Made by a program: the position numbers and the translations under genes
Assembly: GCF_001423525.1 (NCBI RefSeq)
Contig: NZ_LMOI01000018.1
Location: 569,435 to 633,434, forward strand
Direction of reading: 5' to 3'
Length of the DNA stretch: 64,000 nucleotides
Source: Arthrobacter sp. Leaf137
GTDB taxonomy: Bacteria > Actinomycetota > Actinomycetes > Actinomycetales > Micrococcaceae
The notes under the pieces: generated by a model
Database searches by the model: none
Told to the model about the DNA's origin: nothing
What the model saw: the letters and a program-made list of their open reading frames with translations, nothing else
Part shown: positions 1 through 64,000 of the stretch, in pieces
Layout of the letters: every line of letters begins with the position of its first letter
Numbering within the stretch: the stretch's first letter is position 1

Positions 1-311
1 TCCTCCGCAAGGAACTGAACCTGAGCTCACCCGCCACCACGGCCCTGATCGACAGGCTGGACAACTCGGGCCACGTGGTCCGCGAGCGCCACAGCTCGGA
101 CCGCCGCCAGGTCCAGCTGAAGATGACCCCCAAGGCCTTCACCGAGGGCGGTGCCATCTTTGCGCCACTTTCACGCCACATGGGAAAGGCCATGGCGGAG
201 TTCACCGACGCGGAGCTGGATACCGTTTCGCGTTTCATGGCCGCCATGGTGGACGCCACCATTGCCGCCCGCGAGGAGTCCCCCGAACCCTCCGGCCACA
301 GCGCCACCTAG
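1..311 (+). CDS. MarR-family transcriptional regulator, C-terminal part (5' end outside window)
   Basis: The reading frame is open from position 3 to the stop at 309-311, giving about 102 residues. It begins inside a winged-helix domain: the recognition-helix stretch reads LSSPATTALIDRLDNSGHVV and is followed by the wing RERHSSDRRQVQLKMT, which is typical of MarR proteins. The rest is the C-terminal dimerisation helix. An apparent GTG start at 75 falls within the wing and is not a real start. MarR proteins are dimeric DNA-binding repressors that usually respond to small aromatic ligands or oxidants. The ligand and target cannot be inferred because the promoter side is missing. Confidence 0.85.
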   Translation, partial: LRKELNLSSPATTALIDRLDNSGHVVRERHSSDRRQVQLKMTPKAFTEGGAIFAPLSRHMGKAMAEFTDAELDTVSRFMAAMVDATIAAREESPEPSGHSAT

Positions 312-377
312 CAGACACTCCCGTTTTGCCGGCCCCAACGCCAGTCCCTGCCGCCGGGTTGGGAGTAGCGTTTGTCC

Positions 378-1196
378 ATGAGCGACCAGCAGCCTGAAGA
401 CGACGTCTACACGCACGGCCACCACGAGTCAGTGGTCCGCGCCCATGCCGCCAGGACCGCCGAGAATTCAGCGGCGTTCGTCCTGCCGCACCTCACCCGG
501 GGAACGGACGTGCTCGACGTCGGATGCGGGCCGGGCAGCATTACGTGCGATTTTGCCGCAGTGGTCAGTCCGGGCAGGGTCACCGGCCTGGACCGCTCAC
601 CGGACATCATTGCCCAGGCGCAGGCGCTCGCCGTCGAACGTGAAGTGCCCAACGTGGAATTCGCGGCCGGCAACATCTACGACCTCGACTTCGCTGACGG
701 GACGTTCGACGTGGTCCACGCCCACCAGGTGCTGCAGCACCTGACCGACCCCGTCGAGGCGCTGCGGGAAATGCGCCGGGTGGCCAAGCCGGGCGGCATT
801 GTTGCAGTGCGGGACGCCGACTTCCACGGCATGAGCTGGTACCCCGCCATCCCGGAGCTGGACGAATGGATGGACCTCTACCAGCTCATTGCGCGGCGAA
901 ACGGGGCCGAGCCCGACGCCGGGCGGCGCCTGGTCAGCTGGGCCCAGTCCGCGGGCTTTCACGACGTCGCCCCCACCAGCAGCAACTGGCTCTACGCCAC
1001 GGGCCAGCAGCGCCGGTGGCAGGCCCGCGTCTGGGGTGAACGGGTGCTGCATTCGGCGTTCGCGGAGCAGGCCCTGGAGTACGGTTTCGCCAACCCGGCG
1101 GACCTGGCGCGGATCTCGGCCGGCTGGCACCGCTGGGGCTCCACGGACGACGGCTGGTTCTTGATTCCGAACGGGGAGGTCATCGCCCGGGCCTAG
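378..1196 (+). CDS. Class I SAM-dependent methyltransferase
   Basis: A 272-residue protein. The SAM-binding motif I is VLDVGCGPG around residue 45, followed by the acidic strand end (GLDRS) and the post-I region (NVEFAAGNIYDLDFADGTFDVVHAHQVLQHLTDP), as in UbiE/Methyltransf_11 enzymes. The final 110 residues (WMDLYQLIARRNGAEPDAGRRL onward) resemble the C-terminal part of actinobacterial small-molecule methyltransferases. ATG 378 is preferred over TTG 372 because a GGGAG lies upstream and the protein then starts MSDQQPEDD. The substrate is unknown. The gene stands alone between the MarR gene and the toxin-antitoxin pair. Confidence 0.85.
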   Translation: MSDQQPEDDVYTHGHHESVVRAHAARTAENSAAFVLPHLTRGTDVLDVGCGPGSITCDFAAVVSPGRVTGLDRSPDIIAQAQALAVEREVPNVEFAAGNIYDLDFADGTFDVVHAHQVLQHLTDPVEALREMRRVAKPGGIVAVRDADFHGMSWYPAIPELDEWMDLYQLIARRNGAEPDAGRRLVSWAQSAGFHDVAPTSSNWLYATGQQRRWQARVWGERVLHSAFAEQALEYGFANPADLARISAGWHRWGSTDDGWFLIPNGEVIARA

Positions 1197-1342
1197 GTTG
1201 GGCCGGTTTTCCACATGGCCCCAAGGTTCCCTGCCGCGCATGCGTTCCCAGGCGTAGCCTCGGGGTCATGACCTATTACGGAGACCACGAGTATTGGGTT
1301 GAGCCTTATGCCGTGGAGGTTGACCAACTAGACTTGGTCAAC

Positions 1343-1570
1343 ATGGGACAGTACAACGTCCAGGAAGCCAAAACCCGGCTTTCCGAACTGCTGAACCTCG
1401 TGGAACGCGGCGAGGACGTGGTCATCGCGAAAGCCGGACGCCCCGTTGCGCGGTTGGTGAAGATCGAGCCTCCCACCAGGCGGGATCTTGGGTTCCTGGG
1501 CCCGCTCCACATCCCGGACGGGTTTTATGAGCCGTGGACAGAGGAGGAAATGGGAGTTGCCGAAGAATGA
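1343..1570 (+). CDS. Phd/YefM-type antitoxin
   Basis: The core MGQYNVQEAKTRLSELLNLVERGEDVVIAKAGRPVARL is the classic Phd/YefM N-terminal DNA-binding and dimerisation fold. The acidic tail (EPWTEEEMGVAEE) would wrap the toxin. ATG 1343 matches where family members start. An in-frame ATG at 1268 would add 25 residues with no family similarity and cannot be excluded. The stop overlaps the toxin start (ATGA at 1567-1570), so the two are translationally coupled. Antitoxins of this type neutralise the toxin and repress their own operon. Confidence 0.85.
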   Translation: MGQYNVQEAKTRLSELLNLVERGEDVVIAKAGRPVARLVKIEPPTRRDLGFLGPLHIPDGFYEPWTEEEMGVAEE

Positions 1571-1956
1571 GGCTGCTCCTGGATACGCACGTCTTCCTGT
1601 GGGCAATCGCCGAGCCGCGGCGGCTCTCCACCAAAGCCCGGAACGCCATCACCAAACTGGATAACCAGGTCTTCGTTTCGCCGGTGACCGCCTATGAGCT
1701 CTCCTACAAGCACAGGCTCGGAAAGCTTCCCGCCGGGTCTGCGATCGTCGCGAGCTTTGGCCGCCAACTCGCCCACCTCTATGCGTCCGAGCTTCCGGTC
1801 AGCGCATCCCACGGGCTTGCTGCCGGACAACTCGACTGGGACCACAAGGATCCCTTTGACCGCCTGCTGGCAGCGCAGGCCATGGTGGAGGGTTTTACCT
1901 TGGTCACGGCGGACGGGAGTTTGCAGGCCTTCGAACCGGTGGCCACATTGTGGTGA
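1567..1956 (+). CDS. PIN-domain toxin (VapC-like ribonuclease)
   Basis: A 129-residue PIN domain. The acidic metal-binding residues are in place: Asp in LLLDTHVFLWA near the N-terminus, Glu in AYELSYK, the DPFDR motif, and Asp in VTADG near the C-terminus. PIN toxins cleave RNA with Mg2+ and are held inactive by the partner antitoxin. This one is partnered with a Phd/YefM-type antitoxin, a pairing common in actinobacteria. The start ATG 1567 overlaps the antitoxin stop by four bases. Confidence 0.88.
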   Translation: MRLLLDTHVFLWAIAEPRRLSTKARNAITKLDNQVFVSPVTAYELSYKHRLGKLPAGSAIVASFGRQLAHLYASELPVSASHGLAAGQLDWDHKDPFDRLLAAQAMVEGFTLVTADGSLQAFEPVATLW

Positions 1957-1978
1957 CGGGCCAGCCGACCGGCCCGCG

Positions 1979-1984
1979 TAAGAT
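1979..1984 (+). promoter_or_regulatory. -10 box of a leaderless lysE-family gene
   Basis: TAAGAT lies 6 nt before GTG 1991, which would place the transcription start at the start codon. No Shine-Dalgarno sequence is visible. Confidence 0.55.
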
Positions 1985-1990
1985 TGGTTA

Positions 1991-2614
1991 GTGCAATTTT
2001 CCCTTTGGCTGGCCCTGGCGGGCGCTGGCGCCCTCATCAGTTTCACACCCGGTGCCGGCGCTATCAACACCATGAGCAATTCCCTGAACGCCGGCTTCCG
2101 CCGCTCCATCTGGGGAATCCTTGGCCAGCAGGCAGCGCTCGTTGTCCACGTGCTCATCGTGGCGCTGGGCGTGGGTGTCCTGGTTTCCGGGTCGCCGCTG
2201 GCCTTCAACATCATCCGGTACGCCGGGGCCGCCTACTTGGTCTACCTGGGCATCCGGCAGTTCCTCAGCAAGCCCTCCGTCCAGGAGGAGCAGGCGGCCG
2301 CGTCCACATTCGAGCCCGCTGCGTCGATTTTCCGGCGGGGTTTCTGGGTCAACCTCCTGAACCCCAAAGCGATTGTCTTCTTCCTCGCCTTCACCCCGCA
2401 GTTCATCCGGCCCGAAGAATCGCTGATTACCCAGTACGCCATCCTCACGGCCACCATCGTGGCCATCGACATCCTGGTCATGTGGTTCTTCTTCGCCGCG
2501 GCCGCCCGGTCCTTCCAGCGGTTCACGCAGACCGAACGGGGCCAGCTGGTCCTCAGCAAGGTGTTCGGCGTGTTGTTCGTCGGCGTCGGAATCCTGCTGG
2601 CCTTCATCCACTGA
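1991..2614 (+). CDS. LysE/RhtB-family amino-acid exporter
   Basis: A 207-residue inner-membrane protein with about six hydrophobic segments. The N-terminal signature ISFTPGAGAINTMSNSLNAGFRRSIWGILGQQAALVV matches the LysE/RhtB family (TPGP/A...G...G). These carriers export amino acids or their derivatives by H+ antiport. The central loop (SKPSVQEEQAAA) and the SFQRFTQTERGQLVLSKVFGVLFVGVGILLAF C-terminus are typical of the RhtB branch. Translation starts at GTG 1991, probably leaderless (TAAGAT at 1979-1984). The substrate cannot be read from the sequence. Confidence 0.88.
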   Translation: MQFSLWLALAGAGALISFTPGAGAINTMSNSLNAGFRRSIWGILGQQAALVVHVLIVALGVGVLVSGSPLAFNIIRYAGAAYLVYLGIRQFLSKPSVQEEQAAASTFEPAASIFRRGFWVNLLNPKAIVFFLAFTPQFIRPEESLITQYAILTATIVAIDILVMWFFFAAAARSFQRFTQTERGQLVLSKVFGVLFVGVGILLAFIH

Positions 2615-2775
2615 TCAGTTGATGCGGCCGCCGGACACGCGGCCCGCCAGGCGTCCGGGGATCGTCAACCCTGTCCCTTACCCGTTTCCAGCACCCGTCA
2701 TGCATCTTTACAAATCCGTCAAATATTGTGAATCGCCGCTGGCCAACGGTGGCCATAAAGCGCATGCTTAGACAC

Positions 2776-3315
2776 ATGAACTCAACGTCGAGCCCATACC
2801 GCGTCATTGCCGTTTGCACAGGCAATATCTGCCGCTCCCCCATGGCTGAACACATGCTCCGGGCGGCACTGGAACGCGAGGGGCTGGACGACCTGGTGAT
2901 GGTGGACTCAGCGGGCACCACCGGGTACGAGGCCGGGCGGCCCATCGATCCGCGCGCGGCCCGCCGGCTGGCCATCACGCAACTCACTACGGACTTCCAT
3001 GTGGCCAGGGAGTGGGACCACGGGTGGTTCCGCGACCGGGACCTGATCCTCGCACTGGACATCGACCACTACGCGTGGCTCAGCCAGGCAGCTCCGGACA
3101 GGGAGTCGCTGGAGAAGATCCGGATGCTCCGCAGCTTCGACCCCGCGATGACCGGCCGGGACCTCCTGGACCAGGGCATCGAGGATCCCTGGTACGGCGG
3201 CCACGCCGATTTCGACGCCGTCTGGCACCAGATCCACACCGCAATGCCCGGCCTCGTTGACCACATCCGGGCAGCGGTGGCAAGCAATGCACACCTGGCG
3301 CGGCAGGCGCACTGA
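2776..3315 (+). CDS. Low-molecular-weight protein-tyrosine phosphatase
   Basis: A 179-residue protein with the N-terminal CX5R phosphate loop VCTGNICRSPMAEHML (Cys and Arg catalytic) and the general-acid Asp in the DPWYGG motif near residue 140, exactly as in LMW-PTPases. It hydrolyses phosphotyrosine on proteins and, in some actinobacteria, affects exopolysaccharide synthesis or host interaction. ATG 2776 places the P-loop at the usual distance from the N-terminus. The in-frame ATG 2764 and GTG 2728 are alternatives without better signals. Its stop lies 19 bp before pabB. Confidence 0.92.
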   Translation: MNSTSSPYRVIAVCTGNICRSPMAEHMLRAALEREGLDDLVMVDSAGTTGYEAGRPIDPRAARRLAITQLTTDFHVAREWDHGWFRDRDLILALDIDHYAWLSQAAPDRESLEKIRMLRSFDPAMTGRDLLDQGIEDPWYGGHADFDAVWHQIHTAMPGLVDHIRAAVASNAHLARQAH

Positions 3316-3321
3316 AAACGG

Positions 3322-3327
3322 TACGCT
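3322..3327 (+). promoter_or_regulatory. -10 box of leaderless pabB
   Basis: TACGCT, then 7 nt, then ATG 3335. No ribosome-binding site is present. Confidence 0.5.
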
Positions 3328-3334
3328 CTACTCC

Positions 3335-5470
3335 ATGAGCCCAGCCCCCGTCATCATCGCCATTGACGGACGCTCGGGTGCAGGCAAGACCACCCTCGCC
3401 GTGGAACTCGCCGCGCGGCTGCGCGCCCGCCACAAGGTGTCGCTGTTCCACCTCGAGGACATCTATCCCGGCTGGAACGGCCTGGCCGCCGGCATCGAAC
3501 GCTACATCAGCACCGTCCTCGGCCCGCTCAGCCGCGGTGAGGCCGCTGCCTGGACCAGTTGGGACTGGGAAAGGCATTACGACGGCGACCCCCGGGTCAC
3601 CCTTCCCGCCGAGATCGTCATCGTGGAGGGAGTCGGCGCCGCGGCCGCCGCGGCCCGGCCCTTCCTGAGCGCGGTCATCTGGGCGGACTCGCCGGAGGAC
3701 GTCCGACGCACCCGCGCGCTGCAGCGGGACGGCGAAACCTACGAACCTTACTGGGACCAGTGGGCGGCCCAGGAGTCCGAATGGCTCGCCGCGGACGATG
3801 TTGCCGCCGAGGCGGACCTGCACATCCGGAACGTGGCCGATGGCGGCGCGCCGGAGGACGTGCTGCAGCTCCTGCCGTATCTCCCGGGGCTGGCCCAGGT
3901 CCTCGCGCCCGAACTGTCTGCCCGCCGGGGCCTGAGCCTCCGTGCGGAACGGCTCGACGCACGCACGCAGGCCGCCGAACTCTTCAGTGCCCTTTACGGC
4001 CGGTCCGCCAACGCGGTCTGGCTTGACTCGTCCAACGCCGGGGTTTCAATCATCACGGGGCCTGCGGCAGGCGGGGATCCCGCCGATCCAACCGTGCGGA
4101 CGGCCGCCGAACGCAGCCGCTTCAGCATTTTGGCGGACGACGGCGGCACGTTCGGCCAGTCAGTCACGCACCGTGCCGGAGCCAGCCACATCAGCGCCGG
4201 CTCCGTTACCGCCAGCGTGGACGGACCGTTTTTCCGGTGGCTGGACACCGTGTGGGGCCGCCGGGCGGTCCGCGCCCCGGAGGGCTACCCCGGAGAGTTC
4301 ACCCTGGGGTGGCTGGGCTACCTGGGCTACGAACTGAAACGGGAAACCGGCGGCGCCGATGTTTCCGCGGCCACGCCGGACGCTGCCCTGATCTTCGCCG
4401 GACGGGCAGTTGTCCTGGACCATGTGGAAGGTACGGCCTGGCTCCTGGCCCTGGACGCCCCGGACGCCACCGAATGGCTGGACACCGCACGGGCAGCGGT
4501 GCGGGCCGCAGCGGCTACACCCACGGCGTCGGACAGCCAGGATGCCGCCGCCTACCCGGCCGGCGCCGCCCTTGACGGCGGCAGCACCGGCGTCGGCGGC
4601 TCCCCCGTGCCTGCGTTCACGAGCCGGGACAGTGGCGTGGCCTACCGGGCCAAAATTGCCGAGGCGCAGCGCGAAATCGGCGAGGGCAACACCTATGAAG
4701 TCTGCCTGACCACCACCCTCGCGGCGCATGTTCCGGCGGATACCGTGGATCCATGGAACACGTACCTGGCCCTGCGCCGGCGAAACCCGGCACCCTTCGC
4801 CAGCTACCTGGCGTTCGATGGGCTGGCGGTCGCCAGCACCTCCCCGGAACGTTTCCTGCGGATAGCGTCCGACGGCGGCATGCGGGCCGAACCGATCAAG
4901 GGCACCCGCCGCCGGGCTGCCGACGCCGCTGAGGATGCTGCCCTGCGGACGGAGCTTGCGACGTCGCTGAAGGACCGGGCCGAGAACATCATGATTGTGG
5001 ACCTGCTGCGGAACGACCTCAGCCATTTCGCGGTCCCCGGCTCCGTGACGGTGAGCCGGCTGTGCGCGATCGAAAGCTACGCCACAGTGCACCAGATGGT
5101 GAGCACCATCGACGCCAGCCTGCCGCCGGGATCCCCGCGGGCCGAAGCCGTGGCCGCCTGCTTCCCTGCCGGTTCCATGACCGGGGCGCCGAAGATCAGC
5201 ACCATGGCCATCCTCGACCGGCTGGAAGCCGGCCCCCGCGGCGTCTATTCGGGTGCCATTGGATATTTCTCGCTGAACGGTGCCACGGACCTGGCCGTCG
5301 CCATCCGGACCCTGGTGATCAGCGCGGACGGCGACGGTACGGCGGAACTGACCCTCGGCGTCGGTGGCGCCATCACGTCCGACTCCGTGCCGGACGAGGA
5401 ATACGATGAAATCCGGACCAAGGCCTACGGGGTGCTCTCAACCCTCGGCGCGGAATTCCCCGACCCCTGA
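3335..5470 (+). CDS. pabB: Aminodeoxychorismate synthase component I with N-terminal P-loop kinase-like domain
   Basis: A 711-residue fusion. Residues 1-185 form a uridine-kinase-like P-loop NTPase: Walker A GRSGAGKTT at residues 12-20, then DIYPGWNG, EIVIVEGVG and a lid-like Arg-rich stretch (DVRRTRALQRDGETYEPYW). From about residue 200 onward it is PabB/TrpE-like, with a chorismate-binding domain from about 440 carrying PIKGTRRR, ENIMIVDLLRNDL and GSMTGAPK. Component I converts chorismate plus ammonia to 4-amino-4-deoxychorismate for folate synthesis. The ADC-synthase part is intact. The role of the kinase domain is unknown. No pabA is adjacent. pabC lies 1.6 kb downstream, beyond an opposing gene. 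ATG 3335 is chosen because a -10 box sits 7 nt upstream; an upstream in-frame start at 3257 would overlap the phosphatase gene. Confidence 0.9.
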   Translation: MSPAPVIIAIDGRSGAGKTTLAVELAARLRARHKVSLFHLEDIYPGWNGLAAGIERYISTVLGPLSRGEAAAWTSWDWERHYDGDPRVTLPAEIVIVEGVGAAAAAARPFLSAVIWADSPEDVRRTRALQRDGETYEPYWDQWAAQESEWLAADDVAAEADLHIRNVADGGAPEDVLQLLPYLPGLAQVLAPELSARRGLSLRAERLDARTQAAELFSALYGRSANAVWLDSSNAGVSIITGPAAGGDPADPTVRTAAERSRFSILADDGGTFGQSVTHRAGASHISAGSVTASVDGPFFRWLDTVWGRRAVRAPEGYPGEFTLGWLGYLGYELKRETGGADVSAATPDAALIFAGRAVVLDHVEGTAWLLALDAPDATEWLDTARAAVRAAAATPTASDSQDAAAYPAGAALDGGSTGVGGSPVPAFTSRDSGVAYRAKIAEAQREIGEGNTYEVCLTTTLAAHVPADTVDPWNTYLALRRRNPAPFASYLAFDGLAVASTSPERFLRIASDGGMRAEPIKGTRRRAADAAEDAALRTELATSLKDRAENIMIVDLLRNDLSHFAVPGSVTVSRLCAIESYATVHQMVSTIDASLPPGSPRAEAVAACFPAGSMTGAPKISTMAILDRLEAGPRGVYSGAIGYFSLNGATDLAVAIRTLVISADGDGTAELTLGVGGAITSDSVPDEEYDEIRTKAYGVLSTLGAEFPDP

Positions 5471-5498
5471 AGCCCCTGCCGGAACTGGCTGGCCGGCA

Positions 5499-6974
5499 CT
5501 ACTGGACGGTTGCCGTCAGCCTCGCCACGTTGTCCACATAGCGGGCGGCGAGCGGCCGGTTCAGCCAGTCCGCCAGCCGCAGCTCGTGGGAGATGTCCCG
5601 GTACGTGTTCTCCACCGCGCGCATCTTGGCCACGATGTCTGCGCCGAGCAACATGACGGACACCTCAAGGTTCAGGGAGAACGAGCGCATGTCCATGTTG
5701 CTCGAGCCCAGGACGGCCACCTCGTCGTCGATGGTGAAGTGCTTCGCATGGAGAACGAACGGGGCCTTGTACAGGAAGATCCGGACGCCCGCCTCGAGCA
5801 GCGCCTCGTAGTAGGACTGCTGGGCGTGGTGGACCAGGAACTGGTCGCCCTTTTCGGAAACGAACAGTTCAACGTCCACGCCGCGCTGGGCTGCCGTGGT
5901 GATGGCGTACAGCAGGGAATCATCCGGGACAAAGTACGGGCTGCAGATCGAAATCCGGTGCTGCGCCGAGTAGATCAGGGTGTTGAACAGCCGCAGGTTG
6001 TTCTCCGTGATGAATCCCGGGCCGCTGGGCACCACCTGGGCGGTGACGTGCCCCGGAGCCGTGTCCACCGGAAGCTGCAGCTGGTGCTCCAGCGACTCGT
6101 CCGTCTCGCTGAGCCAGTCGGTGGCGAAGACGACGTTCAGGGTGGTCACGATCGGTCCGCGGAGGCAGGCCATCAGCTCAACCCATTCGCGGCCGGCCTT
6201 GCGGTGGCGGGGGTTGTTATAAGAGGGCTCGATGAGGTTCTGCGACCCGGTGAAGGCCAGCTCACCATCCACCACCATGATCTTGCGGTGGTTCCGGAGG
6301 TCCGGCCTGCGCCACTGCCCGTGGATGGGCAGCAGGGGCAGCATGCGCTTCCACTGGATCTTGCCGGCTCTGAGGCGCTTGAGGAGGTTCTTATATCCCT
6401 TGACCCGCAGGGTGCCGATGTGGTCAAAGAGCACCCGCACTTCGACGCCGCGTTCTGCGGCTTCCTCGAGGGCGGTGAGGAGGTCATCGGTGATGTGGTC
6501 GGTGCTCATGATGTAGAACTCGGCGTTGACGAACTTCTTCGCCTTCCGCACCGCTTCGGTCATGGCAAAGATGGAATCCGGGTAGCCGGGGATGAGGTCC
6601 ACCGTATTGCCGTCCACCATGGGCAGCGAACCCAGCCGGCGGTTCAGTTCACCGGCCGACTTCACCCATTCGGGACCCTGGTAGTCGCTTTCGGCGTCCG
6701 AGAGGGCCGTGATGCCCGCCTGCACCCTCTCGTTGACCTGCTGCTGCTGTTCGCGGCGCCGGCTGGACAGCCGGAAGTTGCCGAAGAGAAGGAAGAGGAT
6801 AATGCCCAGGAACGGCACGAAAAAGATGCCCAGCAGCCAGGCCATGGCCGTGGTGGGGCGCCGGTTGCCCGGGATGATTCCCACGGCCAGGATCCTGATG
6901 GCGAGGTCTGCGACACCGAGGATCACCACTACCCACATCGGCGCGGTGCCGGCAAGCGAAAATGGCCACAACAC
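5499..6974 (-). CDS. cls: Cardiolipin synthase (phospholipase D family)
   Basis: A 491-residue membrane enzyme. Two hydrophobic segments near the N-terminus (PLDc_N: MWVVVILGVADLAIRILAVG and AWLLGIFFVPFLGIILFLLF) are followed by two HKD catalytic motifs, NHRKIMVVDGELAFTGSQN and HAKHFTIDDEVAVLGSSN. The enzyme joins two phosphatidylglycerol molecules, or uses CDP-DAG in some actinobacteria, to make cardiolipin in the cytoplasmic membrane. GTG 6974 is chosen because GGGGG lies 7 nt upstream; a longer reading from 7055 adds a low-complexity Ser/Gly stretch. It sits antisense between pabB and pabC. Confidence 0.93.
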   Translation of the reverse strand: MLWPFSLAGTAPMWVVVILGVADLAIRILAVGIIPGNRRPTTAMAWLLGIFFVPFLGIILFLLFGNFRLSSRRREQQQQVNERVQAGITALSDAESDYQGPEWVKSAGELNRRLGSLPMVDGNTVDLIPGYPDSIFAMTEAVRKAKKFVNAEFYIMSTDHITDDLLTALEEAAERGVEVRVLFDHIGTLRVKGYKNLLKRLRAGKIQWKRMLPLLPIHGQWRRPDLRNHRKIMVVDGELAFTGSQNLIEPSYNNPRHRKAGREWVELMACLRGPIVTTLNVVFATDWLSETDESLEHQLQLPVDTAPGHVTAQVVPSGPGFITENNLRLFNTLIYSAQHRISICSPYFVPDDSLLYAITTAAQRGVDVELFVSEKGDQFLVHHAQQSYYEALLEAGVRIFLYKAPFVLHAKHFTIDDEVAVLGSSNMDMRSFSLNLEVSVMLLGADIVAKMRAVENTYRDISHELRLADWLNRPLAARYVDNVARLTATVQ

Positions 6975-7055
6975 GAGATAACCCCCGGAAGATGAGCTCC
7001 CGGCGGACGGGTTCCGTCCGGGCACTCCGCCCAGCTTATCCGCGCGGCACCGCAC

Positions 7056-7061
7056 TAAGCT
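7056..7061 (+). promoter_or_regulatory. -10 box of leaderless pabC
   Basis: TAAGCT, 6 nt, then ATG 7068. Confidence 0.5.
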
Positions 7062-7067
7062 GGTCCC

Positions 7068-7997
7068 ATGACCTCTCCCGCCCCCGTGGTACTCGTTTTC
7101 CTCGATCCCGCCTACCCCGACGGCCGGCCCGCCGACGCATCCCAGCCGCAGCTGATGGTCACGGACCAGGGGGCAACCCGGGGCGACGGCATCTTCGAGA
7201 CGATGCTCGCCGTACGTGGGTCAGTCCGGAAAATCCAGGCCCACCTGGACCGCCTCGGTGGCTCTGCGGAAGCACTGGACCTCAGCATTCCGGGGCAGGA
7301 TGAGTGGCGGCGGGCCATCGCTGCCGGTATCGCCGGGCACCACGCAAAGTACCCGGCCACCAGCCCGGATGACGACGAGCTGGTGGTCAAGCTGGTGGTT
7401 ACCCGCGGCGTGGAGGGCGCGGCGTCCGCCACCGCCTGGGTCCAGGTCTCCCCTGCGCCGGCCGCCGGCCGCCGGCAGCGCGAAACAGGCATCGACGTCA
7501 TCCTGCTTGACCGCGGTTACGACAGTAACGTTGCAGAGCGCGCACCGTGGCTGCTCATGGGTGCCAAGACGCTCTCCTACGCCGTCAACATGGCCGCCCT
7601 GCGCCATGCCCGCAAGCAGGGCGCCGACGACGTCATCTTCCTGTCCTCCGACGGTCGCGTGCTTGAGGGCCCCACCTCCACGGTGCTGCTGGCCCATGTG
7701 GAAGAGTCCGGGGACGGCACCACCGTCAAGCGCCTCATCACACCGCAGCTGGACAGCGGCATTCTCCCTGGAACATCCCAGGGTGCCCTGTTCCACGCGG
7801 CAAAGGCAGCGGGCTGGGAACTGGGCTACGGACCCCTGGAACCGCAGGACCTGCTGGACGCCGACGCGGTCTGGCTGATCTCCAGTGTCCGCCTGCTCGC
7901 CCCCGTTAACACGATCGACGGCAAGCAGATTGGCACCCCGTCATTGCAGAAGGAACTGACGGCCGAGCTCACCGAGCTTTACGCCGGAATCGAATAG
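7068..7997 (+). CDS. pabC: Aminodeoxychorismate lyase-like class IV aminotransferase
   Basis: A 309-residue fold-type IV PLP enzyme. The N-terminal QLMVTDQGATRGDGIFETMLAVRG block, the PLP lysine in GAKTLSYAVNMAALRHA, the EGPTSTVLL motif and the C-terminal ILPGTSQGALF and DAVWLISSVRLLAPV blocks match the family that includes 4-amino-4-deoxychorismate lyase and branched-chain or D-amino-acid aminotransferases. Proximity to pabB makes ADC lyase (pyruvate release yielding p-aminobenzoate) the best assignment. Other class IV activities cannot be excluded by sequence alone. The start ATG 7068 appears leaderless. Confidence 0.82.
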   Translation: MTSPAPVVLVFLDPAYPDGRPADASQPQLMVTDQGATRGDGIFETMLAVRGSVRKIQAHLDRLGGSAEALDLSIPGQDEWRRAIAAGIAGHHAKYPATSPDDDELVVKLVVTRGVEGAASATAWVQVSPAPAAGRRQRETGIDVILLDRGYDSNVAERAPWLLMGAKTLSYAVNMAALRHARKQGADDVIFLSSDGRVLEGPTSTVLLAHVEESGDGTTVKRLITPQLDSGILPGTSQGALFHAAKAAGWELGYGPLEPQDLLDADAVWLISSVRLLAPVNTIDGKQIGTPSLQKELTAELTELYAGIE

Positions 7998-8044
7998 CAC
8001 TGAAACAAGGGGTGAAGTCCCTTTTCCGCATCCCGCGTCGCCCG

Positions 8045-8050
8045 TAAGGT
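8045..8050 (+). promoter_or_regulatory. -10 box of a leaderless flavin-binding protein gene
   Basis: TAAGGT, 7 nt, then ATG 8058. Confidence 0.5.
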
Positions 8051-8057
8051 GTGGACC

Positions 8058-8522
8058 ATGGACTCGCTCAAGCTGCCAATCGAAAACCTTTCCTTTGACG
8101 ACTGCTGGGACCTCCTTTCAGGCGACACGCTGGGCAGGCTTGCCATCGTCGTGGACGGCCACCCCGAGGTCTTTCCGGTTAATTTTGTTGTCCACCGCCG
8201 GAGCATCGCCTTCCGCACGGCAGCTGGTTCCAAGCTGTGGGGCGCCATGATGGAACGCCCGGCGGCGCTGGAGATCGACGGGTACGACCCCGCCACGGAG
8301 CTTGCATGGAGCGTGGTGGTACGCGGCGATACCCAGGTCATTGAGGACCAGTCCGAAATGGACGCCGTGGACGGCCTGGGGCTGGAGCCCTGGCAGCCCG
8401 GCGAAAAATCGAACTACATCCGGCTGAACGCCAAGGCCCTGACGGGCCGCCGGTTCCAGGTGAACCGGCCGGACGTCTGGAACACCCGGCTGCAGGACCG
8501 TCGGCGGGCATCGTTCGAATAG
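8058..8522 (+). CDS. Pyridoxamine 5'-phosphate oxidase family (FMN/F420-binding split barrel) protein
   Basis: A 154-residue split-barrel protein. DDCWDLLSGDTLGRLAIVVDGHPEVFPVNFVVHRRSIAFRTAAGSKL is the conserved N-terminal half of the actinobacterial PNPOx-like group that binds FMN or F420. ALEIDGYDPATELAWSVVVRGDTQVI forms the second half. Function within the group is undefined (reductase or flavin carrier). ATG 8058 fits both the family start and the -10 box at 8045-8050. The gene converges on the downstream TetR gene. Confidence 0.82.
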   Translation: MDSLKLPIENLSFDDCWDLLSGDTLGRLAIVVDGHPEVFPVNFVVHRRSIAFRTAAGSKLWGAMMERPAALEIDGYDPATELAWSVVVRGDTQVIEDQSEMDAVDGLGLEPWQPGEKSNYIRLNAKALTGRRFQVNRPDVWNTRLQDRRRASFE

Positions 8523-8546
8523 CCACTGCCGGCCGCGCAGACGCTG

Positions 8547-9254
8547 TCAGGAGCGGTTGGCTTTCAGGGACAGCTGGGTTTCGAGGCCACTCAGCAGGAT
8601 GGTGATTCCCTGGTCGAGTTCGTTTAAGCCGTCGTATTCGGCAAGGGCCGGCGCCAGGGCCCGCAGCCGCGGGAATTCCTTCGGCGGCAGCCTGTGCAGG
8701 CCCAACCGGAGCAGCGCCTCGTTTTCTTCCGGGTCAACGATGAATTCCTGCAGTTCGTTGAGGATATGGCCGTAAAGGAATCCGTAGTAGGCGCGGTACA
8801 CATGGAGGGCGTCCGAGGGCTTGAAGCCCGCTGCAATCAGCAGTGACAGGATTTGCTCCAGCGGCCTGAGGGTGCCCAGGGGACGCAGTCCGAGTGGTGT
8901 GGAGAGCGGCCTGGTGACAAGCAGCGGCACAAGGTTAGGGTGGCGCAGCGCCAGCAACCGAAGGTTGTGGGCGATGGTGCGGAGCTGTTCCTTCCAGTCA
9001 GGATCTTCCGGCTCAATACAGAGGTCATCAAGAACCAGTTCGGTCACCCCGTCCAGGAGCGCTGCACGGTTCTCTGCGTACCGGTAGAGGCTCATCGGAT
9101 CGCGGCCCAGCTCCTGGCCCAGGCGGCGCATGGTGAGCGCGTCCACGCCGTCGGAATCCACGAGTTCCAAGGCTTTGGCAAGGACCGTTTCCCTGCTGAG
9201 GGGTGTTTTGCTCCGCGGCTGAGCGCTTGCTCCGCGGGTTTCGGGGGAATCCAT
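8547..9254 (-). CDS. TetR-family regulator (TetR/tetracycline-repressor C-terminal type)
   Basis: A 235-residue repressor. The N-terminal HTH (LSRETVLAKALELVDSDGVDALTMRRLGQELGRDPMSLYRYAENRAALLDGV) with the MSLYRYAEN recognition helix is that of the TetR class whose C-terminal domain resembles TetR itself. The remaining 150 residues form the ligand-binding helical domain (WKEQLRTIAHNLRLLALRHPNLVPLLVTRP). ATG 9254 has an AAGGATGG ribosome site 7 nt upstream; a longer reading from 9317 has none. A palindromic operator candidate lies at 9345-9375 in the divergent intergenic region. Confidence 0.87.
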   Translation of the reverse strand: MDSPETRGASAQPRSKTPLSRETVLAKALELVDSDGVDALTMRRLGQELGRDPMSLYRYAENRAALLDGVTELVLDDLCIEPEDPDWKEQLRTIAHNLRLLALRHPNLVPLLVTRPLSTPLGLRPLGTLRPLEQILSLLIAAGFKPSDALHVYRAYYGFLYGHILNELQEFIVDPEENEALLRLGLHRLPPKEFPRLRALAPALAEYDGLNELDQGITILLSGLETQLSLKANRS

Positions 9255-9344
9255 GGTTCCATCCTTGGATCTGGAACGCCCGGACCCGGCGGCTGCCGCA
9301 CCTGGTGTCGGCCGCATTCAGCGGCCATGGGCATTGCTTCTGTT

Positions 9345-9375
9345 GTAGTCTACGGGTAAAGTCTACATTGTAGAT
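9345..9375. promoter_or_regulatory. Probable TetR operator between divergent genes
   Basis: GTAGTCTAC (9345-9353) is a perfect palindrome around one base. It is followed 8 bp later by TCTACATTGTAGA (9362-9374), two 5-bp arms around ATT. Both share the half-site GTAG/CTAC and lie about 100 bp upstream of the TetR gene and 135 bp upstream of the small gene at 9509. Autoregulation by the TetR protein is inferred from position and symmetry only. Confidence 0.55.
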
Positions 9376-9508
9376 AAGGCAGTTACTCCGCCTGAGAGTC
9401 CCCAATTTTCCAAGGGGTCAAGTCACACTCCATCGCCCCGTGCAGGGCGTGGAGGTTCGCCGCTATAGCCGAATGGCGACACCATGCACTTAGCGAAGGG
9501 ATGCCGCC

Positions 9509-9763
9509 ATGGCTAATTCGCAGTTCGATCTGTTCCTCCAGGAAGCCACCTACCTCGACGACTCCACAGAACATGGCCTCAACCGTGACCGCCTGTTCGG
9601 GCTCTACACCAGCTGGTGCTTCATCAACCAGCACTCCCCGGGCGCGGAACCACAGTTCTGGTCAGCCATGAAGCACCGGATCAACCCGCGGCACAACCGC
9701 CTGCGGATGAAGGGACCGGCTGCAGCCGACTACATCGTCGCCAGCTACCCCGGACTCGTATAA
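9509..9763 (+). CDS. Small protein resembling the C-terminal winged-helix of phage/plasmid primase-helicases
   Basis: An 84-residue protein. The segment FLQEATYLDD...NRDRLFGLYTSWCFIN...FWSAMKHRI follows the pattern of the C-terminal helical/winged-helix tail found in phage P4/D5-type primases (F-L-E, then a helix ending LY-x-x-W-C, then F-x-x-x-L). Here it stands alone without primase or helicase domains. The start ATG 9509 has AAGGGA 8 nt upstream. A strong terminator follows at 9774-9808. The similarity is by eye and modest, so 'hypothetical, possible DNA-binding' is the safe reading. Confidence 0.7.
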   Translation: MANSQFDLFLQEATYLDDSTEHGLNRDRLFGLYTSWCFINQHSPGAEPQFWSAMKHRINPRHNRLRMKGPAAADYIVASYPGLV

Positions 9764-9773
9764 AACCGAAACC

Positions 9774-9808
9774 AATGCTGTGGCACCACGTGTGCCACAG
9801 CATTTTTC
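9774..9808 (+). terminator. Rho-independent terminator
   Basis: A perfect 13-bp stem (ATGCTGTGGCAC against GTGCCACAGCAT plus one A-T pair) with a 5-nt loop CACGT, followed by TTTTC. It ends the transcript of the small gene at 9509. Confidence 0.88.
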
Positions 9809-9893
9809 ATTTGATGCCGCGGCAACAGCATCCGCCGGGACGGCCGATGCGCCGGGCTGCAGGCAGTGGCGGACTACACGGCACAATCGAAGG

Positions 9894-10487
9894 ATGAACA
9901 ATCCACTCCCCGCACCCGTCGCCGAGCCGGAAGAACTGCTCCACGGCGTGGGTATCCGGCTGCTCCACGGCAATGACGGGCACGCCCTGGCAGAGGCGTA
10001 CCGCCGGAACCGGCTGCACCTGGCGCCGTGGGAACCCCGCCGGCCCGAGGCGTTCTATACGGCCCGGCGTCAGCGGGAGCTGATCCGGACCAAGCGTGGA
10101 CAGCTGGTGCTGGGCACGGAGGTTCCCTGGGTTCTCGTCGAGGGCTTCGGTAACTCATCAGCGGCCCAGCGCATCGTCGGAACCATCACCCTCACCGGGA
10201 TTGTCCGGGGACCGTTCCTCAGTGCCAACCTTGGCTACTGGGTGGACCACGGCCTCCTGGGACGGGGCGTCGGCACGGCTGCTGTCCGGTTCGCGGCCGG
10301 GTACGCGCAGGGCGAGCTTGGCCTCCACCGCATCCAGGCCGCTACCCTGCTGCACAACGCGGCGTCGCGGCGAATCCTGAGCCGGGCAGGGTTCCGTGAG
10401 ATCGGGGTTGCCCCGGAGTACCTGAAAATCGCCGGAACATGGCAGGACCACCTGCTGCACCAGCTCATCCTGCCGCACGGACAGTAA
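9894..10487 (+). CDS. GNAT N-acetyltransferase (RimJ/RimL-like)
   Basis: A 197-residue acetyltransferase. GIRLLHGNDGHALAEAYRRNRLHLAPWEPRRPEAFYT is the RimJ/RimL N-terminal block. ANLGYWVDHGLLGRGVGTAAVRFAAGYAQGELGLHRIQAATLLHNAASRRILSRAGFREIG contains the acetyl-CoA pyrophosphate loop (LLGRGVGTAA) and the classic N-x-x-S-x-x-I-L-x-K/R-x-G-F motif. Family members acetylate ribosomal protein N-termini or small amines. The start ATG 9894 follows directly after AAGG, and translation may be leaderless (CACAAT about 7 nt upstream). A longer frame from 9780 runs into the terminator and is rejected. Confidence 0.88.
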   Translation: MNNPLPAPVAEPEELLHGVGIRLLHGNDGHALAEAYRRNRLHLAPWEPRRPEAFYTARRQRELIRTKRGQLVLGTEVPWVLVEGFGNSSAAQRIVGTITLTGIVRGPFLSANLGYWVDHGLLGRGVGTAAVRFAAGYAQGELGLHRIQAATLLHNAASRRILSRAGFREIGVAPEYLKIAGTWQDHLLHQLILPHGQ

Positions 10488-10523
10488 CCCGGGCCGCCAG
10501 CCCAGGCTCCCCGAACGCCGCAG

Positions 10524-13004
10524 CTAGGTAGGAATGATCTTGAAAAGGAACTTCGTCCGGACCATCGCCCACAGGAGCCCCAGGACCACGGCGTAGGCCG
10601 CCGTGTTGAGCAGCACATTCTCCTGCTGCAGGGCGGGGATGTTGGCCACCACAGCGATCAGCACCACGTGCATGATGAACACGTAGAGGGTGGCGCGCCC
10701 CAGGGGGATCAGGAACCAGCCCAACACCCGCTCGATGGGTTTCCAGTACGCAGTCAGCAGCGCGTAGGCAGCCACTACCAGGATCAGCACGTTGAGCAGC
10801 CTCCCCGGCGCCAGGTAGGTGCGGGCGAAGAGTGCGTCGTACATGACCCGGTACGCCGTGTCCGGAATAAGGGCGAGGCGGACGTCGAAGCCGTTGGCCA
10901 GGTAGGGGTTGCCCCAGGACAGGAACGCGAACAGCAGTGCGACGGCGGTGCATGCCACTACCAGCCAGGTCCTGGCAGACAGCCACGCCACAATGGTCCG
11001 CCGGTGGTAGCCGGCCACGAGGCCGATGACGAACAGCACCTGCCAGACAAGCAGAGGGAACGAATCCTCGAACTGCGACGGCAAGAGCCGGAAGCGTGTG
11101 ATGGAGCCGACGGCGTAGAGCCCAAGCGTTGCGGCCAGCACCCAGACGGCCTTCCCACGGCTGAGCGCGGCGAGGACCACCGGGCTGACCAGCAGCAGCA
11201 CCACGTACAGGCCCATGACGTTGAACTGCCAGGGGCCGAACTGCAGCAGGAGGACGGCGGGCAGCACCTGCGGCGGCACCGGGAACTGGAAGAGGGATTC
11301 CATCCCCGCATAGAGGTCGTAGGTACGGCCGGCCCCCTGGTGCCCGGCCCCTCCGGTCCCCTGGTCCACGAAGGTGGTGAGGGCCTCGGTCCGGAAAATG
11401 GGAAGCAAGGACATCAGGAAGACGCCAACCAGGACCACCAGCGCCGTCAGGTACAGCTTGCCGGCGCGGCGGGATGTCAGGTCCAGCACGGTGCCAAAAT
11501 CCTCGCGGACGCGGGGCCCGTAGACCATGCCCACCACCAGCCCGGAGAACAACACGAACAGTTCGGCGCCGCTGACGAAGCCCACTGCCTCCTGGGTCAG
11601 CAGCTGGAACAGCGATGTCATGCCCAGGTGGTTGACCACCACGAAGACAATGGCCATGCCGCGGAGCAGGTCCACCCGGGAATCCCGTTGGGAGGGGTCG
11701 CCGTAGCCCCAGGCCGTGGCAGCGTTAACCCTGCGGGGAATCTGCCACAGTGCCACCAACAGGAGGATCAGCGCCGCTCCCACAGTCCAGGCCGCGGCGC
11801 CCGTCAGTGTGTTGGCCCGTTCATAGCTGCCGCCGGCGCCAACCTCCGTGACGGGTCCGGTCACCATTGACGAATCCTTCAGCCGGGCGTGGGCAGCCGC
11901 GGCTACGGTGGAGTTGCCGGTCAGCAACCAGCTGATGCTCGCTACACCCGTGTCCCGGGTACTGGTCCTTTCGTCCCACACCACCATGGCGGTCTTCGGG
12001 AAGTTGGTCGACGTGGCGGCCCCCACCACCTGGTCGAACCAGCCGGCCTTGACGTCCACCTCGGAGGCGCCGCCGGCTGCGGGGCTGTAGAAGGCAGCGG
12101 TCTGCAGCATGAACGGCTTGCTGCGGCCGGCTGAATAGTCCCTGTAGAAGTTTTCCCCGCCGGAGGCGGTGAGCATCTCCTGGAGCTCGCCTGCCCGCGG
12201 CACCGTGTTCACCGCCGCCCCGCCGGCCGTATCGTCGTGGAAAGCGGTCAGGCCCACCCAGTCCACGGCGTCATCGCCGGGATAGTAGGGTTCGTAGGCG
12301 CTGTCCGCCCCGTCCCACGCTCCGTCATCGTTGGTGTCCAGCAAAGCGAAGCCCTCACTGCCGGGAGCGGGCGCATTCCGGCTCCGGGCGAAGGGATAAT
12401 CCTTGCCAAGGTACGGCTCCCACACCATCAGCGGGCCGCCGCCGGACATCTTGAAGGCGGCGGACACCGCACGGAAGGCGTTGCGGTACGCACCGGGCTG
12501 CTGGCCCCATTCCACCCAGCTGGCATTCATGTCCGGGGCAAAACGGATCAGCACCTGCCCGGTGAAACCCGATGTCAGCCGCCGCACTTCCGCGGCAAAG
12601 GACGCTGCGGCGGCGTCATCAATCTGGTCGAGCGGCACAGTGGGCTTCACAGTGAACATCGCATGCGAACCCTGGAGTGACGCCTGCTCCAGGAAGCCCC
12701 GGAGGTTGTTCTGCTCCGAGGGGCGGTACGGCAGGGCGAGGTCGTGGCCGTAGGCGGCGGGAGATGCTCCAAGCCGTTCGGCGAAACCGGCAGCGGAATC
12801 TTCACCCCACTCCAGCACCGCGCCCAGCAGGGGTTTTCCCTCGTCCGGGTTAAGGTCGGCGGCGCTGGCGGCGCCTGCGGGCAGCACCACGGCACACGCT
12901 GCCAGAAGCACAACGGCAAGGAATGTCCACACCCTCGACGCGCCCGCGCGGAACGATTGGACCGAAGGTTTGGTGCGTCGTCGCGCGGATGTACGCATGC
13001 TCAT
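10524..13004 (-). CDS. OpgC-type membrane acyltransferase with degenerate GH26-like ectodomain
   Basis: An 826-residue protein. A signal/anchor helix (residues 24-49) leads to an extracellular domain of about 330 residues resembling glycoside hydrolase family 26: QVLIRFAPDMNASWVEWGQQPGAY at 150-172 corresponds to the R-x-x-H-E-x-N-x-x-W acid/base motif, but His and Glu are Pro157 and Asp158. The KP-strand that should carry the nucleophile Glu (KPFMLQTAAF, 296-305) has none. LLDTNDDGAWDG (221-232) is a calcium-loop-like insertion. After a transmembrane helix (404-421), residues 440-826 form an OpgC-like multi-spanning acyltransferase domain beginning DLLRGMAIVFVVVNHLG. OpgC proteins transfer acyl groups, such as succinyl, to extracytoplasmic glucans. 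The ectodomain probably binds rather than cuts glycan (inference). GGGGGG precedes the start. Confidence 0.82.
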   Translation of the reverse strand: MSMRTSARRRTKPSVQSFRAGASRVWTFLAVVLLAACAVVLPAGAASAADLNPDEGKPLLGAVLEWGEDSAAGFAERLGASPAAYGHDLALPYRPSEQNNLRGFLEQASLQGSHAMFTVKPTVPLDQIDDAAAASFAAEVRRLTSGFTGQVLIRFAPDMNASWVEWGQQPGAYRNAFRAVSAAFKMSGGGPLMVWEPYLGKDYPFARSRNAPAPGSEGFALLDTNDDGAWDGADSAYEPYYPGDDAVDWVGLTAFHDDTAGGAAVNTVPRAGELQEMLTASGGENFYRDYSAGRSKPFMLQTAAFYSPAAGGASEVDVKAGWFDQVVGAATSTNFPKTAMVVWDERTSTRDTGVASISWLLTGNSTVAAAAHARLKDSSMVTGPVTEVGAGGSYERANTLTGAAAWTVGAALILLLVALWQIPRRVNAATAWGYGDPSQRDSRVDLLRGMAIVFVVVNHLGMTSLFQLLTQEAVGFVSGAELFVLFSGLVVGMVYGPRVREDFGTVLDLTSRRAGKLYLTALVVLVGVFLMSLLPIFRTEALTTFVDQGTGGAGHQGAGRTYDLYAGMESLFQFPVPPQVLPAVLLLQFGPWQFNVMGLYVVLLLVSPVVLAALSRGKAVWVLAATLGLYAVGSITRFRLLPSQFEDSFPLLVWQVLFVIGLVAGYHRRTIVAWLSARTWLVVACTAVALLFAFLSWGNPYLANGFDVRLALIPDTAYRVMYDALFARTYLAPGRLLNVLILVVAAYALLTAYWKPIERVLGWFLIPLGRATLYVFIMHVVLIAVVANIPALQQENVLLNTAAYAVVLGLLWAMVRTKFLFKIIPT

Positions 13005-13244
13005 GGAACCCCCCGGTGCCGAAGACCTGATGGGGCAGCGGCCCCACCTGTACTTTATCGGTCGAAGCCCGCCGGGAATGCATGCAGGAAGCAGCGTAAA
13101 ACCCGCCCACCTGCGGCAATGCCGCCGTCGGGCGCTGCCCGGAAAGCGCCCGGCACGCCTGTGACCCTGTGTTTCCGGTTCAGTTACGGAAGATGACGAC
13201 GGCGGCGGTGCGGCTCCCGGCGGCAGGTGTTACGTTTTTGGGGA
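13005..13244. other. Intergenic region ahead of the SAM riboswitch
   Basis: The region between the OpgC-like gene start and the riboswitch must hold the two divergent promoters. I see no convincing coding potential, repeat or additional structured element here. Confidence 0.4.
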
Positions 13245-13330
13245 GTAATGAGTACCGGCGCCAAGCCCTGACTGGCCGGTCGGCAACCCTCCTTCCACGG
13301 CGGGGTGCCTCAGGTGAATACTCGGCATAT
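13245..13330 (+). ncRNA. SAM riboswitch (SAM-IV-like, SAM-I clan core)
   Basis: The segment has the SAM-clan core GGCAACC (13282-13288) paired in a hairpin with GGGGTGCC (13302-13309). A basal stem GAGTA (13250-13254) with TACTC (13319-13323) encloses it, and CAGGTGAA precedes the 3' strand. It lies 45 nt upstream of an operon for homocysteine synthesis, the expected target of SAM repression. Actinobacteria commonly use the SAM-IV variant at such sites. The class assignment rests on core motifs and context, not on a covariance search. Confidence 0.8.
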
Positions 13331-13371
13331 CGACCGATTCGAGCTGCAAGCGTGAGAGAAGGAGATCCGTC

Positions 13372-13650
13372 ATGTCTGACGCACCTGTCCCTGAAGAGAA
13401 ATTGTCCTACCGCCTGATCAGCGGCCCGGACGACCGCGCCTTTTGCGAGCGGATCTCGGCTGCCCTGGCGGAAGGGTACGTGCTGCACGGCAGCCCGGCA
13501 GTGACCTTCAACGGCAGCAGCGTCATCGTGGCCCAGGCCGTGGTGCTCCCGGCAGCCATCGCCTCCGCGGACGCCGCCGTCGCCACCGCTGTGGACCACC
13601 TGGAATCCGCCACTGAAGAACCCGAATTCGACGGCGAGGGCCACGCATGA
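13372..13650 (+). CDS. DUF1737 domain protein
   Basis: A 92-residue protein whose first half, LSYRLISGPDDRAFCERISAALAEGYVLHGSPAVTFNG, is the DUF1737 domain (small, YXLIXG...V...L..GWXXXGXP type). The rest is an Ala/Val-rich helix. Function is unknown. It is the first gene of a SAM-riboswitch operon and its stop overlaps the rhodanese start (ATGA at 13647-13650), which suggests a sulfur-related role. AGAAGGAGA precedes ATG 13372. Confidence 0.85.
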   Translation: MSDAPVPEEKLSYRLISGPDDRAFCERISAALAEGYVLHGSPAVTFNGSSVIVAQAVVLPAAIASADAAVATAVDHLESATEEPEFDGEGHA

Positions 13651-14057
13651 GCTACGCAGGAGACCTGACACCCCAGGAGGCCTGGGCCAAACTGGAGCAG
13701 GGCGCCATCCTGGTGGATGTCCGCACTGAGGGCGAATGGGCGCACATTGGCATCCCGGACACCAAGGCCACGGACAACGATCCCCTGTTCATCCAGTGGA
13801 CGTTTCCGGGCGGCATTCCCAACCCGGAATTCATAACCGACCTTGAGCAGCAGGGCCCGGAGAACCGCGGCACCGAGCTGCTGTTCCTGTGCCGCTCCGG
13901 GCAGCGCTCCATTGCGGCGGCTACGGCGGCAACCCGGGCGGGCTTCATCTCCTACAACGTCCTGGAAGGCTTCGAAGGCGAACCGGACCGTTACGGCGAA
14001 CGCACCGTCAACGGCTGGAAGAACCGCGGCCTGCCCACCAACCTCGGAAAGAACTAA
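13647..14057 (+). CDS. Rhodanese-like sulfurtransferase
   Basis: A 136-residue single rhodanese domain. TPQEAWAKLEQGAILVDVRTEGEWAHIGIPD is the N-terminal CH2A-type block, and LLFLCRSGQRSIAAATAATRAGF holds the active-site Cys in the loop CRSGQR. Rhodaneses carry a persulfide sulfur on this Cys. Located between the DUF1737 gene and metZ with overlapping or abutting ends, it may supply or detoxify reduced sulfur for homocysteine formation (inference). The start ATG 13647 overlaps the preceding stop. Confidence 0.92.
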   Translation: MSYAGDLTPQEAWAKLEQGAILVDVRTEGEWAHIGIPDTKATDNDPLFIQWTFPGGIPNPEFITDLEQQGPENRGTELLFLCRSGQRSIAAATAATRAGFISYNVLEGFEGEPDRYGERTVNGWKNRGLPTNLGKN

Positions 14058-15266
14058 GTGACCTTCAACGAAGATGCCGCCGGCTGGAGCCCTGACACCC
14101 AGGCCGTCCGCGGGGGGCTGGACCGCACCAACTTCCAGGAAACGTCCGAGGCGATTTTCCTCAACTCCGGGTTCGTGTACGAGTCCGCCGCCGCTGCCGA
14201 ACGCGCCTTCACCGGCGAAGACGAACGCTTCGTCTACTCCCGCTACGGCAACCCCTCGGTGGCCACGTTCCAGGAACGCCTCCGCCTGCTGGAGGGCACC
14301 GAGGCATGCTTTGCGACGGCGTCCGGCATGTCCGCCGTCTTCACGGCCCTCGGCGCGCTGCTGGCTGCCGGGGACCGGGTGGTGGCTGCCCGCTCGCTGT
14401 TCGGCTCCTGCTTCGTGATCCTCAACGAAATCCTGCCGCGGTGGGGCGTGGAGACCGTCTTCGTCGACGGCCCTGACCTGGACCAGTGGCGGTCCGCCCT
14501 GTCCGAGCCCACCACCGCTGTCTTCTTCGAGTCTCCTTCCAATCCCATGCAGGAAATCGTGGACATCGCGGCGGTCAGCGAACTTGCGCACGCGGCGGGT
14601 GCCACGGTGGTGGTGGACAACGTCTTCGCCACTCCGCTGCTGCAGCGCTGCGGCCAGCTGGGGGCGGACGTGATTGTGTACTCCGGCACCAAACACATCG
14701 ATGGCCAGGGCCGGGTGCTGGGCGGGGCCATCCTGGGTACCAAGGAATTCATTGACGGTCCCGTGAAGCAACTGATGCGCCATACCGGGCCCGCCCTGTC
14801 CGCGTTCAACGCCTGGGTGCTCGCCAAGGGCCTGGAGACCATGGGACTGCGCGTCAGCCACTCCTCGGCCACGGCGCTGCGGCTCGCGGAATGGTTGGAG
14901 CAGCAGCCCGCCGTCAGCTGGGTGAAGTACCCGCTCCTGAAGTCCCACCCGCAGTACGGGCTCGCGGCCAAGCAGATGAAGGCCGGCGGTACGGTACTCA
15001 CCCTTGAACTGGCACCGTCGGGCGGCCGCTCCGGCAAGGAGGCCGCCTTCGCACTTTTGGACGCGCTGCGGGTCATCGACATCTCCAACAACCTGGGCGA
15101 TTCCAAGTCCCTCATCACGCACCCGGCCACCACCACGCACCGGGCCATGGGTCCGGAGGGCAGGGCTGCGATTGGCCTGACCGACGGGGTTGTGCGCCTG
15201 TCCGTGGGGCTCGAGGACGCCGAGGACCTCATCGGCGACCTGGAACAGGCCCTCAAGCAGATCTAG
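14058..15266 (+). CDS. metZ: O-succinylhomoserine sulfhydrylase (Cys/Met metabolism PLP enzyme)
   Basis: A 402-residue enzyme of the Cys/Met PLP family. Residues include SRYGNPSVATFQERLRLLEGTEACFATASGMSAV (cofactor phosphate and substrate loops), VVVDNVFATPLLQ (Asp to the PLP ring), and the PLP-lysine motif VYSGTKHIDGQGRVLGG. The Gln-Gly-Arg-Val-Leu-Gly-Gly context is typical of MetZ, which makes homocysteine from O-succinylhomoserine and sulfide. GTG 14058 begins immediately after the rhodanese stop. Control by the SAM riboswitch at 13245-13330 fits end-product repression. Cystathionine gamma-synthase activity is the main alternative. Confidence 0.9.
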   Translation: MTFNEDAAGWSPDTQAVRGGLDRTNFQETSEAIFLNSGFVYESAAAAERAFTGEDERFVYSRYGNPSVATFQERLRLLEGTEACFATASGMSAVFTALGALLAAGDRVVAARSLFGSCFVILNEILPRWGVETVFVDGPDLDQWRSALSEPTTAVFFESPSNPMQEIVDIAAVSELAHAAGATVVVDNVFATPLLQRCGQLGADVIVYSGTKHIDGQGRVLGGAILGTKEFIDGPVKQLMRHTGPALSAFNAWVLAKGLETMGLRVSHSSATALRLAEWLEQQPAVSWVKYPLLKSHPQYGLAAKQMKAGGTVLTLELAPSGGRSGKEAAFALLDALRVIDISNNLGDSKSLITHPATTTHRAMGPEGRAAIGLTDGVVRLSVGLEDAEDLIGDLEQALKQI

Positions 15267-15313
15267 CCTGTTTCCGCGGCGGCGACGCGGGGCAGGCTCC
15301 CCGGCAGAGCGGG

Positions 15314-16552
15314 TCAGGACTGCCGGACCCGCAGCAACTCGGGCGCCGTATCCGCCTCCGAAACCTTGAGGGTATCCCGCATGGTCACGTTGACAGCGTG
15401 CTTCACCACCGCACCGAAGCCGAAGTCCCCGGGCTGGCCTGCCAGTGCCTTTTCCCGCACCTGGCGCTGCTCAGCCGAGCCCGTGCCGCGGGCGATGATG
15501 TCCTCCACGCCTTGCCGGGCCAGTGTCAGCTCACCCTGCTCGTCCAGCACCGGGGCGAGGTAATCCACCAGCGACCGGACCACATCGGCGGCGTGTGCCG
15601 GACGGAAGTTGCCAAAGTCCAGCAGCTCGCCCGTGAGCCCGGAGTTGCTGGCCTGCCATGATGCCATCCGCAGCAGGACCGTGGGGACCGGAGCCGGGTC
15701 CACGCCGTCACGCCACTCCCTGCTGGCCGACTCCACCAGCGCCCGCACCAAGCAGGCGATCAGTGCGGCGTCGTCGGCGCGCAGGCAGACGTCCGCTACC
15801 CGGACCTCAACCGTGGGGTGGTTCCGCGAGAGCCGCGCGTCAAAATACAACATGCCTTCGTCGAGCATCACGCCGCTGTCCAGGAGCCGCGTCACTACCC
15901 TGCGGTACGCAGGGTAGGTACCGTAGACGGCCGCTGGTCCGGACGTTGGCCAACGGTTCCAAGCCTGGGTCCGGTAGCTTTCGAAGCCGGTGGGCAGCCC
16001 GTTCCAGAAAGGCGAGTTCGCACTGAGCGCCGTCAATACCGCGAGCTTATCCCTGATCCGGTCCAGCACCGCCACGCCCTCATCCGGTGACTCGATGTAG
16101 GTGTGGACGTGGAAGCCGCAGGTCAGCTGTTCCTGGGCGGTGAGCCCGAAACGCTCCAGCATCCGGGCGTACCGGGGGTCAGGGGTGGTGTGGCTGGTGG
16201 ATCCCAGCGGTGAGGTTGCGAGCGCCGCAACCCTGGCATGGTTCTTCTGCGCCGCCTGGTCCGCGAGGGACCGGCCGGCACGGATCTGGTCCAGCAGCGT
16301 TCCGTAGTCCAGGCACGGGCGGGTCTGCGTCTCAATCTGCTCAAGCTTCAGTTCGGCAGTCAGGCCCATCCCGTCGCCGTCCGTGTTGTCCCTCGCGGCA
16401 GGCGCCTGCGGAGGTTGCGGAGGCTGCGGAGGCTGCGGCAAATCGTCTGCTGCCACGTGCCGCCCGGACAGGAGCGCGTCAGCGAGGGCGAGCGGTTCGC
16501 CGGACTCCGGATCAACAATCAGGAGCTCTTCCTCAACGCCGAAGGTACGCAT
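15314..16552 (-). CDS. Carboxylate-amine ligase, YbdK-type glutamate-cysteine ligase 2 family
   Basis: A 412-residue enzyme. [21 protein letters not shown] is the N-terminal ATP-grasp-like GCS2 signature. [25 protein letters not shown] and [31 protein letters not shown] carry the GCS2 metal/ATP residues. YbdK enzymes show weak glutamate-cysteine ligase activity in E. coli; the true product in actinobacteria is unclear. An expanded [11 protein letters not shown] loop near residue 40 comes from a 9-bp repeat at 16407-16439. The start at 16552 matches family members. An upstream in-frame ATG at 16603 exists; neither has a good ribosome site. Confidence 0.85.
16407..16439. repeat. 9-bp tandem repeat within the YbdK-type gene
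   Basis: Units of TGCGGAGGT or TGCGGAGGC follow each other about 3.5 times and encode the Pro-Pro-Gln repeats. The array may vary in copy number by slippage. Confidence 0.8.
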
Positions 16553-16618
16553 AGTCACATTCTGCGGCAGGGACGGGACATTTGAAGTGCCCCGCCCCTT
16601 CATGACGAAGAGTGAATG

Positions 16619-18142
16619 TCAGCCCTGGAAGTACTCGATCCTGGCGCCGATGGTGTTCAACCGTTCGGCCAGGTCCTCGTACCCGCGCTCGATCACGTAG
16701 ATGTTGCGCAGCTCGGACACGCCGCGTGCCGCAAGCATGGCCAGCAGCAGGCATGCGGCCGGACGCAGCGCCGGCGGGCATCCCACTTCAGCGGCGCGCC
16801 ACTTGGTGGGGCCGTTGATGTAGATCCGGTGGGGATCGAGAAGCTGGACCTGCGCGCCGAGCCGGTTCAGCTCCGTCAGGTAGATGGCGCGGTTCTCGTA
16901 CACCCAGTCGTGGATCATCGTCTGGCCGGTGGCGTTGGCTGCGATCACCGCGAAGAACGGCAGGTTGTCAATATTCAGGCCGGGGAACGGCATGGGGTGG
17001 ATCTTGTCCTCCGGTGCCTTCAGCTCCGAGGGCTTGGTGGTCACGTCCACCAGCCGGGTCCGGCCGTTCCGTGCCATGTATTCACCGGAGATTTCCAGCT
17101 GCTGGCCCATCTGCCCCAGCGTGGCCAGCTCGATCTCCATGAACTCGATGGGCACGCGGCGCACCGTGACCTCGGAGTTCGTCACGATGCCCGCGGTAAT
17201 CAGGCTCATGGCCTCGATGGGGTCCTCGGACGGGAAGTACTCAATGTCGGCGTTGATGACGGGCTTGCCGGTGATCCTCAGGGTGGTGGTGCCCACGCCT
17301 TCAATGGTGACGCCCAGCATCTGCAGGTAGAAGCAGAGGTCCTGCACCATGTAATTGGGGCTGGCGTTCCGGATGACGGTGGTGCCCTCACGGTGGGTGG
17401 CCGCCATGATGGCGTTCTCCGTGACGGTGTCGCCGCGCTCGGTGAGGACGAAGGAGCGGTCCCGCGAATCCGCCGTCGGGGCCTGGACAGCGTAGAAACC
17501 GGCCGTGGCTTCGACGGACAGGCCAAACTGGCGCAGCGCCTGCATGTGCGGCTCGACGGTGCGGGTGCCGAGGTCGCAGCCTCCCGCATAGGGCAGCCTG
17601 TACTCGGCGGACTCGTCCAGCAGGGGACCCAGCAGCATAATGACGCTGCGGGTGCGGCGGGCAGCCTCCACATCCATCGAGTCGAGGTCCAGGACGGCGG
17701 GCCGGCGCAGGCGGAGGTCGGTGGCGTTGAGCCAGGTGCATTCCACACCGATGCTGGTCAGCACCTCCACGATGCGGTTGACCTCTTCGATCCGGGCCAG
17801 GCGGCGCAGGATGGTGGTGCCGCGGTTGATGAGGCTGGCGCACAGGAGCGCAACGCCGGCGTTCTTGCTGCTGTTGACATCAACCGAACCGGACAGGGTG
17901 CGCCCGCCTTCCACGCGAAGGTGGGTCATCTGCGGTTTACCCACGTTAACGATGCTCCGGTCGAAGATGGTCTCGAGGCGCTGGATCATTTTCAGGCTCA
18001 GGTTCTGTTTACCCTGCTCCATCCGGGCCACCGCGCTCTGGCTGGTTCCCAGCTCGGCGGCCAGCTGGCCCTGGGTCCAGCCCTTCTCGCTGCGGGCGTT
18101 CCTGAGCATGACGGCGACGTGTTCAGCGGTTTCCTGGATCAT
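16619..18142 (-). CDS. HTH-MurA fusion: UDP-N-acetylglucosamine 1-carboxyvinyltransferase with N-terminal XRE domain
   Basis: A 507-residue protein. Residues 8-60 are a Cro/CI-type helix-turn-helix (MLRNARSEKGWTQGQLAAELGTSQSAVARMEQGKQNLSLKMIQRLE). Residues 70-507 are a full MurA/enolpyruvyl-transferase fold: NSSKNAG (UNAG-binding Lys), LPYAGGCDLGTRTVEPH with the fosfomycin-target Cys, FPGLNIDNLPFFAV with the catalytic Asp, and ALRPAACLLLAML with the PEP-binding Arg. All the catalytic positions I can recognise are conserved, so it can plausibly add enolpyruvate to UDP-GlcNAc for peptidoglycan. The HTH suggests self-regulation or DNA binding coupled to cell-wall precursor state. This may be a paralogue of a canonical MurA elsewhere. 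Leaderless: TATATT at 18149-18154, 6 nt before ATG. Confidence 0.87.
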   Translation of the reverse strand: MIQETAEHVAVMLRNARSEKGWTQGQLAAELGTSQSAVARMEQGKQNLSLKMIQRLETIFDRSIVNVGKPQMTHLRVEGGRTLSGSVDVNSSKNAGVALLCASLINRGTTILRRLARIEEVNRIVEVLTSIGVECTWLNATDLRLRRPAVLDLDSMDVEAARRTRSVIMLLGPLLDESAEYRLPYAGGCDLGTRTVEPHMQALRQFGLSVEATAGFYAVQAPTADSRDRSFVLTERGDTVTENAIMAATHREGTTVIRNASPNYMVQDLCFYLQMLGVTIEGVGTTTLRITGKPVINADIEYFPSEDPIEAMSLITAGIVTNSEVTVRRVPIEFMEIELATLGQMGQQLEISGEYMARNGRTRLVDVTTKPSELKAPEDKIHPMPFPGLNIDNLPFFAVIAANATGQTMIHDWVYENRAIYLTELNRLGAQVQLLDPHRIYINGPTKWRAAEVGCPPALRPAACLLLAMLAARGVSELRNIYVIERGYEDLAERLNTIGARIEYFQG

Positions 18143-18148
18143 GCAGCG

Positions 18149-18154
18149 AATATA
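18149..18154 (-). promoter_or_regulatory. -10 box of the leaderless HTH-MurA gene
   Basis: TATATT on the minus strand is separated by 6 nt from ATG 18142. No ribosome-binding site is present. Confidence 0.6.
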
Positions 18155-18322
18155 TCATCTATGAGTTTTTGATGGCGAATTAGGCAGGTTACAGCTCCAT
18201 CAAGGTCCATCTTTATCTTTTCTATGCGATAGCGCTGGGCTGCGGCGTTGCGCCTTGTCCTCTCCGTAATACCGCGGGAAACTGGAACATACGTTTCTTC
18301 AAGCAATAAAACGGAGCCTGAC

Positions 18323-19171
18323 ATGCCCCGGACTCGAGCCCACCTGCCAGTGTTCAGGCTGGCATGGCTGCTGGTGGCAGCAGTACTTTTCACCTGCGCC
18401 GGGCCCGTGTGGGCTGATCCAACTGATCCCCCGGCAGTGCCGCAAGGTGGAGGCGGAAGCCAGCCCCTCCTCGGCAACGACGTTTCGTGGCCGCAGTGCG
18501 GCGCCGAGCTGCCGCGAGACCAGGCGTTCGCCATCGTGGGCGTCAATAACGGTTTGGCCAACAACACCAACCCTTGCCTGCAGGAACAGCTCGAATGGGC
18601 CGAATCGTCATCCGGGGCAGTCGACTCGCAGCCCAAGGCGCAGCTCTACATCAATACTGCCAATCCCGGGCGGGCCGGTTCCTGGTGGCCGGTCAGCGAC
18701 GAATACCCCACCGGCTCGAAGGTGCACAACCCGTACGGTTCCTGCAAGGCCGGGGACTACGGCACGGCCTGCGCTTACATGTACGGCTACGCCAAGGCCT
18801 TTGACGCAGCCTACGTCCGTGGAGTGACCGACCCCGCGGACTACGTCTGGTGGCTGGATGTGGAAACCGAAAACACCTGGTCCAGCAGCAAGGACGCCAA
18901 CCGCACCGTCCTGGAAGGCATGACGGATTTCTTCCACAGCATCGATGCAGCAGGTGTGGGTATCTACTCCACCGGCCAGCAGTGGCACAGGATCGTGGGG
19001 AACGTCAGCAGTTCCAGCAACCTCTACCCCTTGCCCAGCTGGCTGGCGGGATCCCGCAATGCAGCTTCAGCAGCCACCGCGTGTTCAAAGTCCCCGCTGA
19101 CGGGCGGCGGGAAAGTGGTGCTGACGCAGTTCATCCACGCCGGGCTGGATTACAACCACGCCTGCAGCTAG
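18323..19171 (+). CDS. Secreted protein with GH25/DUF1906-like TIM-barrel features
   Basis: A 282-residue exported protein. The signal peptide (FRLAWLLVAAVLFTCAGPVWA, cleavage after about residue 31) is followed by GNDVSWPQCG, a strand opening seen in actinobacterial GH25-like or glycoside-hydrolase-like secreted proteins. Other barrel motifs are FAIVGVNNGLANN, LYINTANPG, YVWWLDVETENTW (acidic D-x-E at a strand end) and VGIYSTGQQWHRIVG. At least four Cys may form two disulfides. An enzymatic role on cell-wall or extracellular glycans is plausible but unproven. ATG 18323 has GGAG 7 nt upstream. It is transcribed divergently from the HTH-MurA gene. Confidence 0.78.
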   Translation: MPRTRAHLPVFRLAWLLVAAVLFTCAGPVWADPTDPPAVPQGGGGSQPLLGNDVSWPQCGAELPRDQAFAIVGVNNGLANNTNPCLQEQLEWAESSSGAVDSQPKAQLYINTANPGRAGSWWPVSDEYPTGSKVHNPYGSCKAGDYGTACAYMYGYAKAFDAAYVRGVTDPADYVWWLDVETENTWSSSKDANRTVLEGMTDFFHSIDAAGVGIYSTGQQWHRIVGNVSSSSNLYPLPSWLAGSRNAASAATACSKSPLTGGGKVVLTQFIHAGLDYNHACS

Positions 19172-19175
19172 CAGG

Positions 19176-19976
19176 TCAGTTCCCGGCCCACACCATGTTC
19201 CAGGTACCGGCTGTCACTGCCGCCGTGACGGCCAGGCCGGCCATTGCCAGGCCGCCCGCCAGGACCCACGCATCCAACAGCGTGTAGGTGGATTCACGGG
19301 CCCACGTTCGTGGCCCGCCGCCGAACCCGCGCGCTTCCATGGTGACCGCAAGCCGTGACGCACGCCTGATCGCCTGGACCAGCAGCCCGAAGCTCTGCCC
19401 CAGGGTGGCCTTCAGCCGCTGCAAAACGCTGCCGCGGGAGCCAACCCCCCGGGCCCGCCGCGCCATTCCGATGGTCTGCCATTCCTCGGCCATCAGCCCC
19501 ACGAGGCGCATCGCGGCCAGGGTGCCCAGGACAAACCGGTGCGGCAGCCGGGCCTTCTGCGCCAGCGCATCAGCGAGGTCGGTGGGGTCCGTGCAGCTCA
19601 CCAGGAGTATTGCGGGCAACGCGATGGCCAGGCCGCGCAGCAGGAAGCCCACGCCAGTCTCCAGCGAGCCTTCGCTCATGGTCCAGATGCCGGCGTCGAT
19701 CAGTGTCCGGCCGCTGTCCGGCGCCAGGATGGAGGTGCTCCACCCGCCCACGGCGGCTGCGAGGATCAGCGGCCAGCCGCGTTGCCACAGCAGCGCCAGC
19801 GTGAGCCCGGCGAGCGGAAACAGCAGCAGTTCGAAGAACAGTGCCACGGACGCGGACACCCAGTCGATGGACAGTGCCAGGACCACGGTGATGAGCACGA
19901 CGGCGGCCAGTTTGCTCAGCGGGTTGGCGCCGGCCAGGAGCGCAGCGTTTCCGCGGAGGTTCAGTTCCTGCCTCAT
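19176..19976 (-). CDS. ECF transporter transmembrane component EcfT/YkoC (HMP/thiamin type)
   Basis: A 266-residue membrane protein with about five hydrophobic segments and the EcfT coupling helices: MARRARGVGSRGSVLQRLKA and TMEARGFGGGPR, the two Ala-Arg-Gly type motifs that contact the ATPases. It is the last gene of a ykoE-ykoD-ykoC-like operon under a TPP riboswitch. Its start overlaps the ATPase stop by four bases (ATGA at 19973-19976). It couples ATP hydrolysis to movement of the substrate-binding YkoE protein. Confidence 0.9.
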   Translation of the reverse strand: MRQELNLRGNAALLAGANPLSKLAAVVLITVVLALSIDWVSASVALFFELLLFPLAGLTLALLWQRGWPLILAAAVGGWSTSILAPDSGRTLIDAGIWTMSEGSLETGVGFLLRGLAIALPAILLVSCTDPTDLADALAQKARLPHRFVLGTLAAMRLVGLMAEEWQTIGMARRARGVGSRGSVLQRLKATLGQSFGLLVQAIRRASRLAVTMEARGFGGGPRTWARESTYTLLDAWVLAGGLAMAGLAVTAAVTAGTWNMVWAGN

Positions 19977-21526
19977 GGCGCCACCGCTTCCGCCGCTGCA
20001 AGTTTGAGTTCCGTGCCGCCGAGGGCCGCGGTGAACTCGGCGTCATGGGTCACGGACACCACTGCCGTTCCGGCGTCCAGGAGTTCAGAGAGGAACGATG
20101 CCAGCTCGGCCCAGGTATTGGCATCCTGGCCGAACGTGGGCTCGTCCAGGACCAGTACCTGCGGGCTTGCCGCCAGGACCGTGGCCACGGAAAGCCGCCG
20201 CTTCTCGCCGCCGGACAGGGTGTAGGGGTTGGCGTCCACCAGGTGGGTGAGCCGCAGCCGTTCCAGCAGCTCATCAACCCTGTCTTCACCGTGCCCCAGG
20301 TGCCTGGGACCGAAGAGCAGTTCGTCCAGGACCTTGCCGGTGACGAACTGGTGCTCCGGTTCCTGGAAGACCGTGCCGATCCGCTCAATAAGCTGTTCCG
20401 CTTTCCACTGGTACGGAGTGATTCCGGCGCCGCGGCTGAGGTCCGTCGTCGCGGATACCGTCCCGTTGACCGGCTCGAGGAGTCCGGCAAGGGTCAGCGC
20501 GAAGGTTGATTTCCCTGCGCCGTTGGGTCCGGTGACAGCGAGCGCCTGCCCGGCCCGGACCTGGGCAATAATGCCTTCCTGCACCGGCACCGGTGGGACT
20601 TTCCGGAGGCCCATGCGGCGCGGGCGTTGCCGGGAGACGCCCAGGTTTTCGGCGGCCAGGAGGAGGCCTCCGGCCCCGGGTGCCTGTTCCGCGGCCCGCC
20701 CGCGGGTGGACGGAACATACCCGGGAACCCACACGCCGGCGGCCGTCAGCATGGTCCGCGCTTCGGCCAGCACCCGGTCCGGCGGGCCGTCAAGGAGCAC
20801 CGCGGGGTTGGCGCCACTGCCGGGCTGCAGCACCACGATCCTGTCCACGAGGTCCTTCCACACGGACACCCGGTGTTCGACCACCACCAGCGTGGCGCCG
20901 GTCTTGTCCAGGCAGCGGGCCACGGCGTCCCGGACTTCGAGCACGCCGGCCGGGTCCAGGTTGGCGGTGGGTTCATCCAGCAGGATCAGCCCGGGGCGCA
21001 TCGCGAGGATGCCGGCAAGCGCCAGGCGCTGTTTCTGCCCGCCGGACAGAGCCGACGTCGGGTGGTCCAGCGGCAGGTGGGACAGGCCGACGTCGGCCAG
21101 CGCCTCATGCACGCGCGGCCAGATGGCGTCGCGGGGCACGGCAAGGTTTTCGGCGCCGAAGGCGACGTCGTCGCCTACCCGGGAGAGGACCACCTGGGTC
21201 TCGGGGTCCTGCTGCATGAGGCCCGCGCGGCCCCGCTGGCCGCGGGGCGGGCCGCCGTCGACCAGCAACGAACCGGTCTCGTCGGACTCACCTGCCTCGC
21301 CGTCGTCGTCCGCATCGCCCAGCACCCCGGCGAGCGCATGGAGGAGCGTCGATTTTCCTGCCCCGGACGGGCCAAGCAGGAGTACGCGCTCACCCGGGCT
21401 GATATCGAGGTCGAGGGCGTGGACGGCCGGTGTGGTGCGGCCCGCGTGCCGCCAGCCCCAACCGCGGGCGGTGACCGTCGCCGGCCGCACCGTTCGGGGC
21501 GCGGCGGCGTGGGAAGGTGCCGGCAT
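19973..21526 (-). CDS. ECF transporter double ATP-binding protein (YkoD-like)
   Basis: A 517-residue protein with two ABC ATPase domains in tandem. Domain 1 has Walker A GPSGAGKSTLLHAL near residue 52, signature LSGGQKQRLALAG and Walker B LILLDEPTANLDP. Domain 2 (from about 300) has Walker A GPNGAGKSTFALTL, signature LSGGEKRRLSVAT and Walker B VLVLDEPTFGQD. Two fused ATPases are characteristic of YkoD in the HMP/thiamin-precursor ECF transporter. The start at 21526 overlaps the ykoE-like stop by one base. Regulation comes through the TPP riboswitch upstream of the operon. Confidence 0.92.
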   Translation of the reverse strand: MPAPSHAAAPRTVRPATVTARGWGWRHAGRTTPAVHALDLDISPGERVLLLGPSGAGKSTLLHALAGVLGDADDDGEAGESDETGSLLVDGGPPRGQRGRAGLMQQDPETQVVLSRVGDDVAFGAENLAVPRDAIWPRVHEALADVGLSHLPLDHPTSALSGGQKQRLALAGILAMRPGLILLDEPTANLDPAGVLEVRDAVARCLDKTGATLVVVEHRVSVWKDLVDRIVVLQPGSGANPAVLLDGPPDRVLAEARTMLTAAGVWVPGYVPSTRGRAAEQAPGAGGLLLAAENLGVSRQRPRRMGLRKVPPVPVQEGIIAQVRAGQALAVTGPNGAGKSTFALTLAGLLEPVNGTVSATTDLSRGAGITPYQWKAEQLIERIGTVFQEPEHQFVTGKVLDELLFGPRHLGHGEDRVDELLERLRLTHLVDANPYTLSGGEKRRLSVATVLAASPQVLVLDEPTFGQDANTWAELASFLSELLDAGTAVVSVTHDAEFTAALGGTELKLAAAEAVAP

Positions 21527-22149
21527 CAGGAGAAAACGGGCTCCGTAGCGGCCTTCCGGGATGCAAAGGAGCTCAGCACACCGGTCCGGGCAAGGCCGCG
21601 GGTGGCGATCCAGGCGAGCGCGCCGGCGATGATGGCCCCGGAAATAACCGTGAAGACGATGTACGCGAGCTTGTCACCACCCGGGTAGGCGATGTTCCAG
21701 CCCCACGGCGCGAAGGAGTCGTTCAGGCCGCAGAAGAGGCCAGCCGCGGCACCGGCCAGGAGGGAGACCGGGAGGTTGAATTTCCGGTAGACGAAGATGG
21801 CGAAGATGATCTCGGCACCCAGGCCCTGGACGAACCCGGAGAACAGCACGGAGGCGCCGTACTGGGAGCCCATGAGCAACTCGCCGGTGGCGGCGACCGT
21901 CTCGCAGAACAGGGCAGCTCCGGGCTTGCGGATGATGAGCATGCCCAGGACCGCCGGGATCATCCAACCGCCGGCCAACAGGCCGGTGAGGGGCGGGTAG
22001 GCCGCGTTCATCGGCGCCGAAATCGCGGCGGTTCCCTGGGACCAGGCCCAGAAGATGACGCCGCCGGCGATGGCGATCAGGGCCGCCACCACAATGTCCA
22101 CGACGCGCCAGGACCTGCTGGCGGGCTTTTTGATTGCTGAAGTAGTCAT
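21526..22149 (-). CDS. ECF transporter S component, YkoE family (hydroxymethylpyrimidine/thiamin precursor uptake)
   Basis: A 207-residue protein with about six membrane segments (VVDIVVAALIAIAGGVIFWAW, GGWMIPAVLGMLII and others). It matches the YkoE family: GELLMGSQYGASVLFSGFVQGLGAEIIFAIF and LNDSFAPWGWN. YkoE-YkoD-YkoC imports the pyrimidine moiety of thiamin. It is the first gene after the TPP riboswitch at 22226-22348, and its Shine-Dalgarno (AGGAGG) is the 3' arm of a hairpin at 22155-22173. Confidence 0.92.
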   Translation of the reverse strand: MTTSAIKKPASRSWRVVDIVVAALIAIAGGVIFWAWSQGTAAISAPMNAAYPPLTGLLAGGWMIPAVLGMLIIRKPGAALFCETVAATGELLMGSQYGASVLFSGFVQGLGAEIIFAIFVYRKFNLPVSLLAGAAAGLFCGLNDSFAPWGWNIAYPGGDKLAYIVFTVISGAIIAGALAWIATRGLARTGVLSSFASRKAATEPVFS

Positions 22150-22154
22150 GTGAT

Positions 22155-22173
22155 CCTCCTGGAAAACAGGAGG
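22155..22173 (-). promoter_or_regulatory. Shine-Dalgarno-sequestering hairpin of ykoE
   Basis: On the transcript, CCTCCT pairs perfectly with the AGGAGG ribosome site around a 7-nt loop just ahead of ATG 22149. This offers a translational off-state for the riboswitch. Confidence 0.6.
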
Positions 22174-22225
22174 GGAAAGTGGACGCGGGTGCCGGCTGCT
22201 GCCGCCATTTTCCGCGCACTTCGAG

Positions 22226-22348
22226 AACTCGACTCCCTTGCGCCGGTACTAACCGGATCAGGTTCGAGGGTCTGCGGCTGTCCGCACTCTCAGCGCCCGC
22301 CTGCGTTTCCCGGCTGGTGCCGGGGCCGACGGCGGCGCTCCCCTGTCG
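22226..22348 (-). ncRNA. TPP riboswitch (THI element)
   Basis: Read on the minus strand, the element contains GGGGAGC, CTGAGAGTGC, GACCCTCGAACCTGATCCGG and the closing TACCGGCGCAAGGGAG, which are the conserved pyrimidine- and pyrophosphate-sensor segments. It lies about 75 nt upstream of the ykoE-like gene. The coordinates are approximate at both ends. Confidence 0.95.
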
Positions 22349-22437
22349 TTAATGTGTTGTTGATGATGCTGTGGATGTGTTGCGTTTGAATTTTTCGCGC
22401 CCTTCCGGGCGTGCTCAAGTTTACACCTGGAGGGCGG

Positions 22438-22443
22438 TAGATT
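22438..22443 (+). promoter_or_regulatory. -10 box of a leaderless UPF0303-family gene
   Basis: TAGATT, 7 nt, then ATG 22451. Confidence 0.5.
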
Positions 22444-22450
22444 GTGGGCC

Positions 22451-22987
22451 ATGACTGCCAACCCGCCAGATGTGACTGCCTACGATCCCGACTCCACCGA
22501 CGCCCAGCCGGAGGGCTCGCTCCAGGCCCTGATCAGCCGGATTGAGGCGGAGATCCGGGAATTGCAGTTCCCCGGCTTTTCGCCCGACGACGCCCTTAAC
22601 CTTGGCCTGCTCCTGGTGGAGCTCGGCAAGGAGCGGAATCTTCCCATCGCCATCGACATCACCAAGGGCGAGCAGGTCCTCTTCCACGTTGCGCTCCCCG
22701 GAGCCACCCCGGACAACGAACACTGGGTCCGCGCGAAGCAGCGTACGGCCGCCCGCTACGAGGTGCCGTCCTTGCTGGTGGGCCTGCGCGGCAGGGCCCG
22801 TGGCGGCCGGATCGAGGACAATGCGTGGTTCGACCAGTCCCGTTACGCCGCCCACGGCGGTGCATTCCCGGTCTACATCGCGGGCGTAGGCGCGGTTGCC
22901 ACGGTGACCGTGTCCGGACTCCCGCAGGTAGCGGACCACGACCTTGTGGTGGAAGCGATGCGCGGGGTCCTCGGGACGGCTGGTTGA
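22451..22987 (+). CDS. UPF0303 family protein (heme-degrading-domain-like)
   Basis: A 178-residue protein. The segments NLGLLLVELGKERNLPIAIDITKGEQVLFHVALPGATPDNEHWVRAKQRTAARYE, GRIEDNAWFDQSRYAAHGGAFPVYI and VATVTVSGLPQVADHDLVVEAM are hallmarks of the UPF0303/DUF336-related fold. Members have been linked loosely to heme or cofactor binding. No specific activity is established. The first 25 residues are an acidic extension. ATG 22451 is chosen because of the -10 box 7 nt upstream. Confidence 0.85.
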   Translation: MTANPPDVTAYDPDSTDAQPEGSLQALISRIEAEIRELQFPGFSPDDALNLGLLLVELGKERNLPIAIDITKGEQVLFHVALPGATPDNEHWVRAKQRTAARYEVPSLLVGLRGRARGGRIEDNAWFDQSRYAAHGGAFPVYIAGVGAVATVTVSGLPQVADHDLVVEAMRGVLGTAG

Positions 22988-23085
22988 CACTGCCCGGCGT
23001 TCTTACAAGGATTGGGCGGGAAAGCGTTTTCTGAGCTGCCTGCTGCCGGACCTGGCCCAGGCATGAGCCAAGGAGTGCGTGCAAC

Positions 23086-25266
23086 GTGCACAGCCAGCAG
23101 ACCGTGATCAACCGCGAAGCGCTGGTACGGCGCCACAACGTGGAACAGGACAGCCTCGATCCGCGGAGCCCCGCCTCGGTGGGCAACGGTGAGTTCTGCT
23201 TCACCATGGACCTGACCGGCATGCAGACCCTTCCCGGGGAATACCCGGTAGCTGCCCGCGACGACCTGCCGCCCGGCACCCTGCTGGGCACGCAGGCACA
23301 GTGGGGCTGGCACTCCATCCCGCCGGAACAGGAGTACACTCTTGCCGGTTCCACAGTCCCCTACAATTCACCGCGCGGCCCGGTCCCCTACGTGGACATG
23401 GTGGGCGCCATCGTGGATGGCCGCGAAACCCAGTCATCGCGGGCGGAAACCTGGCTCCGCGCCAACCCCCACCGGCTGGACCTGGGCCGGATCGGCTTGG
23501 CGCTTCCGGGCAGGGGCGCCCCTGCGCTCGCCGGGAGCGACATCACCGGCGCACACCAGGTCCTGGACCTCTGGACGGGCACGGCCACCAGCATCTTCAC
23601 CCTGCACGGCAGTCCGGTCAATGTCACCACGGCCTGCCGCCCGGACAGGGACGAGCTGGGCTTCCGCATCCTCTCCCCCGCCCTCGCGGACGGCCTCGCC
23701 GTATCCCTGGCCTTCCCCTACGGTTCCGAAGCCTGGCATAACGCAGCCGACTGGAACAGCCCCGCCGCACACACCACCACCGTTGAGGAACGGCACGCCG
23801 GCGGCCCCAACCGGCGCTGGCTGATTTCGCGCCGCCTGGACAGTTCCGGATACCAGGTGGCCGTCAGCGGCGCGGGGCTGGAACTCGAACAGTCCGGCCC
23901 GCACGAAGTGCTCATCCGGGCCGCGGCGGGGCAGGACAGCCTCGATTTCAGCGTGCACTTCATCAGCACGGGGCGGGGTGACTGTCTTCCCCGCGGCAGC
24001 GGCGGCATCGGCGGGCTTTCGGCGCCGGCATCGGGGCCGGCCCCGGAACTGGCAGCGGCGCCGGGAAGTGCCGCCATTGCCGCATCCCGCACGGCGTGGC
24101 CGGAATTCTGGAAGTCGGGCGGCGCCGTCGACCTCTCCGGAACAGCCGATCCGCGGGCCGGCGAGATCGAACGCCGGGCGGTGCTCTCCCAGTACCTCAC
24201 GGCCATCAACTGCTCCGGGTCGCTGCCGCCGCAGGAGACGGGGCTGGTCTGCAATTCGTGGCGCGGCCGCTTCCACCTCGAGATGCACTGGTGGCATGCC
24301 GCCCACTTCGCCATGTGGAACCGGACGGAGCTCCTGCTGCCCGCCCTCCGCTGGTACGCGTCCGTCCTGGAACCTGCCCGGCAGACAGCCAAAGCCCAGG
24401 GGTTCGACGGCGTCCGCTGGCCCAAGCAGGTGGGTCCGGACGGGCGGGAAAGTCCCAGCCCCATCGGCACCTTCCTGGTCTGGCAGCAGCCGCACCCCAT
24501 CCATCTGGCGGAACTGGCCTACCGGGCCGAACCATCACAGGAGCTCCTCGAGGAATTCGCCACGGTGGTTTTCGAAACCGCAGAATTCATGGCCGCATTC
24601 GCACACCCCACGGACCGGGGTTTTGAACTGGGCCCGCCCCTGGTGCCGGCGCAGGAGAGCTACGAGTCGGTGCGCGGAACGGTCACCAACCCCACGTTCG
24701 AACTTGCCTACTGGCAGTGGGCCCTCCGGGTGGCGAATGTGTGGCGGGAGCGGCTGGGCCTGGCTGCCGAGCGCACCTGGGCGGCGGTAGCGGACGGCAT
24801 GGTCCCACCCAGGGTGGTGGACGGAGTGTACGCGGCGATCGACGTCGAGCCCTTCACCATCCGCACGGACCACCCCTCGATGCTGTGCGGCCTCGGGGTG
24901 CTGCCCCGGACAGACCTGGTGGACCCGGAAATAATGCGGGCCACGCTGGACGACGTACTGGCCGGCTGGGACTGGGACAGCACCTGGGGCTGGGACTACC
25001 CCGTGATGGCCATGACGGCCGCCCGGCTGGAAGACCCTGAGGCCGCCGTGGACGCGCTGTTGATGGACGCGGCGAAGAACCTGGTCCTGCCCAACGGGCA
25101 CAACCGGCAGACGGAATCGCTCCCGCTGTACCTGCCCGGCAACGGCGGGCTGCTGGCCGCGGTGGCACTCATGGCCGCGGGGTGGGATGGCGGCCCGGCG
25201 CGGCATGCTCCCGGCTTCCCGCCGGACTGGACAGTGGCATGGGAAGGGCTCCTCCCCGCGCCGTAG
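23086..25266 (+). CDS. Six-hairpin (alpha/alpha) glycosidase-like protein, GH65/GH95-related
   Basis: A 726-residue cytoplasmic protein (no signal peptide). The N-terminal third is beta-rich (SPASVGNGEFCFTMDLTGMQTLPGEYP). The C-terminal 370 residues form an (alpha/alpha)6 barrel with RGRFHLEMHWWHAAHFAMWNRTELLLPALRWY, FELGPPLVPAQESYESVRGTVTNPTFELAYWQWALRVA and WDWDSTWGWDYPVMAMTAARL. These resemble catalytic blocks of GH65 phosphorylases and GH95-like enzymes (candidate acids in FELGP and TNPTFEL). Substrate unknown. GTG 23086 has AAGGAG about 11 nt upstream. It has no sugar transporter nearby. Confidence 0.78.
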   Translation: MHSQQTVINREALVRRHNVEQDSLDPRSPASVGNGEFCFTMDLTGMQTLPGEYPVAARDDLPPGTLLGTQAQWGWHSIPPEQEYTLAGSTVPYNSPRGPVPYVDMVGAIVDGRETQSSRAETWLRANPHRLDLGRIGLALPGRGAPALAGSDITGAHQVLDLWTGTATSIFTLHGSPVNVTTACRPDRDELGFRILSPALADGLAVSLAFPYGSEAWHNAADWNSPAAHTTTVEERHAGGPNRRWLISRRLDSSGYQVAVSGAGLELEQSGPHEVLIRAAAGQDSLDFSVHFISTGRGDCLPRGSGGIGGLSAPASGPAPELAAAPGSAAIAASRTAWPEFWKSGGAVDLSGTADPRAGEIERRAVLSQYLTAINCSGSLPPQETGLVCNSWRGRFHLEMHWWHAAHFAMWNRTELLLPALRWYASVLEPARQTAKAQGFDGVRWPKQVGPDGRESPSPIGTFLVWQQPHPIHLAELAYRAEPSQELLEEFATVVFETAEFMAAFAHPTDRGFELGPPLVPAQESYESVRGTVTNPTFELAYWQWALRVANVWRERLGLAAERTWAAVADGMVPPRVVDGVYAAIDVEPFTIRTDHPSMLCGLGVLPRTDLVDPEIMRATLDDVLAGWDWDSTWGWDYPVMAMTAARLEDPEAAVDALLMDAAKNLVLPNGHNRQTESLPLYLPGNGGLLAAVALMAAGWDGGPARHAPGFPPDWTVAWEGLLPAP

Positions 25267-25324
25267 GAACTTAGCCAGTAGGGTGGGGTGCAGACCGTTT
25301 TACCGCCCGCAAGGAGTACTAGGA

Positions 25325-25588
25325 ATGAACCTTCTCATCAAGCTGCTCGGCACCGGCGTAAGCCTGGGTGCCGGATTTGCCGGGACCAAGCTGGTCAACA
25401 CCATCTGGGAAAAGACCACCGGCAACAAGCCGCCCACCGGCAAGGGCGAGGACGTCCCCACCAGCCTTCGCTCGGCCCTGACGTTCGCGCTGATCTCGGC
25501 GTTCGTCAGCACCATCATCCAGGTCCTGGCCAACCGTGGCACGCAGCGCGCCATCACCCGCTTCGCCAAGACACAGGACATCGTCTAA
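25325..25588 (+). CDS. DUF4235 small membrane protein
   Basis: An 87-residue protein with two hydrophobic helices (LLIKLLGTGVSLGAGFAGTKLV and SALTFALISAFVSTIIQVLA) and the pattern VNTIWEKTTGNKPPTGKGEDVP between them, as in the actinobacterial DUF4235 family. Function unknown. ATG 25325 follows AAGGAGTACTAGGA. It converges on the mnh operon. Confidence 0.85.
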   Translation: MNLLIKLLGTGVSLGAGFAGTKLVNTIWEKTTGNKPPTGKGEDVPTSLRSALTFALISAFVSTIIQVLANRGTQRAITRFAKTQDIV

Positions 25589-25620
25589 ACACCCACGATG
25601 TCCCCGCACGCCGGCTGGCT

Positions 25621-26034
25621 TCAGCGGGTTGAGCCGTCGTCCCCGCCGTCCTCACGGGCGGCCTGGGCGGCGGCTTTCTGCACCACCGCATCAAGTTCGT
25701 CCGAGGTCAGCAGTTCCCGGTGCAGGTGCTTGGTACGGTAGCCGGCGCGGCCCACCATGTGGGCGGACACGGGAACGGTCAGCAGTTGGAAGATCCAGGC
25801 AACCACCAGGACCGGCCACACCCACCATGTGCGCATCTGCAGCCCGATGGAGGCCAGCAGCAGGAACAGTCCCAGCACCTGCGGCTTGGTGGCGGCGTGC
25901 ATGCGGCTCAGGAGGTCCGGGAAGCGCAGCAGGCCGATGGCGGCGCCCAGGGACATGATGGCTCCCACCAGCATGAACACGGCGGACACCACGTCGATCC
26001 AGCCATCCACGCTGGTCAGGTCCGGGGTTAACAT
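25621..26034 (-). CDS. mnhG: Na+/H+ antiporter subunit G
   Basis: A 137-residue membrane protein. FMLVGAIMSLGAAIGLLRFPDLLSRMHAATKPQVLGLFLLLASIGLQ is the MnhG/PhaG signature (LLRFPD...R.HA.TK..T.G). It is the last gene of the mnh operon. ATG 26034 follows the mnhF stop by one base; a longer in-frame reading to 26082 would overlap mnhF and lacks support. The C-terminal cytoplasmic tail (RTKHLHRELLTSDELDAVVQKAAAQ) is charged. Confidence 0.92.
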   Translation of the reverse strand: MLTPDLTSVDGWIDVVSAVFMLVGAIMSLGAAIGLLRFPDLLSRMHAATKPQVLGLFLLLASIGLQMRTWWVWPVLVVAWIFQLLTVPVSAHMVGRAGYRTKHLHRELLTSDELDAVVQKAAAQAAREDGGDDGSTR

Positions 26035-26035
26035 G

Positions 26036-26314
26036 TCAGGGCTCACTGGGGTGCTCCCGCCGGTCGGCCACGAAGCGTGCAACGGTCACTGACCCGATGA
26101 AGCCGATCACGGAGATGGCCACCACCAGCATCAGGTTGTTCATGTGCCGGTTCACGGCCATGTCAATGCACAGCGCCGCGCCCAGGATGGCCAGCAGGAC
26201 GTCCGAGGCCAGCACCCGGTCCAGCAGCGATGGGCCGCGGGCAATCCGGATGATCGCCCCGCCGGCGGCGAGGGAGAGGATGACGGCCGTAACGGCCAGG
26301 ACCACCTGCATCAT
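26036..26314 (-). CDS. mnhF: Na+/H+ antiporter subunit F
   Basis: A 92-residue protein with three membrane helices. RIARGPSLLDRVLASDVLLAILGAALCIDMA is the MnhF signature (GP..DR..A.D). Its start overlaps mnhE by four bases. It is part of the multi-subunit Mrp antiporter, which exchanges cytoplasmic Na+ (or K+) for external H+. Confidence 0.93.
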   Translation of the reverse strand: MMQVVLAVTAVILSLAAGGAIIRIARGPSLLDRVLASDVLLAILGAALCIDMAVNRHMNNLMLVVAISVIGFIGSVTVARFVADRREHPSEP

Positions 26315-26856
26315 GCTGCGGCCTCCGCCCGTACGATGGCGAGTTCTTCGTTGGTGCCCATGATCCGGATGAGCCCGGCTTCGATGGTACGCACTTCATT
26401 GCGCAGGTTTTCCACGTCCTCTGCGGAGCTGATGTTGATGGCGTGCAGGTACAGCGTGGAGGTTGACCGGTCCACTTCCACCACCAGCGAGCCCGGGATC
26501 AGCGAGATCACGTGGCCGGTGGCGGTGACGATAAGGTCCTGGTGGCTCCGCAGCGTCACGGCCACCACCGCGTTGTGCACCTTGGGCCCGCGGACGGCGG
26601 CGAGGTACAGGATCTGGAAACTGGCCACCACCACCCGGCCCAGGAACATCATGGCGAAGGGGATGGCGTGCCGGATGTTGAAGCGTCCGCTGAGCTCCAC
26701 GGGCGGCAGGTAGAACAGCCGGGCGACGGCGATGGCCAGCAGCGCCCCGAACAGCAGGTTGCCGGGGCTGAAGTCCTGCCAGAGGGCGCCCCAGACGATG
26801 ACCAGCCAGACGAGGAGCGGAAGCTCCTGGCGCAGGGAAATACGGCGGCGGCTCAT
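26311..26856 (-). CDS. mnhE: Na+/H+ antiporter subunit E
   Basis: A 181-residue membrane protein. PLLVWLVIVWGALWQDFSPGNLLFGALLAIAVARLFYLP and NAVVAVTLRSHQDLIVTATGHVISLIPGSLVVEVDRSTSTLYLHAI match MnhE (SL.PGT...D). Four-base overlaps with mnhD and mnhF indicate translational coupling. Confidence 0.93.
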   Translation of the reverse strand: MSRRRISLRQELPLLVWLVIVWGALWQDFSPGNLLFGALLAIAVARLFYLPPVELSGRFNIRHAIPFAMMFLGRVVVASFQILYLAAVRGPKVHNAVVAVTLRSHQDLIVTATGHVISLIPGSLVVEVDRSTSTLYLHAINISSAEDVENLRNEVRTIEAGLIRIMGTNEELAIVRAEAAA

Positions 26857-28544
26857 TTTCCTGCTCCCGCGGGGGCTCCAACGGCCGGCACCGTTACGTC
26901 CTCACCCAGGACGGCGTGGATGTAGGGGCCACGGTCCAGCATCTCTGCCGCTGCCCGGTCGGACAGCCCGAACAGGGGCCCTGCGAAGACGGTCAGCGCC
27001 ATGCCCAGGACCACCAAACCGGCGGTGGGCCCCACCATGGTGCGGGGCATCAGCGTGGACCTCACCAGCGTGCTGCTGCCACCGCTTCCCGCCCGGCTGA
27101 GGACCGGTGCGGCCAGGCCCGTCCTGCCGGCACGGTCCGCCGGGGCTTCGTCGTCCAGGGCTTCCCCTTCCACCGGCTGCCCCGGGGCGGCCAGCAGGAC
27201 GGGGTCCGGGTGTTCGGCGTCGGCAGGACGCCGCCAGAAGGCGCGGTTCCAGACCCTGGCCACCGCCAGCAGTGTCAGGAGGCTGGTCACCACGCCGCCG
27301 ATCACCAGGGCGTAGGCCAGCGGGGTTCCCAGTTCCACGCCGGCCTGCAGCAGGCCCACCTTGCCGAGGAAGCCGGAGAAGGGCGGGATGCCCGCCAGGT
27401 TCATGCCGGGAATGAAGAACAGGATCGCCAGCAGCGGCGAGATCTTGGCCAGCCCGCCCAGCCGGTCCACCGAGGAGCTGCCTCCGCGGCGTTCGATCAG
27501 GCCGGTGACCAGGAACAGGCTGGTCTGGATGGTGATGTGGTGGGCAACGTAGAAGATGGCGGCCGCGAGGCCTACAACCGAGGACATGGCCAGCCCGAAC
27601 ACCATGTAGCCGATGTGGCTGACCAGGGTGAACGAGAGCAGACGTTTGATGTCGCTCTGCGCCAGGGCACCCAGGATCCCCACCACCATGGTCAGCAGCG
27701 CCGCGATCATCAGGGGCGTGTTCAGAGTGTCTCCGGGGAACAGCAGGGTCTCGGTGCGGACCATGGCGTACACGCCCACCTTGGTAAGCAGGCCTGCGAA
27801 CACGGCGGTGACCGGGGCGGGGGCCGTGGGGTAGGAGTCAGGCAGCCAGAAGGACAGCGGGAAGACGGCGGCCTTGATGCCGAACGCCACCAGCAGCATC
27901 ACGTGCAGGAGGGTCTTGGTGCCCTGGTCCAGTTCGCCGAGCTTGATGGCCAGGTCCGCCATGTTCACGGTTCCGGTGGCCCCGTAAACCATGGCGATGG
28001 AAATCAGGAACAGCACCGAGGACACCACGGACACCACCACGTAAGTGACGCCGGCCCGGATGCGGGGCCCGGTGCCGCCGAGGGTCATCAGGACGTAGCT
28101 TGCGGTCAGCAGGATCTCGAAGCCTACATACAGGTTGAAGAGGTCGCCGGAGAGGAAGGCGTTGGACACCCCGGCCACCAGGATCAGGTAGGTGGGGTGG
28201 AAGATGGACACCGGTGCGTCCTTGTCGCCGTCGGCCATGCCCTGGCCCGTGGCGTAGACGAGGACCGCGAGACTCACCGCGGAGGAAACCACCAGCATCA
28301 GTGACGAGAACTGGTCCACCACCAGCACGATGCCCCACGGCGGAATCCATCCGCCGATGCTGACGGCCACGGTTCCGCCGTCCCACACCGCCGCCATCAG
28401 GAAGCATTCGAGCAGCAGGGTCAGGGACAGCAGCCCGATGCTGACGGCCCGCTGGGCACGGGAGTGCCGGATCAGCAGGAAGGTCAGGGCGGCGCCCAGG
28501 ATGGGAAGTACGACGGCGAGCGGGGCCAGACTGGCGATGTTCAC
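26853..28544 (-). CDS. mnhD: Na+/H+ antiporter subunit D
   Basis: A 563-residue, NuoN-like protein with about 14 membrane helices. Proton-channel motifs include GFEILLTASYVLMTLGG and FGIKAAVFPLSFWLPDSYPTAPAPVTAVFAGLLTKVGVYAMVR (the conserved TKVG Lys and the HAPV-like block as SYPTAPAPV). A hydrophilic insert of roughly 60 residues rich in Ala, Glu, Asp and Pro (FWRRPADAEHPDPVLLAAPGQ onward) lies before the last helix, longer than in typical MnhD. It overlaps mnhC and mnhE by four bases each. Confidence 0.93.
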   Translation of the reverse strand: MNIASLAPLAVVLPILGAALTFLLIRHSRAQRAVSIGLLSLTLLLECFLMAAVWDGGTVAVSIGGWIPPWGIVLVVDQFSSLMLVVSSAVSLAVLVYATGQGMADGDKDAPVSIFHPTYLILVAGVSNAFLSGDLFNLYVGFEILLTASYVLMTLGGTGPRIRAGVTYVVVSVVSSVLFLISIAMVYGATGTVNMADLAIKLGELDQGTKTLLHVMLLVAFGIKAAVFPLSFWLPDSYPTAPAPVTAVFAGLLTKVGVYAMVRTETLLFPGDTLNTPLMIAALLTMVVGILGALAQSDIKRLLSFTLVSHIGYMVFGLAMSSVVGLAAAIFYVAHHITIQTSLFLVTGLIERRGGSSSVDRLGGLAKISPLLAILFFIPGMNLAGIPPFSGFLGKVGLLQAGVELGTPLAYALVIGGVVTSLLTLLAVARVWNRAFWRRPADAEHPDPVLLAAPGQPVEGEALDDEAPADRAGRTGLAAPVLSRAGSGGSSTLVRSTLMPRTMVGPTAGLVVLGMALTVFAGPLFGLSDRAAAEMLDRGPYIHAVLGEDVTVPAVGAPAGAGK

Positions 28545-29167
28545 TGTCCGTCTCCTTCCGGGCTGGGCTTGACGTTGGGTGAGCCGGGTTTTTCTTCCTG
28601 GGCCGCGTGCTCGGTGGGCATCTCGCGATCGCCCGCCAGCACGGTGGCAGTGCCGCCGTGTACCCGGGCGCCGGCCTCACGGCCGCCGGACGTTTCATCG
28701 CCGGAGCCCGGTCGGTGGTCTGAGATGTCCTGTCCGTCGCCCCCCAGCATGGTGAGCGGGAATTCGGATGTTTCGGCGGGGATCTCGGCGTCGTCCTCGG
28801 CGTCGAAGCTGGGGGTTTCGGCGACGCGGAGGTCTTCCAGGTCGTCCTGGATTTCGTCCTCGCGTGCCAGTACCCAGGTCCGGTAGATGATGCCCAGCAT
28901 GAAGGCGGTCACCGCGAACGAGATCACGATGGACGTCAGGATCAGCGCCTGCGGCAGGGGATCGTTGTAGTCCCCGGCAGCGGTGTCTTTGGAGAACATC
29001 GGAGCCAGGCCGGAGTAGCCGCCGGTGGCCAGAATCAGCAGGTTGGTGGCGTTGGCCAGGAGCATGAGCCCCAGCAGGACGCGGGTAAGGCTGCGCTCCA
29101 GGATCAGGTAGATGCCGCAGGCATACAGGGCACCCATGACCAGGAGCAGGGCGAGGTTGATGCTCAT
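28541..29167 (-). CDS. mnhC: Na+/H+ antiporter subunit C with long acidic C-terminal tail
   Basis: A 208-residue protein. The first 105 residues are a normal NuoK-like MnhC (three helices; LILERSLTRVLLGLMLLANATNLLIL and PLPQALILTSIVISFAVTAFMLGIIY). The last 100 residues are an acidic, Pro/Gly-rich cytoplasmic tail (REDEIQDDLEDLRVAETPSFDAEDDAEIP onward) without family counterpart. The overlap is four bases with mnhA and mnhD. Confidence 0.92.
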   Translation of the reverse strand: MSINLALLLVMGALYACGIYLILERSLTRVLLGLMLLANATNLLILATGGYSGLAPMFSKDTAAGDYNDPLPQALILTSIVISFAVTAFMLGIIYRTWVLAREDEIQDDLEDLRVAETPSFDAEDDAEIPAETSEFPLTMLGGDGQDISDHRPGSGDETSGGREAGARVHGGTATVLAGDREMPTEHAAQEEKPGSPNVKPSPEGDGQ

Positions 29168-32100
29168 GCCTTGCCCCCTGAGATGGTTTCGGCTGGCATG
29201 TCTTCGGGTTCCTCGTACTCTGCGGGTTCGGAGCCCCGCTCCTCGATGTGTTCGTCCACTTCAGCGCCGAGGCTGCGCAGCACGTCCAGCACCAGTCCCA
29301 CCACCACGATGTATACGCCAATGTCGAAGATGGTGGACGTGACGAACTTGATGTCCCCGAACACGGGCAGCCAGAACTGGATGATGGCGCTCTGGAACAC
29401 CTGGCCGCCCAGGAAGAGCGGGGCAACACCGGAGCCTGCGGCCGTGGCCAGGCCGATGCCCAGCAGGCCACCGGCGCTGACGGGAGTTGCTTCGCTGAGT
29501 TCGAACCGCCCGCCGGCCAGGTAGCGGATGGTCAGCGCCAGGCCGGCTGTCAGGCCGCCTGCGAAGCCGCCGCCAGGCAGGTTGTGGCCGGCGAACAGGA
29601 GGTAGAGCGAGAAGATCACCAGCGAGTGGAAGACCAGCCGGGTGACCACTTCGAAGATGATGGAGCGGCGTTCGGGTGCCAGCGTCCGGCCGGCCACCAG
29701 CCAGGCGTCCCGGGTGGCCGTGGCGAACTTCCTGCTGATGGCCAGGGCGGCCCCGTCCCGGGAACCCGGGTCCACGTCGTGGAACCGGCCCACGGTTCCT
29801 TCCGCCACCGAGGCCGAGGCCCGCAGGCGGTCGCCGCGGCCGCGGACGAAGATGAGGCTCGCAACACCTGTGGCGGCCAGTGCCAGCACGGTGATCTCAC
29901 CGAAGGTGTCCCAGGCCCTGATGTCCACGAGCGTGACGTTGACGATGTTCAGTCCGCCGCCGCCTTCGTAGGCCAGCTGCGGGAACTGCAGGGAGATGGG
30001 CTGGGCCACGCGGGCGCCCATGGCGTAGATGGCCGCGAACACCGTGGTGGCCCCGAAGGCTGCGCCGATGATGACACGGACCACACGGTATTTGCCCCCT
30101 GTCCGGTCCCGCAGTTCAGGCGGGAGGCGGCGCATGCCGAGGACGAAGGCCACCAGGATGATGGTTTCCACCAGCATCTGCGTCAGTGCCAGGTCCGGGG
30201 CTCCCTGGAGGGCGAACATCAGGGCGATGCCGTAGCCGGTGACCGATACCATCAGGACGGCAAGGAAGCGCTTGTTCGCCTTGACGGCCGCGAGGGCGCC
30301 TATCACGATGCCGATTCCCGCGACGATCTGCAGCGGAGAGCCTGGATCCACCAGGTAAATATTGTCCGGAAGCGGCTTGCCGGCGAAGAGGATGGCGCTC
30401 AGCGGCAGGACGAACGCCACGGTGAGGATGACGGCGAGGTAGTAGTACAGCGAACCGCGCTGGGTCCGGCCGGTGATCCACACGGCGATGTCGTCCAGCG
30501 CACCGATGCTCAGCTGGTAGGCGCGGTCGGCATCCACCCAGTCCGGGACCAGCGCCTGCGCACGGGCCACGGCGTTGCGGCCGAAGTACATGGCAGCGCC
30601 GAACACAAAGGTGAGCGCCGTCAGGCCAAGTGCGGGGGTCAGTCCGTGCCACAGCGCCAGGTGCCCGGCCTGCTCGGCCGGCGTTCCGGCGTCGGGCGCG
30701 GTGGACGCGAACAGCGCGGCGTAAGGCTGGATCCAGGCGTCAACCGGCGCCGGCCACAGGCCGTAGGCGATGGTGAGGATACTCAGGACGGCCGGGGCTG
30801 CGATGAAGGAGGGCCGAACGGCCTTGAACTGGGTGGGCTCCACGCCGGGTTTGACGGCGAAGGCGCCCCACATGAACCGGGCGCTGTACGCGAAGGTGAG
30901 GACGGAACCCAGGACCAGCCCCGCCAGGACCACCATGCCCCACGGTCCGGCGTCAGGGTCCCCGGCGTGGTGGACGAACGCTTCCAGCACGGATTCCTTG
31001 GCCACGAACCCGGCAAGGAAGGGGACGCCGGCCATGGACGCGGCACCGATGCCGGCCACGATCCCCAAGGCGCGGGAGGACCGGAAGACGCCGGAGAGCT
31101 TCCGGACATCGCGCGTTCCGGACTGGTGGTCGATGATGCCGACCACCAGGAAGAGCGTGGCTTTGAAGAGGCCGTGGGCGAGCAGCATCGCCAGGCCGGC
31201 CAGCGCGGCGTCCGGCGTGCCGAGGCCCACCACCATGGTGAGGAAGCCCAACTGGCTGACGGTGCCGTAGGCGAGGATAAGTTTGATGTCTGTCTGGCGC
31301 AGCGCACGGTAGCCGCCCACCAGCATGGTGGCCAGGCCCAGGCCCAGCACCACGGGCTGCCAGTAGGCCGTTTCCGCGAATCCGGGCGCCAGCCGTGCCA
31401 CCAGGTAGATGCCGGCCTTCACCATGGCGGCGGCGTGCAGGTACGCGCTGACCGGGGTGGGGGCGGCCATGGCGCCGGGAAGCCAGAAGTGGAAGGGCAC
31501 CAGCGCGGACTTGGTAATGGCGCCCACCAGGATGAGCACGACGGCGGCGCTCACCATGGCGCCGGACGGGCCTTGCGCGAGCACGTGGGCCTGTTCGAGG
31601 ATGGCTGAAAGGCGGTAGGTTCCGGCCGTCTGGCCCAGCATAATGATCCCCACCAGCATGGCCAGCCCGCCGGCGGTGGTGACCATGAGGGCCTGCAGCG
31701 CCGAGCGGCGGGCCGCCAGCCTGGTGCGGGCAAAGCCGATCAGCAGGTAGGACAGGATGGTGGTGAGTTCCCAGAAAATGAAGAGCAGCAGCAGGTCATC
31801 GGCCACCACCAGGCCGAACATGGCACCGGCGAAGGCCAGGAGCTGCGCGCCGAACGCGCCGAGGTCCTGATCCTTCCGTTTGAAGTACCGGGCGCAGTAG
31901 AGCAGCACCAGGGCACCAACGCCCAGCACCAGCAGTGACATCACCCAGGCCAGCGGGTCCATGCGGAAAGCGAACTCGAGGTGGAGGCCGGGAATCCAGG
32001 GGACAACCTCGGACACCGCACCCTGCCCGGAGTAGACCGGGCCGTACTGGAACAGGAGCCAGACGAACGAGGCAGCGGGAACGGCTGCCAGAGCGTAGAA

Positions 32101-32178
32101 TGCGTTGCGGCCCCACTTCCTGAAGAACCACGGCGCCAGCACAGCCACCGAAAAGTGCACGGCAAGGACTGTGATCAC
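29164..32178 (-). CDS. mnhA: Na+/H+ antiporter subunit A, MnhA-MnhB fusion
   Basis: A 1004-residue protein. The N-terminal 650 residues are NuoL-like (LLFIFWELTTILSYLLIGF, GAITKSALVPFHFWLPGAMAAPTPVSAYLHAAAMVKAGIYLVAR and the conserved H/K proton-path residues). Next come the MrpA-specific middle region (LMVSVTGYGIALMFALQGAPDLALTQMLVETI) and, from about 850, an MnhB-like C-terminus (FEVVTRLVFHSLVIFSLYLLFAGHNLPGGGFAGGLTAGLA). Fusion of A and B in one polypeptide is usual in actinobacteria, so the operon lacks a separate mnhB. GTG 32178 is preferred, with GGAG 6 nt upstream. The long frame from 32310 adds a non-conserved Pro-rich stretch. Confidence 0.93.
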   Translation of the reverse strand: MITVLAVHFSVAVLAPWFFRKWGRNAFYALAAVPAASFVWLLFQYGPVYSGQGAVSEVVPWIPGLHLEFAFRMDPLAWVMSLLVLGVGALVLLYCARYFKRKDQDLGAFGAQLLAFAGAMFGLVVADDLLLLFIFWELTTILSYLLIGFARTRLAARRSALQALMVTTAGGLAMLVGIIMLGQTAGTYRLSAILEQAHVLAQGPSGAMVSAAVVLILVGAITKSALVPFHFWLPGAMAAPTPVSAYLHAAAMVKAGIYLVARLAPGFAETAYWQPVVLGLGLATMLVGGYRALRQTDIKLILAYGTVSQLGFLTMVVGLGTPDAALAGLAMLLAHGLFKATLFLVVGIIDHQSGTRDVRKLSGVFRSSRALGIVAGIGAASMAGVPFLAGFVAKESVLEAFVHHAGDPDAGPWGMVVLAGLVLGSVLTFAYSARFMWGAFAVKPGVEPTQFKAVRPSFIAAPAVLSILTIAYGLWPAPVDAWIQPYAALFASTAPDAGTPAEQAGHLALWHGLTPALGLTALTFVFGAAMYFGRNAVARAQALVPDWVDADRAYQLSIGALDDIAVWITGRTQRGSLYYYLAVILTVAFVLPLSAILFAGKPLPDNIYLVDPGSPLQIVAGIGIVIGALAAVKANKRFLAVLMVSVTGYGIALMFALQGAPDLALTQMLVETIILVAFVLGMRRLPPELRDRTGGKYRVVRVIIGAAFGATTVFAAIYAMGARVAQPISLQFPQLAYEGGGGLNIVNVTLVDIRAWDTFGEITVLALAATGVASLIFVRGRGDRLRASASVAEGTVGRFHDVDPGSRDGAALAISRKFATATRDAWLVAGRTLAPERRSIIFEVVTRLVFHSLVIFSLYLLFAGHNLPGGGFAGGLTAGLALTIRYLAGGRFELSEATPVSAGGLLGIGLATAAGSGVAPLFLGGQVFQSAIIQFWLPVFGDIKFVTSTIFDIGVYIVVVGLVLDVLRSLGAEVDEHIEERGSEPAEYEEPEDMPAETISGGKA

Positions 32179-32358
32179 TGGTATCTCCGCAACGTCAGGA
32201 ATTCGATTGTCAAAAGTTGGAGCAGGCGGCAAAATGTCGGGTTCGGGAATCCACAGTTTATCAAGTCCGGGCGCCTGACCCGTCGCGGTTTCCCGGCCGC
32301 CGCGCGTCATTCCGCGCCAGTCAGGGCTTCGGTCCGCATCCTGTTCGCCCTCGGCGGA

Positions 32359-32364
32359 TACGAT
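32359..32364 (+). promoter_or_regulatory. -10 box of a leaderless MFS gene
   Basis: TACGAT, 6 nt, then ATG 32371. Confidence 0.5.
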
Positions 32365-32370
32365 GCAGCT

Positions 32371-33774
32371 ATGAACAGCGCCAGCGCTCCCCGGGCCATA
32401 CAGCCGTCCTCGGAACTAGCAACCGGCAACCAGGTATCCAGCAAGGGCCGGATCCTGGCCTGGGCATCCTGGGACTGGGGTTCGGCAGCCTTCAACGCCG
32501 TGATGACCACCTTCGTGTTTACCGTCTACCTCACGTCCAACGCTTTCGGCGGCAAGGACGAGGCCTCGGCGGTCCTCGGCGCCGCCCTCGCCGCGGCGGG
32601 CCTCGCCATCGCGCTGCTGGCCCCCGTCACCGGGCAGCGCTCCGACGCCGGCGGCAGGCGGAAGCTGTGGCTGGGAGTCAACACGGCCGCCGTCGCCGTC
32701 CTCACCGCGCTGTGCTTCTTCGTCTTCCCGCAGCCGGAATTCCTGCTGCTGGGCGTCACGCTGATCGCCCTGGGCAACGTGTTCTTCGAATTCGCCGGGG
32801 TCAACTACAACGCCATGCTGGCCCAGATTTCCACCCCCCGGAACATCGGCAAGGTCAGCGGCATCGGCTGGGGTGCCGGGTACCTGGGCGGCATCGTGGC
32901 CCTGCTGATCGTCCTGCAGCTGTTCGTCCAGCCCAGCTTCGAGTGGTTCGGCGCTTCCACCCAGGACAGCCTGAACATCCGGCTGGTGGCCGTGTTCTCG
33001 GCCCTGTGGTTCTTCATTTTTGCCCTGCCGGTCCTGTTCGCGGTCCCCGAACTGCCCCGGACCGGCCAGGCAGCCCGCCTCGGCATCGTCGCCAGCTACC
33101 GGCTGCTCTTCCGCCGGATCCGCGCCATCTACGCCACCAGCCCGCACACCATCTACTTCCTGCTGGCCAGCGCGGTGTTCCGTGACGGGCTGGCCGCGGT
33201 GTTCACCTTCGGCGGCATCATCGCCGCGGGCACCTTCGGGTTCGAGCTGTCACAGGTCATCTTCTTCGCCATTTTCGGCAATGTGGTGGCAGCATTCGGA
33301 GCCATCATCGGCGGGTTCCTGGACGACAGGGTGGGCCCGAAGGCCGTCATTATCGGCTCGCTCGCGGGCCTGCTCGTGGCCGGGACCGTGATCCTGGTGC
33401 TGGGTAACGGCGACTATTCCTTCTTCGGCATGGATTGGGCGGGCAGCACCACGTTCTGGGTGTTCGGTCTGTTCCTCTGCCTGTTCGTGGGCCCGGCGCA
33501 GTCGTCATCGCGGGCCTACCTCGCCCGGCTCGCACCGCACGGGGAGTCCGGCGAACTGTTCGGCCTCTACGCCACCACCGGCCGGGCCGTCAGCTTCCTG
33601 GCGCCGGCCCTCTTCACGCTGTGCATCACCGTGGCAACCCCGCTGGTGGCGGCAGGCGAGGCGCAGCGCTGGGGCATCCTGGGCATCATGGTGGTCCTGC
33701 TCGCCGGGCTGCTGGTCCTGCTGCCGGTGAAGTCCCCGGACAAGGCTCCCATCGCCGTCGTCCCCTCCGCCTGA
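32371..33774 (+). CDS. MFS transporter, UMF1 family
   Basis: A 467-residue, 12-helix protein. ILAWASWDWGSAAFNAVMTTFVFTVYLT (N-terminal helix), the NVFFEFAGVNYNAMLAQIS segment and SGIGWGAGYLGGIVALL are characteristic of the UMF1 (Atg22-like) family of MFS proteins. Yeast Atg22 exports vacuolar amino acids; the bacterial substrates are unknown. The gene is divergent from mnhA and seems leaderless from ATG 32371. The next gene starts 39 bp after its stop. Confidence 0.87.
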   Translation: MNSASAPRAIQPSSELATGNQVSSKGRILAWASWDWGSAAFNAVMTTFVFTVYLTSNAFGGKDEASAVLGAALAAAGLAIALLAPVTGQRSDAGGRRKLWLGVNTAAVAVLTALCFFVFPQPEFLLLGVTLIALGNVFFEFAGVNYNAMLAQISTPRNIGKVSGIGWGAGYLGGIVALLIVLQLFVQPSFEWFGASTQDSLNIRLVAVFSALWFFIFALPVLFAVPELPRTGQAARLGIVASYRLLFRRIRAIYATSPHTIYFLLASAVFRDGLAAVFTFGGIIAAGTFGFELSQVIFFAIFGNVVAAFGAIIGGFLDDRVGPKAVIIGSLAGLLVAGTVILVLGNGDYSFFGMDWAGSTTFWVFGLFLCLFVGPAQSSSRAYLARLAPHGESGELFGLYATTGRAVSFLAPALFTLCITVATPLVAAGEAQRWGILGIMVVLLAGLLVLLPVKSPDKAPIAVVPSA

Positions 33775-33801
33775 CCCCCACCACGCAACGCTCCGGAAGA
33801 C

Positions 33802-33807
33802 TAGGCT
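33802..33807 (+). promoter_or_regulatory. -10 box of leaderless khtT-like gene
   Basis: TAGGCT, 6 nt, then ATG 33814. Confidence 0.5.
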
Positions 33808-33813
33808 TTAGCC

Positions 33814-34296
33814 ATGAACGTGGATGAAACGAACCTTCCCGGCCTCGGCCGCCGGAAGGACTTCATGACAGCTTCCGGACGCAGGATCGGCGTGGTGGAG
33901 CTAAGGGAAGGCCAGACCGAGCTCATCGTCTCCACATGGGACGATCCCGATACGTGCCAGGCTTCCATTCCGCTGACCAGCGATGAGGCCGCCACCCTGG
34001 GCAACCTGCTGGGCGGCCAGCACCTCGCCATGAAGCTGACGGAGGAGCACAAGGACGTCCCGGGCATCGTCACCCGGCAGTTCTCCATCGCCCCGGAGTC
34101 CCCGTTCCAGAACCAGCCCATGGGCAAGGCGTGCATCCGGACCCGGTGTGGCGTCTCCATCGTTGCCATCATGCGCGAAGGGGAGGTCCTGCCCTCGCCC
34201 GGACCCGACGTGATCCTGCATACCGGTGACCTGCTGGTTGCTGTCGGAACCCTGAAAGGCCTCGATTCGGCGGCCGACATCCTGCGCCACGGCTGA
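33814..34296 (+). CDS. KhtT-like K+/H+ efflux regulatory subunit (TrkA-C domain)
   Basis: A 160-residue soluble protein. The N-terminal half (LGRRKDFMTASGRRIGVVELREGQTELIVS) is that of KhtT, and the C-terminal half is a TrkA-C/RCK-C domain (ACIRTRCGVSIVAIMREGEVLPSPGPDVILHTGDLLVAVGTLKGLDSAADIL). KhtT binds nucleotide and gates the KhtU antiporter. The antiporter gene follows after 5 bp, as in KhtTU pairs. No khtS homologue is seen. Confidence 0.88.
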   Translation: MNVDETNLPGLGRRKDFMTASGRRIGVVELREGQTELIVSTWDDPDTCQASIPLTSDEAATLGNLLGGQHLAMKLTEEHKDVPGIVTRQFSIAPESPFQNQPMGKACIRTRCGVSIVAIMREGEVLPSPGPDVILHTGDLLVAVGTLKGLDSAADILRHG

Positions 34297-34301
34297 CCCC
34301 T

Positions 34302-35483
34302 ATGGACCCGCTGGCCCTGACCCTCATCGAACTGGGGGCCGTCGTGTTCTGCCTTGGCCTGTTGGCCAGGCTGGCCGGACGGATCGGAATGTCACCCATC
34401 CCGCTCTACCTGCTGGGCGGGCTCGCTTTCGGAGCCGGTGGCGTGGTGAAGCTCGAAGGCATGCACGAGTTCGCACACCTTTCCGGCGAGATCGGCGTCA
34501 TCCTGCTCCTGCTTATGCTCGGACTGGAATATACGGCGGCGGAGCTGTTCACGGGCCTGCGGCGGTCGTGGCAGGCCGGCGTGCTGGACCTGGTCCTCAA
34601 CTTCATCCCGGGAGCGGCACTGGCCCTGTTCCTGGGCTGGGGCGGCGTGGGGGCCATGGTGATGGGCGGGGTCACCTACATTTCCTCGTCCGGAATCGCC
34701 GCGAAGGTCATCACGGACCTGGGCCGGCTGGGCAACCGTGAAACACCGGTGGTGCTGTCCATCCTGGTGTTCGAAGACCTGGCCATGGCCGTCTACCTCC
34801 CCATCCTGACTGCCACCCTCGCGGGCGTCAGTTTCCTGGGCGGACTGACCACCGTGGCCATTGCGTTGGCCGTGGTCACAGCCGTGCTCATGGTGGCGCT
34901 GCGGCACGGCCACCACGTGTCCAAGGCCGTGCACAGCGAAAACTCAGAGGTGTTCCTGCTCAACGTGCTGGGCGCCGCGCTCCTGGTGGCCGGCCTGGCC
35001 TCTGCCATGCAGGTCTCCGCAGCGGTGGGCGCCTTCATGCTCGGCATTGCCATCTCCGGCGCCACCGCCCACAACGCCACCCGCATCCTCGAACCGCTGC
35101 GTGACCTGTTCGCCGCCATCTTCTTCGTGGCCTTCGGACTGAATACCGATCCCACGTCCATTCCGCCGGTATTGGGGTGGGCCCTGGTGCTGGCGTTGCT
35201 CACAGCAGCAACCAAGATGGCCACCGGAATCTGGGCAGCCAAACGCGAAGGGATTGCCCGGCCCGGACGTTTCCGGGCCGGTGCCACGCTCATAGCCCGC
35301 GGCGAGTTCTCGATCGTGATCGCCGGGCTGGCCGTCACCTCAGGCGCCGTGCCGTCCAACCTTGCCGCCCTGGCCACCGCCTACGTCCTGCTGATGGCCG
35401 TCATCGGTCCGTTGGCGGCGCGCTTCGTGGAACCCCTGGTCAAGGCGTCATCGCGAACGCGGCAGGTCCCGGCGCAGGCGTAG
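34302..35483 (+). CDS. KhtU-like cation/H+ antiporter (CPA2 family)
   Basis: A 393-residue protein with 12-13 membrane helices. IPLYLLGGLAFGAGG, the ETPVVLSILVFEDLAMAVYLPIL segment (the acidic ED pair of the CPA2 ion site) and FIPGAALALFLGWGGVGAM are typical of KefB/KhtU Na+(K+)/H+ exchangers. There is no C-terminal RCK domain; that function is provided in trans by the preceding khtT-like gene. Probable role: K+ efflux and pH homeostasis. Confidence 0.9.
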   Translation: MDPLALTLIELGAVVFCLGLLARLAGRIGMSPIPLYLLGGLAFGAGGVVKLEGMHEFAHLSGEIGVILLLLMLGLEYTAAELFTGLRRSWQAGVLDLVLNFIPGAALALFLGWGGVGAMVMGGVTYISSSGIAAKVITDLGRLGNRETPVVLSILVFEDLAMAVYLPILTATLAGVSFLGGLTTVAIALAVVTAVLMVALRHGHHVSKAVHSENSEVFLLNVLGAALLVAGLASAMQVSAAVGAFMLGIAISGATAHNATRILEPLRDLFAAIFFVAFGLNTDPTSIPPVLGWALVLALLTAATKMATGIWAAKREGIARPGRFRAGATLIARGEFSIVIAGLAVTSGAVPSNLAALATAYVLLMAVIGPLAARFVEPLVKASSRTRQVPAQA

Positions 35484-35511
35484 TCGTAATTGGTGCGGAG
35501 TGCCGGTTGCG

Positions 35512-36087
35512 CTAGATGCGGGTGCGGTGGAAGTTCAGGTGGCTCCGGCTGGCGGTGGGCCCCCGTTGCCCCTGGTAACGGTTTCCGTATTCGCCCTGGC
35601 CGTAGGGGAATTCCGCCGAGGAACTGAGCCGGAAGAAGCAGAGCTGGCCGATCTTCATGCCGGGCCACAGTTTGATGGGCAGCGTGGCCATGTTGGACAG
35701 TTCCAGCGTCACGTGGCCTGAGAAGCCAGGGTCGATGAAGCCTGCGGTGGAGTGCGTCAGGAGCCCCAAGCGGCCCAGCGAGGACTTGCCTTCCAGCCGG
35801 GCTGCGATGTCATCCGGGAGGGTGACGGTCTCGTAAGTGGAGCCCAGGACGAACTCGCCCGGGTGCAGGATAAAGGCCTCGTCCTGCTCAACCTCCACCA
35901 GCCGCGTCAGCTCCGGCTGCTCCTGCGCGGGGTCGATGTGGGCGTATTTGTGGTTGTCGAAAAGCCTGAAGAACTTGTCGATCCGGACGTCCACCGACGA
36001 CGGCTGCACCATCGCGGGCTCGAACGGTTCCAGCACGATCCGCTGGGAGTCTATTTCGGCACGAATATCGCGGTCTGAGATCAGCAC
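35512..36087 (-). CDS. dcd: dCTP deaminase (probably bifunctional dCTP deaminase/dUTP diphosphatase)
   Basis: A 191-residue trimeric nucleotide enzyme. Motifs include [52 protein letters not shown] (with the catalytic Glu, usually in [21 protein letters not shown]) and GQLCFFRL. It converts dCTP to dUTP; the actinobacterial form usually also cleaves dUTP to dUMP. GTG 36087 appears leaderless: TAATTT (36094-36099, minus strand) lies 6 nt upstream. Confidence 0.95.
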
Positions 36088-36093
36088 CGTCCC

Positions 36094-36099
36094 AAATTA
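36094..36099 (-). promoter_or_regulatory. -10 box of leaderless dcd
   Basis: TAATTT on the minus strand, 6 nt before GTG 36087. Confidence 0.55.
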
Positions 36100-36220
36100 C
36101 CGTATGGGATATCCACAGCCACATTCTTTCGTTGTTGCTGTTGTCCAGTGGGGCTAATGTTGCCTCAGATACACAGGCGCCGGATGGTCTCCCGGATGGC
36201 CCAACAGAGCTGGGGATGTT

Positions 36221-37993
36221 GTGAATAAATTGGTCGCGCCCTCTTTTATTGGCGTGCTCTGCGCGCTGGTGCTCGCCTCCTCGACGGCGGGGCCAGCCCC
36301 GCTGCCACTGGATTCGAACCGGCAGGTGGCATCTTCAGGACCGTCACGCGTCTCGCTGGGGGCGGCCACCGGGGACGGCGCCGGCACGCCCGGCGCGGGA
36401 AACAGCCCCACGGGTACCGCCCTCACCCCGGCTGTTGATCCGGACATCCGGGCGGCCTCACCCACCGCGCCGCTGGATGTGGCTCCGGCTGCCGGAGCCG
36501 GCGGACCGGCGCTGGACATCAGACCGGTCCAGGAACCGTCGCCCGCGCCGTCGGCCGATCCCGCCGTCACGTCGGATCCCGCCGCTGCGCAGCCCGCCGA
36601 CGAGGTCCCGTCCGTACCCCCTCTGTGGGCACCCGACGCCGAACTGGCCTCCCCGCCGCCGGCAGTATCCGGGCCCACCACTTCCGGGCCGGCAGCCTCC
36701 GAATCACTTGCAACATCCTCGGCCACGGAGGCACTGGTCAAGGACAACAACTCCGCAGCGATCCTCACCGTCTTCACCAAGATCAACGAGTACCGGGCGT
36801 CAAAGGGCTTGAAACCGGTGAAATACAACCCCACGGTCGCCGGCCTCGCGCAGGACTGGTCGGACAACATTGCCTCACGCGAGGTCATTGAGCACCGCGC
36901 CAACTTCTGGACAGATCCGCGCGCCATGAACCCCAACAACGGCGCGGGCGAGGTCATCGCCATCCGGACAGACAGGGATGCCGCCCAGCTGGTGGAGTGG
37001 TGGAAGGGCTCCCCGGGGCACAACGCCATGCTCATTGACCCCCGCTTCAACGTCATGGGGGCCGGCATCTCGTACACCAACTCCACCTACCAGATCTGGG
37101 GTGTGGTGAACTTCTTCGGCTACACCACCCTCCCGGCCGGCACCGTGGACTCGCCCGGCGGTTCCTCCTCCGGCGGGGGCTCCGCCTTCCCGCCGCCGGC
37201 ACCATCCCTGTGCGATGCCACGGGGCGGCACATGCCTCCCACCCTGGACCTGACTGCCGCGGCCATCACGGGGCCCGGCGACCTCGTGACCGTGAATTCT
37301 GCGGGCCAGCTGATTAACAGGGCGTCAACAGGTGTCCGCACGTACGGCGCCGCCAAGGTCATCGGCTCCGGCTTCACCGGGGCGAAGGAAGTCTTCGTCA
37401 CCGACTGGGACCGGGACGGCGCCTACGACCTCGTGACCCAGTGGACCAACGGGAACCTCACCCTGCACCGCGGCATCGCCACCGGAGGGTTCCAGGCAGC
37501 AATCACGCTGGGGTCCGGCGGCTGGCAGTCCCTCACCCTCGCGGTCGGCGGCTGGTGCGCCAACAACAGGATGCCGCAAATCCTCGCCCTGGACAGCAGC
37601 GGAAACCTCTTCCTGTACCCCAACAAGGGCACCAGCGACCTGTCGGCAAGAGCCCTGATCACAAGTGGCATCACCGCGTCCCGCCTCGCGATGGTGGACT
37701 ACGACGCCGACGGCTTCCAGGATGTCCTCGCCCTCCGGGCGGACGGCGCGGCGCAGCTCTACCGCGGCTGGGGAACCACCGCCCTCCGTGCCGAGGCGCG
37801 GCCCACGGTGGCCACAGGCTGGCAGGATGTCACCGGCATCCGGCCGCTGAAGAACGTCACCGGCCTGAACTCCACCGGCGTCGCACTCCGCAGGGCCTCC
37901 GATGTTGTGCAGTACTGGGACCTCTCGGGCGGGACCCTGGCGTCGCCGTCGAACATTGCAGGCCCCTGGACCGGCCAGCGGCTGGCGCAGTAG
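36221..37993 (+). CDS. Secreted CAP-domain protein with C-terminal FG-GAP/VCBS-like repeats
   Basis: A 590-residue exported protein: a signal peptide (1-24), a Pro/Ala/Ser-rich linker (30-170), a CAP/SCP-PR1 domain (about 176-300) with His225 (EHRANF), Glu244 (GAGEV) and His267 (SPGHNAM), a Gly/Ser/Pro linker (305-330), then FG-GAP-like repeats (340-590) with calcium-type loops DWDRDGAYD and DYDADGFQD. CAP proteins act extracellularly, often in lipid or wall binding. FG-GAP modules form a beta-propeller for ligand binding. GTG 36221 is preceded by GGGGA. No sortase motif or transmembrane anchor is visible. Confidence 0.85.
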   Translation: MNKLVAPSFIGVLCALVLASSTAGPAPLPLDSNRQVASSGPSRVSLGAATGDGAGTPGAGNSPTGTALTPAVDPDIRAASPTAPLDVAPAAGAGGPALDIRPVQEPSPAPSADPAVTSDPAAAQPADEVPSVPPLWAPDAELASPPPAVSGPTTSGPAASESLATSSATEALVKDNNSAAILTVFTKINEYRASKGLKPVKYNPTVAGLAQDWSDNIASREVIEHRANFWTDPRAMNPNNGAGEVIAIRTDRDAAQLVEWWKGSPGHNAMLIDPRFNVMGAGISYTNSTYQIWGVVNFFGYTTLPAGTVDSPGGSSSGGGSAFPPPAPSLCDATGRHMPPTLDLTAAAITGPGDLVTVNSAGQLINRASTGVRTYGAAKVIGSGFTGAKEVFVTDWDRDGAYDLVTQWTNGNLTLHRGIATGGFQAAITLGSGGWQSLTLAVGGWCANNRMPQILALDSSGNLFLYPNKGTSDLSARALITSGITASRLAMVDYDADGFQDVLALRADGAAQLYRGWGTTALRAEARPTVATGWQDVTGIRPLKNVTGLNSTGVALRRASDVVQYWDLSGGTLASPSNIAGPWTGQRLAQ

Positions 37994-38084
37994 GCACCTG
38001 CGCACCTCGACGGGCAGGTGGCGGAGAACCGGCACCGGACTGGCTGCGGCTGGAAAAACTATGGTCCGTCCATCCGTCGCCTGG

Positions 38085-38546
38085 CTAGCTGACGGTCTGC
38101 AGCTCCAGCACGTCCTTGAGACGGTCCAGCTGGGAAACTTCGGTGCGCACCCGTCGCTGGGCGATCCTGTTCAGGAGGCCGAACCGGTCCAGGAAGGAGA
38201 ACGGGCCTTCCGGACGGGCTTCGAGCGCGTACCGGAGCCGGGTGCCGTCGTTTTCGGTGCTGAGGTAGTAGCCGCCCGAGCGGTTCGACGGGCCGGAGGT
38301 CACCCGGAACTGGATTTCGGCGCCGGGCCTGGCCTGGGTGATTTCCAGCTCGGCAGGAATGCTAAGCCCGGACCGCCCCGCCACCATCTTGCGATAAACG
38401 GCCCCCTTGGTACCGGCAGAGCCCTGCACCAGCTTCACGCTCCGGACAGCGTCGCGCCACTGGGGCAGGTTGGTGGCGTCCATCAAATACAGGTACACGG
38501 CCATGGCGTCACGCCGGATGAGGACCTCGTGTTCTGCGGATGCCAT
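38085..38546 (-). CDS. SRPBCC-family (START-like) protein
   Basis: A 153-residue helix-grip protein. EHEVLIRRDAMAVYLYLMDATNLPQWRDAVRSVKLVQGSAGTKGAVYRKMV and the C-terminal amphipathic helix (FLDRFGLLNRIAQRRVRTEVSQLDRLKDVLE) fit polyketide-cyclase/SRPBCC proteins, which bind hydrophobic ligands. The ligand is unknown. ATG 38546 fits the domain boundary; a longer frame from 38714 adds low-complexity sequence. Confidence 0.8.
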   Translation of the reverse strand: MASAEHEVLIRRDAMAVYLYLMDATNLPQWRDAVRSVKLVQGSAGTKGAVYRKMVAGRSGLSIPAELEITQARPGAEIQFRVTSGPSNRSGGYYLSTENDGTRLRYALEARPEGPFSFLDRFGLLNRIAQRRVRTEVSQLDRLKDVLELQTVS

Positions 38547-38787
38547 GGGGGATCTTTCTGTGGTTGACGCGGGCATGCTGCCCGGACCGCCTCCCCCTGG
38601 CGCCGCAGCATTCCGGTTCAGGTTAGCCAGCGCGCCGGGTGCCAACCTAGCCAGATGCGGGGACGTTATTGAAGAGTTACTGGATGACGTGCCCAATCCG
38701 GGACACGGCTGCAACTGCCAACACCGTGGCCGGAGCTCCCTTCCATCTGCGCTAAGCTAAGTTTTGCCCCGCGGATGCGGCGGCAAT

Positions 38788-38861
38788 GCGGCTGTAGCTC
38801 AATGGTAGAGCGCTAGCTTCCCAAGCTTGATACGCGGGTTCGATTCCCGTCAGCCGCTCCA
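38788..38861 (+). tRNA. tRNA-Gly (anticodon CCC)
   Basis: A cloverleaf is visible. The acceptor GCGGCTG pairs with CAGCCGC (38851-38857), the D-arm is GCTC/GAGC, and the anticodon loop TTCCCAA has CCC at 38820-38822. The T-arm contains GGTTCGATTCC, and CCA is encoded (38859-38861). One U-U mismatch occurs in the anticodon stem. It reads the glycine codon GGG. Confidence 0.95.
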
Positions 38862-38979
38862 GTTTTCCAGGCCCAGCACCGCGGACGACGCCGGCACCCG
38901 GCTTTCCCGCCTGGCCATTAGGTCCGCCCGTGTAAGGTCGGAAGCCAGGAACCTATTCGGTTCCGCTACAGGAGCAACC

Positions 38980-39120
38980 ATGGCTGACAAGTCCCCGCGT
39001 CAAACAGCATCCAAAAAATCCGGCAAGTCCATCAAGGAAAAGCGCGCTGACAAAAGGGCCGCTTCCGCGCCGGCCAGCTCCATCGACACCACCCCCGGCA
39101 AGGCAGCCAAAAAGAAGTGA
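38980..39120 (+). CDS. Small Lys-rich protein
   Basis: A 46-residue basic protein (MADKSPRQTASKKSGKSIKEKRADKRA...). It has AGGAG 6 nt ahead of ATG 38980 and a TAAGGT -10-like box at 38933-38938. Similar 45-60-residue peptides rich in Lys are scattered through actinobacteria with no known function. Its stop overlaps the start of the next gene (GTGA, 39117-39120), indicating translational coupling. Confidence 0.72.
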   Translation: MADKSPRQTASKKSGKSIKEKRADKRAASAPASSIDTTPGKAAKKK

Positions 39121-40295
39121 GCGGCCAACAGACCCGGCTCAGCCTGGGCATCCTGGCCTCCACCCGGAAACCCGACGAACGCCGCCTGCCCATCCACCCC
39201 CTCCATTTCGAGCGGATCGCCCCTGAACTGCGCGAGCACATCGTCCTGGAACAGGGCTACGGTGAACGGTTCGGTGTAGGGGATGCCCACCTGGCCACCC
39301 TGGTGGGGAGAATCGTGCCCAGGGCGACGCTGCTTGCGGAGGCCGACGTTGTGCTCCTGCCCAAGCCGCAACCCGAAGACCTGGCGGAACTCCGCGACGG
39401 CCAGGTCCTGTGGGGGTGGCCGCACTGCGTCCAGGACCGGGCCATCACGCAGCTGGCCATCGACAAGAAGCTGACCCTGATCGCGTTCGAGGCCATGAAC
39501 CACTGGGCCAGCGACGGCGGCTTTGGCCTGCATGTGTTCCACAAGAACAACGAACTGGCCGGCTACTGCTCGGTGCTGCACGCCCTCGCGCTCACCGGTT
39601 CCACCGGTGACTACGGCCGCCGGCTCAGCGCCGTGGTGATCGGTTTCGGTGCCACCGCCCGCGGCGCCGTAACCGCCCTGAACGCCCACGGCGTACACGA
39701 CGTCCAGGTGCTGACCAACCGCGGAATCGCGGCCGTGGGCGCCCCCATCCATTCAGTGAACATCGTGCAGTTCGACCACGACGACGAAGCACCCTTCCTG
39801 AGCCAGGTCATCACCGAGCGGGGCCGGCTGCCGCTGGCACCGTTCCTGGCCGAAAGCGACATCGTGGTCAACTGCACGCTGCAGGATCCCAACAACCCGC
39901 TGACCTACCTCCGGACGGAAGACCTCGCGGCCTTCAGCCCGGGGAGCCTGATCGTGGACGTCTCCTGTGATGAAGGCATGGGTTTCAGCTGGGCCCGTTC
40001 CACCACTTTTGCCGAGCCGATGTTCACGGTGGGCGACCACATCAACTATTACGCGGTGGACCACAGCCCGTCCTACCTCTGGAACTCCTCCAGCTGGGAG
40101 ATCAGCCAGGCCCTGCTGCCGTTCCTTGAGCCGGTGATTGGCGGCCCGGCCGAATGGGACCGCAACGAGACCCTGGCGCGGGCCATCGAAATCCGCGCCG
40201 GCGTGGTCCTCAACGAAAGCGTGCTTGAGTTCCAGCAGCGGGAGGCAGACTATCCACACGCCGCCAGGAACCCGGACCTGGCCGGGCAGTCCTGA
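39117..40295 (+). CDS. Alanine dehydrogenase/PNT-family dehydrogenase, N5-(carboxyethyl)ornithine synthase-like
   Basis: A 392-residue enzyme. The N-terminal domain (RKPDERRLPIHPLHFERI, LLPKPQPEDLAELRDGQVLWGWPHCVQ) has the Arg and Lys substrate positions of alanine dehydrogenase. The NAD(P) domain has AVVIGFGATARGAVTALNAHG. INYYAVDHSPSYLWNSSSWEISQALLPFL is the C-terminal block seen in the N5-(carboxyethyl)ornithine synthase branch, which condenses pyruvate with an amino acid side-chain amine. The exact substrate is open. The GTG start overlaps the small basic gene. Confidence 0.82.
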   Translation: MSGQQTRLSLGILASTRKPDERRLPIHPLHFERIAPELREHIVLEQGYGERFGVGDAHLATLVGRIVPRATLLAEADVVLLPKPQPEDLAELRDGQVLWGWPHCVQDRAITQLAIDKKLTLIAFEAMNHWASDGGFGLHVFHKNNELAGYCSVLHALALTGSTGDYGRRLSAVVIGFGATARGAVTALNAHGVHDVQVLTNRGIAAVGAPIHSVNIVQFDHDDEAPFLSQVITERGRLPLAPFLAESDIVVNCTLQDPNNPLTYLRTEDLAAFSPGSLIVDVSCDEGMGFSWARSTTFAEPMFTVGDHINYYAVDHSPSYLWNSSSWEISQALLPFLEPVIGGPAEWDRNETLARAIEIRAGVVLNESVLEFQQREADYPHAARNPDLAGQS

Positions 40296-40478
40296 CCCCA
40301 GGGCCCCGCGCGGCCGCCGTCTGGTCCACAATCCGGACCGTCCGGCGCCGGCAAGGCCACACTTTTTCCCCGGCCGGCGACGGTTTTGCGATCGGTGAAC
40401 GCCCAGGCTTAAGCCCGGCCTTCGCAAGCCTGCGGGCGTAGGGTCGCAAGGCAAGCGAACCCGGAAGTAAGGACTGTC

Positions 40479-41729
40479 ATGACGAAGGTTTTGGACGACG
40501 TTGCAGGGGTGGCACAGGACCTCACCGGAGTCTACGAGGATCTGCACCGGCATCCCGAACTCTCCGGCGCCGAAGTCCGGACGGCGGGGATCGTGGCCGA
40601 ACGGCTCACCGGGCTGGGCTGGGAGGTCCATGCCGGAGTGGGCGGGACCGGCGTCGTGGGTGTCCTGCGGAACGGCGACGGACCCACCGTGATGCTCCGT
40701 GCGGACATGGACGGCCTTCCCGTCCTGGAGAAGTCCGGACTTGGCTACGCCAGCACCGCGCGTGGCACCAGCCCCACGGGTGCCGATGTTCCCGTAATGC
40801 ACGCGTGCGGCCACGACGTCCATGTCACCTGCCTCCTCGGCGCGGCTACGCTGTTCAGCGCCCATCGGCCGGCCTGGTCCGGAACCATCGTGGCGGTGTT
40901 CCAGCCGGCCGAGGAAACCGGCGCCGGCGCCCGCGACATGGTGGCGGACGGCCTCTTCGACCGCGTCCCCGTGCCTGACGTTGTCCTGGGACAGCACGTG
41001 GCCCCGTTCCCCGCCGGTGCACTGGGCGTGCATGCCGGACCTGCCTTCGCCGGGTCCGACAGCTTCTCGGTGACGCTGTTCGGCCGGAGCGGCCACGGCT
41101 CCCGGCCGGAAACCACCGTGGATCCTGTGGTGATGGCCGCGGCCACCGTCATGCGGCTGCAGGGGCTGGTATCCCGCGAGATCGGCGGCAACGAAACGGC
41201 CGTCCTCACCGTCGGCCAGCTCCACGCCGGCACCAAGGACAACATCATTCCCGAAGAGGCCCAGCTGGGCATCAGCATACGGACCGCGGATCCGGCGGTC
41301 CGGGAGCGGATGATCAGCGGCATGACCCGCATCATCAACGGCGAGGCCGCAGCTTCCGGGGCTCCGCAACCGCCCGCGATCACCGCGGGGCAGCACTTTC
41401 CCGTGGTGGTCAACAACCACGACGCCACGGCCCGCGTGCGGGAAGCATTTGCCGCTGAGCTGGGCGGCGCCGTCGATCCCGGACCCGTCACCGGCAGCGA
41501 AGACGTGGGCACCCTCGCCGCAGCCGCCGGGGCACCCTTGGTTTACTGGTTGCTGGGCGGCACCGATCCCGAGGTTTACGGCAAGGCGGTCCAGGACGGG
41601 ACGGTGGCCTCCACCATCCCGTCCAACCACTCACCGCATTTTGCCCCCGTCATCCGCCCCACGCTCGACGCCGGAATCTCGGCGCTGGTAGTGGCCGCGT
41701 TCGCTTGGGTGGGAACACCCGGGGGGTAG
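40479..41729 (+). CDS. M20-family amidohydrolase (aminoacyl hydrolase)
   Basis: A 416-residue enzyme. LRADMDGLPV, HACGHDVHVTCLLGAA, FQPAEETGAGARDMV and a C-terminal IPSNHSPHFAP supply the metal ligands (Cys/His/Glu/His) of the M20D/AmiA group that hydrolyse N-acyl or indole-3-acetyl amino acids and hippurate. The dimerisation lid is intact (FSVTLFGRSGHGSRPETTVDPVVMAAATV). It starts at ATG 40479 (GAAGTAAGGA upstream). Substrate not determinable. Confidence 0.88.
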   Translation: MTKVLDDVAGVAQDLTGVYEDLHRHPELSGAEVRTAGIVAERLTGLGWEVHAGVGGTGVVGVLRNGDGPTVMLRADMDGLPVLEKSGLGYASTARGTSPTGADVPVMHACGHDVHVTCLLGAATLFSAHRPAWSGTIVAVFQPAEETGAGARDMVADGLFDRVPVPDVVLGQHVAPFPAGALGVHAGPAFAGSDSFSVTLFGRSGHGSRPETTVDPVVMAAATVMRLQGLVSREIGGNETAVLTVGQLHAGTKDNIIPEEAQLGISIRTADPAVRERMISGMTRIINGEAAASGAPQPPAITAGQHFPVVVNNHDATARVREAFAAELGGAVDPGPVTGSEDVGTLAAAAGAPLVYWLLGGTDPEVYGKAVQDGTVASTIPSNHSPHFAPVIRPTLDAGISALVVAAFAWVGTPGG

Positions 41730-41731
41730 TG

Positions 41732-43153
41732 CTAGGCAGCCGCCGGCCGGTCCACGATCCGGATCGGCCGGCGCCGGTCCCGCACGTCCACCTTCAGGTG
41801 CAGTGAGCCCTTCCGGGCCAGGACAATTGCAACCGTGAGTGCGGCGAGGGCCGGAACACCGCCGGATACCAGCAGGGCCATGTGGGGGTCGGCATGTTCG
41901 GCGATCCACCCGAGCATCGGCCCGCCAAGTGCCTGGCCGCCAATGAGCACCATGATGTACAGGCTCATGACGCGGCCGCGGATCCCCATGTTTGAGCTGA
42001 TCTGCACCAGCTGGTTGGAGCCGGTGAGGAACATCAGGCACCAGAACCCGGACAGGACCATCACTGCCCCGAACGTTGCCAGCGAGGGGGCCAGCGCGGC
42101 CAGGCAGAGCATGGCCCCATACATTCCCGCACAGAACACCACCGAGCGCAGCCGCAGTTGGCGGCGCCGGGTCGAGGCTATGGCGCCGGCCAGTGCCCCG
42201 AGGGCCACCAGCGCATTCAGGAGGCCATATCCGCCGGCTCCCACACGGAAGACGTGGTCGGCAAAGGCCGCGAGGATCACCGGCAGGCTCATGGCGAAGA
42301 CGGAGATAAATCCGGCCATCAGCCAGGGCCAGTAGATGGTGGGCTTGCTCAGCGCATACCGGAGCCCCTCGCGCAGCATGCCCTTGCTCTTGGGGGTGGG
42401 GGCGCTGACATGCAACTGGTCCTTGCGGAGGATGAGCAGCATCGCCACGGTGGAGCAGCAGGCCACCGCGTTGGCCGCGAACGCCCAGCCCGCACCCACT
42501 GCGGTGAGGAGCAGTCCGGCCAGCGCCGGCCCGATCAGCCCGCCCAGCTGGAACGTGGTGGAGTTGACGCTGATGGCGTTGCGCAGGTGGGTGGGACCCA
42601 CCAGTTCGTTGACGAACACCTGGCGCGCGGGCTGGTCGAGCACCGTGACCAGTCCCAGGACCAGGGCAATCACGTAGACGTGCCACACCGCGATGGCGCC
42701 GGTCAGGGCGAGCGTGGCGAGCAGGGCAGCCAGGACCGCGGCCATGCTCTGGCACAGGATCAGGATCTTCCTCTTGGCGAACCGGTCGGCAATCATGCCG
42801 CCCCACGGGCCCAGCAGCAGGGAGGGCAGGAACTGCAGCGCCACCGTGAACCCCACGGCGGTGACGGATCCGGACAGCTGGAGGACCAGCCAGTCCTGGG
42901 CGATGCGCTGCATCCAGATGGCGATGACGGCGATGAAATGGCCCACCGCGAAGATGCGGAAGTTGGGCACGCTGAGGGAGATAAACGTGTGCTTCCACGG
43001 CAGGCGTTCCGCGACGACGGGCACGGGCTGGGTGAGCGCGTCCCGGTTCCGGACGTCCGGAGCTTGCGGGCCGGGCGGCAGGGCTGGTGCTGAACTCGCG
43101 GAATCGATGACGGGCTGGCTGACGGTTGCCGACGACGGCGGTGGGGGTGCCAC
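41732..43153 (-). CDS. MFS exporter (EntS-like MFS_3)
   Basis: A 473-residue, 12-helix transporter. WKHTFISLSVPNFRIFAVGHFIAVIAIWMQRIAQDWLVLQLSGSVTAVGF, GGMIADRFAKRKILIL (motif A) and VTVLDQPARQVFVNELVGPTHLRNAISVNST belong to the MFS_3/EntS exporters, often for siderophores or drugs. A 45-residue Pro/Ala-rich cytoplasmic N-terminus precedes helix 1. GTG 43153 has GAGGA 7 nt upstream. It is divergent from a LysR regulator with a T-N11-A site in between. Confidence 0.85.
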   Translation of the reverse strand: MAPPPPSSATVSQPVIDSASSAPALPPGPQAPDVRNRDALTQPVPVVAERLPWKHTFISLSVPNFRIFAVGHFIAVIAIWMQRIAQDWLVLQLSGSVTAVGFTVALQFLPSLLLGPWGGMIADRFAKRKILILCQSMAAVLAALLATLALTGAIAVWHVYVIALVLGLVTVLDQPARQVFVNELVGPTHLRNAISVNSTTFQLGGLIGPALAGLLLTAVGAGWAFAANAVACCSTVAMLLILRKDQLHVSAPTPKSKGMLREGLRYALSKPTIYWPWLMAGFISVFAMSLPVILAAFADHVFRVGAGGYGLLNALVALGALAGAIASTRRRQLRLRSVVFCAGMYGAMLCLAALAPSLATFGAVMVLSGFWCLMFLTGSNQLVQISSNMGIRGRVMSLYIMVLIGGQALGGPMLGWIAEHADPHMALLVSGGVPALAALTVAIVLARKGSLHLKVDVRDRRRPIRIVDRPAAA

Positions 43154-43245
43154 AGGATTGTCCTCAAAGTGGGTGCGGTCCGGGATGCCCTTAACGCTAT
43201 GGTGGCGCTAACAGATTATGGAGACGTATTGTCCCTATAACTCGT

Positions 43246-43260
43246 ATTGCAAACCGCAAT
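43246..43260. promoter_or_regulatory. LysR-type operator (T-N11-A box)
   Basis: ATTGC-AAACC-GCAAT is a perfect 15-bp inverted repeat with the T-N11-A spacing. It lies in the intergenic space between the divergent MFS and LysR genes, 26 bp before the preferred LysR start. Confidence 0.7.
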
Positions 43261-43285
43261 GACAGACAATGCCGATGGAGTGCAC

Positions 43286-44140
43286 GTGTTCGAACCAGCC
43301 CAACTCCGCTCGTTCCTGGCCGTCGCCGAAACCTTGAGCTTCACCAAGGCCGCGGACCGGCTGGGGCTGGCCCAGCCCACCATCAGCCAGCACATCCGGA
43401 AGCTGGAAACCGCCGCCAAGCGCGTCCTCATCACCAGGGACACCCGGGACGTCCGGCTGACGGACAACGGGGACGCCATGGCGGGGTTCGCCAGGAACAT
43501 CCTCTCCGCCCACGACGCCGCGGCCCGCTACTTTTCCGGCTCGGCGATGCGCGGCCGGCTGCGTTTCGGCACGGCTGACGATCTGGCCATCACCGGGCTG
43601 CCCCGGATCCTGCGCGAGTTCCGGCAGATCTACCCGCAGATCAACCTTGAGCTGACTGTGGGCCAAAGCGACCAGCTCTACCGCAAGCTCAACGCGGGCC
43701 AGCTGGACCTGGTGTTCGTCAAGTGGGTGGCCGGGGCCAAGGACGGCACCGTGGTCCAGCACGATTCCTTCTCCTGGGTGGGCCTCGAGCAGACGTCCCT
43801 CGAACCGGGCGCACCGGTGCCCCTGATCGCCTACCCCTCCCCCAGCCTCAGCCGGAAACTTGCCATCGACGCTCTCGAAGCGCACGGCCGGACCTGGCGG
43901 ATCACCTGCACTACCCGCCAGATCAGCGGCGTCCTGGCCGCGGTCCGGGCCGGAATCGGCGTGGCCGTCATGCCGTCATCGCTGGTACCGGAGGACCTGA
44001 AGATCATCACCCGCCGGTTCGACCTGCCAGCGGTGGGCGATGTGGATTTCACCCTGATCCGGAACCCGCTGGCCAATGCTGAAGTCATCGACGCGCTTAC
44101 GCAGTCCATTGTTGGGCGGATAATCAACCGCCAGGGGTAA
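43286..44140 (+). CDS. LysR-family regulator
   Basis: A 284-residue regulator. The HTH is EPAQLRSFLAVAETLSFTKAADRLGLAQPTISQHIRKLE, and the remaining 210 residues form the periplasmic-binding-like effector domain (LRFGTADDLAITGLPRILREFRQIYPQINLELTVG). GTG 43286 is preferred: GGAG lies 5 nt upstream and the protein then begins at MFEPAQL, where LysR proteins normally start. An ATG at 43259 falls within the palindromic operator. It probably controls the divergent MFS gene and itself. Confidence 0.88.
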   Translation: MFEPAQLRSFLAVAETLSFTKAADRLGLAQPTISQHIRKLETAAKRVLITRDTRDVRLTDNGDAMAGFARNILSAHDAAARYFSGSAMRGRLRFGTADDLAITGLPRILREFRQIYPQINLELTVGQSDQLYRKLNAGQLDLVFVKWVAGAKDGTVVQHDSFSWVGLEQTSLEPGAPVPLIAYPSPSLSRKLAIDALEAHGRTWRITCTTRQISGVLAAVRAGIGVAVMPSSLVPEDLKIITRRFDLPAVGDVDFTLIRNPLANAEVIDALTQSIVGRIINRQG

Positions 44141-44287
44141 ACCGGCAAGGCAAAGACCGGAGAAATCTTTCATTGATGTCAGATCGTTGCATAATCTATG
44201 CTGGTTTCTCCGGGGTCAAGCAGCAGGCCTGTTCTACACTACGGGCGCGCCTGCACACCATGGCACGCCGCCCGGGACAGGCAGCCA

Positions 44288-44602
44288 ATGACGACAGCCA
44301 GGAACACCCATCTCAGCGCCGCACACGCCCGCCCGCACACCAGCACCCGGCCGGCAACGCGTCAGTCCAACCTCGGCACCGGCCTTGCCGCCACCGATTC
44401 GGGCTACATCGGAAAGCCGACCTGCGAAAAGTGCCGGACGGACGAATTCATTTACCTTGAGTCCTACATTCCGCCGACCTACCGGCACGACGGGTCAGTC
44501 GCAGCGCTGGGCGAAGTGGCCTACACCTGCACACGGTGCGAGGATTTCTCGGCCCACAGCGTGCCCGTGACGTGGACTCCGCCGGGCTGGTACCTGGGCT
44601 GA
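44288..44602 (+). CDS. Small zinc-ribbon-like protein
   Basis: A 104-residue protein whose C-terminal half holds two CxxC pairs (PTCEKCRTD and YTCTRCEDF) about 36 residues apart, a probable Zn ribbon. The N-terminal half is Ser/Thr/His/Arg-rich and likely disordered (MTTARNTHLSAAHARPHTS). Function unknown. ATG 44288 is chosen because earlier frames add no conserved sequence; the ribosome site is weak. A strong 20-bp hairpin follows. Confidence 0.65.
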   Translation: MTTARNTHLSAAHARPHTSTRPATRQSNLGTGLAATDSGYIGKPTCEKCRTDEFIYLESYIPPTYRHDGSVAALGEVAYTCTRCEDFSAHSVPVTWTPPGWYLG

Positions 44603-44654
44603 CATTCCACGGGCCGGGCGGGCCGGAATCCACTGTCCCGCAATCCCAACCAAC

Positions 44655-44698
44655 AACGAGGCCGGGCGGCCACCCTCAGGTGGCCGCCCGGCCTCGTT
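44655..44698. terminator. Bidirectional terminator hairpin between convergent genes
   Basis: A perfect 20-bp inverted repeat (AACGAGGCCGGGCGGCCACC, loop CTCA, then its complement) lies between the Zn-ribbon gene and the convergent putA 3' end. The stem is GC-rich, and short A/T runs follow on both sides. Confidence 0.85.
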
Positions 44699-44714
44699 GG
44701 TTCGTTAGGGACCG

Positions 44715-47700
44715 CTAGATCAGCGCGTCCGAGAGGTGGTTCGGGGTTCCGAACCGGTGGGCGGTGATGCTGACAGCCTGCTCGTGCAGGAACGGCAGCA
44801 GCTCAACCCTGCCGGCTTCGGTTACGGCGTGGGAGTAGACAGCGATGTCGGGCCGACCGCCGGTTGCTTCGGCGAGAGCCGGCGCGTCACCGCCCAGCAG
44901 CCGGATGCGGGCGCCGGACAGCTTGCCCGCGGAGGCGAGCCGTCCCGCCGAAGCCAGCCAGCCGGCGTCGGACTCCACCGCCAGGTCCACGTCGAGGCCG
45001 AGGAACACGGCCCGCAGCTGGGCGGGAAGTTCGACGGCGGTGGACACGGTGAGCGGTGACCCCGCCAGCACGCCGGCCGCCACGGTCCGCACGAGGTGGG
45101 CCAGCGGCTCACCTTCGGAGAGGCGGACGGTGACCGGCAGGTTGCGGTAGCGGAAAATGTTGCGCTCCGCGCTCAAGCCAGAAACGTCCTTGGCGGTGCC
45201 GAACTCGCTGGCCCAGGCCTCGGCGTCGGACGCCAGGGCGCGCTGCACGGACTCAAGGTGGGCCGGCTCCAGGGCGGCGCCTGCGGCGTTGATGATCCGG
45301 CGGACGCCGGGGTGCGCAACGTCAGCCTTTGCGGATGCCTCGGCGGGGATCCAGTCGCCCAGCCCTGCCAGGTAATTGGGGCCGCCGGCCTTGGTGCCGG
45401 CGCCGACGGCCGACTTCTTCCAGCCGCCGAACGGCTGCCGCTGCACGATGGCCCCGGTGATGCCGCGGTTGACGTAGAGGTTGCCCGCCTGGATGCTGTC
45501 CAGCCAGATTCCCAGCTCCTCGGTGTTGAGCGAGTGCAGGCCTGCGGTGAGTCCGTACTCGATCTGGTTCTGGATGGCGATGGCCTCTTCCAGGGTCCCG
45601 GCGGTCATCACTCCGAGGACCGGGCCGAAGAATTCGGTCAGGTGGAAGTAGGAACCGCGCTTGACCCCGTAGCGCACGCCGGGGCTCCAAAGCCTGCCGG
45701 ACTCATCCAGCTTCTTCGGTTCCACGGCCCAGTTTTCGCCGTCGCCCAGGGTGGTGAGGGCGTTGAGGAGCTTGCCGTTGGCGGGCTCGATGATCGGGCC
45801 CATCTGGCTGGTGGGATCCTGCGGGTAGCCCACCTTCAGCGAGGTAACAGCATCGATCAGCTGGTTGTGGAACCGCTTCGACTTGGCAACGGAGCCCACC
45901 AGAATCACCAGCGACGCGGCGGAGCACTTCTGGCCGGCGTGGCCGAACGCGGAGTAGGCCACGTCCTTGGCTGCCAGGTCCAGGTCGGCGCTGGGGGTGA
46001 CGATGATGGCGTTCTTGCCGCTGGTTTCGGCCAGGAGCGGCAGGTCCTTGCGGAAGGAACGGAACAGTTCGGCCGTTTCGTAGCCGCCGGTGAGGATGAC
46101 CCGGTCAACGGCCGGGTGGGAGATGAGCTGCGTGCCGAGCTCCCGCTCGCCCAGCTGCACCATAGTGAGGACGTCCTTCGGCACGCCGGCTTCCCACAGG
46201 GCTTCGACCATCACGGCACCGCTGCGGGCTGCCTGCTTGGCAGGTTTGATGACGACGGCGGAGCCGGCGGCGAGTGCCGCGAGGGTGGACCCGGCCGGGA
46301 TGGCGACCGGGAAGTTCCATGGCGGCGTGACAACGGTGAGCTTCGCTGGGACGAACGTGGCGCCGTCGACCGCGTCCAGCTTGCGGGCGGACTCTGCGTA
46401 GTAGTGAGCGAAGTCCACCGCCTCGCTGACCTCGGGGTCGCCCTGGTCGATGGTCTTGCCGGTCTCGCTGGCCATGACTTCGAGAAGATCGGCGCGGCGG
46501 GCTTCAAGGGCGTCGCCGGCGCGGTGCAGGATTTCGGCGCGTTCGTCGCCGGAGAGTGCGCCCCAGGCCTTGCCCGTCTCGACGGCGGTTTCGATGGCCG
46601 AGTTCAGCGTTGCCTCGTCATTGATGAAGGCCGCCTTGACCGAGGCGTTTCCCAGCGTGGAGCCCGGAACGCGGTCCAGGATGGCCCGGCCCCAAGTGCG
46701 GTTGGCGGGCAGGGAGGGGTCCGTGTCCGGGGTGTCTTTGAACGTATCGTGCGGCATCGCGACCGGCGGCAGGCTGCGGTCCTGGCGCCGGCTGGGGAGC
46801 GGCACACTGTTGTCCAGGGCCTCCAAGGAGGCGAGGAAGCGCTGCTTTTCGCGTTCGAACAGGGCCTCGTTCTTGTCGAGTTCGAACACGGCGGACATGA
46901 AGTTGTCCTGGCTGGCGCCCTCTTCGAGGCGGCGGATCAGGTAGGCGATGGCGACGTCGAACTCAGCCGGGTGCACCACGGGAGTGTAGAGGAGCAGCGA
47001 GCCGACGTCCTTCTTGACGGCTTCGGCCTGGCCCTGCGCCATGCCCAGCAGCATCTCGAACTCGATACCCTGCTGTGCGGTATCCGCAATTCCGCGCTCC
47101 TTGGCCAGCAGCCAGGCGAAGGCAATATCGAACAGGTTGTGGCCGGCCACGCCGATCCGGATGTTCTTGATCCGCTCCGGGTGCAGCGAGTAGTTGATGA
47201 CGCTCTTGTAGCTGGTGTCGGAATCCTGCTTCGAACCCCAGGTGGCCAGCGGCCAATCGTGCAGCGAGGCTTCCACCTGTTCCATGGGCAGGTTGGCGCC
47301 CTTGACCACGCGGACCTTGATGCCGGCGCCGCCGTTGGCGCGGCGCTCCGCGGCCCAGTCCTGCAGCCGGATCATGGCGGACAGTGCGTCCGGGAGGTAA
47401 GCCTGGAGCACGATGCCGGCCTCGAGGTCCTTGAACTCAGGCTTGTCCAGGATCCGGGTGAACACCGCGATGGTCATGTCCAGGTCCTTGTATTCCTCCA
47501 TGTCCAGGTTAATGAACTTGGCTTTGCCGCCCGTGCTGCTGCCGGGGGCGGCGAAGGAAGCCGCACGCTGGAAGAGCGGGGTGAGCTTCTCGACGACGTG
47601 TTCCACGGCTTCGTCGAACGCCCAGGCGGAATGCGGGGCCACCGTGGAGGAGACCTTGATGGAGACGTAGTCGACGTCGGGACGCGCCAGCAGCGTGTGC

Positions 47701-48245
47701 GTTCCGTCGAGCCGGCGGGAGGCCTCGTGCTCGCCGAGGACTGCCTCGCCGAGGAGGTTGACGTTGAGCTTGATGCCGTCCTTTTTGATCTTCGCGATGG
47801 CCGGGCCCAGCTTGGCATCGGTGGCGTCAACGATCAGGTGGCCCACCATTTCGCGGAGCACCTTGCGGGCTGCGGGGATGACTACCTGCGGCAGCGCCGG
47901 GGCCATGGTCCCGCCGAGCGCCACGGCGCTGCGCATGTACCAGGGCAGGAACGCCGGCACCTTGGGCGCCAGCGCAGCCAGGTTGCGGGCGGCGACGTTC
48001 AGGTCCTCGGGGCGGACCACGCCGTCCACGAAGCCCACAGTGAAGTCCAGGCCGTTGGGGTCCTTCAGGACTCCGGCCAGCTGTTCGGCGGAGGCATCCA
48101 CCGGAACCTTCGCGGCCTCGGTAAGCCAGCGCCGGACCAAGGCGACCGCCTCAGTGGCGAGGGCTTTGGCCTGGGGGACGTCGACGTCGACCGTCTGCGG
48201 GGTGGCCGCGTGGGTGACTGCCGGTTCCATTGCAACGTGGGTCAT
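44715..48245 (-). CDS. putA: Bifunctional proline dehydrogenase/L-glutamate gamma-semialdehyde dehydrogenase
   Basis: A 1176-residue PutA. The N-terminal 480 residues form the FAD proline dehydrogenase barrel (YVSIKVSSTVAPH, FINLDMEEYKDLDMTIAVF, IRLQDWAAERRANGGAGIKVRVVKGANLPMEQ, GVAGHNLFDIAFAWLLAKERGI). About residues 510-1020 are an NAD aldehyde dehydrogenase: the substrate loop TPPWNFPVAIPAGSTLAALAAG, LAETSGKNAII, and the nucleophile Cys near residue 774 in FGHAGQKCSAASL. The C-terminal 150 residues are a truncated ALDH-like accessory region. It oxidises proline to glutamate on the membrane face. No DNA-binding N-terminal domain is present, so regulation must be external, probably by the LysR gene at 50152. 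Confidence 0.95.
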   Translation of the reverse strand: MTHVAMEPAVTHAATPQTVDVDVPQAKALATEAVALVRRWLTEAAKVPVDASAEQLAGVLKDPNGLDFTVGFVDGVVRPEDLNVAARNLAALAPKVPAFLPWYMRSAVALGGTMAPALPQVVIPAARKVLREMVGHLIVDATDAKLGPAIAKIKKDGIKLNVNLLGEAVLGEHEASRRLDGTHTLLARPDVDYVSIKVSSTVAPHSAWAFDEAVEHVVEKLTPLFQRAASFAAPGSSTGGKAKFINLDMEEYKDLDMTIAVFTRILDKPEFKDLEAGIVLQAYLPDALSAMIRLQDWAAERRANGGAGIKVRVVKGANLPMEQVEASLHDWPLATWGSKQDSDTSYKSVINYSLHPERIKNIRIGVAGHNLFDIAFAWLLAKERGIADTAQQGIEFEMLLGMAQGQAEAVKKDVGSLLLYTPVVHPAEFDVAIAYLIRRLEEGASQDNFMSAVFELDKNEALFEREKQRFLASLEALDNSVPLPSRRQDRSLPPVAMPHDTFKDTPDTDPSLPANRTWGRAILDRVPGSTLGNASVKAAFINDEATLNSAIETAVETGKAWGALSGDERAEILHRAGDALEARRADLLEVMASETGKTIDQGDPEVSEAVDFAHYYAESARKLDAVDGATFVPAKLTVVTPPWNFPVAIPAGSTLAALAAGSAVVIKPAKQAARSGAVMVEALWEAGVPKDVLTMVQLGERELGTQLISHPAVDRVILTGGYETAELFRSFRKDLPLLAETSGKNAIIVTPSADLDLAAKDVAYSAFGHAGQKCSAASLVILVGSVAKSKRFHNQLIDAVTSLKVGYPQDPTSQMGPIIEPANGKLLNALTTLGDGENWAVEPKKLDESGRLWSPGVRYGVKRGSYFHLTEFFGPVLGVMTAGTLEEAIAIQNQIEYGLTAGLHSLNTEELGIWLDSIQAGNLYVNRGITGAIVQRQPFGGWKKSAVGAGTKAGGPNYLAGLGDWIPAEASAKADVAHPGVRRIINAAGAALEPAHLESVQRALASDAEAWASEFGTAKDVSGLSAERNIFRYRNLPVTVRLSEGEPLAHLVRTVAAGVLAGSPLTVSTAVELPAQLRAVFLGLDVDLAVESDAGWLASAGRLASAGKLSGARIRLLGGDAPALAEATGGRPDIAVYSHAVTEAGRVELLPFLHEQAVSITAHRFGTPNHLSDALI

Positions 48246-48307
48246 GGTTTTCCCCGATCTTTCCTAGTGTGGGAGGAGGTCTTTTCATCAGTATGCGCTC
48301 CTGATCA

Positions 48308-48338
48308 CATAAGATAAAGCGACCTTTTCCAACCAATA
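48308..48338 (-). promoter_or_regulatory. putA promoter-region element shared with the permease promoter
   Basis: The plus strand carries 31 bp that match 24 of 31 positions with 50094-50124 (core CATNAGATAAAG, then GAC, TTC, AACC, ATA). On the minus strand it contains TTGGAA-like and TTATCTTATG-like hexamers about 60 bp ahead of putA and is therefore probably promoter plus operator. Confidence 0.65.
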
Positions 48339-48384
48339 CAGGTTAGGAAAAATGATGTTTCCTGGAGGCCTCCAGACGCGAAAG

Positions 48385-48494
48385 GGCAGGCCCTCCACCC
48401 TCCCTCGATGCCACATCAGGTCGAGTACCTAAAACAGGGTGTTAGGGACTCGATCTGATAGGGCAACCGGGGGTTTGCGGGTGGAGGGCCTGCC
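48385..48494. repeat. 110-bp nested palindrome between the permease 3' end and putA
   Basis: Outer arms GGCAGGCCCTCCACCC (48385-48400) and its exact complement (48479-48494) enclose a second stem of 18 bp (48415-48432 with 48442-48459, one mismatch and one G-T wobble) with a 9-nt apical loop. It begins 40 bp beyond the permease stop and can end that transcript, but its nested form exceeds a normal terminator. Confidence 0.8.
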
Positions 48495-48534
48495 GTGTGG
48501 AGAGGTTGCTGAGGTGTTGCGAAGAGCTCGGCTG

Positions 48535-49998
48535 TCAGGCGAGGGGGCGGTGCATTTCCTCGATTTCCTGGTGCCGCGGGCTGTTCGGGTTCATCAGCGA
48601 GTTCTTGCGGCCATAGGTGAAGTAGATGACCAGGCCGATGACCAGCCACACACCGAACCGCAGCCAGGTTTCCCAGTGCAGCTGCAGCATAAGGAAGGCC
48701 GAGGCGAGGACACCGAACGCCGGCACCAGGGGCATCAGCGGCAGCCGGAAGGTACGCGGCGCATCAGGACGCTTGTATCGGAAGATGATGACGGACAGGC
48801 AGACGACGACGAACGCGGCCAGGATGCCGATGTTGGTCAGGTCCGCGACCTCCTTGATGGGGAACACGCCGGCCAGGAAGGCCGAGGCGATGCCGGCGAT
48901 CCAGGTGACGCGCTGCGGGGTGCCGTTGCGGTCGGTCTTGGCGAACCAGCCCGGAAGCAGCCCGTCGCGGCTCATGGAGAACCACACGCGGGTGACGCCC
49001 AGGAGGAACGTCAGCATCACGGTGAGGATGGACAACACCGCGAAGACGGAAATGATCGTTGCGATCACAGGCAGCCCGACTGAGCTGAAGGCGGACGCGA
49101 AGCCGGCCTTGGGGTCGATGTCCTTGTAGTTCTGCATGCCGGTGAGCACCAGGGTGGCGGCCACGTAGAGCAGCATGGCGACGATGAGCGAGAGGATGAT
49201 GGCCTTGGGCATGTGCTTCTTGCCGTCCTTGGCTTCCTCCGCCGCGGTGCTCATGGCGTCATAGCCGAAGACCGCGAAGAACACGGTGGCGCTGCCGGCG
49301 AGCACGGGCCCGAAGCCGGAGGGCATGAACGGGTTGTAGTTGTTGGTGTCGATATAGAAGACGCCCAGGCCGATGATGAAGAGGATGAGGATGACCTTGA
49401 TGGCCACCGCCACGAGCTCGAAGCGGCCGAAGGCCTTGGTGCCGCGGGACAGGATCCAGGTGACCAGGAGGCAGACCAGGATAGCGGGAATGTTGACGAT
49501 GCCACCCTTGCCCTCATCCACCGTGGAGGTCATCCAGATGGGCATGTGGATACCGATGCCGGACAGGAACGCGTCCAGGTAGCCGGAGATGCCGATGGCC
49601 ACCACGGCCACGATGGCAATGTATTCAAGCAGCAAGTCCCAGCCGATGAACCAGCCGATCACTTCGCCCAGGGCCACGTAGCCGTAGGTGTACGCCGAGC
49701 CGGCACGCGGAATCATGCCGGCAAACTCGGCGTAGGAAAGCGCCGCTGCCGCGGAGGCGAGGCCTGCTATAAGGAAGGAGATCAGCACCGCGGGCCCCAC
49801 TCCCGGATTGCCTTCGCTTCCTGCGGCAACCAGCCCCGCGAGGGAGAAGATGCCGACGCCGATGATGCCGCCAACGCCGATGGCGGTGAGCTGCCACAGG
49901 CCCAGCGATTTAAAGAGGCCGCTGTGCTTGTTCTCTTCTTCGATGTCATCGATGGGCTTTCGCCGCATGATGGACTGGCTCATATCTCTAGTGCTCAT
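48535..49998 (-). CDS. Amino-acid permease (APC superfamily)
   Basis: A 487-residue protein with about 12 helices. The N-terminal block LGLWQLTAIGVGGIIGVGIFSLAGLVAA (the GVGGIIGXGIF substrate-binding helix of APC permeases) and SYAEFAGMIPRAGSAYTYGYVALGEVIGWFIGWDLLLEY are characteristic of the cationic amino-acid/APC 2.A.3 family. ATG 49998 has AGGAG 7 nt upstream. The adjacent putA gene and the shared promoter-region element suggest a proline or related amino-acid substrate (inference). Divergent LysR gene. Confidence 0.88.
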   Translation of the reverse strand: MSTRDMSQSIMRRKPIDDIEEENKHSGLFKSLGLWQLTAIGVGGIIGVGIFSLAGLVAAGSEGNPGVGPAVLISFLIAGLASAAAALSYAEFAGMIPRAGSAYTYGYVALGEVIGWFIGWDLLLEYIAIVAVVAIGISGYLDAFLSGIGIHMPIWMTSTVDEGKGGIVNIPAILVCLLVTWILSRGTKAFGRFELVAVAIKVILILFIIGLGVFYIDTNNYNPFMPSGFGPVLAGSATVFFAVFGYDAMSTAAEEAKDGKKHMPKAIILSLIVAMLLYVAATLVLTGMQNYKDIDPKAGFASAFSSVGLPVIATIISVFAVLSILTVMLTFLLGVTRVWFSMSRDGLLPGWFAKTDRNGTPQRVTWIAGIASAFLAGVFPIKEVADLTNIGILAAFVVVCLSVIIFRYKRPDAPRTFRLPLMPLVPAFGVLASAFLMLQLHWETWLRFGVWLVIGLVIYFTYGRKNSLMNPNSPRHQEIEEMHRPLA

Positions 49999-50078
49999 CA
50001 GGAACTCCTGCTGTGGGGTGCTGCCCCGCCGCGGCACGCCTGGAAAGGCTGTGACGGGGGTAACTCAGTCCCAACAGT

Positions 50079-50096
50079 ATGCAAGCCGGTTTGCAT
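50079..50096. promoter_or_regulatory. Palindrome between the permease and LysR genes
   Basis: ATGCAA-GCCGGT-TTGCAT is an 18-bp inverted repeat adjacent to the shared 31-bp element at 50094-50124. It is a candidate binding site for the LysR regulator. Confidence 0.6.
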
Positions 50097-50124
50097 TAGA
50101 TAAAGTGACTACTTCTAACCTATA
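50094..50124 (-). promoter_or_regulatory. Permease promoter-region element shared with putA
   Basis: This is the second copy of the 31-bp element described at 48308-48338. It lies about 95 bp upstream of the permease start and 28 bp before the LysR start, so it can act on both divergent genes. Confidence 0.65.
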
Positions 50125-50151
50125 TTCATTAGTTTCAGTTAGGATTTCCCC

Positions 50152-51063
50152 ATGCTTGACGTTCGCCGGCTGCGCCTGTTGCGGGAACTGAGCATCCGGG
50201 GGACACTCGCCGAGGTGGCGGAGGCACTGCAGTACAGCCCGTCGTCGGTATCCCAGCAGCTTGCCCTCCTGGAGAAGGAGGTGGGCGTGGAGTTGCTGCG
50301 GAAGACGGGCCGCCGCGTGCAGCTCACCCCGCAGGCCGAGGTGCTGGTGGCACATACTGCCCAGCTGCTCGAAACCATGGAGCAGGCCGAGGCCGATCTG
50401 GCGGCGTCACTGACCACCGTTACGGGCACGGTGCGGATTGCGGTTTTCCAGTCGGCGGCCCTGGCGCTGATGCCGGACACCCTCACCCGGATGGCCACCA
50501 CCTACCCGGAGGTCCGGATCGAGATGATCCAGCGGGAACCCGAGACCGCGCTGCATGAGACATGGGCCCGTGACTTCGACCTGGTCATCGCCGAGCAGTA
50601 CCCCGGCCACGCGGCTCCCCGCTACCCGGAACTGGACCGCGTGAAACTGACAACCGACGCCATCCGGCTCGCGGTCCCGGCGTCCGACGGCAGCACGGCC
50701 ATCCGCTCGCTCGCGGACACCGCGGAACTCCCCTGGGTCATGGAACCGCGGGGTGCTGCATCGCGCCACTGGGCGGAACAGGCGTGCAGGAGCGCGGGCT
50801 TCGAACCTGACGTGCGCTTCGAGACGGCCGACCTGCAGGCCCAGGCCCGGCTGATTGAATCCGGCAATGCTGTGGCACTGATGCCGGACCTGGTGTGGAC
50901 GGGCCGCGGCACCACCGCCCGGCTGCTGGAGCTCCCGGGCAAGCCGCACCGCACCATCTTCACCTCGGTCCGCCGGTCCAGCGTGCAGCGGCCGGCCATC
51001 CTGGCAGCAAGGGAAACCTTGGCTGCAGCTGCCGCCGCGGTGGCGGGGGACGACGCCAGGTAA
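50152..51063 (+). CDS. LysR-family regulator, probable controller of putA/permease
   Basis: A 303-residue regulator. The HTH is MLDVRRLRLLRELSIRGTLAEVAEALQYSPSSVSQQLALLEKEVG, and the effector domain runs from VTGTVRIAVFQSAALALMPDTLTRMA. The short-spaced LDVRRLRLLREL start is typical of the actinobacterial LTTR group found beside amino-acid genes. It is divergent from the permease, with an 18-bp palindrome and the shared element in between. Control of proline uptake and breakdown is an inference from position. Confidence 0.87.
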   Translation: MLDVRRLRLLRELSIRGTLAEVAEALQYSPSSVSQQLALLEKEVGVELLRKTGRRVQLTPQAEVLVAHTAQLLETMEQAEADLAASLTTVTGTVRIAVFQSAALALMPDTLTRMATTYPEVRIEMIQREPETALHETWARDFDLVIAEQYPGHAAPRYPELDRVKLTTDAIRLAVPASDGSTAIRSLADTAELPWVMEPRGAASRHWAEQACRSAGFEPDVRFETADLQAQARLIESGNAVALMPDLVWTGRGTTARLLELPGKPHRTIFTSVRRSSVQRPAILAARETLAAAAAAVAGDDAR

Positions 51064-51208
51064 CCGCCCGCCGTCGTACCTTGGCTGACCTGCGCGCCGG
51101 CCCCGCCGCAGGGCAACCAGCCGGCAGCCCACGACGCAAGGGCGTTCAGCTGCGGATGTTCCGTGCGTCACTGCGGCGGCCCGCCCCCGGCGCTAGACTG
51201 GAGCCGTT

Positions 51209-51634
51209 ATGAATCGAACCATGTTCAAGTCCAAAATCCACCGGGCCACCGTCACCCACGCAGACCTGCACTACGTAGGTTCCGTCACCGTTGACCTGGA
51301 CCTGCTGGAGGCAGCGGACATCCTGCCGGGCGAGCTTGTCTCGATCGTCGACATTACCAACGGCGCCCGGCTGGAAACCTACACCATTGCCGGTGAGCGC
51401 GGCTCCGGCGTCATCGGCATCAACGGCGCCGCCGCACACCTGATGCACGAGAACGACCTCGTCATCCTCATCACCTATGCCCAGATGACCACCGGGGAAG
51501 CCAAGGCCTACGAGCCGAAGGTGGTCCACGTGGACCAGAACAACCGCATCATCCAGTTGGGGAACGATCCCGCCGAGGGCATTACCCCCGGCATGATGCG
51601 TCCGCCGTTCGCACTCAACAACGCCGCCCTGTAG
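51209..51634 (+). CDS. panD: Aspartate 1-decarboxylase
   Basis: A 141-residue pyruvoyl enzyme. The self-cleavage site is Gly-Ser in HYVGSVTVD (Ser25), and [29 protein letters not shown] and YAQM are conserved. It makes beta-alanine for pantothenate and CoA. No panB or panC is adjacent. TAGACT (51194-51199) sits 9 nt before ATG 51209, so the leader is at most a few bases. Confidence 0.95.
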
Positions 51635-51685
51635 CCGGGGCGTGAGACCCGGCATACTTCTCCGCCGCCCGCCGCGGGTTCCTCC

Positions 51686-52612
51686 GTGCTAGGCGTACTC
51701 GCTGGTTTCTTCGTTGTCTGGTGCATCATCCTGGTGGGCTGGTTCGTTGGCCGGCGGAAGATCCTCGGTGACAACGCCCGCCAGGTCCTCAGCTCCCTCA
51801 CGTTCTTCGTGGCCAGCCCGGCCCTGCTGTTTGAGACCCTCAGCAAGGCCCGGCTGCAGGAAGTGTTCGCCGCTCCGCTACTGGTCACCGCAGTGGCTGC
51901 CATCGCCACGGCTGCCATCTTCTTCACCATCGTGAAGTTCTGGCTGAAGCGTTCGCTGCCCGAGTCGCTGATGTCCTCGATGTCCGCCTCACTCGCGAAT
52001 TCGGCGAACTTAGGTATTCCCATTGCGGTATATGTCTTGGGCGACGCCAGCTATGTTGCACCGCTGCTGATCTTCCAGCTGGCCTTCTTCACCCCGGTGT
52101 TCCTCATGATCCTGGACTCCAGCACCAGCTCGCACCGGACCACCCCGCTCGGCTTCGTGGTGATGATCCTGCGAAACCCGATGATTGTGGGATCTGCGCT
52201 GGGCCTCATTGTTGCCGGCACCGGTTTTAAAGTGCCCGAACTGGTCATGGAGCCCATCCACCTGATTGGCGGCGCCGCGATTCCGGCCATGCTGATCGCC
52301 TTCGGCATGAGCCTGAACGGGACCCGGCCGCTGCAGGCAGCAGCCGCACGCCGCGTGGACACCCTGCTGGCGAGCACCTTCAAGCTGGCCGTCCAGCCGG
52401 CGCTGGCCTATGTCTTTGCCCGTTTCGCCCTGGGGATGGACGGCCACACCCTGTTCGCCGTGGTGGTGACGTCGGCGTTGCCCACGGCGCAGAATGTGTT
52501 CGTGGCCGCCAGCCGCTACAAGACCGGCCTCACCGTGGCCAAGGACACCGTGCTGATTACTACCGTGGTGGCTGTTCCGGCGATGATCGGCGTCGCGCTG
52601 CTGCTGGCGTGA
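51686..52612 (+). CDS. AEC-family (auxin efflux carrier) transporter
   Basis: A 308-residue protein with about ten helices. VWCIILVGWFVGRRKILGDNARQVLSSLTFFVASPALLFETLSK and MSASLANSANLGIPIAVYVLGDASYVAPLLIFQL are AEC-family signatures (PALLF; N.N..LGIP). Bacterial members export malonate, malate or auxin-like organic acids. The GTG 51686 start lies 51 bp after panD. It is followed after 21 bp by the oxidase gene at 52634. Confidence 0.87.
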   Translation: MLGVLAGFFVVWCIILVGWFVGRRKILGDNARQVLSSLTFFVASPALLFETLSKARLQEVFAAPLLVTAVAAIATAAIFFTIVKFWLKRSLPESLMSSMSASLANSANLGIPIAVYVLGDASYVAPLLIFQLAFFTPVFLMILDSSTSSHRTTPLGFVVMILRNPMIVGSALGLIVAGTGFKVPELVMEPIHLIGGAAIPAMLIAFGMSLNGTRPLQAAAARRVDTLLASTFKLAVQPALAYVFARFALGMDGHTLFAVVVTSALPTAQNVFVAASRYKTGLTVAKDTVLITTVVAVPAMIGVALLLA

Positions 52613-52633
52613 CAACTGGACGAGGAGGACCCG

Positions 52634-53764
52634 TTGGCAACAACTCTTGACACCGTGGTGATCGGCGGCGGCGCCATGGGCTCCGCCACCGCATGGGCGC
52701 TGTCCCGGCGGGGACGCCACGTGACACTGGTGGAGCAGTTCGGGCCGGGGCACAAGATCGGCGCTTCGCACGGCACCACCCGCAACTTCAATCCCGGATA
52801 CCACCGGCCTGAATACGTTGCCATGATTGCCGAATCCCTGGACCTCTGGAACGAGCTGGAGCAGGATAGCGGTGAATCGCTCCTGGCACGGACCGGCATC
52901 GTCACGCACGGGCCCGAGCCCATGCTGCCCGACGCTGCGGCAGCGCTGGCCCAGGCCGGGTTGCGCGCCGAGTTCCTGCGCCCGGACGAGGCCGGCGAGC
53001 GCTGGCGCGGCATCCGCTTCGACCAGCAGGTCCTCTACATGCCCGACGGCGGCCAGCTCAACCCGGAAGCCGCGCTGCCGGCTTTCCAGCGCCTTGCCGC
53101 AGCCCGGGGCGCCGACATCCGGCACCGCACCAAGGTGGTGTCCTTCGAGATAACGGACGACGGCGTCCGGCTGGGGTTGGAAAGCAGCGCCGGTACCGAA
53201 ATGGTCGCCGCCGCGCAGGTGGTGGTGACCGCCGGCGGCTGGACGGAAAAGCTGCTGGGCGCAGCCGTGGGCGGGCGCCTGCGGACGCCGAAGCTCAGGG
53301 TGACGCAGGAACAGCCGGCGCACTTCCGGATCACCGATCCGGATGCGGTATGGCCGGGGTTCAACCATTACCCGGGCGGCGGATCGCAATACGCGGGATG
53401 GTACTCCCCGGTCTACGGCATGCACACCCCCGGCGAGGGCATCAAGGCCGGCTGGCACGGGGTGGGCCCGGTGGTGGACCCGGACAGGCGCACCTTCGAG
53501 CCGGAACCGCAGCAGCTCGCTGCCCTGCAGGCCTACGCGAGGACCTGGCTGCCCGGCGTGGACGCCGATGCCTTCGAGGCCATCAGCTGCACCTACACCA
53601 CCACACCGGACGAGGACTTCGTCCTGGACCGGATTGGGCCAGTGGTGATCGGCGCCGGGTTCTCCGGGCACGGGTTCAAGTTCACGCCCGTGGTGGGCCG
53701 GATCCTTGCCGACCTCGCCACGGGCACCCGCCCCGCCCCCGCCATCTTCAGCGCCTCGCGCTAG
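52634..53764 (+). CDS. Monomeric sarcosine oxidase/N-methyltryptophan oxidase-like flavoenzyme
   Basis: A 376-residue FAD enzyme. The dinucleotide fold is TVVIGGGAMGSATAWALSRRG, and SHGTTRNFNPGYH is the MSOX His/Arg substrate loop. ISCTYTTTPDEDFVLD carries the Cys that binds FAD covalently in MSOX/MTOX, and IGAGFSGHGFKFTPVVGRILADL is the C-terminal signature. It oxidises N-methyl amines or amino acids and releases H2O2. The TTG start at 52634 has AGGAGGA 5 nt upstream. Together with the AEC gene it likely forms a two-gene operon. Confidence 0.9.
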   Translation: MATTLDTVVIGGGAMGSATAWALSRRGRHVTLVEQFGPGHKIGASHGTTRNFNPGYHRPEYVAMIAESLDLWNELEQDSGESLLARTGIVTHGPEPMLPDAAAALAQAGLRAEFLRPDEAGERWRGIRFDQQVLYMPDGGQLNPEAALPAFQRLAAARGADIRHRTKVVSFEITDDGVRLGLESSAGTEMVAAAQVVVTAGGWTEKLLGAAVGGRLRTPKLRVTQEQPAHFRITDPDAVWPGFNHYPGGGSQYAGWYSPVYGMHTPGEGIKAGWHGVGPVVDPDRRTFEPEPQQLAALQAYARTWLPGVDADAFEAISCTYTTTPDEDFVLDRIGPVVIGAGFSGHGFKFTPVVGRILADLATGTRPAPAIFSASR

Positions 53765-53779
53765 CTGCCGCCGGCCGGA

Positions 53780-55333
53780 TCAGCTGCCTCGGCGGCCGGA
53801 ATCCTCCACTTCGGTGCGGTCCGGCCCGGTGTCCTCCCCGCCGTCGTCGTTGCCGTTCATTGGATCCTGGTTCGCTGTGTCCTGTTCGGAAGCCTGGTCC
53901 TGCCCCGCAGCGGCATCCCCGGCTCCGGCTGCCCGCGTCCGAGGCATGGCCAGCACCGCCAGGACCGTCAGCAGCCCGGCCACCAGGGCTGCCAGGAAGA
54001 CGGCGCTGGATGCGGCGACCACGGCCTGGCCGTTTCCCTCACCGCCCGGGTTGCCGGAGTAGATGGCGTTGGCCACGGCCCCGAACACCGCCACGCCCAG
54101 GGCGCTGCCGATGGAGCGGGCAAACATGTTGGTGCTGGTCACCACGCCGCGCTCGTTCCACCGCACGCTTGACTGCGCGGCGATCAGCGTGGGTGTTGCG
54201 AGCAGGCCGAGGCCGAGCCCCACGACGAAGCAGCTGGACGCGATCAGCGCCACGTTCGGGGTGCCCGCCGTCAACGCCAGGATGAGCAGGCCGGCTACGG
54301 TGATGGAAATGCCGATCAGGCCGGTGGCCTTGAAACCGATCCGGAGGTACAAGCGGCCGGCCTGCGATGCGCTGAGGGGCCAGCCGAGGGTCAGTGCCGC
54401 CAGGGCAAGGCCCGCGACCAGCGGTGAAACGGACAGTGCACCCTCGAGGAAGGTAGGCACGTAGGAGGTCAAGCCAATCATCACCGCCCCAACGCCAAAG
54501 GATGCGAGCGCAGTGGTCACCAGCAGGCGCCGCCGCACCACCCAGGACGGCAGGATGGGTTCCGCAGCCCGCCGTTCCACCAGGATGAAGGCCACCAGGA
54601 GCACCGCGCCGACGCCGAAGACGGCAAAGCTGACCGGCGAATCCCACGCCCAGGCCTCGCCGCCCTGCAAAGCGCCGAGGATCAACAGGCCCAGGGAACC
54701 TGCCATCAGGGCCGCTCCGGCGTAATCAACCGTGTGCTTGGCGCGTTCCACGTTCTCGTGCAGCGTCCGCACCAGCATCCAGCCGGCCAGGACGCACAGC
54801 GGGATGTTGACCAGGAAGATTCCGCGCCAGATGCCCAGCGCCGAGAAGACGCCGCCCAGGCTGGGACCCACCACGGAGGACACCGCCCACACACTGGCCA
54901 GGTACCCCTGGACCTTGGCGCGTTCCTCCAGCGAGTAGATGTCACCGGCGATGGTGATGCTGACCGGCAAAACCGCGCCGGCGCCCAAGCCCTGCAGCGC
55001 CCGGAAGGCGATCAGGGACGGCATGCTCCAGGCCACGCCGCAGAGGACAGAGCCCAGCAGGAACAGTCCAATGCCTGTCAGGATGATCGGTTTGCGGCCC
55101 ACCATGTCGGACAGCTTGCCGTAGATGGGCACGGAGACGGCCTGGGCAAGCAGGTACGCCGAGAACAGCCACGGGAACGAGGAGAACCCGCCAACGTCGC
55201 GGACGATCGACGGGACTGCGGTAGCCACGATGGTGGAGTCAATCGCCACCAGTCCGGTGGACAGCATCAAGGCGATGAGGATGGGGCCGCGCTCCGAGCG
55301 GAACCCCACCCCCTGGGCGCGGGCGGTCATCAT
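53780..55333 (-). CDS. DHA2-type MFS drug exporter
   Basis: A 517-residue, 14-helix transporter. LMLSTGLVAIDSTIVATAVPSIVRDVGGFSSFPWLFSAYLLAQAVSVPIYGKLSDMVGRK (motif A), RALQGLGAGAVLPVSITIAGDIYSLEERAK and VVGPSLGGVFSALGIWRGIFLVNIPL (motif C) are DHA2 (EmrB/QacA-like) hallmarks. The 55-residue Glu/Asp/Gln-rich tail is cytoplasmic. Two successive ATG codons (55333, 55330) are possible starts. No regulator is adjacent. Confidence 0.9.
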   Translation of the reverse strand: MMTARAQGVGFRSERGPILIALMLSTGLVAIDSTIVATAVPSIVRDVGGFSSFPWLFSAYLLAQAVSVPIYGKLSDMVGRKPIILTGIGLFLLGSVLCGVAWSMPSLIAFRALQGLGAGAVLPVSITIAGDIYSLEERAKVQGYLASVWAVSSVVGPSLGGVFSALGIWRGIFLVNIPLCVLAGWMLVRTLHENVERAKHTVDYAGAALMAGSLGLLILGALQGGEAWAWDSPVSFAVFGVGAVLLVAFILVERRAAEPILPSWVVRRRLLVTTALASFGVGAVMIGLTSYVPTFLEGALSVSPLVAGLALAALTLGWPLSASQAGRLYLRIGFKATGLIGISITVAGLLILALTAGTPNVALIASSCFVVGLGLGLLATPTLIAAQSSVRWNERGVVTSTNMFARSIGSALGVAVFGAVANAIYSGNPGGEGNGQAVVAASSAVFLAALVAGLLTVLAVLAMPRTRAAGAGDAAAGQDQASEQDTANQDPMNGNDDGGEDTGPDRTEVEDSGRRGS

Positions 55334-55396
55334 GAGTCTCGATTCGGTTTCTGTATCCCTGTTCCTTCCACTCTAGGTACCCCGGACAAACGCTGC

Positions 55397-58027
55397 CTAC
55401 CGTCCGGCCTGGTGCGCGTCCAGGAGGCGGGCACAGCGGATGAAACCCAGATGGGAATATGCCTGCGGATGGTTGCCCAGGTGGGTCTCGGTGCCGGGGT
55501 CGTATTCCTCCGGCAACAGCCCGGTGGGCCCGAAGAGGGTTACCAGCTGGTCGAACAGGTCCCATGCTTCATCGATGCGGCCCACGGCGACATAGGCCTC
55601 GATCAGCCACGTGGTGCAGATGTGGAAGCCGCCCTCCAAGCCCGGCAGGCCGTCGTCGTACCGGTACCGGAAGACTGTCGGCCCCACCCTCAGTTCCCGT
55701 TCCACGGCAGTGACCGTGTCCAGGAAGCGCTGGTCGGTGACATCCAGCAGGCCGGAAAGGCCGATGTGCAGGACGGCGGCATCGAGGTCCGGGCTGTCGT
55801 AGGCCACGGTGTAGGACTTGGCCGATTCGTCCCAGCCCTCCCGCAGCACCTCATCCCGGATGGCGGCGGCCATGGGAGCCCAGGCGGGGTCCGGCTCCCT
55901 GCCGTGCCGGTCAGCTGTCCGCAGTGCCCTGTCCAGGGTCACCCAGCACATCACCTTGGAGTAGACGTGGTGGCGTGCCGGGCGCCGGGCCTCCCAGATG
56001 CCGTGGTCCGGTTCATGCCAGCGGGCCAGGACTGCCGAGGCCATCTGGACCATCAGCTCCCAGTGCCCGTCGGCGAGTGTGCCCTCTCTCGAACTCAGGG
56101 TATGGATCAGCTCCGCAACAGGGCCAAAGACGTCCAGCTGGACCTGGTGGTCCGCCGCGTTTCCGATCCGGACCGGGCGGGACCCGGCGTAGCCCGGGAG
56201 GCTGTCCACCACGGCTTCCGTGGACAGCGGCGAACCGGTGACGGAGTACAGCGGATGGAGCCACTCCGGGCCCGGGGCATGCTCAAGGATCCGCCCCAGC
56301 CATCCAAGGAAACCAACGGCCTCCGCGGTGGAGCCAAGGTCCGCCAGGGCATTGACAGTCATGGACCCGTCCCGCAGCCAGCAGTACCGGTAGTCCCAGT
56401 TCCTTGTTCCGCCGATGCCTTCGGGCAGGGAGGTGGTGGGGGCGGCGAGGACTGCGCCAGTGGGTTCGTGGACCAAGGCACGGAGCACCAGCGCCGAACG
56501 CCGTACCAGCGAGGGTTTCACGGACGGGAGGGCGAGTTTCTGCACCCACTGGCGGGCGTGAAGGGCCACCTCGGCCCGGCGCTCCGTCTCCCCCTGCGGG
56601 TCTGCGGGACGGGGTTCCGTGTCACCGCAGCGCAGGTTGAGCACCACGGGCCCGGACTGGAGATTCACCGATGCCGTGGCCGTCCCGTGCCTGCCGTCCG
56701 AGGTAATGCTGAAGGTCACGCCCGGCGCGAAGAGGATGATCGGTTCCGACGTGCCCACCACATGCAGTTCGTCGCCGCGGGCCTCCATGACGAACGGGGC
56801 GTTGGCGTAGTCCGGCCGCGGTGCGAAGGTGATCCGGGCAGCTCCGGTGCCGGTCAGCACCCGGACCAGGCTGGTGATGCCGTCCGGGGCAGGTTCGAGG
56901 TAGTCGGTGACCGTGACGTCCGCCCACCGGGTTTCGACGATCATGGTGCTGTCCACGTAGCGCTGGCCCAGCACCTGTGATGCCTTTGCCGGTTCCACGG
57001 AGAAGTGGCCGGCCGCGTCACCGCCCAGGATGTGGGCGAACACCGAGCCGGAGTCCGGCAGCGGGTGGCTCATCCAGCAGACCTTTGCGTCCGGTGTCAG
57101 CAGTGCGGTGGAGGAGCCGTTGCCGATCATGGTGTGCCGTTCGAGGCCCACGGCGTCCTCGCCGAACAGCCAAGCCCGCCGCAGTTCGAAGAGCAGGGCA
57201 AGGACCCGGGCAAAGGACTCGGGGTCGCGGAGCCGGTGCGCCGCTGCGGTTTCGCCGCCGCCGACCCGCAGGCCCAGGTCCGGGCCGCGGAGGGTGGCGA
57301 TGGCCAGTTCGTCGCTGTCGGCGTCGCCAGCGAACATGGCGGCACTGGCGCCGAGCCGGGACCGGAGGGTCTCCAGTGCCTCGCCCTTGGACGGCTCCAC
57401 CACCGACAGGTCCAGCACCGAGCCGTCCACGATGAAGAACAGTCCGTGGGCGCGCGCTATCTCCCGGGCAGTTTCGGTTACCGAGGCGACGACCTCTGCC
57501 GGGGCCGGACGGGTGTGGACCGAAACCGCCACCGGTTTGCGCTCAATCCAAACGCCGCTCTGGAACCCTACGGCCTCGTTGAGCGCAGCGTTGACCTTTT
57601 GCAGTACCGATTCGGTGGCCAGCGTCTGGGTGTGTGCGAAGCCCATGTCCGACTCCGCGCCGTGAGACCCGATGAGGTGGACCTCCACGGGGAGGCGGGA
57701 CACCGCCGCCAGGTCCCTCAGGGAGCGGCCCGAAATGATGGCGGCGTGCGTGCTGGGCAGGGCGGCCAGTGCCCGCAAGGCGATGGCGGCGCTGCCCAGC
57801 GGGAGGATCTCGGTGGAGATGCCTTCCGCGTCGCACAAGGTGCCGCCGTAGTTGCAGGCCACCAGCAGCGCAGGAACACGTGCCAGAACCTTCAGTTCGT
57901 CCAGCAGCGCCGGGGTCAGCCCGCTGTCCGCCGCATCCGCCTGGACAAACGACCGGAGCACCTCCAGCGGAAGGGAACGGGTGAGCAGGGCGGAATCCGC
58001 CACGCTCTGGTTCAAAGGCGTGGGCAT
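55397..58027 (-). CDS. Trehalose-phosphatase-like (HAD) / GH15 fusion
   Basis: An 876-residue protein. Residues about 45-280 are an OtsB-like HAD domain, with LPLGSAAIALRALAALPSTHAAIISGRSLRDLA (motif II Ser), GSHGAES and GDADSDELAIATLRG (motif IV). Motif I, normally D-x-D-G-T, reads N59-Y-G61-G-T-L, so the nucleophile and acid Asp residues are lost. Residues 285-876 form a complete GH15 (alpha/alpha)6 domain: EGIGGTRNWDYRYCWLRDGSMTVNAL, HGIWEARRPARHHVYSKVMCWVTLDRAL (first Glu) and LLPEEYDPGTETHLGNHPQAYSHLGFI (second Glu). GH15 enzymes of actinobacteria include trehalases and glucoamylases. The enzyme is cytoplasmic (no signal peptide). Confidence 0.87.
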   Translation of the reverse strand: MPTPLNQSVADSALLTRSLPLEVLRSFVQADAADSGLTPALLDELKVLARVPALLVACNYGGTLCDAEGISTEILPLGSAAIALRALAALPSTHAAIISGRSLRDLAAVSRLPVEVHLIGSHGAESDMGFAHTQTLATESVLQKVNAALNEAVGFQSGVWIERKPVAVSVHTRPAPAEVVASVTETAREIARAHGLFFIVDGSVLDLSVVEPSKGEALETLRSRLGASAAMFAGDADSDELAIATLRGPDLGLRVGGGETAAAHRLRDPESFARVLALLFELRRAWLFGEDAVGLERHTMIGNGSSTALLTPDAKVCWMSHPLPDSGSVFAHILGGDAAGHFSVEPAKASQVLGQRYVDSTMIVETRWADVTVTDYLEPAPDGITSLVRVLTGTGAARITFAPRPDYANAPFVMEARGDELHVVGTSEPIILFAPGVTFSITSDGRHGTATASVNLQSGPVVLNLRCGDTEPRPADPQGETERRAEVALHARQWVQKLALPSVKPSLVRRSALVLRALVHEPTGAVLAAPTTSLPEGIGGTRNWDYRYCWLRDGSMTVNALADLGSTAEAVGFLGWLGRILEHAPGPEWLHPLYSVTGSPLSTEAVVDSLPGYAGSRPVRIGNAADHQVQLDVFGPVAELIHTLSSREGTLADGHWELMVQMASAVLARWHEPDHGIWEARRPARHHVYSKVMCWVTLDRALRTADRHGREPDPAWAPMAAAIRDEVLREGWDESAKSYTVAYDSPDLDAAVLHIGLSGLLDVTDQRFLDTVTAVERELRVGPTVFRYRYDDGLPGLEGGFHICTTWLIEAYVAVGRIDEAWDLFDQLVTLFGPTGLLPEEYDPGTETHLGNHPQAYSHLGFIRCARLLDAHQAGR

Positions 58028-58297
58028 CAGGGAACCCCTTCGAGGCAGAACCAGGCCGGGACTGCAGCCGCTGGGTCACCTGCGGACTACCGGTTGGCGC
58101 CCCTCCCGGAGATCCTGGCGGATTTCCCGGGGGGAGCAGTTCCCATCGTCATCCCCTGCGGTTTCTCCTGAATATCCCCTTCATTGCGTATGTGTAAAAG
58201 TCCGGGCCACACGCCGGATCCGGGGCGACGCTACGGTCGGCCGCAGCGCAGGTTTCCGCGCAGGCCACCTGCGCGTTGACCTGCGCGGACGGGCAGC
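58028..58297. other. Intergenic region between the GH15 fusion and the LLM gene
   Basis: It contains an 8-bp perfect GC hairpin at 58257-58275 (CGCGCAGG, CCA, CCTGCGCG) that may terminate the LLM transcript, and the promoter side of the GH15 fusion. No other feature is evident. Confidence 0.4.
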
Positions 58298-59320
58298 TCA
58301 GACGCGCGCCAGCCCGGCCACCTCGGCCAGCAGTTCCACCGAGCGCAGCCGGGCGTCCGTGCCGGTGCTCTGGTGCGCCACGATAAGTTCGTCGGCGTCG
58401 GCGTGCCTGCCGAACCCGTCAAGGTAGTCCAGGACGACGTCGGGCGTTCCCACCGCCGAGTAGGTCATCATCTGCGAGACGTGCTGGCCCTGCGGGGAGT
58501 CGAGAATCATGTCCGCCTCATCATCGGTGAATTCCCGGGTCCCGCCGCCGAAGAACAGGGACACGCGGGCCCGTTTGGTGGCCTGCATCATCTCCTGCGC
58601 CTCAGAGGCGGAATCGGCTGCGATCACGTTGACTCCGGCGATCACGTGGGGGGCCTCGAGCTGCGCGGAGGGCTTGAATTCGCGGCGGTAGACGGCCACT
58701 GCGTCCTTCAGTGCGTTGGGGGCAAAATGCGAGGCGAAGGCGTACGGCAGGCCGAGCTGCGCGGCGAGCCGCGCACCGAACAGGGATGATCCCAGGATGT
58801 AGAGCGGGACGTTGGTGCCCTTGCCGGGGGTTGCCTCCACACCCTGGATCCGGGTGGGTCCGGTGAGGTAGCCCTGCAGTTCCAGGACGTCCTGCGGGAA
58901 GCTGTCGGCGGACATCGGGTCGCGCCGGAGGGCCCGCATGGTGTTCTGGTCGCTGCCGGGGGCACGGCCCAGGCCCAGGTCGATCCGGCCCGGGTGGAGG
59001 GTTTCCAGGGTGCCGAACTGCTCGGCGATGGTCAGCGGCGAGTGGTTGGGCAGCATGACCCCGCCGGCGCCGAGCCGGATGCTTTCGGTGTGCGCGGCCA
59101 CGTGGGCGATCAGCACACTGGTGGCGGACGAAGCGATGGATGACATGTTGTGGTGCTCTGCGTACCAGACCCGCCGGTACCCCAGTTTCTCGGCACTCTG
59201 CGCCATCGCCACGCTGCCCGCGAAGCTTTCCGCTGCCGTCTGGCCTTTGCCGATGGTTGCCAGGTCAAGGATGGAAAGCGGGAGGGTCACGTTGGGTGCC
59301 GGCCTTTCGGAGCGTTGCAT
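58298..59320 (-). CDS. LLM-class flavin-dependent oxidoreductase (MsnO8-like)
   Basis: A 340-residue luciferase-like protein. [77 protein letters not shown] is the canonical segment of the MsnO8-type clade. It uses FMN or F420. Substrate unknown. The TATTCC stretch just ahead of ATG suggests a short or absent leader. Divergent from the AKR gene. Confidence 0.9.
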
Positions 59321-59447
59321 AGGGAATATCGTTGCGTCATCGCGCCCGCCGGGATCGCGGCAGGCACAGATGGCATAACCACGGCGGCACCCGGCTTATT
59401 TCTGTGATCTGCGGAATACCCAGCACACTGATGATGTTGCCGCCCCT

Positions 59448-60341
59448 ATGAGCCCAGACACGAAAAGCACAGCGACGAAGAGCACAGGGACAACGAACCA
59501 GTCCGCCACCATCGACCTCAAGGACCTGGGAACCGTGCAGCGGCTCGGCTTCGGTGCCATGCGCATCGTGGGCGACGGCGTTTGGGGCGAGCCCGCGGAC
59601 CGGGCAGCCGCCGTGGCGGTGGTGCGCCGCGCCGTCGAACTCGGCGTCGATTTCATTGACACCGCGGATTCCTATGGCCCGAACATCAGCGAGGAAATCA
59701 TCGCCGAAGCCCTGCACCCCTACAAGGACGGCCTAAGAATCGCCACGAAAGTGGGATTTACCCGCACCGGGCCCAACAAGTGGGTCCCCGTGGGACGGCC
59801 CGAATACCTGCGCCAGCAGACTGAACTGAGCCTCCGCAAGCTGAAGGTGGACACCATCGACCTGCTGCAGCTGCACCGGATCGATCCGAAAGTGGACGCC
59901 GAGGAACAGTTCGGTGTGCTGCGTGAACTCCAGGACGAGGGCAAGGTCCGGGCGCTGGGCCTGTCGCAGGTCAGCGTGGCCGAACTCGAAGCCGCCGGAA
60001 AGCATTTCACGGTTTCCACCGTCCAGAACCGCTACAACCTGACGGACCGCAGCTCCGAGGACGTGCTGCGCTACTCCGAGGAGAACGGCATCGGCTTCAT
60101 CCCGTGGGCCCCGATTTCCGCGGGCGAACTGGCCCAGCCGGGCGGCCCGCTGGACGAGGCCGCAACGCGCCTGGATGCCACCACCTCGCAGGTGGCGCTG
60201 GCGTGGCTGCTCCGGCGTTCCCCCGTCATGATGCCCATCCCCGGCACGGGATCCGTCAGCCACCTTGAGGAGAACATCGCAGCGGCGGGCATCACGCTCG
60301 ACGACGACACGTACGCTGGGCTGGAAGCTGCCGGCAAGTAG
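59448..60341 (+). CDS. Aldo/keto reductase
   Basis: A 297-residue (alpha/beta)8 enzyme. The catalytic tetrad is seen in [12 protein letters not shown] (Asp, Tyr), [10 protein letters not shown] (Lys) and LLQLHRIDP (His). The N-terminal 25 residues are a Thr/Ser-rich extension. It reduces aldehydes or ketones with NADPH. The neighbours (LLM and DJ-1 genes) suggest a detoxification context. Confidence 0.9.
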
Positions 60342-60390
60342 CGGCGGCTTTCCACGCAGTGCCCAGCAACACAACAGGCAGGAGAACAGC

Positions 60391-61089
60391 ATGGCTAACG
60401 TTTTGATGGTTGTTTCAGCAGCCGATTCCCTCACCATGAAGGACGGCAGCGAACACCCCACCGGCTTCTGGGCTGAAGAACTGGTGGTCTCGCACCAGAC
60501 CCTGGTGGACGCCGGACACACTGTCCACCTCGCCACACCGGGCGGTGCGAAGCCCACCGTGGACCAGGTCAGCCTGGCCGCAGATTCCGCCGGCGGCGAG
60601 GAACGCGCCGAGGGCTTCCGGGACTACCTGGCCAAAATCGGCGCCGAGCTGTCGCAGCCCTTGGTGCTCGCCGACGTCGACATCGCTTCCTACCACGCCG
60701 TGGTGATGCCCGGCGGGCACGGCCCGATGGCAGACCTCTACAAGGACGCCGACCTGGGCCGCCTGCTGGTGGCCGCGGACAAGGACGGCAAGGTCATCGC
60801 GCCGTTCTGCCACGGCCCGGCGGGCCTGCTCAGCGCAACGGACGACGCCGGGACGTTCACTTTCGCGGGACGGCGCCTGACGGTCTTCAGCAACGAAGAG
60901 GAACTGAACGGCGGCACGGGCGAGAACACGCCCTGGCTTGTGGAGGACGCGCTGAAGGAGAAGGGCGCGATCGTCAACAACGCCGCTGCCTGGTCTTCCC
61001 ATGTGGTCCGCGACGGGAACCTGATCACCGGCCAGAACCCGCAGTCCAGCGAGGACGTGGCCAAGGAAGTCATCAAGGCCCTGGGCTGA
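60391..61089 (+). CDS. DJ-1/PfpI-family protein (Hsp31/glyoxalase III-like)
   Basis: A 232-residue protein. It has the nucleophile-elbow Cys in IAPFCHGPAGLL, an acidic partner in FWAEELVVSHQTL, and the YHAVVMPGGHGPMADL strand, as in Hsp31/YajL-type glyoxalase or deglycase proteins. ATG 60391 has AGGAG upstream. A 15-bp-stem terminator follows at 61137-61174. Confidence 0.9.
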   Translation: MANVLMVVSAADSLTMKDGSEHPTGFWAEELVVSHQTLVDAGHTVHLATPGGAKPTVDQVSLAADSAGGEERAEGFRDYLAKIGAELSQPLVLADVDIASYHAVVMPGGHGPMADLYKDADLGRLLVAADKDGKVIAPFCHGPAGLLSATDDAGTFTFAGRRLTVFSNEEELNGGTGENTPWLVEDALKEKGAIVNNAAAWSSHVVRDGNLITGQNPQSSEDVAKEVIKALG

Positions 61090-61136
61090 CAGGCTTCCGG
61101 GTTTCCGCCGGGATGGCCTGACGCCGATGTATTGAC

Positions 61137-61174
61137 GGAGGGGACCAGCTCTTATGAGCTGGTCCCCTCCTTTG
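61137..61174 (+). terminator. Rho-independent terminator
   Basis: A perfect 15-bp stem (GGAGGGGACCAGCTC, loop TTAT, complement) followed by TTT, downstream of the DJ-1 family gene. Confidence 0.9.
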
Positions 61175-61333
61175 GTGTACGCGGATTGTGACCGCGGCGG
61201 TCCCCGCGTTAACTGCGGTTACTCCCCGTATCGCCCGGTTTCGGGGCCTTTGATTCTGCCGGTGGCACTCCCGGATAGTTGCTGCAACGCGCATCATCCG
61301 TCGCATCAACTTCGTACCTCCAAGGAGGAAACC

Positions 61334-62314
61334 ATGGCCATCCCCACGCCGAAACCGGCCCTTATCGCGGCCCTGGCAGTGTCCCTGCTGGGCCTGGCCG
61401 CATGCGCCGATCCGGGCGCGACGGCGGCGACAGCACCGACGTCGGAGGCTACCGCCACCGCAGCCGGCAAGACCTTCAACCTGTCCCCCGAGCAGGACCG
61501 CTTCAAGGTGGACTTGGACCAGGCAGCGGCCGCGCAGGTGCCCGACGCCATCAAGGCCGACGGCAAGCTGACCGTGGTGACCACCGGCGGCACGGCCCCG
61601 CTGAGCACGTTCGCCTCCGACAACAAGACCCTGATCGGCAGCGAGGTGGACATCGCCTACGCCGTGGGCGAGACCCTCGGCCTGCAGGTCGAGGTCCTCC
61701 CCGTCGCGTGGGCCGACTGGCCGCTGGGCATCGAGTCAGCCAAATACGAGGCCGTCCTCTCCAACGTGACCGTCACCGAGGCCCGCAAGGAGAAGTTCGA
61801 CTTCGCCACGTACCGCAACGACCTGCTCGGCTTCTACGCCAAGAGCGACTCGGACATGACCGAGGTAAAGGAAGCCAAGGACGTGGCGGGCAAGCGGGTC
61901 ATCGTTGGCTCCGGCACCAACCAGGAAGCCATCCTGGTGCGCTGGGACGAGGAGAACAAGAAGAACGGCCTCAAGCCGGTGGAGTTCCAGTATTACGACG
62001 ACGACTCCGCCTCCGGGCTGGCCCTCCAGTCGGGCCGTGCGGACCTGACGTTCGGCCCCAACGCCGGCGCTGCCTACAAGGCGGCGAAGGATGGGAAGAC
62101 CAAGCAGGTGGGCACCCTGGAGGGCGGCTGGCCGCTGAAGGCCGAGATCGCGTTCACCACCAAGAAGGGCAACGGCCTGGCTGTCGCCGCGCAAACCGCC
62201 CTGAACCACCTGATCGACGACGGTACCTACGCCAAGATCCTGGACCGCTGGGGCCTGTCCTCCGAGGCAATCCCGAAGTCCGAACTGAACCCGGCGGGCC
62301 TGCCCAAGAAGTAA
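61334..62314 (+). CDS. Amino-acid ABC transporter substrate-binding lipoprotein (orphan)
   Basis: A 326-residue lipoprotein. The signal ends in the lipobox LAAC (Cys24), followed by an Ala/Thr-rich linker and a bacterial extracellular solute-binding family 3 fold: GKLTVVTTGGTAPLSTFASDNKTLIGSEVDIAYAVGETLGLQVE, NVTVTEARKEKFDFATYRNDLLGFY and GKRVIVGSGTNQEAILVRWD. It binds polar amino acids or related ligands. No permease or ATPase lies nearby, and the gene is bounded by terminators, so it may serve a distant transporter. ATG 61334 has AAGGAGG upstream. Confidence 0.9.
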   Translation: MAIPTPKPALIAALAVSLLGLAACADPGATAATAPTSEATATAAGKTFNLSPEQDRFKVDLDQAAAAQVPDAIKADGKLTVVTTGGTAPLSTFASDNKTLIGSEVDIAYAVGETLGLQVEVLPVAWADWPLGIESAKYEAVLSNVTVTEARKEKFDFATYRNDLLGFYAKSDSDMTEVKEAKDVAGKRVIVGSGTNQEAILVRWDEENKKNGLKPVEFQYYDDDSASGLALQSGRADLTFGPNAGAAYKAAKDGKTKQVGTLEGGWPLKAEIAFTTKKGNGLAVAAQTALNHLIDDGTYAKILDRWGLSSEAIPKSELNPAGLPKK

Positions 62315-62333
62315 GCGGACCGCCGACGAATGG

Positions 62334-62374
62334 ATCCCCGCCCAGCACCTTCGGGTGCGAGGCGGGGATTCTTC
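62334..62374 (+). terminator. Rho-independent terminator
   Basis: ATCCCCGCC(CA)GCACC-TTCG-GGTGC(GA)GGCGGGGAT forms a 14-bp stem with a 2-nt internal mismatch and a TTCG tetraloop, then TTCTT. Confidence 0.88.
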
Positions 62375-62465
62375 ATTGCCCGGCCATAGCGCAGCGGCGC
62401 CGCCGTCCCTAGTCTTAGGACTATGGGGCCGCGAGGCCGATTGCGTGGTGGCACTAGGAGTTCCG

Positions 62466-63062
62466 GTGGAAGTACTTCTCCCTGAGTATCTGAGCTTCGA
62501 TTACCGCTGCCAGTTCCGTGGGATACCAGGCGTGCACCATGACCCGGACGACTATCCCCTCGTGTGGAACGTCAGCGTCAGCGGCCGCACCTGGGATGAC
62601 GCGGACGACGGCGGCGACGGCACGGAAGTCCGCGTCGGCGAAGCGGAACTGTATGTTGTTCCGGACGCCGGGATCATCGACCTCTTCCTGACCCTGGACG
62701 CTGTGAACCAGCACGTCGCCGCAGTGGGTGAAATGCTGACGATCAACCGCCCGGACCTGGTCAAGGACCTGGCCCTGGGCGGGGATCTGCTGATCCTGTC
62801 CAAGCTGCACGTGGCGCCGGAATTCCGCAGGAACAAGCTCGGTCATGAGATCCTGAAAGCCGTCCTGAGCAGCGTGGGCCGGTCAGCGTCCAAGGTCATC
62901 CTCGAAGCAGTCCCGGCGCCCGCGGAGAACGCACCCGCCGAAGGAACGGCCGGGTACGAGGCCGCGAAGGCGTCATTGCGCCGGTACTGGGAAAGCTTCG
63001 GCTTCCAGGCCGCCCACGGGGACTATCTGGTGTTCGAAGACATGAACGGCGTCGTCGACTGA
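62466..63062 (+). CDS. GNAT-fold protein
   Basis: A 198-residue protein. LLILSKLHVAPEFRRNKLGHEILKAVLSSVGRSASKVILEAVPAP contains the GNAT acetyl-CoA pyrophosphate-binding stretch (R-x-x-x-x-G-x-x-I/L), and YWESFGFQAAHGDYLVF is the C-terminal GNAT block. The N-terminal part is unusual (DYRCQFRGIPGVHHDPDDYPLVWNVSVSGRTWDDADDGG). GTG 62466 has AGGAG 5 nt upstream; earlier starts lack support. Acceptor unknown. Confidence 0.72.
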   Translation: MEVLLPEYLSFDYRCQFRGIPGVHHDPDDYPLVWNVSVSGRTWDDADDGGDGTEVRVGEAELYVVPDAGIIDLFLTLDAVNQHVAAVGEMLTINRPDLVKDLALGGDLLILSKLHVAPEFRRNKLGHEILKAVLSSVGRSASKVILEAVPAPAENAPAEGTAGYEAAKASLRRYWESFGFQAAHGDYLVFEDMNGVVD

Positions 63063-63125
63063 CCACCCAACCGCAACACCACGGCTGAGGAACAGGGGAA
63101 AGTGCACTGCCGGCAAGTTTGGCAA

Positions 63126-63131
63126 TAGTCT
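63126..63131 (+). promoter_or_regulatory. -10 box of a leaderless TetR gene
   Basis: TAGTCT, 6 nt, then ATG 63138. Confidence 0.5.
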
Positions 63132-63137
63132 GGCCAG

Positions 63138-63737
63138 ATGGGGACTAACACCGTGAACTCCGGCGAGCAGCTCGACAGGCAGTCCCGCATCCTCGAAGCG
63201 GCCCTGGACCTGCTGTCCCGGCACGGGATCTCGGGCGTGAGCATGCGCTCCGTCGCCCGGGAGGCCGGCGTCGCCCTGGGCCTGGTGAACTATTACTACG
63301 ACGACAAGACGAGCCTGATCCGGGCGGCCCTCCACCGCGTCGACGAGCACGACCTCCTGCTGGTCACACCCGATCCGGACTCAACTCCCGACGAACAGCT
63401 GCGCACGGCCCTGCGCCGGGTGGCGGGTGCGGATCTGCTGACCACCAAATACCTGTCGCTGCGCCTCCACCTCTGGGCCCTCGCCCAGGCCGATGAGGGC
63501 TACGCCGAAATCAATGCCGCCGCCTTCGACCGGTACATCGACGGCCTCGCCACTCTCGTGGCCAATGCCAGGCCCGGGCTCACCTGGGCTGAGTGCCGGG
63601 AACGCGCGTCCGATGTTGTCGTCATCCAGAACGGGATGTGGCTGACCTCCCTCCTGGGCGTGGACAAGGCCTCCATCCAGCGCAGCATCCAGCGCACCGA
63701 GGACATCGCCTTCGGCCCTGCACCGGACGCCGGCTAG
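63138..63737 (+). CDS. TetR-family regulator
   Basis: A 199-residue repressor. The HTH RQSRILEAALDLLSRHGISGVSMRSVAREAGVALGLVNYYYDDKTSLIRAAL is of the BetI/AcrR type. The C-terminal ligand-binding domain ends WLTSLLGVDKASIQRSIQRTEDIAF. Two mirror-image palindromes immediately downstream (63774-63812) are its likely operators, placed over the promoter of the next transcript. Confidence 0.88.
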   Translation: MGTNTVNSGEQLDRQSRILEAALDLLSRHGISGVSMRSVAREAGVALGLVNYYYDDKTSLIRAALHRVDEHDLLLVTPDPDSTPDEQLRTALRRVAGADLLTTKYLSLRLHLWALAQADEGYAEINAAAFDRYIDGLATLVANARPGLTWAECRERASDVVVIQNGMWLTSLLGVDKASIQRSIQRTEDIAFGPAPDAG

Positions 63738-63773
63738 GCAGAAGCGCCACAAACCCTCATCCTCCAGTCACAT

Positions 63774-63812
63774 TTGAACGAGTGTTCAACCTGCTATTGA
63801 ACACTCGTTCAA
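63774..63812. promoter_or_regulatory. Paired mirror-image TetR operators
   Basis: TTGAACGAGTGTTCAA (63774-63789) and its exact reverse complement TTGAACACTCGTTCAA (63797-63812) are separated by 7 bp. Each is itself palindromic in its outer six bases. The second site contains the -35 element TTGAAC of the promoter below. Confidence 0.85.
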
Positions 63813-63825
63813 CATGCATTACTGT
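63797..63825 (+). promoter_or_regulatory. Promoter of the 24-codon leaderless ORF
   Basis: -35 TTGAAC (63797-63802), 17-bp spacer, -10 TACTGT (63820-63825), then 6 nt to ATG 63832. The -35 is inside the second operator, so a bound TetR would block it. Confidence 0.65.
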
Positions 63826-63831
63826 CCTTCT

Positions 63832-63906
63832 ATGACGTACGCCACACCTGCCCGGGTTTCTGCTGACGGGGCCCGGCACTTCACCCCCCGCTCCGCGCCG
63901 CGCTAA
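63832..63906 (+). CDS. Putative 24-residue leader peptide
   Basis: The ORF starts at a leaderless ATG and encodes MTYATPARVSADGARHFTPR plus four residues. It is followed within 24 bp by a hairpin (63930-63956). It may be an attenuation-type leader peptide or simply an unstable upstream ORF. Without the downstream gene its role is undecided. Confidence 0.4.
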   Translation: MTYATPARVSADGARHFTPRSAPR

Positions 63907-63929
63907 GCCCGCCGGCCCGAAAACCCCGG

Positions 63930-63956
63930 CGCGATGTCCGCACCACGGACATCGCG
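63930..63956 (+). terminator. Possible attenuator/terminator hairpin
   Basis: CGCGATGTCCG, loop CACCA, CGGACATCGCG forms an 11-bp perfect stem. No U run follows, so it may be an attenuator, a sequestering element or part of the next gene. Confidence 0.45.
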
Positions 63957-64000
63957 CACCGCAAAAGTCACCTCCGCAGCACAGCCGCCGCACCCTCCGG
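63934..64000 (+). CDS. Possible start of a gene truncated at the window end
   Basis: An ATG at 63934 opens a frame without stop to the window end (MSAPRTSRTAKVTSAAQPPH then PP). No clear ribosome site is visible and the ATG lies within the hairpin, so confidence is low. It would be the natural regulated target of the TetR gene. Confidence 0.25.
   Translation, partial: MSAPRTSRTAKVTSAAQPPHPP

Follow-up and report, generated by a model that had tools for sequence, protein, structure and literature searches.

Gene organization and domain layout

The window, by which we mean the whole 64 000-nucleotide stretch of DNA analysed here, carries on its minus strand a gene for a protein in which a GH26-like ectodomain is followed by an OpgC-type membrane acyltransferase. 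The features of the gene are listed below.

10524..13004, minus strand: pseudo-GH26/OpgC fusion, whole gene, 826 amino acids (open reading frame and translation)
12861..13004, minus strand: residues 1–48, signal peptide or N-terminal membrane segment (hydrophobic at about 20–51; model helix 19–39)
11850..12848, minus strand: residues 53–385, GH26-fold ectodomain (AF2 model and fold searches)
12525..12545, minus strand: residues 154–160, RFAPDMN, with Asp158 at the acid/base position and Pro157 in place of His (alignment with RFAHEMN of non-fused relatives)
12303..12338, minus strand: residues 223–234, DxNxDGxxxxxD-like loop in the barrel (Asp223, Asn225, Asp227 and Asp234 invariant, n = 42 sequences)
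12090..12119, minus strand: residues 296–305, KPFMLQTAAF, with Gln301 at the nucleophile position (alignment with KPVAIPETAxL of non-fused relatives)
11970..11978, minus strand: residues 343–345, WDE, with Glu345 invariant (Glu in 65/65 and 9/9 fusions)
11733..11807, minus strand: residues 400–424, membrane helix joining the ectodomain to OpgC (hydropathy 398–426; model helix 402–425)
10542..11687, minus strand: residues 440–821, OpgC_C acyltransferase domain (PF10129, E 1.2e-67)
11628..11672, minus strand: residues 445–459, Asp445-x-x-Arg448 and His459 in the first OpgC helix (invariant, n = 42 sequences)

A first-pass annotation of this DNA had given the coordinates, the strand and both barrel motifs, all of which agree exactly with the open reading frame and its translation. 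Its assignment of an OpgC-type acyltransferase fused to a GH26-like ectodomain is likewise borne out, for the membrane half by the Pfam search (228.9 bits against a cut-off of 21.4, covering positions 1–356 of the 358 in the profile) and for the N-terminal half by the AF2 model and fold searches. The DxxR motif, given in part of a published account as characteristic of the OpgC_C acyltransferase superfamily (PMC12423673), is present as Asp445 and Arg448; these residues and the nearby His459, which may take part in the acyltransferase activity, are invariant in 42 sequences. The order of the segments (N-terminal hydrophobic stretch, ectodomain, helix, OpgC_C) suggests that the ectodomain lies outside the cell and that OpgC starts inside, which would be the usual topology of AT3 proteins as set out in passages of PMC9833829. 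The DxNxDGxxxxxD-like loop may bind calcium.

Neither Pfam nor NCBIfam gave a match to an SGNH domain, and the sequence beyond OpgC_C is short; the NCBIfam search of the fusion protein returned nothing above the cut-off. The same architecture was located at 41 loci in a search of genome contigs. The window itself is from the Micrococcaceae, and the nearest named locus is that of Pseudarthrobacter chlorophenolicus (92%). Elsewhere in the window, at 18248–19171, there is a frame for a secreted-looking protein (LLGNDVSWPQCG) with no Pfam match.

Structure of the ectodomain

The AF2 model of residues 50–385, based on 42 sequences, has a pLDDT of 90.2 and a pTM of 0.91. Structure prediction and superposition on GH26 mannanases had been suggested by the first-pass annotation as a check, and a GH26 (beta/alpha)8 barrel was recovered by AF2, Foldseek and VIA. 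The first Foldseek match is the GH26 lichenase 2bv9 (E 4.1e-12). In VIA a GH26 xylanase aligns over 280 residues with Z 24.6 (rmsd 3.0), lichenases reach Z 24.2 and mannanases score about 22, and the first rows for enzymes outside GH26 appear at Z of about 19; one row, at Z 23.3, has the title of a transporter complex and the length of a lichenase. On the strength of the model, then, the ectodomain is a GH26 barrel.

Sequence searches were less sensitive to this relationship. The Pfam GH26 match to the ectodomain is below threshold (E 0.27), phmmer with the whole protein found nothing among solved structures up to E 10, and an ectodomain profile gave chance-level matches alone against the same structures, GH26 chains being included at E ≥ 1.2. 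The full-length model is of moderate quality (pLDDT 73, pTM 0.61), and in its VIA comparison the GH26 domain filled the matches, so that the comparison bears on the ectodomain only. Lichenases stand first among the structural matches, yet xylanases tie with them, so the model hints faintly at a (1,3;1,4)-beta-glucan as the polymer.

Catalytic residues in the fusions and their relatives

We class the ectodomain as GH26-like and not as a GH26 enzyme because Pro157–Asp158 and Gln301 occupy the alignment columns in which most non-fused relatives have His–Glu and the Glu nucleophile. The acid/base position of the window protein retains a carboxylate in the form of Asp. His–Glu and Glu are found in 21 of 25 non-fused rows (14 of 16, and seven of nine further ones), with RFAHEMN and ..ETA at the motif sites of relatives on plasmids, in the window's own genome (C1:389165–390151 and the C1:471996 region) and elsewhere. 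Three such non-fused GH26 genes with an intact motif (L044, L045 and L046) lie on conjugative-typed plasmids of Arthrobacter and Paenarthrobacter.

Seven fusion rows identical in sequence to another locus were dropped before counting. Also removed were L001 (the window's copy), L002, which duplicates L077, L046, which nearly duplicates L044, and the row with the OpgC part of L072. At least one Glu is absent in 64 of the 65 distinct Micrococcaceae fusions that remained; both are absent in 45 and both are kept in one. Written in the order His/acid-base/nucleophile, the residues of these 65 are P-D-Q (41), P-E-Q (nine), P-Q-E (eight), P-D-H and P-D-R (two each) and P-D-E, P-A-E and P-E-E (one each). 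Nine further fusions come from family f45, in another order of the class, and read P-E-E in eight cases and P-E-R in one. The change of His to Pro before the acid/base position is common to all 74 fusions. The first-pass statement that the catalytic Glu residues are missing thus holds for the window, by alignment, and does not extend to the architecture as a whole. Nor is the loss of catalytic residues confined to fusions, an idea ruled out by four non-fused rows with an altered motif: L088 (P-E/V), L097 (P-E/Q), L136 (P-E/S) and L142 (P-D/E).

These counts bear on the possibility that the ectodomain is still an enzyme, a hydrolase or transglycosylase in which Asp158 or Asp257 would pair with Glu345 to trim or cross-link the glycan. 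Glu345 is invariant in the 74 fusions, Asp257 is present in 57 of the 65 Micrococcaceae rows, position 158 is acidic in 45 PD rows and in the window, and the f45 fusions mostly keep both Glu residues. However, Glu345 is also Glu in ten of 15 non-fused rows and is therefore not a new catalytic residue, Asp257 is replaced by Phe in all nine f45 fusions, and the nucleophile position holds Gln, His or Arg in 54 of the 65 Micrococcaceae rows. We regard such an enzyme as rather unlikely. Since both Glu residues are kept in eight of the nine f45 fusions and in one of the 65 from the Micrococcaceae, these proteins may act as hydrolases or transglycosylases.

Selection and the history of residue loss

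The barrel is under purifying selection, with dN/dS of 0.096–0.250 for the ectodomain and 0.038–0.197 for OpgC in 13 close pairs. Trp163, Trp166, Trp195, Tyr237 and Trp249 are invariant in 42 sequences and may line a glycan groove.

In a quick tree, with SH-aLRT support only, the catalytic columns left out and a warning that several long branches meet, the fused ectodomains form one group (SH-aLRT 99) together with one non-fused pseudo-GH26. The fewest changes on this tree are two for the His, four for the first Glu and five for the second, non-fused rows being counted too. Loss of Glu appears to have come after the fusion, and more than once, because eight of nine f45 fusions retain both residues whereas 64 of 65 from the Micrococcaceae lack at least one. 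The simplest story suggested by the sequences would be one fusion accompanied by the His-to-Pro change, followed by multiple separate losses of Glu.

Association with a cellulose synthase-like gene

In the window's clade the fusion gene is flanked by ordinary metabolic genes, and its context is therefore hidden there. Other lineages are more informative. The stretch examined was usually about 5–6 kb on each side of the fusion (seven stretches are shorter than 14 kb), and it contains a GT2 gene at 14 of the 65 Micrococcaceae loci and none at 51, the window included. In the Micrococcaceae clade L069–L076 the GT2 gene immediately precedes the fusion, in the same orientation, in eight of eight cases, and at L056 the order on one strand is fusion, GT2, active-motif GH26. 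All nine f45 fusions have GT2 within 5 kb; at eight of them one strand carries, in order, a SpoIIE-type phosphatase, GT2, STAS, an RsbW-like kinase and, last, the fusion. At the ninth, L136, the fusion has an in-frame stop and the operon ends with a pseudo-GH26 without OpgC. Neighbouring genes were called with a codon-position filter and are approximate; each gene call that the argument relies on was checked with BLAST or Pfam.

The window's genome has the GT2 gene too, at C18:354287–356227, which is 223.7 kb from the fusion and within a SpoIIE–GT2–STAS–RsbW cluster at C18:353.2–357.0 kb. The GT2 product is 74% identical to the L056 protein. Among solved structures it is closest to cellulose synthases of bacteria (BcsA, E 3.1e-69), the match stopping before the PilZ part. 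The L056 protein matches PF03552 (E 4.2e-24), and Pfam gave no PilZ domain in it. From this gene content, synthesis is probably under partner-switch control.

Two further arrangements were seen. At L106 (8785–10764) a BcsA-like GT2 has about 150 extra residues, at about 245–396, between two stretches that match cellulose synthase. In a second pairing, found at L107, L108 and L110 in the window's genus and at L109 in family f8, a non-fused GH26 with an intact motif adjoins a different GT2, about 49% identical to the first, and a frame of about 145–150 amino acids lies in between at L107, L108 and L110.

Distribution among genomes

Of 295 Micrococcaceae-family genomes, 41 have a PF10129 match, with 31 strong places in 29 genomes. 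Thirty of these are in frame with the ectodomain and one, L072, is divided over two frames; none of the 31 is a stand-alone OpgC. The divided gene (L072, 5451–7849) either reflects an error in sequencing or is truly broken. GT2, at a threshold of E ≤ 1e-100, is present in 63 of the 295 genomes: in all 29 that carry the fusion and in 34 of the 266 that do not (Fisher 6.6e-23, not corrected for descent). Within the window's genus the figures are 12 of 12 fusion genomes against four of 12 others (p 0.0013), and at the level of genera all five with the fusion are among the 11 of 32 that have GT2 (p 0.0023). As 34 of the 63 GT2 genomes have no fusion, decoration of the polymer would be optional.

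At the level of the order (347 genomes), only the window's family has full-length matches. Of 346 genomes sampled from the phylum, six gave a PF10129 match at E ≤ 1e-10, two of them as fusions and four in open frames of 400–442 amino acids; the fusion is therefore a sub-lineage trait.

The pattern bears on a second alternative, that the ectodomain recognizes or docks on some other envelope polymer (teichoic acid, lipomannan or a peptidoglycan-linked glycan) to be decorated by OpgC, the link to GT2 being incidental to a shared life style. The position of the gene in the window's clade, apart from GT2 and amid ordinary metabolic genes, and the frequency of GT2 without the fusion would fit such a reading. 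Against this, GT2 operons are seen at eight of nine and eight of eight loci in two separate lineages, and co-occurrence is complete in the 29 fusion genomes. We consider it unlikely.

Micrococcus has a succinylated lipomannan, and we considered the fusion as its missing succinyltransferase. This was set aside, as no strong PF10129 match occurs in genomes smaller than 3.2 Mb among the 295 of the Micrococcaceae family. We found no link to lipomannan succinylation in open-licence papers, and the relevant review passages are silent on it.

Pseudo-GH26 proteins without OpgC

Pseudo-GH26 proteins without OpgC were found at L136 (2115–3155, in a 647-amino-acid frame), at L088/L111 (about 6780–7907 in L111, in a 702-amino-acid frame) and at L097 (496-amino-acid frame). 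Those of L136, L088 and L097 have a C-terminal hydrophobic segment in the place of OpgC, as judged by computed hydropathy for L088 and L097 and by eye for L136. Two of the three (L136 and L111) adjoin the same GT2 cluster. The presence of such an anchored barrel beside GT2 is predicted by the idea that the dead domain serves the product of the synthase, and it supports a role there for which acylation is not needed. The genome of L136 also has, at L140 (8308–9474), an OpgC-like domain (46%) without any match to the ectodomain.

The same proteins could be taken as favouring a third alternative, in which the ectodomain serves the synthase/acyltransferase complex as a structural chaperone or scaffold and binds protein rather than glycan. 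Pseudoenzymes often turn into scaffolds. The invariance of the groove aromatics and of the motif surroundings in 42 sequences argues against this and is what glycan contact would give, although it is not proof. We judge a scaffold very unlikely.

Proposed function

We think it probable that the fusion is a membrane enzyme that acylates a beta-glycan outside the cell: GT2 would make the chain, the pseudo-GH26 barrel would hold it and OpgC would acylate it. The dead domain probably holds a newly made polymer, because relatives of the fusion adjoin a cellulose synthase-like gene. We infer the following sequence of events. A BcsA-like GT2 synthase, encoded elsewhere in the window's genome, would polymerize and extrude the chain. 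The secreted barrel, anchored beside the OpgC pore, would grip or guide the chain, uncut, in what was once its substrate groove. Next, OpgC would move an acyl group, most likely succinyl, from a CoA thioester across the membrane onto the held chain, and the SpoIIE/STAS/RsbW partner switch would probably govern synthesis in place of the usual c-di-GMP-responsive PilZ domain.

The first-pass proposal of a two-part machine for decorating polysaccharide fits this scheme, and the genomic link to GT2 supplies a basis which that proposal did not have. Its lead towards mannan is not favoured, because lichenases come first in Foldseek and the synthase linked to the fusion is like cellulose synthase; mannanases also score below lichenases and xylanases in VIA (about 22 against about 24).

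More tentatively, and at somewhat less than even odds, the history can be cast as that of a synthase-coupled polymer clamp: an endo-glycanase of a beta-glycan operon may have been fused to an acyltransferase in two actinobacterial lineages and then, on several independent occasions, have lost the residues that cut, so turning from a cutter into a holder for acylation. On this view the polymer would form a matrix of acylated beta-glucan, controlled by the partner switch.

Comparison with known systems

The OpgC/MdoC glucan succinyltransferases share the PF10129 membrane domain. Plasmid-borne opgC genes of Pantoea and others are 32–35% identical, and the matches are confined to the membrane half of the fusion (48–49% of the query). 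OpgC/MdoC act on the periplasmic glucan of Gram-negative bacteria, whereas the fusion here belongs to an actinobacterial GT2 context. With the GH26 glycosidases (lichenase CtLic26, xylanases and mannanases) the fold is shared, but here the RxxHE motif and the nucleophile Glu are replaced.

Bacterial cellulose synthase systems, such as those with BcsZ and Wss, include an accessory glycosidase and acylation. They share with the present case a BcsA-like synthase and associated proteins of glycosidase fold and acyltransferase type; they differ in that here binding and acylation would reside in one polypeptide, the GT2 is without a PilZ match and partner-switch genes are in the operon. In alginate acetylation by AlgX with AlgI/AlgJ a glycan-binding CBM part presents the polymer to the acylation machine. 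The working would be comparable, although the proteins are unrelated and a CBM stands where there is a dead glycosidase here.

The nearest known plan is that of the AT3–SGNH proteins OafB and OatA, described in passages of PMC9558356 and PMC9833829 as membrane acyltransferases of ten helices to which an extracytoplasmic domain is attached via an extra helix. As far as those passages go, the two plans share an extracytoplasmic domain that is joined by an extra helix and, in the present case probably, acts with the acyltransferase on a surface glycan. The fused domain of AT3–SGNH is, however, C-terminal and a catalytic SGNH domain, whereas here it is an N-terminal GH26 barrel that lacks its catalytic pair, with OpgC_C as the membrane part. 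Fusion partners of acyltransferases that are described in the relevant parts of three papers (PMC9558356, PMC9833829, PMC12423673) comprise SGNH, racemase, NRF and others, with no glycosidase among them. In the open-licence literature we found no paper in which 'OpgC' and 'GH26' occur together.

Implications

How a membrane acyltransferase finds its polymer is treated, in part of a review (PMC9558356), as an open question for stand-alone and fused enzymes alike. A dead glycosidase joined to an acyltransferase and encoded together with a cellulose-like synthase would answer it, in a form that is directly testable. If our reading is true, the fusion would also provide acylated beta-glucans. For the study of how an enzyme turns into a binder, the stepwise disappearance of catalytic residues offers a natural series. 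Should the polymer clamp prove correct, the non-fused H-E/E proteins, the fused P-E/E, P-E/Q, P-Q/E and P-D/Q forms and the anchored pseudo-GH26 proteins without OpgC would represent intermediates of that conversion.
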